Translations under genes and position numbers: made by a program
Source: Enterococcus sp. DIV0660C
GTDB lineage: Bacteria > Bacillota > Bacilli > Lactobacillales > Enterococcaceae
NCBI RefSeq assembly: GCF_017316125.1
Contig: NZ_JAFLWA010000005.1
Location: forward strand, 1-43,783
DNA length: 43,783 nucleotides
Direction of reading: 5' to 3'
Notes under the pieces: model-generated
Seen by the model: only the letters and a program-made list of their open reading frames with translations
Database searches by the model: none
Told to the model about the DNA's origin: nothing
Shown here: positions 1 through 43,783 of the stretch, one piece after another
How positions within the stretch are numbered: the first letter of the stretch is position 1
Layout: every line of letters begins with the position of its first letter

Positions 1-62
1 TTCCATTATTTATTGGGCGTACACGTAAAACTTGGTTGAAAGAACGAAAAGAAAATGAGTAA
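1..62 (+). CDS. 3' end of an unidentified CDS (partial)
   Basis: The window opens inside an open frame (codons begin at base 3) that runs 19 codons to a TAA at 60-62. The visible tail is basic and charged, with an RKTWLKERKENE-like end, as is common at the cytoplasmic C-terminus of membrane proteins. It is followed at once by a perfect palindromic terminator, which supports it being a real gene end. Too little is present to name a family. Confidence 0.5.
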   Translation, partial: PLFIGRTRKTWLKERKENE

Positions 63-100
63 AAAAAGGTTGGGACAAAATTTTGTCCCAACCTTTTTTT
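61..100. terminator. bidirectional loopless terminator
   Basis: A perfect 20+20 bp inverted repeat with no spacer, built on GGTTGGGACAAAA and its complement. It has an A-run on the left and a T-run on the right, so it can terminate both the rightward gene ending at 62 and the leftward MATE gene, whose TAA lies inside the right arm. Confidence 0.9.
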
Positions 101-1463
101 ATGCTTCCATAGTACGCTCTAACTGTTGTTGCTCATCCAATTTGCGTAGCTTTTTCATTGCTTTGAAATAAGAATAAAGTAATACGGCAACGGAACCAAT
201 CCATGCTAAAGGTGAGGCGGCAGCAGCACCAGGATAGCCCCATAAAGCGGTTAGAAAAATGGCCGCGAATGAACGCATGATAAGTTCCATAATCCCAGCA
301 ATTGTCGGAATCTTACTTTGACCAAGACCTTGCAACGTATAGCGTAAAATAAATAAAATTGCTAGTATCCAGTAAAGCGAACCATTGATAGTAAAATAAA
401 TTTGTGCTAACTCAAATACACGCGTTTCACTGGCATCTACGAATAGGTGGACAAAAGAGTGACCAAAGATGATCACAACAGCCCCTGCAACGAGACTAAA
501 GCCACCACTCATCAAGAGGCACTGCTTCACCCCTTTTAATATACGGCCATATTCTTTGGCACCATAATTTTGAGCGGTAAATGTCGCCATCGTGATGCCA
601 AACGACATCATTGGTTGTGTGGCGAATTGATCGATTCGACCTGCTGCTGCTTGGGCGGCCACAACATCTGTCCCTAGACTATTAAGAGCTGATTGTAAGA
701 TGATTGCTCCAATAGCGATAATTGATGCTTGAAAGGCCATTGGTAACGAAATATTTAAGTGGGTACGAATCTCTTTTTTATCGAAAACAAAATCTTTTTT
801 TCGTAATTGAAGTAGCGGAATTTTTCTTTTGATATAGACCAAACAAAGTAGACTCGATGCGACTTGCGCAATCACTGTTGCAATCCCAGCACCTTCTACT
901 CCCATGCCAAAATGAATAATAAAAACTAAATCTAAAACCACATTGATAATAACAGCGATAATCAGGAAAAAAAGAGGTGTACGACTGTCCCCTAAAGCAC
1001 GAATGACATTTGATAATAAATTGAAACTCATTGATGCGAAAATCCCCATCAAAATGATTGAAATAAATGATTGGGCTTGATCAATAATTTCTGGAGGAGT
1101 TTGCATGAGCTGTAGCATCGGACGGATGAATAAGAGACTAAGAACGGTTAAAACGATTGTAACGACGAGACTAATGATGATGCTAGTAGCAAAACTTTTC
1201 TTTAGACCACGATAATCTTGGGCACCAAAACGTTGAGCTGTGATAATTGCTAAACCTGCTGTGAGCCCTTGGGCAAAACCGATAATCAAAAAAGTTAAGC
1301 TTCCAGTTGAACCAACAGCGGCTAAAGCATTCTTCCCTAAAGTTTGACCTACAATGATCATGTCGACCATATTGTAAAATTGTTGGAAAATATTCCCAAT
1401 CAAGAGGGGAATCGTAAAAATAAAAATTAGTTTTGCTGGATTCCCTTTGGTTAATTCACGCAT
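99..1463 (-). CDS. MATE family multidrug/Na+ antiporter
   Basis: A polytopic membrane protein of 454 aa with about 12 predicted transmembrane helices, the normal size for MATE exporters. The N-terminus (MRELTKGNPAKLI, then IPLLIGNIFQQFYNMVDMII) is the characteristic first-helix signature of the family, and a second similar half follows. Members expel cationic drugs, dyes or metabolites in exchange for Na+ or H+. The start is placed at 1463 because AGGAG lies 9 bases upstream; an in-frame ATG at 1487 has no such site. It is transcribed alone, leftward, and ends in the terminator at 61-100. The substrate cannot be read from sequence. Confidence 0.9.
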   Translation of the reverse strand: MRELTKGNPAKLIFIFTIPLLIGNIFQQFYNMVDMIIVGQTLGKNALAAVGSTGSLTFLIIGFAQGLTAGLAIITAQRFGAQDYRGLKKSFATSIIISLVVTIVLTVLSLLFIRPMLQLMQTPPEIIDQAQSFISIILMGIFASMSFNLLSNVIRALGDSRTPLFFLIIAVIINVVLDLVFIIHFGMGVEGAGIATVIAQVASSLLCLVYIKRKIPLLQLRKKDFVFDKKEIRTHLNISLPMAFQASIIAIGAIILQSALNSLGTDVVAAQAAAGRIDQFATQPMMSFGITMATFTAQNYGAKEYGRILKGVKQCLLMSGGFSLVAGAVVIIFGHSFVHLFVDASETRVFELAQIYFTINGSLYWILAILFILRYTLQGLGQSKIPTIAGIMELIMRSFAAIFLTALWGYPGAAAASPLAWIGSVAVLLYSYFKAMKKLRKLDEQQQLERTMEA

Positions 1464-1544
1464 CTGTACAACTCCTATTCGTAACATATTTAGTTAGTAG
1501 TATAGAGTTTTTATTGTGGAAATACTATAGAAAATTCGTGAAAA

Positions 1545-1590
1545 TCAAAAAAGCTAAGGCTTGGAATTTTCTCCAAGTTCTCAGCTTTCT
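1545..1590 (-). terminator. terminator of the DUF960 gene
   Basis: Read leftward, an imperfect stem (AAGCT...CTTGGA pairing with TCCAAG...AGCTT) is followed by a run of six T. It lies about 35 bases after the stop codon of the gene ending at 1621. Confidence 0.75.
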
Positions 1591-1620
1591 TTTTTCATTA
1601 AAACCTAAACTATTTTTAGA

Positions 1621-1944
1621 CTAGTATTGTTTAATTTCGCTAGGTAAAAGAATCGTTTCCCTTGTCCCATCATCATAAGCATAAACTTGTGTAGGAAACT
1701 GACTAGAATATGCAAATGGCAAATCAATATCCATCTCAACAGAACTTCCTGGTTGAGAAAAGTGCATAGTTACTTTTCCATGATTGTTAACAATATCAAA
1801 GGCAAGGATATTGTCTAATGGAATAACTCCCTTGAGGTCTAAGTCAATAATAAACCAGATACTGTCGATCAATTCACCGGGCATACTCGATACAACACCG
1901 ACAGAGGCATAACGATTGCGTTCGCTGTCAAAACTTTCAAACAT
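1621..1944 (-). CDS. DUF960-like small protein
   Basis: A soluble protein of 107 aa. The N-terminal pattern (a few residues, then NRYASVGV, then a hydrophobic/acidic stretch PGELIDSIWFIIDLD and a later DIVNNHGKVTMHFSQ) matches the layout of DUF960, a Firmicutes family without a known function. The start at 1944 is chosen for the strong TAAGGAGG 8 bases upstream; the in-frame ATG at 1995 lacks one. It is monocistronic, with its own terminator. I do not know its role; the family call rests on remembered motif layout. Confidence 0.6.
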   Translation of the reverse strand: MFESFDSERNRYASVGVVSSMPGELIDSIWFIIDLDLKGVIPLDNILAFDIVNNHGKVTMHFSQPGSSVEMDIDLPFAYSSQFPTQVYAYDDGTRETILLPSEIKQY

Positions 1945-2383
1945 CTGTTTAACCTCCTTAGTTTCTTCAATCCTTCTACAAATAGTATAAGACAAATTGA
2001 AAAAACTTGCTTTTGTGAGGGTTTATTCTAATAAAGATTAGTTAAAAATGCAACAATAAGTAGTCAATTTGTCTTAAAGGATTCTTTTTTTAATGATTTT
2101 TAAAAAAGTAGAGGAGGTCGGACGCGTGACGTCGACCTCCTCTAAAATTTGTGCGTTACTTGAAGTGGTGTTAAAAACAAGCCTAAATTTCACAAAAATA
2201 TGAAAAATAAATTCTGGGAATGTATTTTTCTTTATTGGAGCTGACTGATTGGCACCACAACCTTTATGCACGGTGTTCCCCAAGCAACTCCTCGAGATAG
2301 CTTGAGTCATTCCAAAATATGAAAAGCTATTTTGAGTGACTACTCACCATCTATTCGGAGCTGACCGCTTGGCATCACGACCT
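1945..2383. other. 439-base gene-free interval with repeats
   Basis: No credible gene is seen. It holds the DUF960 promoter region, a strong hairpin (2109-2144) and two copies of a 31-base repeat exactly 120 bases apart (2237-2267 and 2357-2387). Between the repeats are diverged copies of a TGAGT(C/G)A motif. A 78-codon frame here has no ribosome binding site and a low-complexity product. Confidence 0.6.
2100..2144 (-). terminator. hairpin, probable distal terminator of rplY
   Basis: Perfect 12-bp arms TAGAGGAGGTCG (2109-2120) and the complement (2133-2144). Read leftward, the stem is followed by CTTTTTT. It is the first convincing terminator downstream of rplY, about 240 bases after its stop. 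Confidence 0.65.
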
Positions 2384-2387
2384 TTAT
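2237..2387. repeat. pair of 31-base direct repeats, 120-base period
   Basis: Copy one (2237-2267) and copy two (2357-2387) share GGAGCTGAC..TTGGCA.CAC.ACCTTTAT with about five differences. The offset is exactly 120 bases. The second copy runs into the last codon of rplY. It may be a small dispersed repeat element or a decayed local duplication. Confidence 0.6.
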
Positions 2388-2992
2388 TCTTCAGTTGAAC
2401 CAATTACTTCTGGTTCACTTGCTTCGGCTGTCTCAGTTTCTTCTACTTGTGCTTCGACAACTGCTGCAATTTGTTCTTCACCATCAGTAATCACTGTGTA
2501 ATCTTTGTTTGCAGGAAGATCAGCAACTGTAATTGAGTCGCCAATGTTCAAATCAGTTACATCGACTTCGATACGTTCTGGTAATTTATCTGGTGTAGCT
2601 GAAACAATTACTGTATACAAGTTTTGAGCTAATACACCACCAGATTTAACGCCAGCAGATTCTCCCACAAGAAGAACTTCTGTTTCAACTTCGGTATCTT
2701 CTGTCATGTTGACAGATAAAAATTCAACGTGTTCGAAATGATTGTTGAATGTATTGGTTTGAACTTTATGAACTAAAGTGTTCACTTTTTTGCCATCAAC
2801 GTCCATGGTAATAACTGTATTAGCACCATTTTCACGCAACATTTTGCTGAATGTTTGTCCATCAAATGAAATAGGTGTACTTTCCATTTGGTAGCCATAA
2901 ACCACTGCAGGGACCTTTCCTTCGTGACGCAATTGATTTCTTAATGAACGGGGACGTACTGCTCTTTTACTTACTTCTAATGATACTGACAT
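2384..2992 (-). CDS. rplY: 50S ribosomal protein L25 / general stress protein Ctc
   Basis: Binds 5S rRNA in the large ribosomal subunit. At 202 aa it is the long two-domain (CTC/TL5) form: an N-terminal 5S-binding beta barrel (about residues 1-95, with RNQLRHEGKVPAVVYG) and a C-terminal beta domain (about 100-185, with GVLAQNLYTVIV and DLPANKDYTV). An acidic Glu-rich tail follows. AGGAGG lies 10 bases before the ATG. It is monocistronic behind a roughly 210-base leader holding a terminator-like hairpin. In Bacillus ctc is a SigB stress gene; enterococci are thought to lack SigB, so control here is probably through the leader. Confidence 0.93.
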   Translation of the reverse strand: MSVSLEVSKRAVRPRSLRNQLRHEGKVPAVVYGYQMESTPISFDGQTFSKMLRENGANTVITMDVDGKKVNTLVHKVQTNTFNNHFEHVEFLSVNMTEDTEVETEVLLVGESAGVKSGGVLAQNLYTVIVSATPDKLPERIEVDVTDLNIGDSITVADLPANKDYTVITDGEEQIAAVVEAQVEETETAEASEPEVIGSTEE

Positions 2993-3204
2993 AACCTAAA
3001 TTCCTCCTTAAAATGTGATTGTCTTAGGTCATAAGACAAGTTTTATTTAAGTGAATTTGCATGGCTAATCTCTTGCACATTATTGGGTTGTGCGTTTAAA
3101 AAAACGCAAAAAGACAGATGCGTACATCTGTCTAAGGAAAGTTATGATTCAACTTTTCTCCACCAGGTCATTACGCTGTGTATGAGAAATCCGATTCACT
3201 TTAC
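2993..3204 (-). promoter_or_regulatory. rplY 5' leader with candidate attenuator
   Basis: Read leftward, the likely start is near 3204 (TTGACT at 3234-3239, 17 bases, TACGGT at 3211-3216). The leader contains a hairpin AAAGTT/AACTTT (3138-3156), then a perfect 9-bp stem AGACAGATG/CATCTGTCT (3112-3133) followed by TTTTTGCGTTTTTTT. That is the architecture of an intrinsic terminator inside the 5' UTR. A further small stem (3091-3108) precedes the AGGAGG of rplY. It matches no leader I know by sequence. Confidence 0.55.
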
Positions 3205-3210
3205 CTATTA

Positions 3211-3239
3211 ACCGTAGCGCGAATCAAAAGTTAAGTCAA
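3211..3239 (-). promoter_or_regulatory. candidate rplY promoter
   Basis: On the minus strand, TTGACT (3234-3239), a 17-base spacer and TACGGT (3211-3216). The -35 is good and the -10 is weak. Confidence 0.45.
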
Positions 3240-3258
3240 GGAATAAGGTGTTTGTTCG

Positions 3259-3287
3259 TTTGCAAGCGACTGATTTCAAGTTATAAT
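3259..3287 (+). promoter_or_regulatory. promoter of the rsuA unit
   Basis: TTTGCA (3259-3264), a 17-base spacer and a perfect TATAAT (3282-3287). The start would fall near 3294, leaving a very short 5' UTR with AGAGG at 3301 and ATG at 3313. Confidence 0.75.
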
Positions 3288-3312
3288 GCTCTTTAGTAAG
3301 AGAGGAACTGGT

Positions 3313-4029
3313 ATGCGATTAGACAAATTGATTGAGAAAGAATTACAAACAACGAGAAAAGAAATGAAACGCTTGTTTACGATGAAAAAAGTCAAGATAG
3401 ACGGTGTAATCGAATTTCAAGAAAATCGGAATGTCGATAGTTTATTACATGAAATTGAAGTAGCGGGCGAGAGATTGCAAACAAATGAGGTATATTATCT
3501 TTTGAATAAACCAAGTGGTGTGGTGACGGCTGTGAACGATTCAAATAGGGTAACAGTCATCGACTTGATTGCATCTGCAGATCAACAACCAGCACTTTAT
3601 CCTGTTGGTAGGTTAGATCGAGATACGACAGGGTTATTATTGCTAACAACCAATGGACAGTTGGGGTACGAATTACTTTTGCCTGATAAAAAAGTAGAAA
3701 AAACATATCAGGTTACTGTAAATGCTCAATTAGGAGAAGAAGATATTCAAGCTTTTGCTTCAGGAATTATTTTTGCAGATGGGACGAAATGTCAGCCAGC
3801 GAGATTAACAATTAGTTATGCTAATTCAAAAGAAAGTCAGGCATTGCTGACGATTCAGGAAGGAAAATTTCATCAAGTGAAGAAAATGTTTTTGGCGCAA
3901 GGAAAAAAAGTGAATGCTTTGACCCGAACCTCAATGGGACCTTTAACGTTAGATCAACAATTGGCACCAGGTGCTTACCGCGCACTGACATTGACTGAGC
4001 TGCGACAACTGAGTGATTATTTTAACTGA
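3313..4029 (+). CDS. rsuA: RsuA-family 16S rRNA pseudouridine synthase
   Basis: Isomerises a uridine of 16S rRNA (U516 in E. coli RsuA) to pseudouridine. The 238-aa protein has an N-terminal S4 RNA-binding domain (about 1-50, MRLDKLIEKELQ...KVKIDG) and a catalytic domain with GRLDRDTTGLLLLTTNG, in which Asp102 is the expected catalytic residue. The start at 3313 is chosen because AGAGG stands 8 bases before it and because the S4 domain begins there. It heads a unit with the nucleotidase gene 17 bases downstream. RluB-type paralogues act on 23S rRNA, so the exact target site is inferred. Confidence 0.88.
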   Translation: MRLDKLIEKELQTTRKEMKRLFTMKKVKIDGVIEFQENRNVDSLLHEIEVAGERLQTNEVYYLLNKPSGVVTAVNDSNRVTVIDLIASADQQPALYPVGRLDRDTTGLLLLTTNGQLGYELLLPDKKVEKTYQVTVNAQLGEEDIQAFASGIIFADGTKCQPARLTISYANSKESQALLTIQEGKFHQVKKMFLAQGKKVNALTRTSMGPLTLDQQLAPGAYRALTLTELRQLSDYFN

Positions 4030-4046
4030 GAGAGGACGAAAATTAA

Positions 4047-4742
4047 ATGAAATATACTACTTTATTATTTGATGTGGATGATACTTTATTGGACTTTCAA
4101 AAAACAGAAGAACGTGCACTTAATGAATTATTCGCTGAGCAAGGAATCGCACTGATTCCGGAAGTAAAAACGAGTTATAAAGCATTGAATCATCATTTAT
4201 GGCAAGAATTTGAAAAGGGAAACATGACAAGAGAAGAAGTAACAGGAAATCGTTTTGGTTTGTTGTTCCAACAATTTGGTCAAACGGTAGATGGCCCTCA
4301 AATGGAAGCAAGATATCGTCATTACTTGAATCAAGGTCATGACTTAGTAGAAGGCAGTCGTGAATTGATCCATTCTTTAGCGCAAAAAGCGAATCTTTAT
4401 ATTGTAACGAATGGTGTTTCACAAACACAGTATCAACGTCTAACAGATGCGGAATTATTACCTTACTTCAAAAAAATATTTGTTTCTGAAGATATAGGTG
4501 CGCAAAAACCAATGAAAGAATTTTTTGATTACGTGTTTGATCGAATCCCAGAGTTGGATCGAGAAAAAACTGTCATCATTGGTGATTCACTAACTTCAGA
4601 TATCCAAGGAGGGAATCAAGCGGGCATTGATACGATTTGGTTCAATAAAAATCAATTGCCAGAAAGCGATAAGATTACACCTACTTACCGAATTGATTCA
4701 TTAGCTGAAATCCATACTATTTTAGAGAATGGAAATGAATAA
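4047..4742 (+). CDS. YjjG/YfnB-type HAD pyrimidine 5'-nucleotidase
   Basis: A haloacid-dehalogenase phosphatase of 231 aa. The four HAD motifs are visible: DVDDT (9-13, nucleophile Asp9), TNG (121-123), Lys154 and GDSLTSD (179-185). A helical cap lies between motifs I and II. The FDVDDTLLDF start and the SEDIGAQKP segment are typical of the YjjG subfamily, which dephosphorylates damaged or non-canonical pyrimidine nucleotides. It follows rsuA by 17 bases, probably in the same transcript. The substrate is taken from the family. Confidence 0.82.
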   Translation: MKYTTLLFDVDDTLLDFQKTEERALNELFAEQGIALIPEVKTSYKALNHHLWQEFEKGNMTREEVTGNRFGLLFQQFGQTVDGPQMEARYRHYLNQGHDLVEGSRELIHSLAQKANLYIVTNGVSQTQYQRLTDAELLPYFKKIFVSEDIGAQKPMKEFFDYVFDRIPELDREKTVIIGDSLTSDIQGGNQAGIDTIWFNKNQLPESDKITPTYRIDSLAEIHTILENGNE

Positions 4743-4779
4743 TTTTCAGAAAAATCGTAGCATTTTCATATTTTTCCGC

Positions 4780-4785
4780 TATAAT
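4780..4785 (+). promoter_or_regulatory. candidate -10 of the udk promoter
   Basis: A perfect TATAAT 42 bases before the udk start. No good -35 is present at the right distance, so the call is tentative. Confidence 0.4.
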
Positions 4786-4826
4786 AGATAGGAATGAAAA
4801 ATAGGATATGAAAGAGGTTTTAGTTA

Positions 4827-5456
4827 ATGACAAAAAGCAAGCCAATTATCATTGGTGTGACGGGCGGATCAGGAAGCGGAAAAACGAGCGTCAGTCGTGC
4901 GATTTTTAGTAATTTCCCAGATCACTCGATCATGATGCTTGAACAAGATTCGTATTATAAAGATCAAAGTCATCTTAGTTTTGAAGAGCGGTTGAACACA
5001 AACTATGACCACCCATTTGCTTTTGATAACGACTTACTAATTGAGCATGTCGAAAAATTATTGAACTATGAAGCCATTGAAAAACCCGTTTATGACTATG
5101 TAGAGCATACTAGAAGTCAAGTGACGATTGTTGAAGAGCCAAAAGAAGTCATTATTCTTGAAGGAATTTTGATTTTGGAAGATGAACGTTTACGTGAGTT
5201 GATGGATATAAAATTATATGTTGATACGGATGACGATATTCGCATCATTCGTCGTATCAAACGAGACATGGAAGAACGAGGCCGTACGTTGGATTCTGTT
5301 ATTGAACAATATTTAACGGTAGTGAAACCAATGTACCATCAATTTATTGAGCCAACGAAACGATATGCAGATATTATCGTTCCAGAAGGTGGCGAAAATC
5401 ACGTAGCAATCGATTTGATCAATACAAAAGTGGCTAGCTTCTTAAATCATAATTAG
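4827..5456 (+). CDS. udk: uridine/cytidine kinase
   Basis: Phosphorylates uridine and cytidine in pyrimidine salvage. It is 209 aa, the usual size. The Walker A loop GGSGSGKT is at 13-20, followed by the EQDSYYKDQ substrate segment, the NYDHPFAFD motif, EGILIL (Walker B region) and [12 protein letters not shown] in the lid. AGAGG precedes the ATG. It lies just after a pyrimidine nucleotidase and is closed by a terminator at 5475-5538. Confidence 0.95.
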
Positions 5457-5474
5457 GTACGACTTTTTACTAAT

Positions 5475-5538
5475 AGCAGTTGGCTGAATCAATATTTCCG
5501 GTTGAGTTTTGACTAGAAGATTCAGCAGCTGCTTTTTT
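5475..5538 (+). terminator. terminator of udk
   Basis: AGCAG...GCTGAATC pairs with GATTCAGC...CTGCT across a 29-base loop, followed by TTTTTT. Confidence 0.75.
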
Positions 5539-5598
5539 CTGTGGAACTTTTTCTAAAAACGTAGGTATGAGAAAATTTAAGAGAGATGGAGACTTGCT

Positions 5599-6198
5599 AT
5601 GGAAAATTATCGATCAGCAATTCGGCGAATCATTCAGTTTTTACCTATAGTTGGTTTTAGCTTGTTTTTCATACTTGCCATCTATGCGTATCGCCATGGA
5701 ATTTTTCAATCAACGGATTCGTTACAAGTATTTATTCAACAATTTGGTCAATATGCTGTATTGATTTTTATTTTGTTACAAATTATCCAAGTAATCATTC
5801 CTATTCTGCCCGGTGGTATTTCATCTGTTGTCGGCATGTTGATGTTTGGAACGGGATGGGGACTGGTTTATAGCTACATTGGTTTAGTGATTGGTGAAGC
5901 ACTTGGCTTTTTACTTGTGCGTTACTATGGCGTAAACTTTGTTCAATTGATCCTATCACCAAAAAAATATCAAAAATTTGATCAATTATTGACCACACAT
6001 ACTCAAAACATCCGCCGATTTTTGATTTGGACATTGATTTTACCTTTTGCACCAGATGATCTCGTTTGCTTAGTGGCTGGTCTAACAAAAATGTCTTTTC
6101 GTGAATACATACGAATTATTTTGATTCTAAAGCCCTGGTCAGTCGGAGTGTATGGACTTCTGATGCTTTATTTATTTAGAAAAGCACAAGGTTTGTAG
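5599..6198 (+). CDS. TVP38/TMEM64 (VTT domain) membrane protein
   Basis: An integral membrane protein of 199 aa with about five to six hydrophobic segments. The VTT/SNARE-associated signature is clear: a re-entrant loop region with PILPGGISSVVGMLMFGTGWG (about 68-90) and a second half with PFAPDDLVCLVAGLTKMSFREY. Related DedA/VTT proteins are linked to lipid flipping; the role of this subfamily in Firmicutes is not established. GGAG stands 7 bases before the start. It is probably cotranscribed with the downstream acetyltransferase. Confidence 0.82.
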   Translation: MENYRSAIRRIIQFLPIVGFSLFFILAIYAYRHGIFQSTDSLQVFIQQFGQYAVLIFILLQIIQVIIPILPGGISSVVGMLMFGTGWGLVYSYIGLVIGEALGFLLVRYYGVNFVQLILSPKKYQKFDQLLTTHTQNIRRFLIWTLILPFAPDDLVCLVAGLTKMSFREYIRIILILKPWSVGVYGLLMLYLFRKAQGL

Positions 6199-6253
6199 CA
6201 TTTGTTTTTTCATGGAATAATAGCAACAACTTGTACAGAAAGGAAGTCAGTCA

Positions 6254-6754
6254 ATGTTAGAAAAAAAGCGTGTAACAACAGAAGAAGAACTAGACCAGCT
6301 TTTACCAATCATTCATGATGTTTGGCAAGAAGCATTTGTTCCGATTATTGGTCAAGCGCAAGTGGACTACATGTTAGCTACTTATCAATCAAAAGAACAA
6401 ATCCAAAAAGAATTAGGCAATGATGTGTATTATTTTTTATTGATAAAAGATGATCAACCTGTTGGGTACACAGCATATGAAAAATTCGAGTCTAGCATTT
6501 ACTTAAGCAAATTATATTTATTAGCAAGTGTGCGTGGTCAAGGGCTAACTTCAGCAGTTTTCGATTGGTACGAAAAACTTGCAAAAAAAGAAAAAGTATC
6601 CGAAATTTTCTTGCGTGTGAATCAAGATAACCTTCATGCAATTGACGTTTATAAACATCAAGGGTTTCAGTTGGAAGAAGAATTAATCTCAGATATTGGT
6701 GAAGGATTCCAAATGGTTGACTATAAAATGAAAAAAGAACTCGCATACCGGTGA
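6254..6754 (+). CDS. GNAT family N-acetyltransferase
   Basis: A 166-aa protein of the GNAT fold. The acetyl-CoA pyrophosphate loop is recognisable as VRGQGLTS (about 93-100) after the LSKLYLLASV strand. The C-terminal part ends in NLHAIDVYKHQGFQ, the usual alpha4/beta7 segment. AAAGGAAG precedes the ATG. The substrate cannot be inferred. It ends just before the promoter of the small RNA at 6.8 kb. Confidence 0.85.
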   Translation: MLEKKRVTTEEELDQLLPIIHDVWQEAFVPIIGQAQVDYMLATYQSKEQIQKELGNDVYYFLLIKDDQPVGYTAYEKFESSIYLSKLYLLASVRGQGLTSAVFDWYEKLAKKEKVSEIFLRVNQDNLHAIDVYKHQGFQLEEELISDIGEGFQMVDYKMKKELAYR

Positions 6755-6760
6755 AACTTG

Positions 6761-6769
6761 TGATAAAAT
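6761..6769 (+). promoter_or_regulatory. extended -10 promoter of the 6.8 kb RNA
   Basis: TGATAAAAT with a TGn extension and only a poor -35. It sits 7 bases after the stop of the acetyltransferase and gives a start near 6776. Confidence 0.55.
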
Positions 6770-6775
6770 AGTCAC

Positions 6776-6958
6776 ATGCGACGGGTCGAGAAGGTCTCTG
6801 GTTTACAGAGTGCCTAATTGATTTTGGAGGCACGCGATGTTTTTCATCACCTACCGGATGTAGGCAGTGTCGGGTAAGACTTTTGTGGAGAAGGGCTTAT
6901 CTACTTGTTTATTCAAGTACCAGTTGAGGCACGACAAAATGTCGTGCCTCTTTTTTTT
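6776..6958 (+). ncRNA. structured small RNA or riboswitch-like leader (unidentified)
   Basis: About 180 bases with a promoter in front, a strong terminator at the end and no credible ORF. Local stems include CTCTG/CAGAG, GTGCCT/AGGCAC (6810-6833), GATG/CATC, CCTAC/GTAGG around a CGGAT loop, TACTTG/CAAGTA (6902-6919) and the terminator GAGGCACGAC/GTCGTGCCTC. The octamer GAGGCACG occurs at 6827-6834 and again as the terminator's 5' arm at 6926-6933, so the terminator's 3' arm could pair with either. I compared it from memory with 6S, SRP, tmRNA, RNase P, T-box and common riboswitches and found no match. Confidence 0.55.
6926..6958 (+). terminator. terminator of the 6.8 kb RNA
   Basis: Perfect 10-bp stem GAGGCACGAC / GTCGTGCCTC with an AAAAT loop, followed by eight T. 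Confidence 0.92.
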
Positions 6959-6968
6959 ATCAAGATGT

Positions 6969-6996
6969 TTGGAGTGCGACAAGAGGCTGATAAAAT
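6969..6996 (+). promoter_or_regulatory. promoter of the 7080 membrane-protein gene
   Basis: TTGGAG (6969-6974), a 16-base spacer and TAAAAT (6991-6996) with a TGA extension. It lies just after the RNA terminator, so the downstream gene has its own start. Confidence 0.6.
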
Positions 6997-7079
6997 TGGT
7001 TTGTCCACTCTTTAATGTTAAACTTAAACTAACTAAAGGTCATGAGAGTTTGTCATTGACCGTCTGAGGAGTTTTGATT

Positions 7080-8453
7080 ATGTTAGACAGACTGAAACAA
7101 ATTGGTCGTAATTTTACTGAAACCACCCCTTTTGTTTTGAGTAATACGGTGATTTTTATTCCGTATCTTTTATTTTTGAGCTTAAATAATGGTTATGGTT
7201 GGGCAACCGTTTTACCATTTACTTTGTTTTATACCTTTCGGATGACAGGGCTATTTTTGATTCGCGGAATACATGCCGGCTTAGACAGCTATACTTTGCT
7301 GATGATCTCGCTTTTAGTTGGTGGTGCAGGCTCCCTGTTTGGCTTGTTCGGGTTATTGTCATTTCCTTTGTTCTATCTCTCGGCGATTTGCCTAGGACTT
7401 AGTGCTGCTTGGCTAGTCCCTGCAAATGTTACAGTTAACTTCCACGAAAAACAACAGGGATTTATCAATATCAAGGGCAAAAAATATGTTTATGCGTTAA
7501 TTATGCTAGCGCTTCTATATGAGGTTGTTCGCTTGCCGATGCCTTTGCAATTAGCGGCGACATTAGCTTTTTATACGTTACTTTATGTGATGGCTTATCA
7601 TACAGTCAAACATTATCCACGGTATGAGTTAGATTTCAAAGATGTACAAAGAAATTTGGTTGAAAAGAAAGAATTGCTTTTATTTTTTGGTTTTTTCATT
7701 TCTCTTTTTTTATTGCGAACTGCGCGATTGTTGATGGACACAGCATTATTTGATGTTGCTATTTTCAGTAGTTTATTGTTGTATATTTTGATCACATTTT
7801 ATTTAAGTCGCAAGAAACAGTCATGGGTGTTACCCAATTGGTTGAATTTATTAACTTTTTTAGATGGTATGATTGGTAATTTTCTGTTTTTATTTGGCAC
7901 TTTTTATCTAGGGATCACTGCTGGTTTTGACCAATTAGCCACATCTCTTTATTTTCCATATATTACTGGGCTGATTTTGGCAAAGCTAGTTGGACCAGCT
8001 TTAATGAAGAAATTACCTGAAAGTCATTCGATTGCTAGTCACTGCTTAGGATTACTTATTTCATTTGGGGTATTCTTTATCCCAAATGCTTTCTCAATTG
8101 GAATATTTCTATTAAGCTTTGTTCACACATTGCTTGGTAGCAATTTAAATAAAATGTACGAACAGTTAGATGAAATTTCACCAAATCAACGTTTAATCGT
8201 GAAGTATACAACGCAAAATAAAGGGAGTTTGACCCATCAATTTTTCTTGATGGGTGTCCTACTGTTCTCAACGAAGCAGTTGGGGCAACCTATACGGTTT
8301 TTATTACGAATGATAGGTACTAGGAAACAGTCCGCTGGAAGCATTCAATTATTAGAACAGGCAAAGTGGCTCAACTTAAGTATGCTGATTCTTCTGACAG
8401 TTATTGTTTATTATTTATGGAAGGAAGCGAAAAAGAATGCGACTATTCATTGA
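7080..8453 (+). CDS. polytopic membrane protein, unknown function
   Basis: A 457-aa protein with about 12 hydrophobic segments and a short basic C-terminus, a transporter-like layout resembling the major facilitator superfamily. I see no family signature that would assign it. The start is the ATG at 7080 because GAGGAG lies 8 bases before it; an in-frame TTG at 7074 is too close. Its last 17 bases overlap the next gene, so the two are probably translationally coupled. The preceding 80 bases contain a short GGTCA/TGACC stem. Confidence 0.65.
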   Translation: MLDRLKQIGRNFTETTPFVLSNTVIFIPYLLFLSLNNGYGWATVLPFTLFYTFRMTGLFLIRGIHAGLDSYTLLMISLLVGGAGSLFGLFGLLSFPLFYLSAICLGLSAAWLVPANVTVNFHEKQQGFINIKGKKYVYALIMLALLYEVVRLPMPLQLAATLAFYTLLYVMAYHTVKHYPRYELDFKDVQRNLVEKKELLLFFGFFISLFLLRTARLLMDTALFDVAIFSSLLLYILITFYLSRKKQSWVLPNWLNLLTFLDGMIGNFLFLFGTFYLGITAGFDQLATSLYFPYITGLILAKLVGPALMKKLPESHSIASHCLGLLISFGVFFIPNAFSIGIFLLSFVHTLLGSNLNKMYEQLDEISPNQRLIVKYTTQNKGSLTHQFFLMGVLLFSTKQLGQPIRFLLRMIGTRKQSAGSIQLLEQAKWLNLSMLILLTVIVYYLWKEAKKNATIH

Positions 8454-8886
8454 TGGAGATGGCTCCCCAGTTAAAGATGATGTGATTCAAGTGGCACGAT
8501 CTTTTGATTTGGAAGTCGTAATTGTAACGAGTGTCGATCACTATACGACGAAGGAGTATCCCGAAAATGTATGCTTTATTTATGTTGATCATGGTGCAGA
8601 CAGTGCAGATTATAAAATTGTTGGTTTGATCCATGCGGGTGACTTTTTAGTTACACAAGATTATGGCTTGGCTTCTCTAGTATTAGCGAAAGGTGTTCGT
8701 GTATTTCATCAAACAGGTAAAGAATTTGATGAAACAAATATTGATACCTTATTAGAACAACGTTATCATAGTAGCAAGTTAAGGAAAGCGGGTTTGCGGA
8801 CAAAAGGTCCCAAACCGTTTACGCAAAAAGAGCATGAGGCTTTTGTATCTGCGTTAACTAATGCAGTGAAAGAAATTTGTAAATGA
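8437..8886 (+). CDS. YaiI/YqxD (DUF188) family protein
   Basis: A 149-aa protein of the UPF0178/DUF188 family, which has a PIN-like nuclease fold. The N-terminal DGDGSPV (6-12) corresponds to the family's DADACPV motif. The segments TSVDHYTT, YVDHGADSADY and TQDYGLASLVLAKG follow in the usual order. No biochemical role is established. The start at 8437 follows AAGGAAG and lies within the end of the upstream gene. Here the two Cys-type positions of the common motif are Gly and Ser. Confidence 0.82.
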   Translation: MRLFIDGDGSPVKDDVIQVARSFDLEVVIVTSVDHYTTKEYPENVCFIYVDHGADSADYKIVGLIHAGDFLVTQDYGLASLVLAKGVRVFHQTGKEFDETNIDTLLEQRYHSSKLRKAGLRTKGPKPFTQKEHEAFVSALTNAVKEICK

Positions 8887-8930
8887 AAACATCTTTTTGT
8901 ACGAAATTTTTAATACTAATTGAATAAAAT

Positions 8931-8972
8931 AAAAAAGATCAGGTTGGAAAATTACTTGGTCTTTTTCTTTTG
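8931..8972 (+). terminator. terminator after the DUF188 gene
   Basis: An imperfect stem AAAAGATCAGGT / ACTTGGTCTTTT followed by TTTCTTTT, about 45 bases after the stop. Confidence 0.65.
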
Positions 8973-9088
8973 GTTAGCGTAATGAGGAAAAGTAAAAAAT
9001 ATTTTCAAAGGTGTTTATCGTGAAAAAAATTTGAGAATGATTTTTGTCGCACTTTTTTGCAAATAAGTTGGTCGATTATTTTCATTTT

Positions 9089-9097
9089 GTGCTAAAA
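9089..9097 (+). promoter_or_regulatory. extended -10 promoter of ddl
   Basis: TGCTAAAAT about 50 bases before the ddl start; the -35 region is poor. Confidence 0.45.
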
Positions 9098-9145
9098 TAT
9101 GGAGGTAAATCACTGAATGATTTGAAAATACAGGAGGACAATCTT

Positions 9146-10222
9146 TTGAAGATTACTTTACTATATGGTGGACGTAGTGCAGAACACGACGTATCTATTC
9201 TTTCGGCGTTTTCTGTTTTAAATGCCATTTATTATGCATATTACCAAGTTCAACTCGTTTTTATTAGCAAAGATGGACAGTGGGTCAAGGGTCCTTTATT
9301 AACAGAAAAACCTGATAGCAAAGAATTGCTGCACTTGACATGGGATCCAAGTGGCAAAGTAACAGAAGGATTCACGGGAGAAGTCATTAATCCAGGTGAA
9401 ATCAAAGAAGAAGGAACAATCGTTTTTCCAGTTCTTCATGGGCCAAATGGAGAAGATGGGACGATTCAAGGATTTTTGGAAACATTGAATCTACCTTACG
9501 TTGGTGCAGGTGTACTGACAAGTGCTTGTGCAATGGATAAGATTATGACGAAGTACATTTTACAAGCCGCTGGTGTACCACAAGTTCCTTATGTACCCGT
9601 ATTAAAAAATCAATGGAAAGAAAATCCGAAAAAGATTTTTGATCAATGTGAAGGTTCCCTATTGTATCCAATGTTCGTCAAACCAGCAAATATGGGTTCC
9701 AGTGTTGGAATTACTAAAGCTGAAAACCGCGAAGAGCTTCAAAATGCGTTGGAGACTGCTTATCAATTTGATTCTCGTGCAATCGTAGAACAAGGAATTG
9801 AAGCGCGTGAAATCGAAGTAGCTGTTTTGGGTAACGAAGACGTGCGAACAACGCTACCAGGAGAAATTGTGAAAGATGTTGCTTTTTATGACTATGATGC
9901 AAAATACATTGACAATAAAATAGAAATGAAAATTCCTGCTGAAGTACCTGAAGAAGTACATCAAAAAGCGCAAGAATATGCAAAATTGGCTTATACAATG
10001 CTTGGTGGCAGTGGGTTAAGCCGTTGTGACTTCTTCTTGACAAGTAAAAATGAGTTGTTCTTAAATGAGTTAAACTCAATGCCAGGATTCACTGAATTCA
10101 GTATGTATCCTTTATTATGGGAAAACATGGGATTAAAATACGGAGATTTGATCGAGGAATTGATTCAACTGGGAATGAACCGTTTTGAACAGCGACAAGG
10201 ATTTTTTGAGGCACACGAATAA
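9146..10222 (+). CDS. ddl: D-alanine--D-alanine ligase
   Basis: Joins two D-Ala with ATP to make the dipeptide for peptidoglycan precursors. It is a 358-aa ATP-grasp enzyme. Glu13 in SAEHDVS and the MGSSVGI serine are the expected substrate residues. The omega loop reads KDVAFYDYDAKY, with the Tyr typical of D-Ala-D-Ala rather than D-Ala-D-Lac ligases, so no glycopeptide-resistance function is implied. The start is TTG at 9146 with AGGAGG 8 bases upstream; upstream in-frame codons have no such site. murF, which uses its product, follows 108 bases later after a terminator. The sequence closely resembles E. faecium Ddl from memory. Confidence 0.96.
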   Translation: MKITLLYGGRSAEHDVSILSAFSVLNAIYYAYYQVQLVFISKDGQWVKGPLLTEKPDSKELLHLTWDPSGKVTEGFTGEVINPGEIKEEGTIVFPVLHGPNGEDGTIQGFLETLNLPYVGAGVLTSACAMDKIMTKYILQAAGVPQVPYVPVLKNQWKENPKKIFDQCEGSLLYPMFVKPANMGSSVGITKAENREELQNALETAYQFDSRAIVEQGIEAREIEVAVLGNEDVRTTLPGEIVKDVAFYDYDAKYIDNKIEMKIPAEVPEEVHQKAQEYAKLAYTMLGGSGLSRCDFFLTSKNELFLNELNSMPGFTEFSMYPLLWENMGLKYGDLIEELIQLGMNRFEQRQGFFEAHE

Positions 10223-10227
10223 AAAAG

Positions 10228-10262
10228 AAGGGGTGTGACAGTTACTGTCGCAACCCCTTTTT
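10228..10262 (+). terminator. terminator between ddl and murF
   Basis: GGGGTGTGACAG pairs with CTGTCGCAACCCC around a TTA loop, followed by TTTTT. Confidence 0.85.
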
Positions 10263-10330
10263 ATGAATAGACAGGCGTTTTAGAAAAGAGAACTTTTTTA
10301 TGAAACGACCTTTTTGAGGAGAGAAAATAC

Positions 10331-11680
10331 ATGAAGGTAACGAGTCAAGAAATCGCAGAAGCTCTTTCTAGTCAGTGCGAGAAGATCGTTGAAGTCACAA
10401 ATGTTGAATTTGATAGTCGTAAAGTCACAGAAGGTAGTTTGTTCGTGCCACTTGCGGGTGCACGTGATGGCCATGAATTTATTCAACAAGCCATTGAAAA
10501 TGGAGCAGTAGCTACTTTTTGGAGTTGGAATATGGCTCAAGCACCTACAGAAATTGCAGTGATTCCAGTCAAAGACACATTGAAGGCAATGCAAGAACTT
10601 TCAACATACTATTTAGCAAAAGTTGGTGCAGAAGTTATTGCAGTTACAGGGAGCAACGGAAAAACAACAACGAAAGACTTGACTGCTTCTGTTTTAGCTC
10701 AACGATACCGGACGTATAAAACACAAGGGAACTATAACAATAACATTGGCTTACCCTATACTATTTTGCATATGCCTGAAGAAACAGAAAAATTAGTTTT
10801 AGAAATGGGTATGGATCATGCGAATGAAATCACGGAGTTATCTCAAATGGCACAGCCAAAAGTTGCTGCAATCACTATGATTGGGGAAGCCCATATTGAA
10901 AATCTTGGTTCGCGTGAAGGAATTGCAAAAGCAAAAATGGAAATCGTTGATGGCTTGGCAAAAAATGGTTTGTTCATTATTCCAGCGAATGAGCCATTAT
11001 TGCAACCACTAATTAAGAATCTACCACAGAAAGTAACAACATTTGGGCTTTCGGAAGGCGACATACAAGGAGAGGTAACAAAGGAAGAAAAAACAGCTAC
11101 GACATTTAAAGTAGCGGACGAATCATTCACGATACCACTACCAGGGAGTTATAATGTAACGAATGCGTTGATTGCTTACACGATCGGTCGTTTCTTTGAT
11201 CTATCAATTGAAGAAATTCGCCAAGGTTTGGCGACAGTTGCAATCACGCAAAATCGAACGGAATGGTTAACAGCTGGAAATGGTGCAGCGATTTTGAGCG
11301 ATGTTTATAATGCAAATCCAACAGCGATGGGATTAGTTTTAGAAACTTTCCAAAACTTACCAACTAATGGACACCGTTTCGCAGTTCTTGCTGATATGCT
11401 AGAACTTGGTCCTGACTCGCCAACAATGCACGCCCAAATGAATGAACATATTGACCCTGATAAATTTGCAGGAATCTTTTTATATGGTAGTCAAATGAAA
11501 CATTTACGTGATGCACTGCAAGCAAGTAGTGAACTACCTGTTTTTTATTTTGAAAAAGATAAGCAAGCTTTGATTCAAGAAATTGAAACGCAATTGGAAG
11601 CAGAAGACAGTATTGTTTTAAAAGGAAGTAATGGAATGGGCTTGTATGAAGTGGTCGAAAGATTACAAAAGTTCAATTAA
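10331..11680 (+). CDS. murF: UDP-MurNAc-tripeptide--D-Ala-D-Ala ligase
   Basis: Adds the D-Ala-D-Ala made by Ddl to the UDP-MurNAc tripeptide, the last cytoplasmic step of the stem peptide. It is 449 aa with the three Mur-ligase domains: an N-terminal UDP-binding part (FDSRKVTEGSLFVPLAGARDGH), the central ATPase with GSNGKTTTKD (107-116) and the NNNIGLP and EMGMDH segments, and a C-terminal part with LSDVYNANPTAM. AGGAG lies upstream of the ATG. It is adjacent to ddl, as in other enterococci as I recall. Confidence 0.95.
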   Translation: MKVTSQEIAEALSSQCEKIVEVTNVEFDSRKVTEGSLFVPLAGARDGHEFIQQAIENGAVATFWSWNMAQAPTEIAVIPVKDTLKAMQELSTYYLAKVGAEVIAVTGSNGKTTTKDLTASVLAQRYRTYKTQGNYNNNIGLPYTILHMPEETEKLVLEMGMDHANEITELSQMAQPKVAAITMIGEAHIENLGSREGIAKAKMEIVDGLAKNGLFIIPANEPLLQPLIKNLPQKVTTFGLSEGDIQGEVTKEEKTATTFKVADESFTIPLPGSYNVTNALIAYTIGRFFDLSIEEIRQGLATVAITQNRTEWLTAGNGAAILSDVYNANPTAMGLVLETFQNLPTNGHRFAVLADMLELGPDSPTMHAQMNEHIDPDKFAGIFLYGSQMKHLRDALQASSELPVFYFEKDKQALIQEIETQLEAEDSIVLKGSNGMGLYEVVERLQKFN

Positions 11681-11697
11681 ATTTATGGTTACAGCAT

Positions 11698-11724
11698 GGG
11701 TACGAGAAATCGTACTCTTTTTTG
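11698..11724 (+). terminator. terminator of murF
   Basis: GTACGA / TCGTAC with a GAAA loop followed by TCTTTTTT. Confidence 0.8.
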
Positions 11725-11751
11725 TTTAAATTTTTATTGCTTTTCGATGTA

Positions 11752-11786
11752 TCTATATTGCTTAACGATATATAGAAGACGATACT
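11752..11786 (+). promoter_or_regulatory. promoter and candidate operator of the DUF2975/yozG pair
   Basis: TTGCTT (11758-11763), a 17-base spacer and GATACT (11781-11786). A perfect inverted repeat TCTATAT (11752-11758) / ATATAGA (11770-11776) spans the -35 box. CGAT(A/G)TAT-like words recur at 11745 and 11766. The site is well placed for autoregulation by the HTH protein of the pair. Confidence 0.55.
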
Positions 11787-11819
11787 ATTTTTATCTTAAA
11801 AATAGAGAGGTTTGTATTT

Positions 11820-12293
11820 ATGAAGGCAAAAACAACTTTTTTAAAATTTATTTTAGCTGGCTTAGTAGCATTTATTTTGTTTCTCAGCTTTTTACTAACG
11901 ATGGGACTGCTGTTTTCAATCAATGAGCGCTCAGTTTTTCCACAGCAAATACTTGCTAGCATTTCACTTTATTTGTCAGCGATTGCTTCACTTTTAATCA
12001 TTTATTATATGTATCGCATGCTAGGTTTGGTCGATAGCAACACTGCATTTTCAGCGATGAGTCTGGTATATGTCCATACAATTTTTCGTTTAGCACTTAT
12101 AGAATTCATTGTGCTCACGGGAACATTGCCTTTTGCTTATTTTATTGCAGATAATGATGATGCTCCAGGTGTAATGATCATTGGTTTGGGCATGTTGTTC
12201 ATTCCTTTGGCAGTAGCTACTTTCGTTTCGATTATCGAAAAGCTTCTTAAAAATGCAATTGAGTTGAAGTTAGATAGTGAGTTAACTATCTAG
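11820..12293 (+). CDS. DUF2975 family membrane protein
   Basis: A 157-aa protein with four transmembrane segments in the DUF2975 (YoaS-like) arrangement: an N-terminal helix, then FPQQILASISLYLSAIASLLIIYYMYRML, and two further helices with IIGLGMLFIPLAVATFVSIIEK. Its function is unknown. In Firmicutes these genes almost always stand beside a small YozG-type repressor, as here (51 bases downstream). GAGAGG lies 8 bases before the ATG. Confidence 0.78.
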   Translation: MKAKTTFLKFILAGLVAFILFLSFLLTMGLLFSINERSVFPQQILASISLYLSAIASLLIIYYMYRMLGLVDSNTAFSAMSLVYVHTIFRLALIEFIVLTGTLPFAYFIADNDDAPGVMIIGLGMLFIPLAVATFVSIIEKLLKNAIELKLDSELTI

Positions 12294-12344
12294 TAGGTAG
12301 AGAGAATGCTAAATTTCTTAACTAAACTGAAGAGGTGAATAAAG

Positions 12345-12554
12345 ATGATAAAAGTGAATCTTGATATCATGTTAGTCAAACGAAATATGAGTGTTACAGA
12401 ATTGGCTGAGCAAGTAGGAATCACCCAAGCAAACATGTCCATTTTAAAAACAGGTAAAGCCAAAGCAATTCGTTTTTCAACACTTGAAAAAATTTGTCAG
12501 GTATTATCGTGCCAACCCGCTGATTTATTGGAATATGTTGATGAAACGTCATAG
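12345..12554 (+). CDS. YozG-like XRE/Cro helix-turn-helix regulator
   Basis: A 69-aa single-domain DNA-binding protein. The helix-turn-helix is visible as SVTELAEQVGITQANMSILKTGKAKAIRFSTLEKICQVL (about 15-53), typical of the small YozG/HTH_26 group. AGAGG lies 9 bases upstream. It probably regulates the DUF2975 gene and itself through the inverted repeat at 11752-11776. The pair resembles a membrane sensor/regulator module, but what it senses is unknown. Confidence 0.85.
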   Translation: MIKVNLDIMLVKRNMSVTELAEQVGITQANMSILKTGKAKAIRFSTLEKICQVLSCQPADLLEYVDETS

Positions 12555-12571
12555 AAAGATTGCTTTCCAAT

Positions 12572-12599
12572 AAAAAAGCTTCTAGAAAAGTCTAGAAGC
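12572..12599 (-). terminator. terminator of the 12592 gene
   Basis: GCTTCTAGA / TCTAGAAGC with a 4-base loop. Read leftward it is followed by TTTTTTA. The TAG of the leftward gene lies inside the stem. Confidence 0.85.
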
Positions 12600-12882
12600 C
12601 TGAAAGATAACCAAATTGGTTCAATAAAAAAATAATTAACGCAGCTAAATTACCTAGAAAAGATAAAATAATCAGTGCAAAAGGAATCTTCCAGATCGTA
12701 TACCAGCCACCATCGTAACTTGGGCGAGAACGCTTGCCTTTGTAACTAAGCAAAGAAATCAAAGTTAATCCGAAAAGAAACAGTTGAATAAAAATTGCTA
12801 ATGGTAAGGGATAAGTTTGATTGACAATAGCAAAGTAATTGAAAAATGTACCAATACCTGTCAGTAGTGCAAGAAGTAGCAT
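12592..12882 (-). CDS. small membrane protein, unknown function
   Basis: A 96-aa protein with three strongly hydrophobic segments (about 1-20, 25-47 and 67-92). A short cytoplasmic or external loop rich in basic and Tyr/Trp residues lies between the second and third (YKGKRSRPSYDGGWYTIWK). AAAGGAG lies 9 bases before the ATG, and a dedicated terminator closes it, which supports expression. I do not recognise the family. Confidence 0.6.
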   Translation of the reverse strand: MLLLALLTGIGTFFNYFAIVNQTYPLPLAIFIQLFLFGLTLISLLSYKGKRSRPSYDGGWYTIWKIPFALIILSFLGNLAALIIFLLNQFGYLSGF

Positions 12883-13009
12883 AAATGAGATCTCCTTTCA
12901 GTTTTCATGAATTATAGCAAAGAAAAAAGGAAAGAAGTTCATTTATTTTATGTTAGCTAAATTCGTTTTGTAAAAAAGAATTTTCTTGATTGAAATAAAA
13001 ACTGGAAAC

Positions 13010-13038
13010 TTGCAGAAAACAAGATATTATGGTAGAAT
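13010..13038 (+). promoter_or_regulatory. cshA promoter
   Basis: TTGCAG (13010-13015), a 17-base spacer and TAGAAT (13033-13038). The start would be near 13045. Confidence 0.75.
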
Positions 13039-13044
13039 AACCTA

Positions 13045-13325
13045 TTGCCGAAAGATGAAGATAAATTGGACTGACTTTGAATGTCGTTGCATCCAGAGAT
13101 CAGATGTCATAACAATGATAAAGCTGAACGTGACCCGTTTGGCTTTTCTAATGCCTAACTAAACTTCGCAAAGTGATTTTTCGGTGGTGTCACAGCGGCT
13201 CTGCGCGTAAATAGTTATAGTGGCCACTGTCAAAAAGAGAACGACTTCACTTTGACCGAACAAATCGACGGGGTAGCAAAAAAGAAGCTACATCCTCAGT
13301 TAACAACCATATTAGGAGGATTCAT
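13045..13325 (+). promoter_or_regulatory. long structured 5' leader of cshA
   Basis: About 280 untranslated bases before a TTG start. The longest complementarity is CAAAGTGA (13169-13176) with TCACTTTG (13247-13254). TTCGGT (13180-13185) can pair with the directly adjoining ACCGAA (13255-13260), which cannot form as a nested helix with the first and so suggests a pseudoknot or a switch. A perfect palindrome AGTGGCCACT is at 13219-13228 and a GTAGC/GCTAC stem near 13277-13295. Long leaders are common on cold-induced helicase genes. Confidence 0.55.
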
Positions 13326-14840
13326 TTGAAATTTAAAGAATTAGAATTATCACCAGAATTATTGAAATCAGTTGAACGTGCTGGTTTTGAAGAAGCAACA
13401 CCGATCCAATCGGAAACAATTCCTTTAGCATTAGCTGGGAAAGACGTTATTGGTCAAGCACAAACAGGTACTGGTAAAACAGCTGCCTTTGGACTACCAA
13501 TGCTAGAAAAAATCGACCCTCAACGCCATGAATTACAAGGTTTAGTTATTTCACCAACACGTGAGTTAGCTATCCAAACACAAGAAGAACTTTATCGTTT
13601 AGGTCGCGATAAAAAAATTCGTGTACAAGCTGTTTACGGCGGAGCAGATATCGGCCGTCAAATCCGTGGCTTAAAAGATCGCCCACATATCGTTGTTGGA
13701 ACACCAGGACGTATGTTAGATCATATCAACCGTCACACATTGAAATTAGGAACTGTTCAAACATTAGTTTTAGATGAAGCAGATGAAATGTTAAATATGG
13801 GCTTCTTGGAAGATATTGAAAAAATCATTTCAACTGTTCCAGAAGAACGCCAAACATTATTATTCTCTGCAACAATGCCACCAGCAATCAAAAACATTGG
13901 TGTCAAATTCATGAAAAATCCAACACACGTAAAAATCAAAGCAAAAGAAATGACAGCTGATTTGATTGATCAATATTATGTACGTGCCAAAGAATATGAA
14001 AAATTTGATATCATGACTCGTTTATTTGATGTTCAAAAACCTGAATTAACGATTGTGTTTGGTCGTACAAAACGCCGTGTAGATGAATTAGCTCGTGGAT
14101 TAGAAGCACGTGGCTATCGCGCAGAAGGAATTCACGGTGATTTATCACAACAAAAACGTATGAGCGTGTTACGTTCATTCAAGAGTGGTCATTTAGATAT
14201 TTTAGTGGCAACTGACGTAGCTGCCCGTGGATTAGATATCTCTGGTGTTACACATGTGTACAACTACGATATCCCTCAAGATCCAGAAAGTTATGTTCAC
14301 CGTATTGGACGTACAGGACGCGCAGGTAAAGGCGGAATGTCAGTTACTTTCGTTACCCCAAACGAAATGGGTTACTTACATGTAATTGAAAACTTAACGA
14401 AAAAACGTATGACTGCTTTGCGTCCACCAACTGAAAAAGAAGCATTTAAAGGCCAATTAGGCGCAGCTTTTGATGAAGTTGAAGCAAAACTTGAAGAAAA
14501 TGGCTTGGATAAATACTTACAACCAGCAGATAAGTTGTTAGAAAAATATTCAGCACAAGATTTAGCAGCATTATTATTAAAAACTGTTGCAAAAGATCCT
14601 TCAGATGCTATTCCAGTAAAAATCACACCAGAACGACCATTACCATCTCAGAAAAAAGGATTCAACAAAAATGGTAAACGTGGTGGCGGCAATAATCGTA
14701 ATCGTCGAGGCGAAGGCGGAAATTACCGTGGAAATAAATCTAAAGGCGGATATAACAAAAATAACGGAAATCACAAAGACGGTGGCCGTCGTCAAAATGA
14801 TAAAAAACGTGGATTTGTCATCCGTTCAAACAACGATTAA
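13326..14840 (+). CDS. cshA: DEAD-box RNA helicase CshA
   Basis: An ATP-dependent RNA helicase involved in mRNA turnover and ribosome assembly, especially in the cold. At 504 aa it has the Q motif (about 1-30), AQTGTGKT (45-52), PTRELA, TPGR, DEAD (150-153), SAT (181-183) and [12 protein letters not shown] conserved C-terminal extension follows, then from about residue 435 a disordered Gly/Arg/Asn/Lys-rich tail ([19 protein letters not shown]) that should bind RNA. The start is TTG at 13326 with AGGAGG 6-7 bases upstream. It is monocistronic with a long leader and strong terminator. Confidence 0.95.
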
Positions 14841-14845
14841 AAAAA

Positions 14846-14887
14846 CAAATGAAAGCTTCTCTTATCTTAAGAGAAGCTTTCATTTTT
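14846..14887 (+). terminator. terminator of cshA
   Basis: A stem of about 17 bp around GAAAGCTTCTCTTA / TAAGAGAAGCTTTC followed by TTTTT. Confidence 0.92.
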
Positions 14888-14907
14888 GTTATATATATAC
14901 TTAATTG

Positions 14908-14935
14908 TGGCAAAATGACAGGAATTTGGTAGAAT
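14908..14935 (+). promoter_or_regulatory. candidate promoter of acpS-alr-mazF
   Basis: TGGCAA (14908-14913), a 16-base spacer and TAGAAT (14930-14935), 36 bases before acpS. Confidence 0.55.
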
Positions 14936-14970
14936 GAGATTGTTCTAAATTTGATGAAGAGAGAAGATAG

Positions 14971-15321
14971 ATGATAAAAGGGATTGGAATCGACGCAGTT
15001 GAACTACCCAGGATTGCTAAAATTATTCAAGAAAAAACAAATTTTATTGATCGTGTACTGACAGTCAATGAGATTGAATTGTTTCGTGCATTACCTTTTC
15101 ATCGCCAAGTAGAATTTTTAGGTGGGCGTTATGCATGTAAAGAAGCTTTTTCAAAAGCTTGGGGTACAGGAATCGGTAAAGTAACGTTTCAAGAAATTGA
15201 AATTTTAAAAGATGTGCTAGGCCAGCCAATCGTCACACAGTCACCACATCAAGGAACTGTTTGGGTAAGTATTACACACACAGATGAATTGGCATTTGCA
15301 CAAATTATTTTGGAAGAATAG
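14971..15321 (+). CDS. acpS: holo-[acyl-carrier-protein] synthase
   Basis: Transfers 4'-phosphopantetheine from CoA to acyl carrier protein, activating it for fatty acid synthesis. It is 116 aa, the usual subunit of the trimeric enzyme. The two Mg-binding residues are in place: Asp8 in GIGIDAVEL and Glu58 in GGRYACKEAFSKA. SITHTDELAFA near the C-terminus is also typical. First gene of an operon with alr (15 bases) and mazF, the order seen in Bacillus and other Firmicutes. Confidence 0.95.
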   Translation: MIKGIGIDAVELPRIAKIIQEKTNFIDRVLTVNEIELFRALPFHRQVEFLGGRYACKEAFSKAWGTGIGKVTFQEIEILKDVLGQPIVTQSPHQGTVWVSITHTDELAFAQIILEE

Positions 15322-15336
15322 AAAGAAGGAAAGAAA

Positions 15337-16458
15337 ATGGTTGTCGCTTGGAATCGTCCGACAAAAGCAATTATACATACACAAGCTATTACAGAAAACG
15401 TGGCAAATGAATTGGCTAGACTTCCAAAGGGGAAAGAATTATTTGCAGTTGTAAAAGCAAATGGTTATGGACATGGTGCGATTGAAACGGCACATGCAGC
15501 GATTGCAGGAGGTGCTACAGGTTTTTGCGTAGCTAACTTAGATGAAGGGATAGAATTAAGAGGAGCTGGATTCACCCAACCAATTCTAGTCTTGAATATG
15601 ATTCCTTTTTCAGCAATCGAATTAGCTATTAATAATGATTTAGCAGTAACAGTGGGTACAAAAGAATGGCTGGACGATGCAAAAGAGTATTTTTCAGAAC
15701 ATGCGATCGAAGGACAGTTGAAACTTCATTTAAAAGCAGATACGGGAATGGGGCGTATTGGCTTTTTAACACCGAAGGAAGTCAGAGAAGCAGTTGAATT
15801 TGTTCAGAAGACACCCTATTTCGAGTGGGAAGGACTATTTACCCATTTCTCTACTGCTGACCAAGAAGATGCTACTTATTGGAATTTACAAAAAAATCGT
15901 TTTTTAGCTGTCCTTGAAGAATTACCAGAGCTACCTCGCTATGTGCATGTCAGTAACAGTGCGACAGCTTTGTGGCACGATGAATCGATTGGAAACATGA
16001 TTCGCTACGGAATTGCGATGTATGGATTGAATCCATCTGGGCATGCGTTACCAGAAGTTTATCCATTACAACCAGCACTTGAGCTTGTTTCTGAATTGAT
16101 TCAAGTGAAAGAATTAGCTGCTAATGAAGGAATTGGTTATGGTGAAACCTACATCACACCAAAACCTGAATGGATTGGAACAGTACCCATTGGTTACGCA
16201 GATGGTTGGTTAAGAAAGATGCAAGGATTTTCTTTATTAGTTGATGGGAAATTTTGTGAAACAGTTGGGCGAGTTTGTATGGATCAATTGATGGTTCGCT
16301 TACCTTATAAATTACCTGTAGGAACAACTGTGACTCTGATTGGAAAAAATCAAGATCAGGTGATTGCTATGCAAGATGTAGCGGATCAATTAGAAACAAT
16401 CCATTATGAAGTAGCTTGTACACTAGGAACACGGATACCAAGAGAATATCAAAAATAA
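15337..16458 (+). CDS. alr: alanine racemase
   Basis: A PLP enzyme that makes D-alanine for cell wall synthesis, feeding the Ddl encoded 5 kb upstream. It is 373 aa. Lys40 in [12 protein letters not shown] is the PLP lysine. The PLP-phosphate region ([20 protein letters not shown]) and the second catalytic base region GIGYGETY are present, followed by [10 protein letters not shown]. Second gene of acpS-alr-mazF, with 10 bases to mazF. Confidence 0.96.
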
Positions 16459-16468
16459 GGAGGGTCCT

Positions 16469-16831
16469 ATGGTAAAAAGAGGAGATATTTACTTTGCTGA
16501 TCTTTCTCCAGTCGTGGGATCAGAACAAGGCGGAACGCGTCCTGTGCTGATTATTCAAAATAATTTAGGAAACCATTTTAGTCCAACGGTAATCGTAGCA
16601 GCAATTACTGCAAAAATGGCGAAACCTAAATTGCCCACACATATAGGGATCAAAGCAACGGGAACGGGTATAGACCGAGACTCCGTCATTTTATTAGAAC
16701 AAATTCGAACTATTGATAAATCAAGATTGAAAGAAAAAGTGTGTCACTTAGATCGGGAAATTATGCAAGATGTCGATCGTGCACTAAAAATCAGTGTTGG
16801 TGTGGAGGCAATTGCTCCAGTATCAAATTAA
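16469..16831 (+). CDS. mazF: MazF/NdoA (PemK-like) endoribonuclease toxin
   Basis: A sequence-specific mRNA interferase of 120 aa. Catalytic positions of Bacillus EndoA map to Arg24 in [11 protein letters not shown] and Thr47 in [27 protein letters not shown] and the LEQIRTIDK segment are strongly conserved. In B. subtilis and Listeria an antitoxin gene (ndoAI/mazE) lies between alr and this gene. Here the gap is 10 bases and contains only the ribosome binding site AGGAGG, so no MazE is encoded in cis. It is either controlled from elsewhere or adapted to a housekeeping role. Confidence 0.92.
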
Positions 16832-16947
16832 CGATGATGTGACTTGCCTGAATGAAATTTAGTCGATATGTAGCAGCTCTGACTAACTTGATAAATTATA
16901 TTTACATAGAGAAAAGCAGTGTTCGCAAACAATTGTGATATGAAGGC

Positions 16948-16997
16948 AAAAAAAAGGAAGACTCAAACGAAATTTCGTTTGAGTCTTCCTTTTTTAT
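16948..16997. terminator. bidirectional loopless terminator between mazF and rpsN
   Basis: Perfect arms of about 24 bp (GGAAGACTCAAACGAAA and its complement) with no spacer, A-run on the left and T-run on the right. It can serve mazF rightward and rpsN leftward. The surrounding 16832-17126 interval shows no gene. Confidence 0.9.
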
Positions 16998-17126
16998 CTC
17001 TTAGCGACTTTAGTCATTTTTCTTTGTAAAGGATGCAAAACAATCCGTTAATTGTTTGAGTAAAAAATGCCTTTTCTTTTTTATGTGACAGCAACCTTCA
17101 ATTAATTCAACGGTGAATTCTAGAAA

Positions 17127-17396
17127 TTACCAGCTGGCTTTTTTGACGCCGGGAATTAATCCTTTATGAGCTAATTCACGGAATTTCACGCGAGACATTC
17201 CGAATTTACGCATGTACCCGCGTGGGCGACCATCAATTAAGTCACGGTTTTTCAAACGTTCTGGGCGCGCATCTAAAGGTAGCTTACGCAATCCTTCATA
17301 ATCATGGCTTGCTTTTAATTCTTGTCGTACTGCTGCATAACGTTCAATCGTTGCTTGCTGTTTCTTTGCTTTTGCGATTTTTGATTTTTTTGCCAT
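17127..17396 (-). CDS. rpsN: 30S ribosomal protein S14, zinc-independent (C-) form
   Basis: An 89-aa S14 of the short type without any cysteine, so it lacks the CxxC zinc ribbon of the usual S14. It keeps the C-terminal [33 protein letters not shown] region. In Bacillus the equivalent C- paralogue replaces the zinc form during zinc starvation under Zur control. A Zur-like box lies just upstream here (17441-17459), which fits. A ribosome binding site GGAGGAAA precedes the ATG. The zinc-type copy should be in the main ribosomal operon, outside this window. Confidence 0.93.
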
Positions 17397-17440
17397 TGTG
17401 TTTCCTCCAATTGTTTAAAATTTATTTTTATTTTGATATA

Positions 17441-17459
17441 AATCGTAATTGTTACGATT
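17441..17459. promoter_or_regulatory. Zur box upstream of rpsN
   Basis: AATCGTAATTGTTACGATT is a 9-1-9 palindrome with one mismatch. It agrees closely with the Bacillus Zur operator core TCGTAATNATTACGA. It lies 45 bases before the rpsN start, in the promoter region. Confidence 0.85.
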
Positions 17460-17579
17460 ATGAGATGTCCGTTCATAATTTAGCACGTCTGACTAAAAAA
17501 AACAACTAATTTTACTCATACACTTTTTTTGTAAAAAATAGCACTTCCTCGTAAACTAATAAAGAGGAGTGTGACAACT

Positions 17580-18524
17580 ATGAAAAGATTTGCGATAAAA
17601 GAGTATGGTTTAGCACAAGATGTATTTGAAGAAATTGATGCGAGTCCGCGAGAAGTAAAAGAGGGCCACCTTCGAGTAGCGTTAAAAGCATTTAGCATCA
17701 ACCCATATGATGTATCTCTTCGACTTGGAAACATGAAAGAGGTTCGTGCGTTAAAGTTTCCTTATGTTTTAGGAAATGATGGTGCTGGAGTGATAACTGA
17801 AGTTGCCTCAGACGTGACTGATTTTGCTGTTGGTGATCGAGTAGTTGTCCACGCAGTTGGTGGAACTTATGGGGAAGAGATTGTTGTTCCCGCCAAAAAA
17901 GTGGCAAAGCTTCCTGATCAAATGGACTGGGCGCAAGCATCAGGTATGGTGACAACAGGATTGACTGCGTATAATTTATTGACACATTTACTTGATGTTC
18001 AACCAACGGATGTTGTGATGATTGAAGGGGCTTCTGGCGGTGTTGGTTCAAGTTTGGTCCAATTATTGCATGCTAAGGGAATCAAAGTATTAGCGAGTGC
18101 TTCCAAAAGAAATGAAGAAAAAGTGCGTGCACTTGGGGTATCAGAATTTGCTGCTTACGATCAAGAAGATGCAGGAGAACGTTTTGCTAACCAAGCAGAT
18201 GTTGTCGTTGATGCAACGAAAGGTAGCAGACGTGGGATTTCAGGTATCAAGATTATGAAACCAGGAGGTCGCTATGTCGCGTTGACGCAACTACCAGATT
18301 TAGAGCTACGGGAGAAAAAAAGTGGCTTTTATGAATCATTTGTTCCCAGAAAAGAATATCAAGATCAAGAAGCATTTTCTTATTTATTACGAGAATATGA
18401 AAAAGGAACATTCAGTGTACCTATCAGCCAACTATTGCCAGCAACATTAGAGAATGTCATCCAAGTACATCAGTTAATGGAAGGACATCCTCCTGCTGGA
18501 AAAATTGTGTTAACACTTGCTTAA
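17580..18524 (+). CDS. NADP-dependent MDR oxidoreductase (quinone reductase type)
   Basis: A 314-aa medium-chain dehydrogenase/reductase of the zinc-free quinone oxidoreductase group. The N-terminal GroES-like domain has SINPYDVSLRLG and PYVLGNDGAGVI; the Rossmann domain has the nucleotide loop EGASGGVGSSLVQL (about residues 143-156). No structural-zinc cysteines are present. The start is ATG 17580, since AGAGGAG at 17563 is 10 bases upstream, whereas the in-frame GTG at 17571 is too close. Monocistronic or with the small gene downstream; the substrate is unknown. Confidence 0.85.
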   Translation: MKRFAIKEYGLAQDVFEEIDASPREVKEGHLRVALKAFSINPYDVSLRLGNMKEVRALKFPYVLGNDGAGVITEVASDVTDFAVGDRVVVHAVGGTYGEEIVVPAKKVAKLPDQMDWAQASGMVTTGLTAYNLLTHLLDVQPTDVVMIEGASGGVGSSLVQLLHAKGIKVLASASKRNEEKVRALGVSEFAAYDQEDAGERFANQADVVVDATKGSRRGISGIKIMKPGGRYVALTQLPDLELREKKSGFYESFVPRKEYQDQEAFSYLLREYEKGTFSVPISQLLPATLENVIQVHQLMEGHPPAGKIVLTLA

Positions 18525-18536
18525 TTATGCTATACT
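18508..18536 (+). promoter_or_regulatory. promoter of the 18555 gene
   Basis: TGTTAA (18508-18513), a 17-base spacer and TATACT (18531-18536) with a TGC extension, overlapping the end of the oxidoreductase gene. Confidence 0.6.
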
Positions 18537-18554
18537 TTCGCATGAGGTGAGAGG

Positions 18555-18869
18555 ATGAATGAAAATTGGCAAGAAATCAAGCAACAGTTAACTGAAAAAG
18601 AATGGCTAACGGATGGTTATTATCGTTTACGTAAGCAAGGCGAATATTATGAATTTGCTTTTTTACAACCAGGTGCCTGTGGTGATTTCATGTATCATCC
18701 GCAAATCACTGTTCAAGAAATAGCAAATGAGCCAGTACCAATCAAATATTTTGACAATGGTAGCTCTCCTGTCCAAGCTTTCGTAAGTGACGAAAGGAAT
18801 CAGCAACAGCTAAATGGATTATTTGAGCAATTGATGCAAACTTATCTTGAAGAAAAAAGAGGTAATTGA
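18555..18869 (+). CDS. small soluble protein, unknown function
   Basis: A 104-aa acidic protein with no transmembrane segment or signal peptide. It carries aromatic residues (DGYYRLRKQGEYYEFAFLQPG) and a Gln-rich helical C-terminus. GAGAGG precedes the ATG, and it has its own promoter and terminator, so it is likely expressed. I do not recognise a family. Confidence 0.65.
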   Translation: MNENWQEIKQQLTEKEWLTDGYYRLRKQGEYYEFAFLQPGACGDFMYHPQITVQEIANEPVPIKYFDNGSSPVQAFVSDERNQQQLNGLFEQLMQTYLEEKRGN

Positions 18870-19176
18870 TTTTTACTTCTGTCAGAAATTTTTAAGTGAG
18901 GACAAAACAGGAAAAAAGTTTTGTCCTCACTTTCTTATGTTTGTCAAAAAGATTTCGTTTACTAAGGCTAAAGTTTTATCATAAAATTATCATTCCACGT
19001 TATTTCATGATAAAGTGAAGTAAATAAAATTTAATAGTTTTTTAAGTTGTAAGAGATTACAGTTCGACAGTTGTCCTTATATGTCAAAATTCTCGCTTTT
19101 TTTGGTTAATGTTCATTGAAATCATAGAGAATTGCATGGTAAAGTAGTTCAGCTAGAAAAAAAGAAGGGGAAAATT
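18870..19176. other. intergenic region before the Pip gene
   Basis: Holds the terminator at 18894-18935 and an AT-rich stretch with a perfect inverted repeat TTTATCAT (18975-18982) / ATGATAAA (19007-19014), a possible operator. No convincing promoter pair or gene is seen in the remaining bases. Confidence 0.45.
18894..18935 (+). terminator. terminator of the 18555 gene
   Basis: AAGTGAGGACAAAAC pairs perfectly with GTTTTGTCCTCACTT, followed by TCTT. It shares the GGACAAAA core with the terminators at 61-100 and 23947-23991. Confidence 0.85.
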
Positions 19177-21882
19177 ATGGGATCAATCAAAAATACATTC
19201 AAACTTTACTTACTTGATTGGAAACGAATCTTTAAAAACCCGATTGCGACACTTCTGATTATCGCTATTATGATTATCCCTTCACTGTACGCATGGTTTA
19301 ATATCAAAGCTTTGTGGGATCCATATGGAAATACTGGGGAATTACCAATTGCCGTATACAGTGCGGATAAGCCAGTTGAATTTCAAGGAAAAGAAGTAGC
19401 TATTGGGAAAGAAGTAATAAAGTCACTACACAAAAATGACCAGCTGGGTTGGCAATTTGTTGACTCAAAAGCTGAATTAGAATCTGGCGTTCGTTCAGGA
19501 AAATATTATGCAGGTATTTATTTGCCAACTGATTTTTCTGAAGACTTGTTAAGTTTTACTAGTGGGGACATCAGGAAACCAAAAATCGAATACACTGTTA
19601 ATGAAAAAATCAACGCGATTGCGCCGAAAATCACTGATAAAGGTGCAAGTTCGATTCAGTCACAAATTACAGAAGAATTTATTAACACAGCAAGTTCGAC
19701 CTTGCTAAAAGTTTTTAACGAAATTGGTTACGATATTGATTCCAACTTAGTGAGTATCAATAAAGTAAAAGATATGATTCTTTCGACGGATGAAAACTTA
19801 GATGATATTGAAGGATACACCAAGAAAGTGCTAGAACTGCAAAGTCAGCTTCCTGAAATCAAAGAAAAACTCAACAAAGCGAATGAATTTGTTGACTATC
19901 TACCAAAAGTAGACGAAATGGGTGAAAAAGTCATTGCATTGAATGACAAGATGCCTGAACTTCAAGAACAAGCGAAGATCATTTTGGATTTACAAGAAAA
20001 AATTCCTGAAATCCAAAACGCTGGGAAGCAACTAGCGATGATCGATGAAGATTTTGCTTCAATCCAAGACACAATGAATCAAGGAATTGATGAAGCCAAA
20101 CAAGGATTAGTAATCATTGGTCAAGTACAAGATGCTTTGCCTGATATCAAAAGATTAGAATCTCAGGCAAGTAATCTTGCAGCAACAACCGAAAATGGTG
20201 CGACACAATTAAAAGAGGCTGTTCCAAGTATTGTCAGCAGTGTACAAGTTACTTTGAAATCAATTGGAGAAGTTGCCACTACGACAAATTCGATTGTTGA
20301 AACAATCGAAGGAGCGATTGCAGATAACGAACTAACTCCTGAAGAAAGAGCGAATATCAGTCAAGTCTTAACTGATTTTTCCGCTAGTTTGGGTCGTCAA
20401 CAAGAAGCCATTGATCAAGTTGTCCAATTTATGAAAGACTTACAAACAAGTGCTGGAAACAATGATTTGGATGGTGTTATTGATGGATTGAATCATATCA
20501 AAGAGCTGCTTGGTCAATTGAATACACATGTGACAGATTTGAATAAGGCTGTTCAAGATAATAACTTAGATCAAGTGAAAAAGTTGCTTGCTGATGTCAA
20601 AACAATTGCTTTAAATATCAAGGAATTGACAAGCACTATTGATGTTAAAGCAGTTGGCTCAACTGTTGAATCTATCTTAGATCAGTTGATTCACACGATT
20701 CAAACAGCAAATGGGGTCTTAGACAAAGCAGACCAAATTGATTTTGATTCGTTATTAAGTTCGACAAAAACAACTGTTTCAAATGCAGTTGGTATTCTAG
20801 AAAAATATCAAAAAGAAATGCCCGCCATTGGTCAAGAAGTCCATGACGCGAACACAATGTTGAATGGAAATATGAACACGATCGTTGATGGTATCAATAA
20901 AGGGGCTGACTTGTATAACAACGACTTACCAGCCGTGGCTCAAAAATTAAACACAGCTGCTGATTTTATTAAAAATGATTGGCCAACTTTGAAAGGTGAA
21001 CTAACGGGTACACTGACAACGGTCAATGAAAAAATGCCAGAAGTCGAGACAGCTGTCAATGCGGCAGCAGACTTGATTACAAATGATTGGCCAAGTATCA
21101 AAGCAGGAATTGAAAAAGCTGCTGATGCTATCCGCAAAGGAGAGGAAGAAGTCGATCTTGGTGAAGTTATCAAGTTATTGAAATTAGATGCAACAAAAGA
21201 AAGTGATTTCTTTACCAAACCAGTTGAGTTAGTAACAAATCAATTGTATCCAATTGCCAATAATGGTTCAGCAAGTACACCTTTCTATACAGCACTATGT
21301 ATCTGGGTTGGTGCAGTCTTGCTTTCAAGCGTAGCAACCACAGATTATTACCTTGAGAAAAAAGACAAGACAAAATTCACGAAGCGAGAACAATATGTTG
21401 CTCGAATGTTGACCTTCTTAACGATTGGTTTAGCCCAAGGATTGATTGTTGCTCTTGGGAATATCTTCTTATTGGGTGTAGACGTTCATGATCCAGTGTA
21501 TAGCGTGTTATTCGCGTTATTAGTATCTTTGTCCTTCATGATGATTGTTTACGTGCTAGCGTCCTTATTTGGCAACGTAGGGAAAGGTCTGGCAATCATT
21601 ATCCTCGTATTGTCAATCTCTGGTGGTGGAGGAAATTATCCAATTCAAGTTTCTGGAAAATTCTTCCAAATGATCAATCCATTTTTACCATTCACTCACG
21701 CAGTGAACTTATTGCGTGAATCAGCTGGTGGAATTTATTGGCCAACAGCAACAAATGCCATTTGGATCATGATTGGATTATTCATCGTTTTTGGCATTGT
21801 CGGAACGGCTGTTTATCCGTTTATTGAATCTAAAATGAAAAAATTACAAGAATACTCACACGAGAGCCATATCTTCCACTGA
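19177..21882 (+). CDS. YhgE/Pip family phage infection protein
   Basis: A 901-aa membrane protein of the YhgE/Pip type (ABC-2-like membrane domain). One N-terminal transmembrane helix (about 25-45) is followed by a conserved extracellular part. Then comes a long helical region (about 190-690) with recurring LP-E-(I/L) units and two DWP repeats, and about six C-terminal transmembrane helices. Homologues such as Lactococcus Pip and E. faecalis PIP are needed for phage DNA entry, with the extracellular region setting phage specificity; I recall the E. faecalis gene also lies shortly downstream of alr. The start at 19177 follows AAGGGG; the upstream in-frame ATG at 19132 lacks a site. Confidence 0.88.
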
Positions 21883-21906
21883 GTATTTTAGAATGAATTA
21901 GAAATT

Positions 21907-21946
21907 AAACTGGGATCTCTTTACTAAATGAGGTCCCAGTTTTTTA
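21907..21946 (+). terminator. terminator of the Pip gene
   Basis: AACTGGGATCTC / GAGGTCCCAGTT with a 10-base loop, followed by TTTT. Confidence 0.85.
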
Positions 21947-21992
21947 GAATGAAAAATCTTTTTGCTTTTTGGAAGATTTTTTAGGTAGCTTG

Positions 21993-22021
21993 TTGACTTT
22001 TATATTTGATGAGCGTACTAT
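21993..22021 (+). promoter_or_regulatory. kimA promoter
   Basis: TTGACT (21993-21998), a 17-base spacer and TACTAT (22016-22021). The start would be near 22028, leaving a 5' UTR of only about 60 bases. Confidence 0.75.
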
Positions 22022-22090
22022 ATCATTTTGTTTACTGTAAATTTTCGAAAATGACATTTAAAAGGAAAAAAATGTAAAGGGGTTTAAGAG

Positions 22091-23914
22091 TTGGATTACT
22101 TAAAAAGGTTATTAGTAGGTAAACCGTTAAAGTCTGCCGAAAATGATGACCAAAAATTGAGTCGTTTTGCTGCATTAGCATTATTGTCTTCTGATGCACT
22201 GTCTTCGATTGCGTATGGGACAGAACAAATCGTTGTCGTGTTGGTGGCTTTATCTACTGCAGCAATTTGGTATTCATTACCTATTGCAGCATTTGTTATT
22301 ATTTTACTCATTTCATTAACTTTATCTTATCGACAAATTATTCATGCTTACCCTCATGGTGGTGGAGCCTATGTGGTTAGTAGTGAAAACCTGGGGAAAA
22401 ACGCCGGTCTGATTTCTGGTGGCTCATTGCTCATTGATTATATGCTGACTGTTGCGGTATCTGTTTCTGCTGGAGCAGAGGCGATAACCTCAGCGATACC
22501 TGCTTTATATGGGCATCAGGTAGGTATTTCTGTCGCAATCGTTTTACTATTGATGATGCTTAATTTGAGAGGATTACGCGAGTCAGCCTCGTTCTTGTTA
22601 GTTCCCGTCTACACTTTTATTATCGTGATTACCTTGCTGATCGTTGTTGGTTTATTCAATATTGTAACGGGGACTGTACCATTGAATGCGACTGCTTTAC
22701 CAGGTGCGGCAATTCCGGGTGTCTCAATTGCTTTGATTTTACGTGCATTTTCATCTGGTTCTTCTTCACTAACTGGGGTCGAAGCAATCAGTAATGCGGT
22801 TCCCTTCTTTAAAAAACCACGGGCGAAAAACGCTGCTGGTACGTTAACGATGATGGCTGTCATCTTAGGCTTTTTCTTCGTTGGAATTACCTTCATTAAC
22901 TACTGGTATGGAATTGTGCCTGAAAAAGAAGTGACGGTTTTATCTCAGATCGGTAAAGCTGTTTTTGGACAGGGTGTCTTGTATTATGTTTTACAATTTG
23001 CAACTGCTTTGATTTTAGCAGTGGCTGCGAATACTGGTTTTTCTGCGTTTCCAGTTTTAGCATTTAATTTGGCAAAAGATAAATTCATGCCACATATGTA
23101 TCAAGATCGTGGTGATCGTTTAGGTTATTCAAATGGGATCATGACTTTAGCATTTGGCTCGATCATTTTGTTGTTTATTTTCCAAGGATCAACGGAACGA
23201 TTGATTCCACTTTACTCGATTGGTGTATTTATTCCATTTGCTCTTTCTCAAACAGGAATGGTGGTTAAATGGCGAAAAGAAGGTAAGAAGTGGTTACAAA
23301 AATCAATTGCAAACATTGTCGGAGCGTTTATTTCTTACTCAATTATTATTATTTTGTTCATCTATCGTTTAGGGGATATTTGGCCATTCTTTATCATCAT
23401 GCCAATTGTTTTGTTTGTTTTTTACAAGATTCATGGACACTACAAAAACGTGGCAGAACAGCTTCGCTTAGAAGAGGATGCTAAATTACATGATTTTAAT
23501 GGAAATACAGTTTTAGTTTTAGTGGGAAATGTTACTCGTGTAAACATTGGGGCGTTGAATTACGCGCGTTCGATTGGAGACTATGTAGTGGCAATGCACG
23601 TTTCTTTAGATGAAGATGTGGCAAAGGAAAAAGAAATCGAAGCCGAATTCAAAAAACATTTTCCTGATGTACGTTTTTCTGTTGTTCATTCTTCGTATCG
23701 TTCAATTGAAAATCCAATTATTCGCTATGTGGATCTAGTAAGCAAAAACGCTGCAAAACAAAACTATACGACAACGGTATTGATTCCTCAATTTGTGCCA
23801 AACCGTCGTTGGCAAAATATTTTACACAACCAAACAAGCTTACGTTTGCGTTTGCGACTTTCTTGGCGAGAAAATATTGTCATTAGTACCTATAGTTACC
23901 ATCTGAAAAAATAA
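22091..23914 (+). CDS. kimA: KimA-type high-affinity potassium importer
   Basis: A 607-aa APC-superfamily transporter, the same length as Bacillus KimA (YdaO) as I remember it. The N-terminus matches that protein closely (GKPLKS, ALLSSDALSSIAYGTEQ, SYRQIIHAYPHGGGAYVVS). About 12 transmembrane helices end near residue 455; the last 150 residues form a cytosolic UspA-like domain. KimA imports K+ with H+ and is inhibited by c-di-AMP. The start is TTG at 22091 with AAAGGGG 8 bases upstream. In Bacillus it follows a c-di-AMP riboswitch; the short UTR here has none. Confidence 0.88.
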   Translation: MDYLKRLLVGKPLKSAENDDQKLSRFAALALLSSDALSSIAYGTEQIVVVLVALSTAAIWYSLPIAAFVIILLISLTLSYRQIIHAYPHGGGAYVVSSENLGKNAGLISGGSLLIDYMLTVAVSVSAGAEAITSAIPALYGHQVGISVAIVLLLMMLNLRGLRESASFLLVPVYTFIIVITLLIVVGLFNIVTGTVPLNATALPGAAIPGVSIALILRAFSSGSSSLTGVEAISNAVPFFKKPRAKNAAGTLTMMAVILGFFFVGITFINYWYGIVPEKEVTVLSQIGKAVFGQGVLYYVLQFATALILAVAANTGFSAFPVLAFNLAKDKFMPHMYQDRGDRLGYSNGIMTLAFGSIILLFIFQGSTERLIPLYSIGVFIPFALSQTGMVVKWRKEGKKWLQKSIANIVGAFISYSIIIILFIYRLGDIWPFFIIMPIVLFVFYKIHGHYKNVAEQLRLEEDAKLHDFNGNTVLVLVGNVTRVNIGALNYARSIGDYVVAMHVSLDEDVAKEKEIEAEFKKHFPDVRFSVVHSSYRSIENPIIRYVDLVSKNAAKQNYTTTVLIPQFVPNRRWQNILHNQTSLRLRLRLSWRENIVISTYSYHLKK

Positions 23915-23946
23915 GTAACTGGGTGTAAAATTACTTTATCAATAAA

Positions 23947-23991
23947 TAAAAGATGGGATAAAACGAATTTTCGTTTTGTCCCATCTTTTTT
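23947..23991. terminator. bidirectional terminator between kimA and opuCD
   Basis: AAAGATGGGATAAAACGAA pairs with TTCGTTTTGTCCCATCTTT with almost no loop. A-run and T-run flank it, so it can serve both converging units. Confidence 0.9.
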
Positions 23992-24012
23992 CCCCATCAT
24001 TTAACTAGTACG

Positions 24013-24672
24013 TTAAGCTTTTTTTGCCGCCGGATCTAAGCGTCGTTCTACGATACCAAGTACCCAGTCAGTAATGATTGCCATCAAAGCTGTTGGTAAC
24101 GCACCTGCAAGAATGATTGAAGCTCCATCCGTTGCATTGGTTCCACGGATAATGATGTCACCGAGACCACCTGCACCAACGAATGCACCGATTGCAGTAA
24201 TTCCGATTGCAACAACCAAAGCGTTACGAATTCCAGCCATAATGACCGAAACAGATAAAGGGAGTTCTACCATCATTAAACGTTGACGAGCAGTCATCCC
24301 CATTCCTTTACCGACATCCAAAATGTTTTTATCTACTTGGATCATGCCAGTATAAGTGTTCTTGATAATTGGTAATAAGGAGTATAAAAAGACAGTAACA
24401 ATAACTACGTTAACGCCTAGCCCTAATCCAATCATCAAAATGGAGAGCATTGCTAAAGAGGGTACAGTTTGAATGATATTTGCCAAGCGAATAACCCAAT
24501 TGGCAAGTTTACGTTTACGAGAAATCAATATCCCGATTGGAATCGCTACAACAGCGGCGAAAAAGACACCGTAAATTGAAATCAAGAAGTGACGGATAAA
24601 TTGGCTAAAGACATAGGCGCCATTTTCTTGAAAATAATAGACAAATTGTTGAAATATATTCATTTTATCCAT
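24013..24672 (-). CDS. opuCD: OpuC-type ABC transporter permease (second)
   Basis: A 219-aa inner-membrane permease with about five to six helices and the EAA-like loop GKGMGMTARQRLMMVELPLSVSVIMAG. It belongs to the ProW/OpuCB-OpuCD family of quaternary-amine importers. It is the last gene of the operon, 4 bases after opuCC, whose 3' end carries its ribosome binding site (GGGAAG). It pairs with OpuCB to form the membrane channel. Confidence 0.88.
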   Translation of the reverse strand: MDKMNIFQQFVYYFQENGAYVFSQFIRHFLISIYGVFFAAVVAIPIGILISRKRKLANWVIRLANIIQTVPSLAMLSILMIGLGLGVNVVIVTVFLYSLLPIIKNTYTGMIQVDKNILDVGKGMGMTARQRLMMVELPLSVSVIMAGIRNALVVAIGITAIGAFVGAGGLGDIIIRGTNATDGASIILAGALPTALMAIITDWVLGIVERRLDPAAKKA

Positions 24673-24676
24673 TTAA

Positions 24677-25597
24677 TCACTTCCCTTCCTCAAAATAATG
24701 ATGTTCTTTCAAAAACCGTTCAGCAACGACAGAAGGTTCTACCAAATTGTTGTCTGCCTCATAATTTAGTTTTTGCATTTCCTCTGTAGTGATCGTACCA
24801 CCTAATTTCTGTAAAGCTTCTTCCAGATGAGGCGTGTCTTTTAAGACCTGGTTCGCAACGACCGGTGCAGCGTCATAAGGTGGGAAGAAACTTAAATCAT
24901 CTTCTAGCATCACTAAATCATAACTTGCAATTCGCCCATCAGTAGAATAACCCAATACGATGTCCATTTTTCCCGCTTCAACAGCGTCATAGACTAAGCC
25001 AATCTGCATCGGCAAAATCGATTCAAATGAAAAACCATAAGTTTCTTGGAAACCATCATAGCCATCGCCTTTACGGTTGATCCAAGAAGTATCGACACCA
25101 GCAACGAGTTCATTCGCTACATTTTTCAAATCACTGACTTTCTTTAGGTTGTATTTTTCAGCTGTGTCTTTGCGAACGAGAAAGACGTACGTGTTTTCAA
25201 AGCCATAAGAAGGGAACCATGTTTGATTGTAACGTTTTTCAAATTCCTCTTTTACTATGGCAAATGCTTTTTTAGGATCTTTTTCAGGTGGTAATCCTAA
25301 GGTAGTCGTTAAGTCTGTTCCTGTATAACGCGCCGCGGAAATTGAAGCATCACCGTTGATCATCGCTTGGTGATTGATCGTTGTTGTTGCTAAATTATTG
25401 ATAATCGTTGTGTTTTTGTCGGTATAATGTTCGACCATTCCAGCAACCATTCCAGCAAGAATTTGTGCTTCTGAAGTAATTCCACCAGTAATTGAGATGG
25501 TTTGGTCATCCGTATTACTTGCCAAACCTGGCAAAGAACAGCTACCGAGAATGAGTGAGAGACCAAAAAGTAAAATGAGTTGTTTTAATCGTTTCAT
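24677..25597 (-). CDS. opuCC: OpuC-type substrate-binding lipoprotein
   Basis: A 306-aa extracytoplasmic binding protein. The first 20 residues form a lipoprotein signal with lipobox LGSC (Cys20). The mature part has the OpuAC fold signatures ([23 protein letters not shown], the [28 protein letters not shown] segment, [17 protein letters not shown]). It binds glycine betaine, carnitine or choline-type osmolytes; which one is not readable. It overlaps opuCB by 4 bases (ATGA), indicating coupled translation. Confidence 0.9.
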
Positions 25598-26235
25598 TCA
25601 TCATTCTCCTTTCTAAGTGCAATCGGAGTGAGCCGTGTTTCTAACAAACCAAGTAAAAAGTCTGCAAGTAAGGCCAAAATAGTTACAGGAATCGTTCCAG
25701 CAAAAATTAAATCTGGTTGATAATTATTTAAACCGCTAAAAATCAGATCACCTAAACCACCAGCACCAATGTAAGAGGCTAAAGTTGCCCAAGCAATCAC
25801 ATAGACTGCGGCCAAACGAATCCCTGCCATAATAGTTGGCATTGCAATAGGTAGTTCCACAGAAATAATAGATTGCAGATTCGTCATACCCATTCCTTTG
25901 GCGACATCTCGATAGTTCCAATCTACATTTTTCATCCCAATATAAGTGTTTCGTAAAATAGGTAATAGTGAATAAATAAAGAGGGCAATAATTGCGGGTG
26001 TTTTTCCAACGCCTAGTAAAGGTATCATCAAAGCTAACAATGCCAAAGAAGGAACTGTTTGAAGTGCGCTACTAATACCAATCACAATCGTTGCCGCTTT
26101 TTGAAAACGAGTCAAAAGAATCCCTAGCGGAACTGCGACCAAAATACCAAGTGCTAAAGCGAAGAAAGAAATATAAAGATGTTCAGCACTTTTTGTTAAT
26201 ATTTCAGCGCCATGCTGATTAAAAAACTGCTGCAT
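25594..26235 (-). CDS. opuCB: OpuC-type ABC transporter permease (first)
   Basis: A 213-aa permease with about five helices and the loop [27 protein letters not shown] that contacts the ATPase. It begins 3 bases after the opuCA stop and overlaps opuCC by 4 bases. It is homologous to OpuCD, as expected for the heterodimeric OpuC channel. Confidence 0.88.
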
Positions 26236-26238
26236 GAG

Positions 26239-27414
26239 CTAGACCTCCTTTGTTTCTGCAGGCTTCGTCGACTCAATCGCATCTGTGATGGATTGCTCTT
26301 CTCCCCAAATAACATCGTAAACAATATCGACAAGTGAAGCACGCGTTAAGATGCCAACTACTCGGTTTCGATCATCAACGACAGGGACGTATTTTAGTCC
26401 ACGTTTTAAAATCCGTTGTAAAGTGTCACGTAAATAAGCAGATTCTTTTACGTAAAATACATGAGGATTTAAGATGTCTCCTACACTTGAAACTTTGCCA
26501 CGTTTTCGGTCAAGAGTCTCAACATCGATGAAGCCTTTTAGTACATTGGAATTGTCTGTTACTAAAAGGGTATCCACACGTTTTTCACGCATGAGTTTGA
26601 TTGCTTCTTGCAATGATTTTTCCGGCGTAATCGAAATGGCCGTATTCAACATTACTTCGTTAACGCGAGTCGTGTCTGGTTTTGCTTGCAGCAAACGATC
26701 CTCACCAATTAGTTCTTCCACGAATTCATTGGCTGGGTTACGTAAAATATTTTCTGGTGTATCAAACTGGATCACTTTTCCTTCACTCATGATAGCGATT
26801 CGACTTGCCAGTTTCAATGCTTCGTCCATATCATGAGTAACAAAGACAATCGTTTTTCCCAAGCGTTCTTGCAAGTCTTTCACCAAATCTTGCAATGCGT
26901 CACGAGTAATGGGATCGAGTGCGCCAAATGGTTCATCCATCAAAATAATATCTTGATTAGCAGCTAATGCTCGAACAACACCAATCCGTTGCTGTTGTCC
27001 ACCAGATAGTTCACTTGGATAGCGGTCAAGCATCTCACGAGGTAATTCGACAAGGTCAATCATTTTTTCGGCAGTTTTATTTCGTTCTTCTTGACTGACT
27101 TTGAGTAACTTTTGAACAAGTGTGATATTTTCTCTAATGGTCATGTGTGGCATTAAACCAATATTTTGGATAACGTAACCGATTTGTCGGCGCAACTCAA
27201 CGGGATTGATATCTAGGATGTTTTTCCCATCGATTAAAATCTTTCCTTTAGACGGGTCAGTCATTCGATTAATCATACGCATTGTCGTTGTTTTTCCACT
27301 ACCACTGGTTCCGATAAAGCAGATGAATTCTCCTTTTTCAAACGAAAGATTCACATCATCGACAGCCACTTTGTTTCCTTTATAAATTTTTGATACATGT
27401 TGAAATTCAATCAA
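26239..27414 (-). CDS. opuCA: OpuC-type ABC transporter ATPase with CBS domains
   Basis: The 391-aa ATPase of a compatible-solute importer. It has GTSGSGKTT (Walker A, 35-43), LSGGQQQRIGVVRA (signature), ILMDEPFGALDP (Walker B) and the THDMDEAL switch. Two C-terminal CBS domains follow (about 255-370); in OpuA/OpuC proteins these sense ionic strength or bind c-di-AMP. The start is TTG at 27414, with GAGGTGAG about 7 bases upstream. First gene of opuCABCD, which should import betaine-type osmoprotectants under high osmolarity. Confidence 0.92.
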   Translation of the reverse strand: MIEFQHVSKIYKGNKVAVDDVNLSFEKGEFICFIGTSGSGKTTTMRMINRMTDPSKGKILIDGKNILDINPVELRRQIGYVIQNIGLMPHMTIRENITLVQKLLKVSQEERNKTAEKMIDLVELPREMLDRYPSELSGGQQQRIGVVRALAANQDIILMDEPFGALDPITRDALQDLVKDLQERLGKTIVFVTHDMDEALKLASRIAIMSEGKVIQFDTPENILRNPANEFVEELIGEDRLLQAKPDTTRVNEVMLNTAISITPEKSLQEAIKLMREKRVDTLLVTDNSNVLKGFIDVETLDRKRGKVSSVGDILNPHVFYVKESAYLRDTLQRILKRGLKYVPVVDDRNRVVGILTRASLVDIVYDVIWGEEQSITDAIESTKPAETKEV

Positions 27415-27458
27415 AATTTCTCACCTCAAATTATCATTTTTTTAATCTTCACATAACT

Positions 27459-27487
27459 AGTATGGCTGAAAATTCGTTAACATACAA
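27459..27487 (-). promoter_or_regulatory. opuC operon promoter
   Basis: On the minus strand, TTGTAT (27482-27487), a 17-base spacer and CATACT (27459-27464), about 45 bases before opuCA. Confidence 0.6.
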
Positions 27488-27626
27488 ATCGAAGGGTTTG
27501 GAAGAAAAAAATTTTTCGTTTCAACATGGAATTATATGGACAAAAAAGTATAGGCGAAGCTGTTCGCCAAGTTTCTGAAAAAGTGTTAGAATAGCTGAAG
27601 ATAAATGACCAGAAAGAGTGGATAAG

Positions 27627-28658
27627 ATGTTAACAACAGAGGATTTTGATTTTGATTTGCCAGAAGAACTCATTGCACAAACACCGTTAAAAAATCGTGA
27701 CCAATCACGTTTGTTAGTGGTAGACCGTACAACAGGAGAGTTAGAAGATAAACATTTCCATGATATTATTGATGAATTGAACCCGGGGGATGCCCTAGTC
27801 ATGAATGACACGCGCGTACTACCTGCACGCTTATATGGGGAAAAGCCAGATACTGGTGCTCATCTGGAAGTATTACTTTTAACGAATACAGAAGGGGATA
27901 CATGGGAAACGTTGATCAAACCAGCTAAACGTGCCAAAGTAGGTACAACGATTTCGTTTGGCGATGGTCGACTAAAAGCTGTGGTGGAAGAAGAACTAGA
28001 ACACGGCGGACGTATCATTACGTTTAAATATGACGGAATTTTTCTTGAAATTTTAGAATCGCTGGGTGAAATGCCTTTGCCACCTTATATCAAAGAACGC
28101 CTAGAAGACCCAGATCGTTACCAAACAGTGTACGCCAAAGAAAATGGTTCTGCGGCAGCCCCAACAGCGGGATTACATTTTACAAAAGAACTATTGGAAG
28201 AAATTGAAGCCAAAGGAATTGAATTAGTCTATTTGACACTTCATGTTGGCTTAGGAACGTTCCGTCCAGTTAGTGTGGATAAGATTGAAGATCATCACAT
28301 GCATAGTGAATTTTATCGATTAACAGACGATGCTGCGAAACGTTTGAACCAAGTTCGCAAGAATGGTGGGAAAATCGTAGCAGTAGGAACCACTTCGATT
28401 CGGACGTTAGAAACAATTGGAACGAAGTTCAATGGTGAAATCAAAGCAGACAGTGGTTGGACCGAAATTTTTATTACACCAGGTTATGAGTTTAAAGTAG
28501 TCCAAGCATTCTCAACAAACTTCCATTTGCCAAAATCAACATTGGTTATGTTAGTAAGCGCGTTTGCTGGTCGTGAATTGATTCTGTCTGCATACCAACA
28601 TGCGATTGACGAACGTTACCGCTTCTTTAGCTTTGGTGATGCGATGTTTGTCAAATAA
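27627..28658 (+). CDS. queA: tRNA preQ1(34) S-adenosylmethionine ribosyltransferase-isomerase
   Basis: Converts preQ1 in the anticodon of tRNA to epoxyqueuosine using the ribosyl part of SAM. It is 343 aa. The start [21 protein letters not shown] and later [33 protein letters not shown] and [10 protein letters not shown] are the conserved blocks. ATG 27627 is preferred to the in-frame GTG at 27618 because AAAGAG is then 10 bases upstream and the protein begins as family members do. tgt, which performs the preceding step, lies 4 kb downstream. Confidence 0.95.
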
Positions 28659-28677
28659 ATTTCCAAATGAACACAAA

Positions 28678-28712
28678 AGAGTGAACGATTCTCGATCGTT
28701 CACTCTTTTTTT
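28678..28712 (+). terminator. terminator of queA
   Basis: Perfect 12-bp stem AGAGTGAACGAT / ATCGTTCACTCT with a 4-base loop, followed by TTTTTTT. Confidence 0.92.
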
Positions 28713-28746
28713 CTAGAAAAAAGTTCTATGTAGTTTTCGACGAAAT

Positions 28747-28776
28747 AAAAAAAGCTGGACTCTCGACAAGTCCAGC
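28747..28776 (-). terminator. leftward terminator of an orphan unit
   Basis: GCTGGACT / AGTCCAGC around a 7-base loop; read leftward it is followed by TTTTTTT. It faces away from queA and so must serve the leftward transcript starting near 29147. Confidence 0.85.
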
Positions 28777-29147
28777 CTCTGTATTTCGGAAGGAATCAAA
28801 TAAGTAGAATTTTTGTTACTTTCCATGATACATGTAAAGCACTTTGTTGAATTTCTTCTTGATAAACAAAAAATCTTGTTTTCGTTACATCTTCAACACT
28901 CATTGACACATCTTTTACTAGTATTCAATTTTCAGATGTTCACTGTTTATTTTACGTATCTTTGTTACTTCTGGTTTTGGGAAACGAATCATCCAAACTT
29001 TTTATACGCATTCACTATTTTCATCAATTTGACGCTGTGTACTTCACACGTATACTTGGTGAAACCTGTACTTCTAACAACTTTGTTTGCTTACAATACT
29101 TCATCGAGAAATTCTTCGACTTATTTGATGTTATCCTCCTTCCTTAC
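28777..29147 (-). ncRNA. orphan leftward transcript, noncoding RNA or decayed gene
   Basis: Bounded by a textbook leftward promoter (29154-29182) and a terminator (28747-28776), so a transcript of about 400 bases is expected. An AAGGAGG (29136-29142) is present near its 5' end, but the frames after it close within a few codons. Only short frames follow in different registers (26, 24 and 35 codons, the last ending near 28800). This fits a regulatory RNA or a gene destroyed by several frameshifts. The interval 28659-29325 holds no other gene. Confidence 0.5.
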
Positions 29148-29153
29148 ACCTAT

Positions 29154-29182
29154 ATAATAGCATATTTTGTTAGCGCTTGCAA
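29154..29182 (-). promoter_or_regulatory. strong leftward promoter of the orphan unit
   Basis: On the minus strand, TTGCAA (29177-29182), a 17-base spacer and TATTAT (29154-29159). The word GCTTGCAA is repeated at 29175 and 29190 on the plus strand. Confidence 0.75.
29168..29181. promoter_or_regulatory. cre-like CcpA site
   Basis: TGTTAGCGCTTGCA matches the catabolite-responsive element consensus TGWNANCGNTNWCA with one mismatch on either strand. It overlaps the -35 box of the leftward promoter, a repressing position. The P-type ATPase promoter lies about 80 bases to the right. Confidence 0.6.
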
Positions 29183-29252
29183 ACAGAATGCTTGCAATTT
29201 TGTGCCTTTTTTATGAACAAAATCCATAAATTGTCCGAAATAGTTTATTAAG

Positions 29253-29282
29253 TTGAAAAAAATAAAAAAATGATGTTATATT
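29253..29282 (+). promoter_or_regulatory. candidate promoter of the P-type ATPase
   Basis: TTGAAA (29253-29258), an 18-base spacer and TATATT (29277-29282); a TAATAT alternative follows at 29283. Confidence 0.5.
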
Positions 29283-29325
29283 TAATATAGGATTATTATT
29301 TAATGAAGAATAAAGGAGGAATAGG

Positions 29326-31968
29326 ATGGAAGAATATAAAAAAACAGTGAGAGAAGTCCGAGAAGAAACCAATGTAAACTTAGAGCGTGGATTGACTTCC
29401 CAAGAAGCAACTAAGCGAAGCAAGGAACAGGGGCCTAACCGTTTTGATGAAGCAAAGAAAGAATCATTAGCCAGAAAATTTTTTAGAAGCTTAGCCGATT
29501 TTACAACAATTATTTTATTAGTTGCTGCTGTAATTTCTTTTTACACGGCCTTTGCAACAGAACATGGAGATTTGTTTGAAGGTCTGTTGATTATCGCTAT
29601 CGTTGTCATCAACTCTGCACTTACAATTGTTCAAGAAGGAAATGCAGAAAAAGCTTTAGAATCGTTACAGGATATGAATAAGCAGACTGCGCTAGTTTTA
29701 CGAGATGGTAAACGTGAACAAGTTGATGCCGAACAATTAGTTGTTGGAGATATCTTGATTTTAGAGTCTGGGGCAACCATTCCTGCAGATGCTCGTTTGA
29801 TTCAAAGTTCACAACTTCGAGTGGAAGAATCGGCGTTGACTGGTGAGAGCGAAGCAGTTGAAAAAGATGCCACTTATGTTAGCGAAGAAGAAGTACCTCT
29901 AGGTGATCAAATCAATATGGTCTTTAAAGGATGTAGTGTAGCTGCCGGTCGTGGTCAAGCAATTGTTACGGCAATTGGGATGCAAACTGAAATGGGAAAA
30001 ATTGCTGGACTATTAAGTGGCGATATGATGCAGAAAACACCTTTACAAGTTCGCTTGAATCAGTTAGGTAAACGAATTAGTTTTATTGCATTAGGAGCTG
30101 CTGCATTAGTCTTCATTATTGGTGAACTGCAAGGGGAACCATTACTAGAAATGTTTATGACGTCTGTCTCTTTAGCAGTTGCTGCAGTACCAGAAACATT
30201 GACAGTTATCGTGACATTGACTTTAGCATTTGGTGTTCAGAAAATGGCAAAAAAACATGCAATTATTCGTCAACTGCCTGCAGTTGAAACATTAGGAACA
30301 GCTAACGTAATTTGTTCTGATAAGACGGGAACTTTAACCCAAAATAAAATGCGTGTGCGTCGAGTTTGGAGTCGCGGAGATGAAGTTACTGACACAGAAG
30401 ATGCTATGACAGATAGTGCGATGGAAGTCTTGAAAATGGCAGCTTTGTGTACAGATGTAAGTGTTGAAAAAGAAAACGATGAGCTAATTATCAAAGGCAA
30501 TCCAACAGAAGCCGCAATTGTGCGTGCAGTGGAAGAAAACTATCATACAAAAGCAGAGTTGGAAGAAAATTATCCTCGAATTGGAGAATTGCCGTTTGAC
30601 TCAGAGCGAAAAATGATGACAACGGTACATAAGATGGGAAAAAAATATATTTCCATTACTAAAGGTGCTTTTGATGTATTAGCTCCGCGTTTCCGTTATG
30701 GAGATATCGAACAAGCGACAGTTGTCAATGACCGTTTCGGAAAACGTGCACTCCGCGTGATTGCAGTTGGCTTTGCTGTCTATGATGAAGAACCACAAGA
30801 TATTCGTTCAGAAGTCTTAGAAAAAGATTTACGTTTGATTGGTTTGATTGGTATGATTGATCCACCTCGTCCAGAAAGTAAAGGAGCAATCGCTCGTGCG
30901 AAAAAGGCTGGAATCAAAACAGTAATGATTACTGGTGACCATGTGGTGACAGCGAGTGCGATTGCTAAAGAACTTGGGATTCTGGAACATTCTTCTGAAG
31001 CTTTAACAGGTGCAGAACTACATGCGTTGACGGATGAAGAATTAGATGAACGAGTGAAAGAATTGGCTGTTTATGCACGAGTAACGCCAGAAGATAAAAT
31101 CAGGATCGTCAAATCATGGCAACGAACGGGTGCGGTTGTGGCGATGACTGGTGACGGAGTAAATGATGCGCCTGCGTTAAAAGCAAGTGATGTTGGCTGC
31201 GCCATGGGAATCACTGGAACGGATGTAGCTCAAAGTGCGTCTGATATGATTTTAACCGATGATAATTTTGCAACGATTGTCGATGCAGTTAGCCAAGGTC
31301 GTTCTGTTTATCAAAATATTCGAAAAGCAATCAACTTCCTTTTGAGTTGTAATATCTCAGAAATTTTCATTGTGTTGATTGCTATGCTTCTAGGATGGGG
31401 CGCGCCATTTACGGCAGTTCAATTATTATTTGTCAACGTAGTAGCTGATGGCCTACCAGGATTTGCGCTTGGAAGAGAGCCAGCAGAAGCAGGAATTATG
31501 GATCAAATGCCAATTCCTCGGAATGAGGGGATCTTTGCGCGCGGATTGTGGCAAAAAATTGCAGTGAATGCAAGTGTGTTTACGGTTGTGACACTCTTCG
31601 GATACTATTTAGGAAGTTTTGTTGATACAATCAGTCCTTGGGTCGATGCTAGTCAAGAAGTTGGTCAAACAGTTGCTTTTCTAGTATTAGCTTACTCTTC
31701 CATTTTGCATGTCTTTAATGTGCGAAGTAGCCAATCCATATTTAAGGTCAATTTATCTTCAAATAAATCATTATTAGAAATGGCAGTGTTGGCGGTAGTG
31801 ATTACTACGGCAATGGCACTATTCCCATTCACACAAGAACTTTTTGGACTTGTTCATATTAGTTTGAATCATTGGTTACTGGTATTCATTTTATCAGTCA
31901 CACCAATTGCAGTGAGTGAACTAATTAAGTTCCATCAACTGCCAGATGTGGACGATGAAGAAGAATAA
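29326..31968 (+). CDS. P2-type cation-transporting ATPase
   Basis: An 880-aa P-type ATPase resembling PacL/PMR1-type calcium pumps. It has an N-terminal cation-ATPase domain, TGES (172-175), the phosphorylated Asp332 in CSDKTGTLT, KGAFD in the nucleotide domain, and TGDGVNDAPALK. About ten transmembrane helices are present. Helix 4 reads VPETLTVIVT: the Glu equivalent to SERCA Glu309 is kept, but the usual PEGLPAVV pattern is altered. Helix 6 reads NVVADGLPG, keeping the Asn and Asp. Ca2+ export is the best guess, but Mg2+, Mn2+ or Na+ cannot be excluded. AGGAGG precedes the ATG; monocistronic. Confidence 0.88.
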   Translation: MEEYKKTVREVREETNVNLERGLTSQEATKRSKEQGPNRFDEAKKESLARKFFRSLADFTTIILLVAAVISFYTAFATEHGDLFEGLLIIAIVVINSALTIVQEGNAEKALESLQDMNKQTALVLRDGKREQVDAEQLVVGDILILESGATIPADARLIQSSQLRVEESALTGESEAVEKDATYVSEEEVPLGDQINMVFKGCSVAAGRGQAIVTAIGMQTEMGKIAGLLSGDMMQKTPLQVRLNQLGKRISFIALGAAALVFIIGELQGEPLLEMFMTSVSLAVAAVPETLTVIVTLTLAFGVQKMAKKHAIIRQLPAVETLGTANVICSDKTGTLTQNKMRVRRVWSRGDEVTDTEDAMTDSAMEVLKMAALCTDVSVEKENDELIIKGNPTEAAIVRAVEENYHTKAELEENYPRIGELPFDSERKMMTTVHKMGKKYISITKGAFDVLAPRFRYGDIEQATVVNDRFGKRALRVIAVGFAVYDEEPQDIRSEVLEKDLRLIGLIGMIDPPRPESKGAIARAKKAGIKTVMITGDHVVTASAIAKELGILEHSSEALTGAELHALTDEELDERVKELAVYARVTPEDKIRIVKSWQRTGAVVAMTGDGVNDAPALKASDVGCAMGITGTDVAQSASDMILTDDNFATIVDAVSQGRSVYQNIRKAINFLLSCNISEIFIVLIAMLLGWGAPFTAVQLLFVNVVADGLPGFALGREPAEAGIMDQMPIPRNEGIFARGLWQKIAVNASVFTVVTLFGYYLGSFVDTISPWVDASQEVGQTVAFLVLAYSSILHVFNVRSSQSIFKVNLSSNKSLLEMAVLAVVITTAMALFPFTQELFGLVHISLNHWLLVFILSVTPIAVSELIKFHQLPDVDDEEE

Positions 31969-31983
31969 ATAAAAAATGAACAC

Positions 31984-32015
31984 AAAAAAGCTGCGGTTAC
32001 TAACCGCAGCTTTTT
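31984..32015. terminator. bidirectional terminator
   Basis: AAAAAAGCTGCGGTT / AACCGCAGCTTTTT with a 3-base loop, between the converging ATPase and DUF975 genes. Confidence 0.92.
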
Positions 32016-32033
32016 GTATACCTGTTGTGAAGC

Positions 32034-32744
32034 TTAGTACGCAACGTCTTTTGGCAATTCATTGTAGAAAGCAGCTTTTGTTGCTGTAATATACGGATTC
32101 AACCATAAGTAGCCGATTCCTGCGGTCATCAATGCAAGAATATGCCAACCGATAAATGATAAATCCAACCAGAACAATTTTCCTTTGTAACCATCCATTA
32201 GCTTGCGACTTGCTGTAATCGTATCAAGCACACGAGGTTTTTGTCCTGTTTCTTGAATCGTGTCGTAGTAGATAAAGTAGCTTTGAGAGTAAGCATAACT
32301 TTTGATAATCCCAGGGATAATAAACAACAATGTCCATAATGTAGTGAATAACCAAATCAAAATGGCTAGGCCAATAATGCCTCCAATAAAGAGACCTGAA
32401 AATCCACGGAATGCATCTTTAAATGGTTCAATTTGTGATTTTTGTCCACGTAGCACATCAAGGTAAGTCCAAGAAATACCACTCATAAACAATGCAGAAA
32501 TAATGCCGGAAACAACTCCGCCACCACTGCTGCCAGCACTAGAACCGCCATTGTCATTCACCATCGTTTCCTGAAGACTTGTAACATCTGACATACTTGC
32601 AATAAACAAGATGAATGGTACAAGAATCAAAAGAATAAGTGCTATAGCAATTAATGACGGAATTAAATTCAATAATACCGCTTGCCCCCAACGACCTTTC
32701 AAACTAGCTTTTGCTTGTGATTTTAATTCAGCAGAAGATTTCAT
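32034..32744 (-). CDS. DUF975 family membrane protein
   Basis: A 236-aa protein of the DUF975 family. It begins with the family's SAELKSQAKASLKGRWGQAVL amphipathic segment and has about five to six hydrophobic stretches. A Gly/Ser-rich loop (NDNGGSSAGSSGGG, about 63-76) lies between the first and second. The later IIPGIIKSYAYSQSYFIYYD and ASRKLMDGYKGKLFWLDLSFIGW segments are typical. Function unknown. AAAGGAG lies upstream of the ATG. Confidence 0.85.
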   Translation of the reverse strand: MKSSAELKSQAKASLKGRWGQAVLLNLIPSLIAIALILLILVPFILFIASMSDVTSLQETMVNDNGGSSAGSSGGGVVSGIISALFMSGISWTYLDVLRGQKSQIEPFKDAFRGFSGLFIGGIIGLAILIWLFTTLWTLLFIIPGIIKSYAYSQSYFIYYDTIQETGQKPRVLDTITASRKLMDGYKGKLFWLDLSFIGWHILALMTAGIGYLWLNPYITATKAAFYNELPKDVAY

Positions 32745-32777
32745 CTATTTTTCACTCCTTTTCCATAAGTTAAAATT

Positions 32778-32786
32778 ATTATAACA
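32778..32786 (-). promoter_or_regulatory. extended -10 promoter of the DUF975 gene
   Basis: On the minus strand, TGTTATAAT, a perfect -10 with a TGn extension; the -35 is weak. Confidence 0.55.
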
Positions 32787-32881
32787 AAGATTAACTTTTT
32801 TGCCTCTCTTCTTGCATTGCTTGTTCCAGAAATACTTCTAAAAAAAGAGGATTAAATAGAACAAGAGCCACAGATAAACTC

Positions 32882-32910
32882 TTGCAAAAAAGTGCTGAAA
32901 CGATTATGAT
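32882..32910 (+). promoter_or_regulatory. tgt promoter
   Basis: TTGCAA (32882-32887), a 17-base spacer and TATGAT (32905-32910), 45 bases before tgt. Confidence 0.75.
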
Positions 32911-32955
32911 TGTGTGAGTTGTCAACGCTATTTTATAGAGAAAGTAGGGAATTGA

Positions 32956-34101
<1,146 letters not shown>

Positions 34102-34200
34102 ATTCATGAATTTTATGTGAAATTTAAGTAAAAAGCTAGTGTAGATAGTACTTTTTATGCTAAAGTGGTTTTTGTAGATAGATTGAGTGAGGTGAAAAAA

Positions 34201-34578
34201 ATGGGATCATTACCAATGATTGTGATGTTCGTTGCGTTGTTAGCGATGTGGTACTTTATGTCACGTACACAAAAGAAACAACAACAAGAACGTCAAAATT
34301 TGTTAGATAGTATGAAACCAGGTGATGCAGTTGTTACAATTGGCGGCTTGCATGGCGTAATTTCAGAAATCGATGAAGACAAACGGACAGTGGTTTTAGA
34401 CTGCGAAGGTATCTTCTTAGAGTTTGACCGTGCGTCAATCAAAACGGTTAAACCAGGAGTGACTGTAGAAAACGATGCTACGGTGACAACTGTCGAAGAA
34501 CCAGTTGATGCAAAAGAAGAAACAATCACTGAAGAAGTAACAGAAGTAGTTTCTGAAGACAACAAAGACGAAAAATGA
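34201..34578 (+). CDS. yajC: preprotein translocase accessory protein YajC
   Basis: A 125-aa single-pass membrane protein associated with the Sec translocon. One N-terminal helix (LPMIVMFVALLAMWYFM, about 4-20) is followed by a basic RTQKKQQQERQ stretch, the conserved LLDSMKPGDAVVTIGGLHGVI region and an acidic Glu/Asp-rich tail. The ATG at 34201 is chosen because GAGTGAGGTGA stands just before it; an upstream in-frame GTG-initiated extension (from 34165) has no support. Confidence 0.93.
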   Translation: MGSLPMIVMFVALLAMWYFMSRTQKKQQQERQNLLDSMKPGDAVVTIGGLHGVISEIDEDKRTVVLDCEGIFLEFDRASIKTVKPGVTVENDATVTTVEEPVDAKEETITEEVTEVVSEDNKDEK

Positions 34579-34608
34579 GCATAAGCTCTACAATTATTTT
34601 TCATCTGA

Positions 34609-34647
34609 AGAGGTACAGCTATTTAATTAGTTGTGCCTCTTTTTTTA
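34609..34647 (+). terminator. terminator of yajC
   Basis: AGAGGTACAGCT / AGTTGTGCCTCT with an 8-base loop, followed by TTTTTTT. Confidence 0.85.
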
Positions 34648-34785
34648 TTTGAAAAACAAAAGCATGAGAACAAGTTCAATAGTGAACGTGACAACCAAAT
34701 AAAAAATATTTTTTTCTAAGACAATGAAAAAAATATTGATAGCTAGATAACTTTATAATATCAGTGTTTATCTTTATTTTTAAAA

Positions 34786-34803
34786 CTGTGAAAAAAATCA
34801 CAA
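34786..34803. promoter_or_regulatory. Rex box 1 upstream of adhE
   Basis: CTGTGAAAAAAATCACAA matches the Rex operator pattern TTGTGANNNNNNTCACAA with one change. It lies just upstream of the -35 box. Confidence 0.7.
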
Positions 34804-34810
34804 AAAACTA

Positions 34811-34839
34811 TTTACAACAAAAATAAATTATTGTATGAT
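34811..34839 (+). promoter_or_regulatory. adhE promoter
   Basis: TTTACA (34811-34816), a 17-base spacer and TATGAT (34834-34839), with Rex-like boxes on both sides. Confidence 0.75.
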
Positions 34840-34844
34840 ACATA

Positions 34845-34860
34845 TGTGAAATAATTAACA
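34845..34860. promoter_or_regulatory. Rex box 2 at the adhE start site
   Basis: TGTGAAATAATTAACA differs from the Rex consensus TGTGAAATAWTTCACA by one base. It covers the expected transcription start. Confidence 0.7.
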
Positions 34861-34892
34861 AACAATAAGTGATACCCACTAGGAGGAAGACA

Positions 34893-37490
34893 ATGGCTAA
34901 GACATTGGAAAAAGAACAAGTAAAAACGATCGACGTGCAAGCAATGATCGATGACCTTGCAACAAAAGCAAATGTAGCCCTAAAGGAAATGGAAGACTTT
35001 GATCAGGCAAAAGTGGACCATATCGTACATGAAATGGCAATGGCTGCCTTAGATCAACACATGCCTCTAGCAAAAATGGCAGTTGAAGAAACTGGTCGTG
35101 GTATTTATGAAGATAAAGCAATTAAAAATATGTATGCTTCAGAGTATATTTGGAATAACATTAAACATGATAAAACAGTTGGAGTAATCAATGAAGACGT
35201 TCAAAAAGGATTAATTGAAATCGCTGAACCAGTAGGAGTTGTTTGTGGTGTAACACCAACAACTAACCCAACTTCAACAACGATTTTCAAATCAATGATC
35301 GCATTGAAAACAAGAAATCCAATTGTGTTTGCTTTCCATCCAAGCGCACAAAAATCTTCTGCAGAAGCAGCGCGTGTTGTCCGTGATGCAGCAATCGCAG
35401 CTGGTGCACCGGAAAACTGTATCCAATGGATCGAACATCCATCAATTGATGCAACTTCAATGTTGATGAATCATCCCGGCATTGCAATTGTTTTAGCAAC
35501 AGGTGGAGCAGGAATGGTTAAATCTGCTTATTCAACTGGGAAACCAGCTTTAGGCGTTGGACCAGGGAACGTGCCAGCGTACATTGAAAAAACTGCAAAA
35601 GTAAAACGTGCAGTGAATGATTTAATCGTATCAAAAACATTTGATAATGGAATGATTTGTGCATCTGAACAAGCGGTGATAGTTGACAAAGAAATTTATG
35701 CAGCTGTGAAAGCAGAATTCCAAGCTCATCAAGTGTATTTTGTAAAACCAAGCGAACTTGCAAAATTAGAAGATGCGGTGATGAACGAAGGCAAGTATGC
35801 TGTTAACCCAGCAATTGTTGGGCATTCTGCAATGGAAATTGCTAAATTAGCAGGCATCAAAGTACCAGAAGGAACAAAAATGCTAGTTGCTGAATTAGAA
35901 GGTGTTGGTGCTGATTATCCACTTTCACGTGAAAAATTATCACCAGTTTTAGCAATGGTTAAAGCAAATAATACAGATCATGCATTTGAATTATGTGAAG
36001 GTATGTTAAATCTTGGTGGATTAGGACATACAGCTGTTATCCATTCAGAAAACGAAGATTTACACGTGAAATTTGGTTTACGAATGAAAGCTTGTCGTAT
36101 TCTAGTTAACACACCATCAGCTGAAGGTGGAATTGGTAATATCTACAATGAAATGATTCCTTCATTAACTTTAGGTTGTGGTTCATATGGTAAAAATTCT
36201 GTTTCTCGTAATGTATCTGCTGTCAACTTAATCAACGTCAAAACTGTAGCGAAACGGAGAAATAACATGCAATGGTTCAAATTACCGCCAAAAATCTTCT
36301 TTGAAAAGAATTCATTACTTTACTTAGAAAAAATGGAAAACGTTGAACGTGTCATGATCGTTTGTGACCCAGGAATGGTTCAATTTGGTTACTGTGATAC
36401 AGTTCGTGAAGTGCTCGCTCGTCGTAAAAACGACGTGAAAATCGAAGTTTTCTCTGATGTTGAGCCTAACCCTTCAACAGATACTGTTTATGCTGGAACA
36501 AAACTAATGGCTGATTTCAAACCTGATACAGTAATCGCATTAGGTGGTGGATCTGCAATGGACGCTGCAAAAGGAATGTGGATGTTCTATGAACACCCAG
36601 ATACTTCTTTCTTTGGAGCAAAACAAAAATTCTTAGATATCCGTAAACGTACGTACAAAATTGCAAAACCTGAAAAAACTCAATTTGTATGTATTCCGAC
36701 AACTTCAGGAACAGGTTCGGAAGTAACTCCTTTTGCCGTTATTACTGATAGCGATACACATGTTAAATACCCATTAGCAGACTATGCGTTGACACCAGAT
36801 GTTGCAATTGTTGACCCACAATTTGTTATGTCAGTTCCGGCTTCTGTGACTGCAGATACTGGTATGGATGTCTTGACGCACGCAATTGAATCATATGTTT
36901 CTGTCATGGCATCTGATTATACTCGTGGCTTAAGTCTACAGGCAATCAAGTTGGTCTTTGATTATTTAGAAAAATCAGTAAAAACACCTGATATGGAATC
37001 ACGTGAAAAAATGCATAATGCGTCAACAATGGCTGGTATGGCGTTTGCAAATGCGTTCCTAGGGATTTGTCATTCAATCGCCCACAAAATTGGTGGTGAA
37101 TATGGTATTCCTCATGGACGTACAAATGCAATCTTGTTACCACACATTATTCGCTACAACGCAAAAGATCCACAAAAACACGCAATGTTCCCTAAATATG
37201 ACTACTTCCGTGCAGATACAGATTATGCAGACATTGCTAAATTCTTAGGATTAAAAGGTGAAACAACTGCTGAGTTAGTAGATGCATTAGCAGAAGCTGT
37301 CTATGAGTTAGGTCAAAATGTAGGTATTGATATGAACTTGAAAGCACAAGGCGTAACACAAGAGACACTTGATACAACAGTTGATCGTATGGCTGAATTA
37401 GCTTACGAAGACCAATGTACAACTGCTAATCCAAAAGAACCATTAATTAGCGAATTAAAACAAATCATCATTGATGCTTACAAAGCTTAA
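34893..37490 (+). CDS. adhE: bifunctional acetaldehyde-CoA/alcohol dehydrogenase
   Basis: Reduces acetyl-CoA to acetaldehyde and then ethanol, reoxidising two NADH in fermentation. At 865 aa it has an N-terminal CoA-acylating aldehyde dehydrogenase domain (about 1-440, catalytic Cys256 in NGMICASEQ). The C-terminal iron-dependent alcohol dehydrogenase domain (about 450-865) has GGGSAMDAAKG, TTSGTGSEVT, and the metal histidines in CHSIAHKIGGEYGIPHG. AdhE proteins assemble into helical spirosomes. ATG 34893 follows AGGAGGAAG; the in-frame GTG at 34869 is upstream of that site. Two Rex boxes indicate repression at low NADH. Confidence 0.97.
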   Translation: MAKTLEKEQVKTIDVQAMIDDLATKANVALKEMEDFDQAKVDHIVHEMAMAALDQHMPLAKMAVEETGRGIYEDKAIKNMYASEYIWNNIKHDKTVGVINEDVQKGLIEIAEPVGVVCGVTPTTNPTSTTIFKSMIALKTRNPIVFAFHPSAQKSSAEAARVVRDAAIAAGAPENCIQWIEHPSIDATSMLMNHPGIAIVLATGGAGMVKSAYSTGKPALGVGPGNVPAYIEKTAKVKRAVNDLIVSKTFDNGMICASEQAVIVDKEIYAAVKAEFQAHQVYFVKPSELAKLEDAVMNEGKYAVNPAIVGHSAMEIAKLAGIKVPEGTKMLVAELEGVGADYPLSREKLSPVLAMVKANNTDHAFELCEGMLNLGGLGHTAVIHSENEDLHVKFGLRMKACRILVNTPSAEGGIGNIYNEMIPSLTLGCGSYGKNSVSRNVSAVNLINVKTVAKRRNNMQWFKLPPKIFFEKNSLLYLEKMENVERVMIVCDPGMVQFGYCDTVREVLARRKNDVKIEVFSDVEPNPSTDTVYAGTKLMADFKPDTVIALGGGSAMDAAKGMWMFYEHPDTSFFGAKQKFLDIRKRTYKIAKPEKTQFVCIPTTSGTGSEVTPFAVITDSDTHVKYPLADYALTPDVAIVDPQFVMSVPASVTADTGMDVLTHAIESYVSVMASDYTRGLSLQAIKLVFDYLEKSVKTPDMESREKMHNASTMAGMAFANAFLGICHSIAHKIGGEYGIPHGRTNAILLPHIIRYNAKDPQKHAMFPKYDYFRADTDYADIAKFLGLKGETTAELVDALAEAVYELGQNVGIDMNLKAQGVTQETLDTTVDRMAELAYEDQCTTANPKEPLISELKQIIIDAYKA

Positions 37491-37535
37491 TGATTGTCAA
37501 AAGATAGCGTACGGCTGACAGCTGTCCGCTACCGG

Positions 37536-37577
37536 AATCCCCCGCACAAATTTCCGCTCAAATTTGTGTGGGGGATT
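37536..37577 (+). terminator. first hairpin after adhE
   Basis: AATCCCCCGCACAAATTT pairs with AAATTTGTGTGGGGGATT with one mismatch. The stem is very strong but the following T-run is short. Confidence 0.7.
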
Positions 37578-37602
37578 TAAAACTATATGGATTCATGTAA
37601 GT

Positions 37603-37638
37603 TTGTCTGAATGATTCTCTCATTCAGACAATTTTTTT
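37603..37638 (+). terminator. second terminator after adhE
   Basis: TTGTCTGAATGA / TCATTCAGACAA with a 5-base loop, followed by TTTTTTT. Confidence 0.88.
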
Positions 37639-37804
37639 GTGTAAAGAGAAAATATGCGTTCAAATATGTACTTGTGAGATTACTTATAAAAAATTTTGTC
37701 ATTGAAAAAGAGAGAAACATTTCGATGACCACTTAGCTATCAATTATTAAGATAGGTAAAAATTTCAAACATAAGATCAACTTTAGATATTTTTTTCTCA
37801 ATTT

Positions 37805-37839
37805 ATCCTATTTATAGGGTATAGGATTCTTGCTATATT
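37805..37839 (+). promoter_or_regulatory. promoter and operator of the GH105-TRAP operon
   Basis: TTTATA (37811-37816), a 17-base spacer and TATATT (37834-37839) with a TGC extension. A perfect inverted repeat ATCCTAT (37805-37811) / ATAGGAT (37821-37827) straddles the -35 box, a likely regulator site. Confidence 0.6.
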
Positions 37840-37854
37840 AAGGATATCAATAAA

Positions 37855-37868
37855 TGAAAGCGTTTTAG
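37855..37868 (+). promoter_or_regulatory. cre-like site downstream of the GH105 promoter
   Basis: TGAAAGCGTTTTAG has a perfect cre core but differs in the last two bases of the consensus. It lies about 10 bases after the expected start, a roadblock position for CcpA. Confidence 0.45.
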
Positions 37869-37884
37869 AAAGGGCGTGGATGAA

Positions 37885-38994
37885 ATGTCAATTATTAAAG
37901 AAGAAATTTTTGTACCAAAAGAATTAGTAAAAGAGAAAATTGCTTTACTTTTAGAAAATTTAACAACCATAAAAGATGAAAGTGGCGATTTTCTATTGGA
38001 TTTTGATGGATTAAAGGTTGATGATAAAAGCTGGACAGTATGGAATTGGCCACAAGGAATTGGTCTGTATGGGACCTATAAGAATTATCAATTAACTAAA
38101 AATCATCGAGCTTTAGAAGTTGTTAATGATTGGTTTGAAGCACGTATGGAAGAAGGCGCACCACCAAAAAATGTAAATACGATGGCTCCATTATTAACAA
38201 TGGCTTATTTGTATGAAGATACAAAGGATTCACGCTATTTACCTTACTTGGAACAATGGGCAGAATGGGTAATGTATGAGATGCCTAGAACAAACGAACA
38301 AGGGTTACAGCATGCGACATATGGTCCAGAAAATAAAAATCAGTTATGGGATGACACCTTGATGATGACAGTATTACCTCTGGCTAAAATTGGGAAGTTA
38401 TTAAATCGCTCAGAGTATTTAGAAGAGGCTCGTTATCAGTTTATGATCCATATTAAATATTTGATGGATAAACGTACTGGTTTGTGGTATCACGGTTGGA
38501 CCTTTGAAGGAAATCACAATTATGCGGAAGCGTTTTGGGCGCGTGGTAATTGCTGGTTAACAATGGCAATCCCTGAAATCATTGAGATTTTAGAATTATC
38601 TAAAGATGACGCTCTACGAAAACTTTTAGTTGAAACGTTAGAAGCGCAGGTTCAGACATTAGCTAAATATCAAGCAGAAAGCGGTTTGTGGCATACATTA
38701 TTGGATGATGAGTCCTCTTATGTTGAATCATCAGCAACAGCTGGCTTTGCATATGGCATCTTAAAAGCTGTTCATAAGAGATATTTGGAACCAAAGTATA
38801 AAGAAGTTGCTTATCGTGCAATACAAGGTTTATTAGAACAAATTGATGAAAATGGTGAAGTACACAATGTTTCGATCGGTACAGGAATGGGGGACGATTT
38901 AGAATTTTATCGCAATATTGGAATTACTGCTATGCCATATGGTCAATCGTTAACGATGCTTTGTTTAACAGAATTGTTAGTTTCGTATTGTTAA
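37885..38994 (+). CDS. GH105 unsaturated rhamnogalacturonyl-type hydrolase
   Basis: A 369-aa (alpha/alpha)6-barrel glycoside hydrolase of family 105 (YteR/YesR-like). Such enzymes hydrate the C4-C5 double bond of an unsaturated uronic acid at the end of a lyase product, releasing a 5-keto-4-deoxyuronate and the second sugar. The WDD motif (155-157) carries the Asp matching YteR Asp143. WNWPQGIGLYG (53-63) and FWARGNCW (217-224) also fit. There is no signal peptide, so it works inside the cell. ATG 37885 follows AAAGGG; the in-frame GTG at 37876 is too close. First gene of the operon; dctP follows by 18 bases. Natural substrate unproven. Confidence 0.85.
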   Translation: MSIIKEEIFVPKELVKEKIALLLENLTTIKDESGDFLLDFDGLKVDDKSWTVWNWPQGIGLYGTYKNYQLTKNHRALEVVNDWFEARMEEGAPPKNVNTMAPLLTMAYLYEDTKDSRYLPYLEQWAEWVMYEMPRTNEQGLQHATYGPENKNQLWDDTLMMTVLPLAKIGKLLNRSEYLEEARYQFMIHIKYLMDKRTGLWYHGWTFEGNHNYAEAFWARGNCWLTMAIPEIIEILELSKDDALRKLLVETLEAQVQTLAKYQAESGLWHTLLDDESSYVESSATAGFAYGILKAVHKRYLEPKYKEVAYRAIQGLLEQIDENGEVHNVSIGTGMGDDLEFYRNIGITAMPYGQSLTMLCLTELLVSYC

Positions 38995-39012
38995 AAAAGA
39001 AAGGAAGACAAA

Positions 39013-40026
39013 ATGAAAAAAGTAATCTTGCTAGCAGGAATATTTGGCTTGAGTTTACTGGGATTAAATGGTTGCGGTAGTGCTGTAAACGTTACAGCTA
39101 CAGATGAAAAAGAAACAATCAATTTACGTTTTGCTTATGCTAGTAATAGTCAGCCTGTGATTGATGCGATGAACGAATTTGGTCGATTAGTAGAGGAAAA
39201 GACAGACGGAACAGTTAAAATTCAATATTTTCCAGATGGTCAACTTGGCGGTGAAAGGGAATTGATTGAATTAACTCAGTCAGGAGCCGTAGACTTTACA
39301 AAAGTCAGTGCCTCTGCTTTAGAAAGTTTTTCAAAAAATTACTCTATTTTTTCTGTTCCGTACTTATTTGAAAGTGAAAAACACTTTTTTGACGTAATGG
39401 ACAATGAAGAAATAATGACGCCGATTTATCAATCAACCACAGATTTAGGTTTTACTGGTTTAACCTACTATGATTCAGGTCAACGAAGCTTCTATATGGT
39501 TGATGGTCCTATTCAAACACCATCAGATTTGTTAGGAAAGAAAATCCGTGTTATGCAAAGTGAAACAGCTATTAAAATGGTAGAATTACTTGGCGGATCT
39601 GCGGTACCTATGGGAAGTGATGAAGTTTATACTTCTTTACAATCGAATTTGATCAATGGTTCCGAGAATAATGAATTTGTGTTACATACAGCAGGGCATG
39701 GAGGAGTTGCGAAATACTATTCTTATGATGAACATACTCGTGTACCGGATATTATGATTATGAACGATGCAATCAAAGAGCAACTAACAGAAGAGCAAGA
39801 AACGGCGATTTATGAATCAGCAAAAGAATCGACAGTTTTTGAAATTGAAGCCTTTTCTAAGGCTGTTGAGGAAGAAAAAGCAACTGCGCAAGAAGCATAT
39901 GGGGTTAAATTTAATAAAGTCGATAATACGCCATTTCGTGAAGCAGTGGCTCCACTTCATGATGAATTCAAAAATGATCCAGTTTATCAACAACTGTACC
40001 AGCAAATTCAAGATCAAGGAGCCTAA
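39013..40026 (+). CDS. dctP: TRAP transporter substrate-binding lipoprotein (DctP family)
   Basis: A 337-aa solute-binding protein of a TRAP transporter, anchored as a lipoprotein (signal 1-20, Cys21 in LNGC). The DctP fold is clear: FAYASNSQPV, FPDGQLGGERE (E81, R82), and Arg179 in GKKIRVMQS, the residue that holds a substrate carboxylate in this family. The LINGSENNEF segment is of the type seen in uronate-binding members. Gram-positive cells lack a periplasm, so tethering is expected. It should deliver an acidic sugar to DctQM. The gap to dctQ is 3 bases. Confidence 0.9.
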   Translation: MKKVILLAGIFGLSLLGLNGCGSAVNVTATDEKETINLRFAYASNSQPVIDAMNEFGRLVEEKTDGTVKIQYFPDGQLGGERELIELTQSGAVDFTKVSASALESFSKNYSIFSVPYLFESEKHFFDVMDNEEIMTPIYQSTTDLGFTGLTYYDSGQRSFYMVDGPIQTPSDLLGKKIRVMQSETAIKMVELLGGSAVPMGSDEVYTSLQSNLINGSENNEFVLHTAGHGGVAKYYSYDEHTRVPDIMIMNDAIKEQLTEEQETAIYESAKESTVFEIEAFSKAVEEEKATAQEAYGVKFNKVDNTPFREAVAPLHDEFKNDPVYQQLYQQIQDQGA

Positions 40027-40029
40027 TAA

Positions 40030-40491
40030 ATGAAAAAAATAATGAATCAATTGTTAGAAATTATTGGTGCTGTATTGTTATTTGCAATGGTAGGAGTAGT
40101 TTTGTGGCAAGTGTTTTCTCGGACGGTATTAGGTAATCCCAATACCGTGACAGAAGAATTTGTTCGTTTTGGACTTGTCTGGTTTGCCATGCTTTCTTCA
40201 GCTTACGTTGTAGGGCAAAAAGCACATTTAGCTGTAACAATTTTAAGTGAAAAATTAACAGGAACTAGAAGTTGGGTGTTAGAGATAGTAGTACAAACAT
40301 TGTTTCTATTATTTGCTACTATTATTATGGTTTATGGTGGAATGAATGCGGTTACCTTGACGATGGGACAATTATCTCCCTCGTTAGGAATACCTATGGG
40401 CTATGTTTATTTATCGGTACCTGTATCAGGCTGCCTGATTGTTGTTTACAGTTTAATAAATTTGATTGATACATTCAATACTGTTAAATAA
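40030..40491 (+). CDS. dctQ: TRAP transporter small permease (DctQ)
   Basis: A 153-aa membrane protein with four helices, the size and layout of DctQ. The TVTEEFVRFGLVWFAMLSSAYVVGQKAHLAV segment contains the family's E-E-R...W..ML.A....R/KAH pattern. It forms the small subunit beside DctM. It is the third gene of the operon, 3 bases after dctP. Confidence 0.88.
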   Translation: MKKIMNQLLEIIGAVLLFAMVGVVLWQVFSRTVLGNPNTVTEEFVRFGLVWFAMLSSAYVVGQKAHLAVTILSEKLTGTRSWVLEIVVQTLFLLFATIIMVYGGMNAVTLTMGQLSPSLGIPMGYVYLSVPVSGCLIVVYSLINLIDTFNTVK

Positions 40492-40520
40492 TTGAAAAAG
40501 TATAGAAATGGAGAAATAAT

Positions 40521-41816
40521 ATGGCATTAGAAGCTGGAATGGTTCTGTTTTTCGTTTTTGTTATATTGCTTATTGTAGGGATGCCAATTGCAATTAGTAT
40601 TGCATTTTCATCAATGATGACGCTGCTGCTAGTGATTCCTTTTGATGTTGCTACCTTTAGTTCAGCACAGAAAATGGTTGGGAGTATTAATAGCTTTTCT
40701 CTAATAGCGATTCCATTTTTTGTCTTTTCAGGAATAATTATGAATAATGGTGGGATAGCGAAAAAGTTAGTAGATTTTTCGATGCTTTTTGTCGGACGTA
40801 TTCCGGGCTCTCTAGCGCATACGAATGTATTGGGAAATGCTTTATTTGGCTCAATTTCGAGTTCAGCAATTGCTGCTTCAACAGCCATTGGTGGCGTACT
40901 AATTCCTCAACAAGTGGAAGAAGGCTATGATCGCAAGTTTGCAACGGCAGTGAACATTGCTTCGGCACCTACTGGAATGGTTATTCCGCCAAGTACAGCA
41001 TTTATTATGTATTCATTAGTTGCAGGTGGGACTTCTATCTCGGCTTTGTTTATGGGAGGATATCTCGTAGGCGCACTTTGGGCATTAGGAATCATGGTAG
41101 TTGCTTTTGTGGTTGCTAAAAAGAATAAATACCCTACAGTACAAAAAAATCAGATAAAACATTCAGGTAAAGTATTGAAAGAAGCAATTCCCAGTTTATT
41201 GTTGATTCTTATTATCATTGGTGGGATTTTAACAGGCATATTTACTGCAGTAGAAGCTTCAGCAGTTGCTGTGATTTATTCATTATTGATTTCGATGTTT
41301 TATTATAAAACGGTTAAGTTAAGAGATATTCCAAATATGTTGGTTCAAGCGGTTGCGATGTCAGGGACAATTATGTTTTTGCTGGCTACTTCATCAATGA
41401 TGTCATTCTCAATGGCTTTTACAGGAATACCTCAAGCAATTAGTAGTATGATTATAGGGATTACTGATAACAAAATGATTATTTTATTATTGGTCAATGT
41501 CGTTTTATTGTTAGTCGGGATGTTTATGGATGTGGCGCCAGCAATTATGATTTTTACTCCCATCTTTTTACCAATCGTGACAAGTGTGGGTATTGACCCT
41601 GTTCATTACGGTTTGTTTTCGATAATGAATTTATGTGTAGGTTCGATTACTCCTCCAGTTGGCACAGGATTATATGTTGGAGCTAGTGTAGGCGGAGTAA
41701 AAGCAGAATCCATGCTTAAACCACTATTACCTTTTTACGGCGTGATATTAGGTGTTTTATTCTTAATTACGTACTTCCCACAGCTTGTAATGTGGTTACC
41801 TGATATATTAGGATAG
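40521..41816 (+). CDS. dctM: TRAP transporter large permease (DctM)
   Basis: A 431-aa membrane protein with about 11-12 helices of the ion-transporter superfamily; it catalyses Na+-coupled uptake. Typical pieces are VGMPIAISIA near the N-terminus, IPFFVFSGIIMNNGGIAKKLVDF, GSISSSAIAASTAIGGVLIP, NIASAPTGMVIPPSTAFIMY and the C-terminal NLCVGSITPPVGTGLYVGASVGGVK. GGAG lies upstream of the ATG. Together with dctP and dctQ this is a complete tripartite transporter. Confidence 0.92.
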   Translation: MALEAGMVLFFVFVILLIVGMPIAISIAFSSMMTLLLVIPFDVATFSSAQKMVGSINSFSLIAIPFFVFSGIIMNNGGIAKKLVDFSMLFVGRIPGSLAHTNVLGNALFGSISSSAIAASTAIGGVLIPQQVEEGYDRKFATAVNIASAPTGMVIPPSTAFIMYSLVAGGTSISALFMGGYLVGALWALGIMVVAFVVAKKNKYPTVQKNQIKHSGKVLKEAIPSLLLILIIIGGILTGIFTAVEASAVAVIYSLLISMFYYKTVKLRDIPNMLVQAVAMSGTIMFLLATSSMMSFSMAFTGIPQAISSMIIGITDNKMIILLLVNVVLLLVGMFMDVAPAIMIFTPIFLPIVTSVGIDPVHYGLFSIMNLCVGSITPPVGTGLYVGASVGGVKAESMLKPLLPFYGVILGVLFLITYFPQLVMWLPDILG

Positions 41817-41826
41817 GAGAAAGAAA

Positions 41827-42669
41827 ATGTTAAATCTAACGATACGTGGACATGATCTTTCTGGTGTTCATACAGCCGAAGAACTGGCTAGAAAAACAAG
41901 TGATCAAGGAGTGCATACACTACAACTAGCGTTAGGACTATCTTTTAAAGGTCTCAATTCCGATGCTTCTGCCATCAATGCCGGGATGGGTAATTTTATG
42001 AAGCGGACATTATTGCAAGAAAATGTTCATATAGGTATTTTGAGTTGTTATATCAATATGATTCATCCGGATTTAGAAGTCAGGGAACAGTTGTTACTCA
42101 AATTTGAACATTATTTACAGTATGCTACTTCTTTTGGTGCCGCTATAGTTGCCACAGAGACAGGTTGTGTTTTTCCAGAAATACGTTATACAGAAGAAAA
42201 TTTTACAGACAAAGCTTTTGAAACTGCAGTTACGGTAATCCGTCGATTAGTGAATGCAGGAGAAAAGTACAACATGGTGGTAGGAATCGAACCGGGTTTG
42301 AACCATCCAATCTATTCGCTAGAACGTGTTTGTCAGCTAATTGAAGCTGTAGATTCTGATTATTTAGGCATCATTTTAGACCCAACGAACCTGATTAGTA
42401 GTGATAATTATCAACAACAAGTCCAACTTGTAGAAAGCGCCTTTGATTCATTTGGCGAAAAGATATGTGCGGTTCATTTAAAAGACTTTATTGTAGAAAA
42501 ACAACAAATTATACCTGTAAATTTGGGTGAAGGAATGATGGACTATCAAAAAATCATAAAGCTGATTGCACAGAAGAAGCCTTATTTATTTGTTGTTTTG
42601 GAGGAGACAAAGGACCGAGCTATTCAACGTGCCGTTAAGTTAATTGAGGACTCATATTCGTTTGGATAA
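41827..42669 (+). CDS. TIM-barrel sugar isomerase/epimerase (xylose isomerase-like)
   Basis: A 280-aa protein of the sugar phosphate isomerase/epimerase (AP endonuclease 2) superfamily. Metal-binding residues are visible on successive strands: Glu in VGIEPG, Asp in ILDPTN, His in AVHLKD and Glu in VVLEE. The superfamily includes hydroxypyruvate, tagatose and inosose enzymes, so the reaction cannot be read. It begins 10 bases after dctM, so it very likely acts on the imported sugar or its hydrolysis product. It could replace a Kdu-type isomerase, but that is inference. Confidence 0.8.
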   Translation: MLNLTIRGHDLSGVHTAEELARKTSDQGVHTLQLALGLSFKGLNSDASAINAGMGNFMKRTLLQENVHIGILSCYINMIHPDLEVREQLLLKFEHYLQYATSFGAAIVATETGCVFPEIRYTEENFTDKAFETAVTVIRRLVNAGEKYNMVVGIEPGLNHPIYSLERVCQLIEAVDSDYLGIILDPTNLISSDNYQQQVQLVESAFDSFGEKICAVHLKDFIVEKQQIIPVNLGEGMMDYQKIIKLIAQKKPYLFVVLEETKDRAIQRAVKLIEDSYSFG

Positions 42670-42733
42670 AAGTTACTAGCCAATGAATCAAGAGAGCGAT
42701 ACTTAAGATGAAAGTAAAATGGGCTATGATATT

Positions 42734-42755
42734 GTTTATTCACCATTGAATAAAC
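42734..42755 (+). promoter_or_regulatory. hairpin/operator before the AraC-type regulator
   Basis: Perfect 9-bp inverted repeat GTTTATTCA / TGAATAAAC with a 4-base loop, between a possible -10 (TATGAT at 42725-42730) and the ribosome binding site. There is no T-run, so an operator or translation-controlling hairpin is likelier than a terminator. Confidence 0.45.
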
Positions 42756-42777
42756 GAGGCTTTGGGAGGGACGATCA

Positions 42778-43677
42778 ATGAATCAAAAAAAAATAAATGG
42801 TGAACAAGTCAATACGATGGTGTCAAATCAATATGAAATTTATCATGTGAAAAATGTCGTTAGCCAAAGTCAAACACTTTATCATTATCATGATTTTTAT
42901 GAAGTCCATGCAACTTTGAAAGGGAAAGCAACTTTTTACTTGAACGGCCGACAATTTACGATTGAAGAAGGAAATATTTTGTTGATCCATTCCAATGACT
43001 TACATCGTATTGTTCGCCAATCCTCAGACGTTTTTGAGAGAGTATACATATTTATTACATCCTCATTTTTAGAAAGTCGATCTACACAATGGTCTAATCT
43101 AACTTCTTGTTTTAAACCACTGGGGGATAAGCGGAGCCGTATCTTGAAAGTCCCTCCTAAATTATTAAGAGAAAAATTAGCCTTTATTGATTATCCACCT
43201 AATAAACAGAGTTATGGAGAGGATATTAAATATGAACAAACATTAGTGGATTACTTTATTTTTTTGAATAGGATCGTTCAAAAAGAAGAACAGACTCACG
43301 TAGAAAATGCCGTGATTCTGAATGAACGAGTTGAACAAATGCTAGAATATATCTCAAAAAATTTGTCACATCCACTGACTCTAGAAGAGATGGAAAAAAA
43401 GTTTTTTGTAAGTAAATATCACATTACAAGAGAATTCAAAAAATATACAGGTTTTACGTTCCATCAGTATGTTATGAAAAAGAAATTACTTTATGCGAAA
43501 CAACTATTAAAAGAATATCATAGCTCTAGTGCTATTTATAGTAAATGTGGGTTTACATCTTATCCACATTTTCTAAAAGCTTTTAAAAAAGAATTCGGAC
43601 TGACACCGAAAGAATTTTTAAAACGGAATACGCAAAATCAGATTGTTCATTATGAACATTTTGAAGATGAGCGGTGA
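42778..43677 (+). CDS. AraC family transcriptional regulator
   Basis: A 299-aa regulator with an N-terminal cupin sugar-sensing domain (about 15-130, with HYHDFYEVHATLKGKATFYLNGRQFTI split by strands and LLIHSNDLHRI) and a C-terminal double helix-turn-helix (about 190-290, LTLEEMEKKFFVSKYHITREFKKYTG and YSKCGFTSYPHFLKAFKKEFGLTPKEFLK). Such proteins usually activate the neighbouring catabolic operon when their sugar is present. GGGAGGG precedes the ATG. A 108-base gap separates it from the isomerase gene, so it may have its own promoter. Confidence 0.92.
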   Translation: MNQKKINGEQVNTMVSNQYEIYHVKNVVSQSQTLYHYHDFYEVHATLKGKATFYLNGRQFTIEEGNILLIHSNDLHRIVRQSSDVFERVYIFITSSFLESRSTQWSNLTSCFKPLGDKRSRILKVPPKLLREKLAFIDYPPNKQSYGEDIKYEQTLVDYFIFLNRIVQKEEQTHVENAVILNERVEQMLEYISKNLSHPLTLEEMEKKFFVSKYHITREFKKYTGFTFHQYVMKKKLLYAKQLLKEYHSSSAIYSKCGFTSYPHFLKAFKKEFGLTPKEFLKRNTQNQIVHYEHFEDER

Positions 43678-43687
43678 AAATCAATTC

Positions 43688-43746
43688 AAAAGAAATCGTC
43701 ACACCTACAAAAAGAACTTGTAGGTGTGACGATTTCTTTTCTTTTT
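43688..43746 (+). terminator. terminator of the accessory locus
   Basis: Perfect stem of about 23 bp (AAATCGTCACACCTACAA and its complement) with a 7-base loop, followed by CTTTTTT. Confidence 0.92.
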
Positions 43747-43783
43747 TGTGTTCTTAAACAGTTCAGGAATAATCTCATATCTT

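Follow-up and report, generated by a model that had tools for sequence, protein, structure and literature searches.

What would an enterococcus take up through a TRAP transporter encoded beside an unsaturated galacturonyl hydrolase, and where would the products go? In the window (the whole 43,783-nucleotide stretch of Enterococcus sp. DIV0660C DNA analysed here), six co-directional genes encode, in order, GH105, DctP, DctQ, DctM, a TIM-barrel protein and an AraC-family regulator (Table 1). The gene content and single direction given by the original prediction stand, with Pfam matches for every gene and a terminator-like hairpin on either side; the tight spacing that it described applies to the first five genes, which are closely packed (gaps of 18, 3, 29 and 10 bases), and not to the AraC gene, which is set off more loosely by 108 bases.

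Table 1 Features of the GH105-TRAP locus, in window coordinates
Feature	Position	Strand	Evidence or description
Terminator-like hairpin, upstream boundary after adhE	37603..37631	+	12 pairs, loop 5, T-rich tail TTTTTTTGTG
Putative AraC-type operator, direct repeat TCAA...TCAA, 21-base period	37772..37804	+	Block conserved in 6 aligned upstream regions
Promoter-like -35/-10, TTTATA-17-TATATT, TG before -10	37811..37839	+	Consensus match only; directly downstream of operator
cre-like site TGAAAGCGTTTTAG	37855..37868	+	First part conserved in 6 aligned upstream regions
GH105, RhiN-type unsaturated galacturonyl hydrolase, predicted cytoplasmic	37876..38994	+	PF07470, 330.7 bits
DctP, TRAP solute-binding lipoprotein near hexuronate-binding group	39013..40026	+	PF03480, 227.2 bits
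DctQ, TRAP small permease	40030..40491	+	PF04290, 112.3 bits
DctM, TRAP large permease	40521..41816	+	PF06808, 402.4 bits
Xylose-isomerase-like TIM barrel	41827..42669	+	PF01261, 85.5 bits; putative metal ligands E155, D185, H217, E259
AraC-family regulator	42778..43677	+	PF12833, PF02311
Bidirectional terminator-like palindrome at assembly break	43691..43737		20-pair stem with a T-rich tail on each strand
Exact 60-base overlap with end of contig C26 (reverse complement)	43721..43780		

The locus is not the self-contained unit that had been proposed. Its contig ends at the downstream hairpin, whose RNA fold has z = -11 against shuffles, and the sequence resumes on contig C26 through the 60-base overlap; in the unbroken contigs of two other genomes (G050 and G104) the spacing is similar to that across this join. 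Onward on C26 lie a second AraC gene, rhaB-rhaA-rhaD-rhaM and a lactaldehyde reductase gene, followed further on by an IclR gene and genes for KDPG aldolase, a KdgK-like protein, KduI and a KduD-like protein. Rhamnulokinase, L-rhamnose isomerase, rhamnulose-1-phosphate aldolase, rhamnose mutarotase, lactaldehyde reductase, KDPG aldolase and KduI all score above NCBIfam cut-offs, while the KduD-like, KdgK-like and KdgR-like genes fall below those of the models so named. Because genes for both rhamnose and uronate catabolism continue on C26, we read the cargo as unsaturated galacturonyl-rhamnose, the fragment on which RhiT and RhiN of Dickeya act.

The hydrolase fits this cargo. PF07470 spans GH105 positions 2-349 of 352, and phmmer matched the protein over nearly its full length to 3qwt and 3pmm (496 and 478 bits), which we take to be RhiN proteins. 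Its D160 aligns with D143 of YteR, the catalytic Asp, and is Asp in at least 97% of 61 sequences. The start codon is GTG, with an in-frame ATG possible at 37885; the best 15-residue Kyte-Doolittle mean within the first 60 residues is 0.87, so that the N-terminus has no strongly hydrophobic stretch and the enzyme is signal-less, as predicted. The best reading is that this GH105 would cleave unsaturated galacturonyl-rhamnose in the cytoplasm. YteR of Bacillus (1nc5, 2d8l and 2gh4) belongs to the same family and has the catalytic Asp in common with the locus enzyme, but is distant from it (89.8 bits); import in Bacillus is by an ABC system.

From gene content, order, conservation and co-occurrence we infer cargo, direction, regulation and all activities as follows. 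Unsaturated galacturonyl-rhamnose, probably released by the rhamnogalacturonan lyases of other organisms, would be bound at the cell surface by the lipoprotein DctP and carried inward by DctQM, with ion coupling as expected from the family. The RhiN-type GH105 would then split the disaccharide into L-rhamnose, which would pass through RhaM, RhaA, RhaB, RhaD and lactaldehyde reductase, and 4-deoxy-5-keto-uronate, which would pass through KduI, the KduD-like dehydrogenase, the KdgK-like kinase and KDPG aldolase. We consider it likely that import by the TRAP system and cleavage by GH105 form the entry of such a rhamnogalacturonan-I fragment pathway. The original prediction of uronyl disaccharide import and intracellular cleavage thus remains the best reading, with its cargo narrowed to galacturonyl-rhamnose.

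The comparison of loci across genomes that had been suggested bears out the pairing of GH105 with TRAP genes. Among 71 fetched loci of relatives, 24 carry dctPQM together with this GH105, counting those in which a contig end truncates the set, so the gene grouping is not due to chance. Full-length DctM (E below 1e-80) occurs in only 17 of 198 genomes of the order, in keeping with the claim that a TRAP system is unusual in lactic-acid-type cocci, and in 11 of these 17 an RhiN-type GH105 lies no more than 8 kb from it. The association of TRAP with GH105 has a Fisher value of 4e-11, kinship of genomes ignored. Of the 24 TRAP-type loci, 23 have one or more rha, kdu or kdg genes in the fetched stretch, the sole exception, L034, being cut by its contig end; nine of the 24 hold both arms. 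In ten loci with GH105 and the TIM-barrel gene but without TRAP, we found a GPH symporter (six loci) or an ABC system (four). The swap of transporters is not strict, since L023 and L034 have ABC permease genes in addition to TRAP.

The least expected result of the analysis was the distribution of the TIM-barrel gene. By its sequence, the protein is a member of the xylose-isomerase-like TIM-barrel superfamily: E155, D185 and H217 are present in all 41 sequences, and E259 in 39 with Asp in the other two, an E-D-H-E set that we take to be the metal site of the superfamily. Four NCBIfam models matched it, L-ribulose-5-P 3-epimerase and IolO among them, all under cut-off (best 37.7 bits against 317), and the TIM barrels Art22 (8z1i), UlaE (3cqj), YcjR (6wn6) and AtHYD (8ro4) are only 14-16% identical to it. 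Of the 198 genomes sampled, the 15 with this GH105 all have the gene, as do two of the 183 without it (Fisher 1e-20, again ignoring kinship); each of the 23 genes in these 17 genomes, found with a profile (A2) itself built from GH105-linked genes, lies within about 15 kb of a GH105. A later sample comprised seven stretches around TIM genes of four Enterococcus genomes and one Paenibacillus genome, and three of these lacked a GH105/GH88 match: a GH28-like gene lies in L108, UxaB-UxaA-UxaC in L111, and none of the queries in L112. Six Enterococcus genomes were picked in which the TIM gene is not beside the GH105 that had brought them in; five have the gene, which in E. columbae sits in a second GH105 locus (L028), and the sixth, E. 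cecorum (G198), lacks it, as does Metabacillus (G205).

The TIM-barrel reaction seems tied to pectin. All 21 genomes with the gene that were examined have KduI and 18 have RhaA, the three without RhaA (E up to 1e-40) being G157, G161 and G164; the 22nd genome searched, that of E. cecorum, has KduI and RhaA and lacks the TIM gene. A role as a rhamnose enzyme is accordingly not our leading idea, RhaA being missing where KduI never is. A general partner of unsaturated uronyl hydrolases is also disfavoured, as the DIV0660C genome holds three PF07470 genes besides that of the locus and a single TIM gene. We propose instead that the protein may be a metal-dependent enzyme of the sugar isomerase/epimerase type acting in the uronate (pectin) arm.

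One specific version of such a role, in which the protein is KdgF-like and opens the ring of the free unsaturated uronate, appears unlikely. The KduI and RhaA counts agree with it, and the fold neighbours of the protein include, among many ties, 8ro4, an enol-sugar hydratase. It also gains from a listing of Cupin_2 matches in the same genome (ten, E up to 0.1), where neither of the two inspected is KdgF-like in context: one is by eye an HTH-cupin protein, and the other is a cupin in a 157-residue frame adjoining genes of the carboxymuconolactone-decarboxylase and aldo/keto-reductase families; this cupin matches five PDB entries, TM1010 and others of the cupin fold. The remaining matches sit in open frames of 177-354 residues. 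A regular-expression search of the loci for small cupins, run with no positive control, gave empty output and counts for neither side. Against it, the three other PF07470 genes should yield the same free uronate, yet there is one TIM gene; moreover, hydration of the GH105 type may give the open form directly.

We then weighed the cargo itself against the binding protein. PF03480, PF04290 and PF06808 are each above cut-off, so all three TRAP subunits are present together, and the DctP N-terminus has a hydrophobic stretch (Kyte-Doolittle 2.57) followed by LNGC, which we take to be a lipobox-like motif and whose Cys21 is invariant among 22 aligned sequences. The nearest solved relative of DctP is 4N91 (Apre_1383), a hexuronate-binding TRAP protein that binds glucuronate; for this protein and STM3169 the known ligands are monomeric (PMC7660916). 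Judged by spacing and the 4n91 alignment, DctP R179 corresponds to the carboxylate-binding Arg170 of STM3169, and is invariant in the 22 sequences, while R158 and N219 correspond to the ligand contacts Arg150 and Asn210; the hexuronate-coordinating Arg, Arg and Asn are thus common to both. The Asn35-Gln36 contact pair of these relatives, in contrast, is lost in the clade of DctP, with Tyr42-Ala43 in its place in a profile alignment to 4n91 and a gap plus Ala43 in a pairwise one, as would be expected of a related but different ligand. Equivalents of the Glu74 and Asp237 contacts are ambiguous in the alignments to 4n91, and the DctP structure model (pLDDT 58) is too poor for judging pocket size.

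The retained contacts and the nearest relative could also mean that monomeric hexuronates such as galacturonate or glucuronate are what the TRAP system takes up, and that the fragments split by GH105 enter through a different transporter. We find this distinctly improbable given the altered Asn-Gln pair, the placement of dctPQM between GH105 and the TIM gene with gaps of 3-29 bases, and the replacement of dctPQM by GPH or ABC systems in relatives; nor did the 24 TRAP loci yield any relative of UxaC, UxaA, UxaB or UxaE (E up to 1e-10).

An unsaturated glycosaminoglycan disaccharide, whether of chondroitin, heparin or hyaluronan, is very improbable as the cargo; the first two had been listed among the candidates. 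PF07470 is common to GH105 and GH88, and kduI with the genes after it could serve that route too; we nevertheless favour galacturonyl-rhamnose over chondroitin or heparin disaccharides because the rhamnose genes rhaBADM and lactaldehyde reductase directly follow on C26 and because the other PF07470 genes, one of them lying in a run of genes for mannose-type PTS subunits and a heparinase-II/III-like protein, are available for those substrates, the only TIM gene being here.

That the hydrolase is a beta-galactosidase, the label given by NCBI model NF051900 (BglB, Agrobacterium), which it matches at 476.6 bits against a curated cut-off of 420, and as a GH42 protein with a GDSL domain in five of the 71 loci (L023, L024, L031, L045 and L046) might hint, is scarcely credible beside the strong 3qwt and 3pmm matches, the retained YteR Asp and a context of uronate and rhamnose catabolism, and one literature search turned up no paper behind the BglB name. 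The GH42-GDSL protein would also fit the galactan side chains of rhamnogalacturonan.

The upstream region of the operon suggests how it may be regulated. A matrix built from five relatives, with the window left out, scored 24.0 at the putative operator and 3.0 at the next best position in the window, and the block recurs some 70-125 bases ahead of GH105 in relatives, even one as distant as Trichococcus. The AraC protein would probably activate the operon from this direct repeat, which adjoins the -35 box, and the cre-like site, differing from the cre consensus in two of 11 specified letters, both at the 3' end, would serve catabolite repression. Co-regulation of the TRAP genes with the rhamnose and uronate arms through the operator would be partial at most, because we looked for a shared operator before rhaB on C26 and did not find it, and because the operator was below threshold in five of 21 relatives (L012, L013, L033, L034 and L043).

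The absence of a nearby lyase, also claimed, holds to the extent that no rhamnogalacturonan lyase was recognised in the genome, in a narrow search confined to PF18370 (the PL11-type domain). Two stretches on contig C14 were under the cut-off of 27.8 bits (24.5 and 22.9), and the whole 578-residue protein there passes it at 34.0; we rejected this GH18-CBM5/12 protein as a rhamnogalacturonan lyase, because the stretch falls within its fn3 repeats (81.1 bits).

The closest known system is RhiT-RhiN of Dickeya (Erwinia) chrysanthemi, for rhamnogalacturonide uptake and hydrolysis, where a cytoplasmic unsaturated galacturonyl hydrolase likewise feeds rhamnose and uronate routes under AraC-family control, by RhaS (PMC3870299). 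The enterococcal locus differs in having TRAP in place of RhiT, an adjacent TIM-barrel gene, and an AraC regulator of its own in addition to the one beside the rha genes. TRAP uptake of rhamnogalacturonides is not a wholly new idea: RhiABC is a predicted rhamnogalacturonide transporter in Salmonella, likened to Dcu (PMC3870299), and in Gramella flava, where it is called TRAP-type and, a point against our reading, was down-regulated on apple pectin (PMC5306329). RhiABC resembles our system in proposed cargo and the link to rhiN, its likeness to DctPQM being by description only; unlike it, RhiABC is Gram-negative, a prediction only, and named without a TIM gene in the excerpted text (PMC3870299, PMC5306329). 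We found no paper in open-licence PMC on TRAP import of rhamnogalacturonides in Enterococcus.

In the literature examined, TRAP cargoes are small organic acids and monomeric sugar acids, and no TRAP with demonstrated disaccharide cargo was found. We tentatively suggest that a disaccharide TRAP and a pectin-specific metal-dependent TIM family, acting at a step between GH105 and kdu in lactic-acid-type bacteria and relatives, are jointly new. The pectin-use maps examined (PMC3870299, PMC12838403) name no step matching the TIM-barrel enzyme, and the presence of its gene in every one of the 15 GH105 genomes points to an enzyme step of pectin use beyond those maps. A disaccharide TRAP, if proven, would widen the scope of the TRAP class, and the pathway would give gut and plant-associated enterococci without an evident rhamnogalacturonan lyase a route for scavenging pectin fragments.

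The six genes of the original prediction are all real and lie where it placed them, by gene calls and family matches, and the hairpins it described as terminators are present on either side of the locus. It had also called the locus self-contained; instead, rha and kdu genes continue on another contig, C26, across the contig end. The 2.6-Mb genome is in 65 contigs and the window is the whole of C45, near whose end a stretch matches exactly the first 60 bases of C26 in reverse complement; three window bases remain past this overlap, the first of which mismatches C26. Gene order on C26 begins with a second, convergent AraC gene (AraC2), followed by rhamnulokinase, L-rhamnose isomerase, rhamnulose-1-phosphate aldolase, rhamnose mutarotase and lactaldehyde reductase genes, each above its NCBIfam cut-off. 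Then come a KdgR-like IclR-family gene (below the KdgR model's cut-off), KDPG aldolase (above), a KdgK-like kinase (below) and KduI (above). After it, a short-chain dehydrogenase matches gluconate 5-dehydrogenase best (above cut-off); we name it KduD-like because it adjoins kduI.

Unbroken records support the proposed junction: in four relatives' records (L005-L008) the order is AraC, convergent AraC2, rhaB, their AraC2 being 74-78% identical to that of C26. In G050:C33, a relative's contig, rhaA lies 8,492 bases and kduI 14,770 bases from where the GH105 match begins, and the proposed C45/C26 junction gives calculated distances of 8,370 and 14,661 bases. The assembly break sits at the downstream hairpin, a bidirectional terminator-like palindrome common to the two convergent AraC genes; it has 20 pairs, T-rich sequence beside it on each strand and an RNA folding energy of -34.6 kcal/mol (z -11). 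A further row of genes on C26, some 9 kb away from the kduD-like one, consists of mannose/sorbose-type PTS IIA, IIB, IIC and IID, GH88, a heparinase-II/III-like gene and a GntR regulator; it is probably a glycosaminoglycan disaccharide route that uses kduI in common.

Coordinates of the locus and associated features
Feature	Record	Positions
GH105, NF051900 match	window, + strand	37876-38994
dctP-dctQ-dctM	window, + strand	
TIM-barrel gene	window, + strand	41827-42669
AraC	window, + strand	42778-43677
Downstream hairpin	window	43691-43737
Overlap with C26	window	43721-43780
Assembly break	window / C26 end (L079)	43691-43783 / 10093-10152
PTS/GH88 row	L078 (C26)	3306-9987
GH18-fn3-CBM5/12 protein	L080 (C14)	148-1884

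The GH105 protein has no apparent signal peptide, as predicted, and its D160 aligns with Asp143, the catalytic residue of YteR. Its nearest named relatives are from Enterococcus, the E. lactis copy being 91% identical. It scores above the cut-off of NCBIfam NF051900, 'beta-galactosidase BglB', a name that context and relatives indicate is probably misleading here and that would likely mislead annotation of RhiN-type enzymes. On contig C14, a GH18-fn3-CBM5/12 protein exceeds the RGI_lyase profile cut-off; the match falls in its fn3 repeats, so we rejected it as a rhamnogalacturonan lyase and regard it as a false lead for lyase surveys.

For the lipoprotein DctP, the closest solved structure is 4n91 (231.6 bits by phmmer, 310.7 by profile), which is Apre_1383, a D-glucuronate binder (PMC7660916). 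In DctP, R158, R179 and N219, invariant among 22 DctP sequences, correspond to Arg150, Arg170 and Asn210, coordinating residues of STM3169 (PMC7660916), whereas the Asn-Gln pair that contacts glucuronate in 4N91 and STM3169 is replaced by Tyr42-Ala43, with Tyr42 invariant in the same alignment. Judged by its sequence, DctP would bind an acidic sugar, and one that, these comparisons suggest, differs from the ligand of the glucuronate binders.

We considered 198 genomes of the window's order, taken as Lactobacillales, a sample not selected by GH105. Full-length-level DctM (E < 1e-80) was found in 17; weaker matches in other genomes, spanning only part of the model, were left out of this count. 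With matches of every strength counted, 54 genomes reach E <= 0.001 and 36 the Pfam cut-off. In 11 of the 17, a RhiN-type GH105 (at least 62% identity) lies within 8 kb of DctM; five of the other six had no GH105 match and one a distant match (22%). GH105 at E <= 1e-80 occurred in 15 genomes, all among the 17 with the TIM family at E <= 1e-30. Because the genomes are related, these counts are not of independent events.

Scanning named genomes for GH105 turned up 71 loci, of which 24 have dctPQM (counting L034, which has only part of it ahead of a contig end) and 33 the TIM gene (a fragment in L007). All TRAP loci except the cut L034 carry one or more rha, kdu or kdg genes (23/24). Ten loci pair GH105 and TIM without TRAP, six with a GPH symporter and four with an ABC system made up of two permeases and their solute-binding protein; L023 and L034 have ABC permease genes in addition to TRAP. 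The transporter thus looks like a swappable component with unchanged chemistry, as expected if TRAP, GPH and ABC systems import the same substrate. Five of the 71 loci encode a GDSL-domain GH42 protein, which would fit galactan side chains; in L045 and L046 TIM lies downstream of such a protein, and in 6/6 stretches (L088-L093) a GDSL esterase gene overlaps a more distant TIM gene by 4-8 bases, making a two-step GDSL-TIM unit on acetylated pectin fragments possible. Single genes are split or truncated in L005 (DctM), L011 (DctP) and L007 (TIM), through sequencing error or decay. In E. columbae two GH105 loci of RhiN type (L024, L028) are separated by about 23 kb, and only one has TRAP and TIM. 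L018, labelled Sedimentibacter sp. SX930, has a Trichococcus-like layout, and we suspect mislabelling or contamination.

Six aligned upstream regions share a direct repeat, TCAA-17-TCAA (period 21), immediately 5' of promoter-like boxes, and a cre-like stretch adjoining the GH105 start. A 21-base-period direct repeat is reported for an Enterococcus AraC-type rhamnose regulator (PMC3870299). With a matrix from five relatives, the window site scored 24.0 versus 3.0 for the next best across 43.8 kb. Another matrix, which included the window, gave sites above 14 in 16 of 21 relatives, among them the five used to build it, and none in L012, L013, L033, L034 or L043; the five-relative matrix, built without the window, scored 15.0 at the expected position in L033 (S. 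merionis). The repeat precedes kduI in E. florum (L014); the matrix scan found none upstream of rhaB on C26.

The locus would operate like Dickeya RhiT-RhiN, with a TRAP transporter replacing RhiT. RhiABC is a predicted rhamnogalacturonide transporter in Salmonella, likened to Dcu (PMC3870299), and in Gramella, where it was called TRAP-type and was down-regulated on apple pectin (PMC5306329); its likeness to the window TRAP lies in the proposed cargo and the link to rhiN. On these grounds the locus is a variant of a known route: the substrate route is known, the transporter class is predicted for this cargo, and one enzyme, the TIM barrel, is added.
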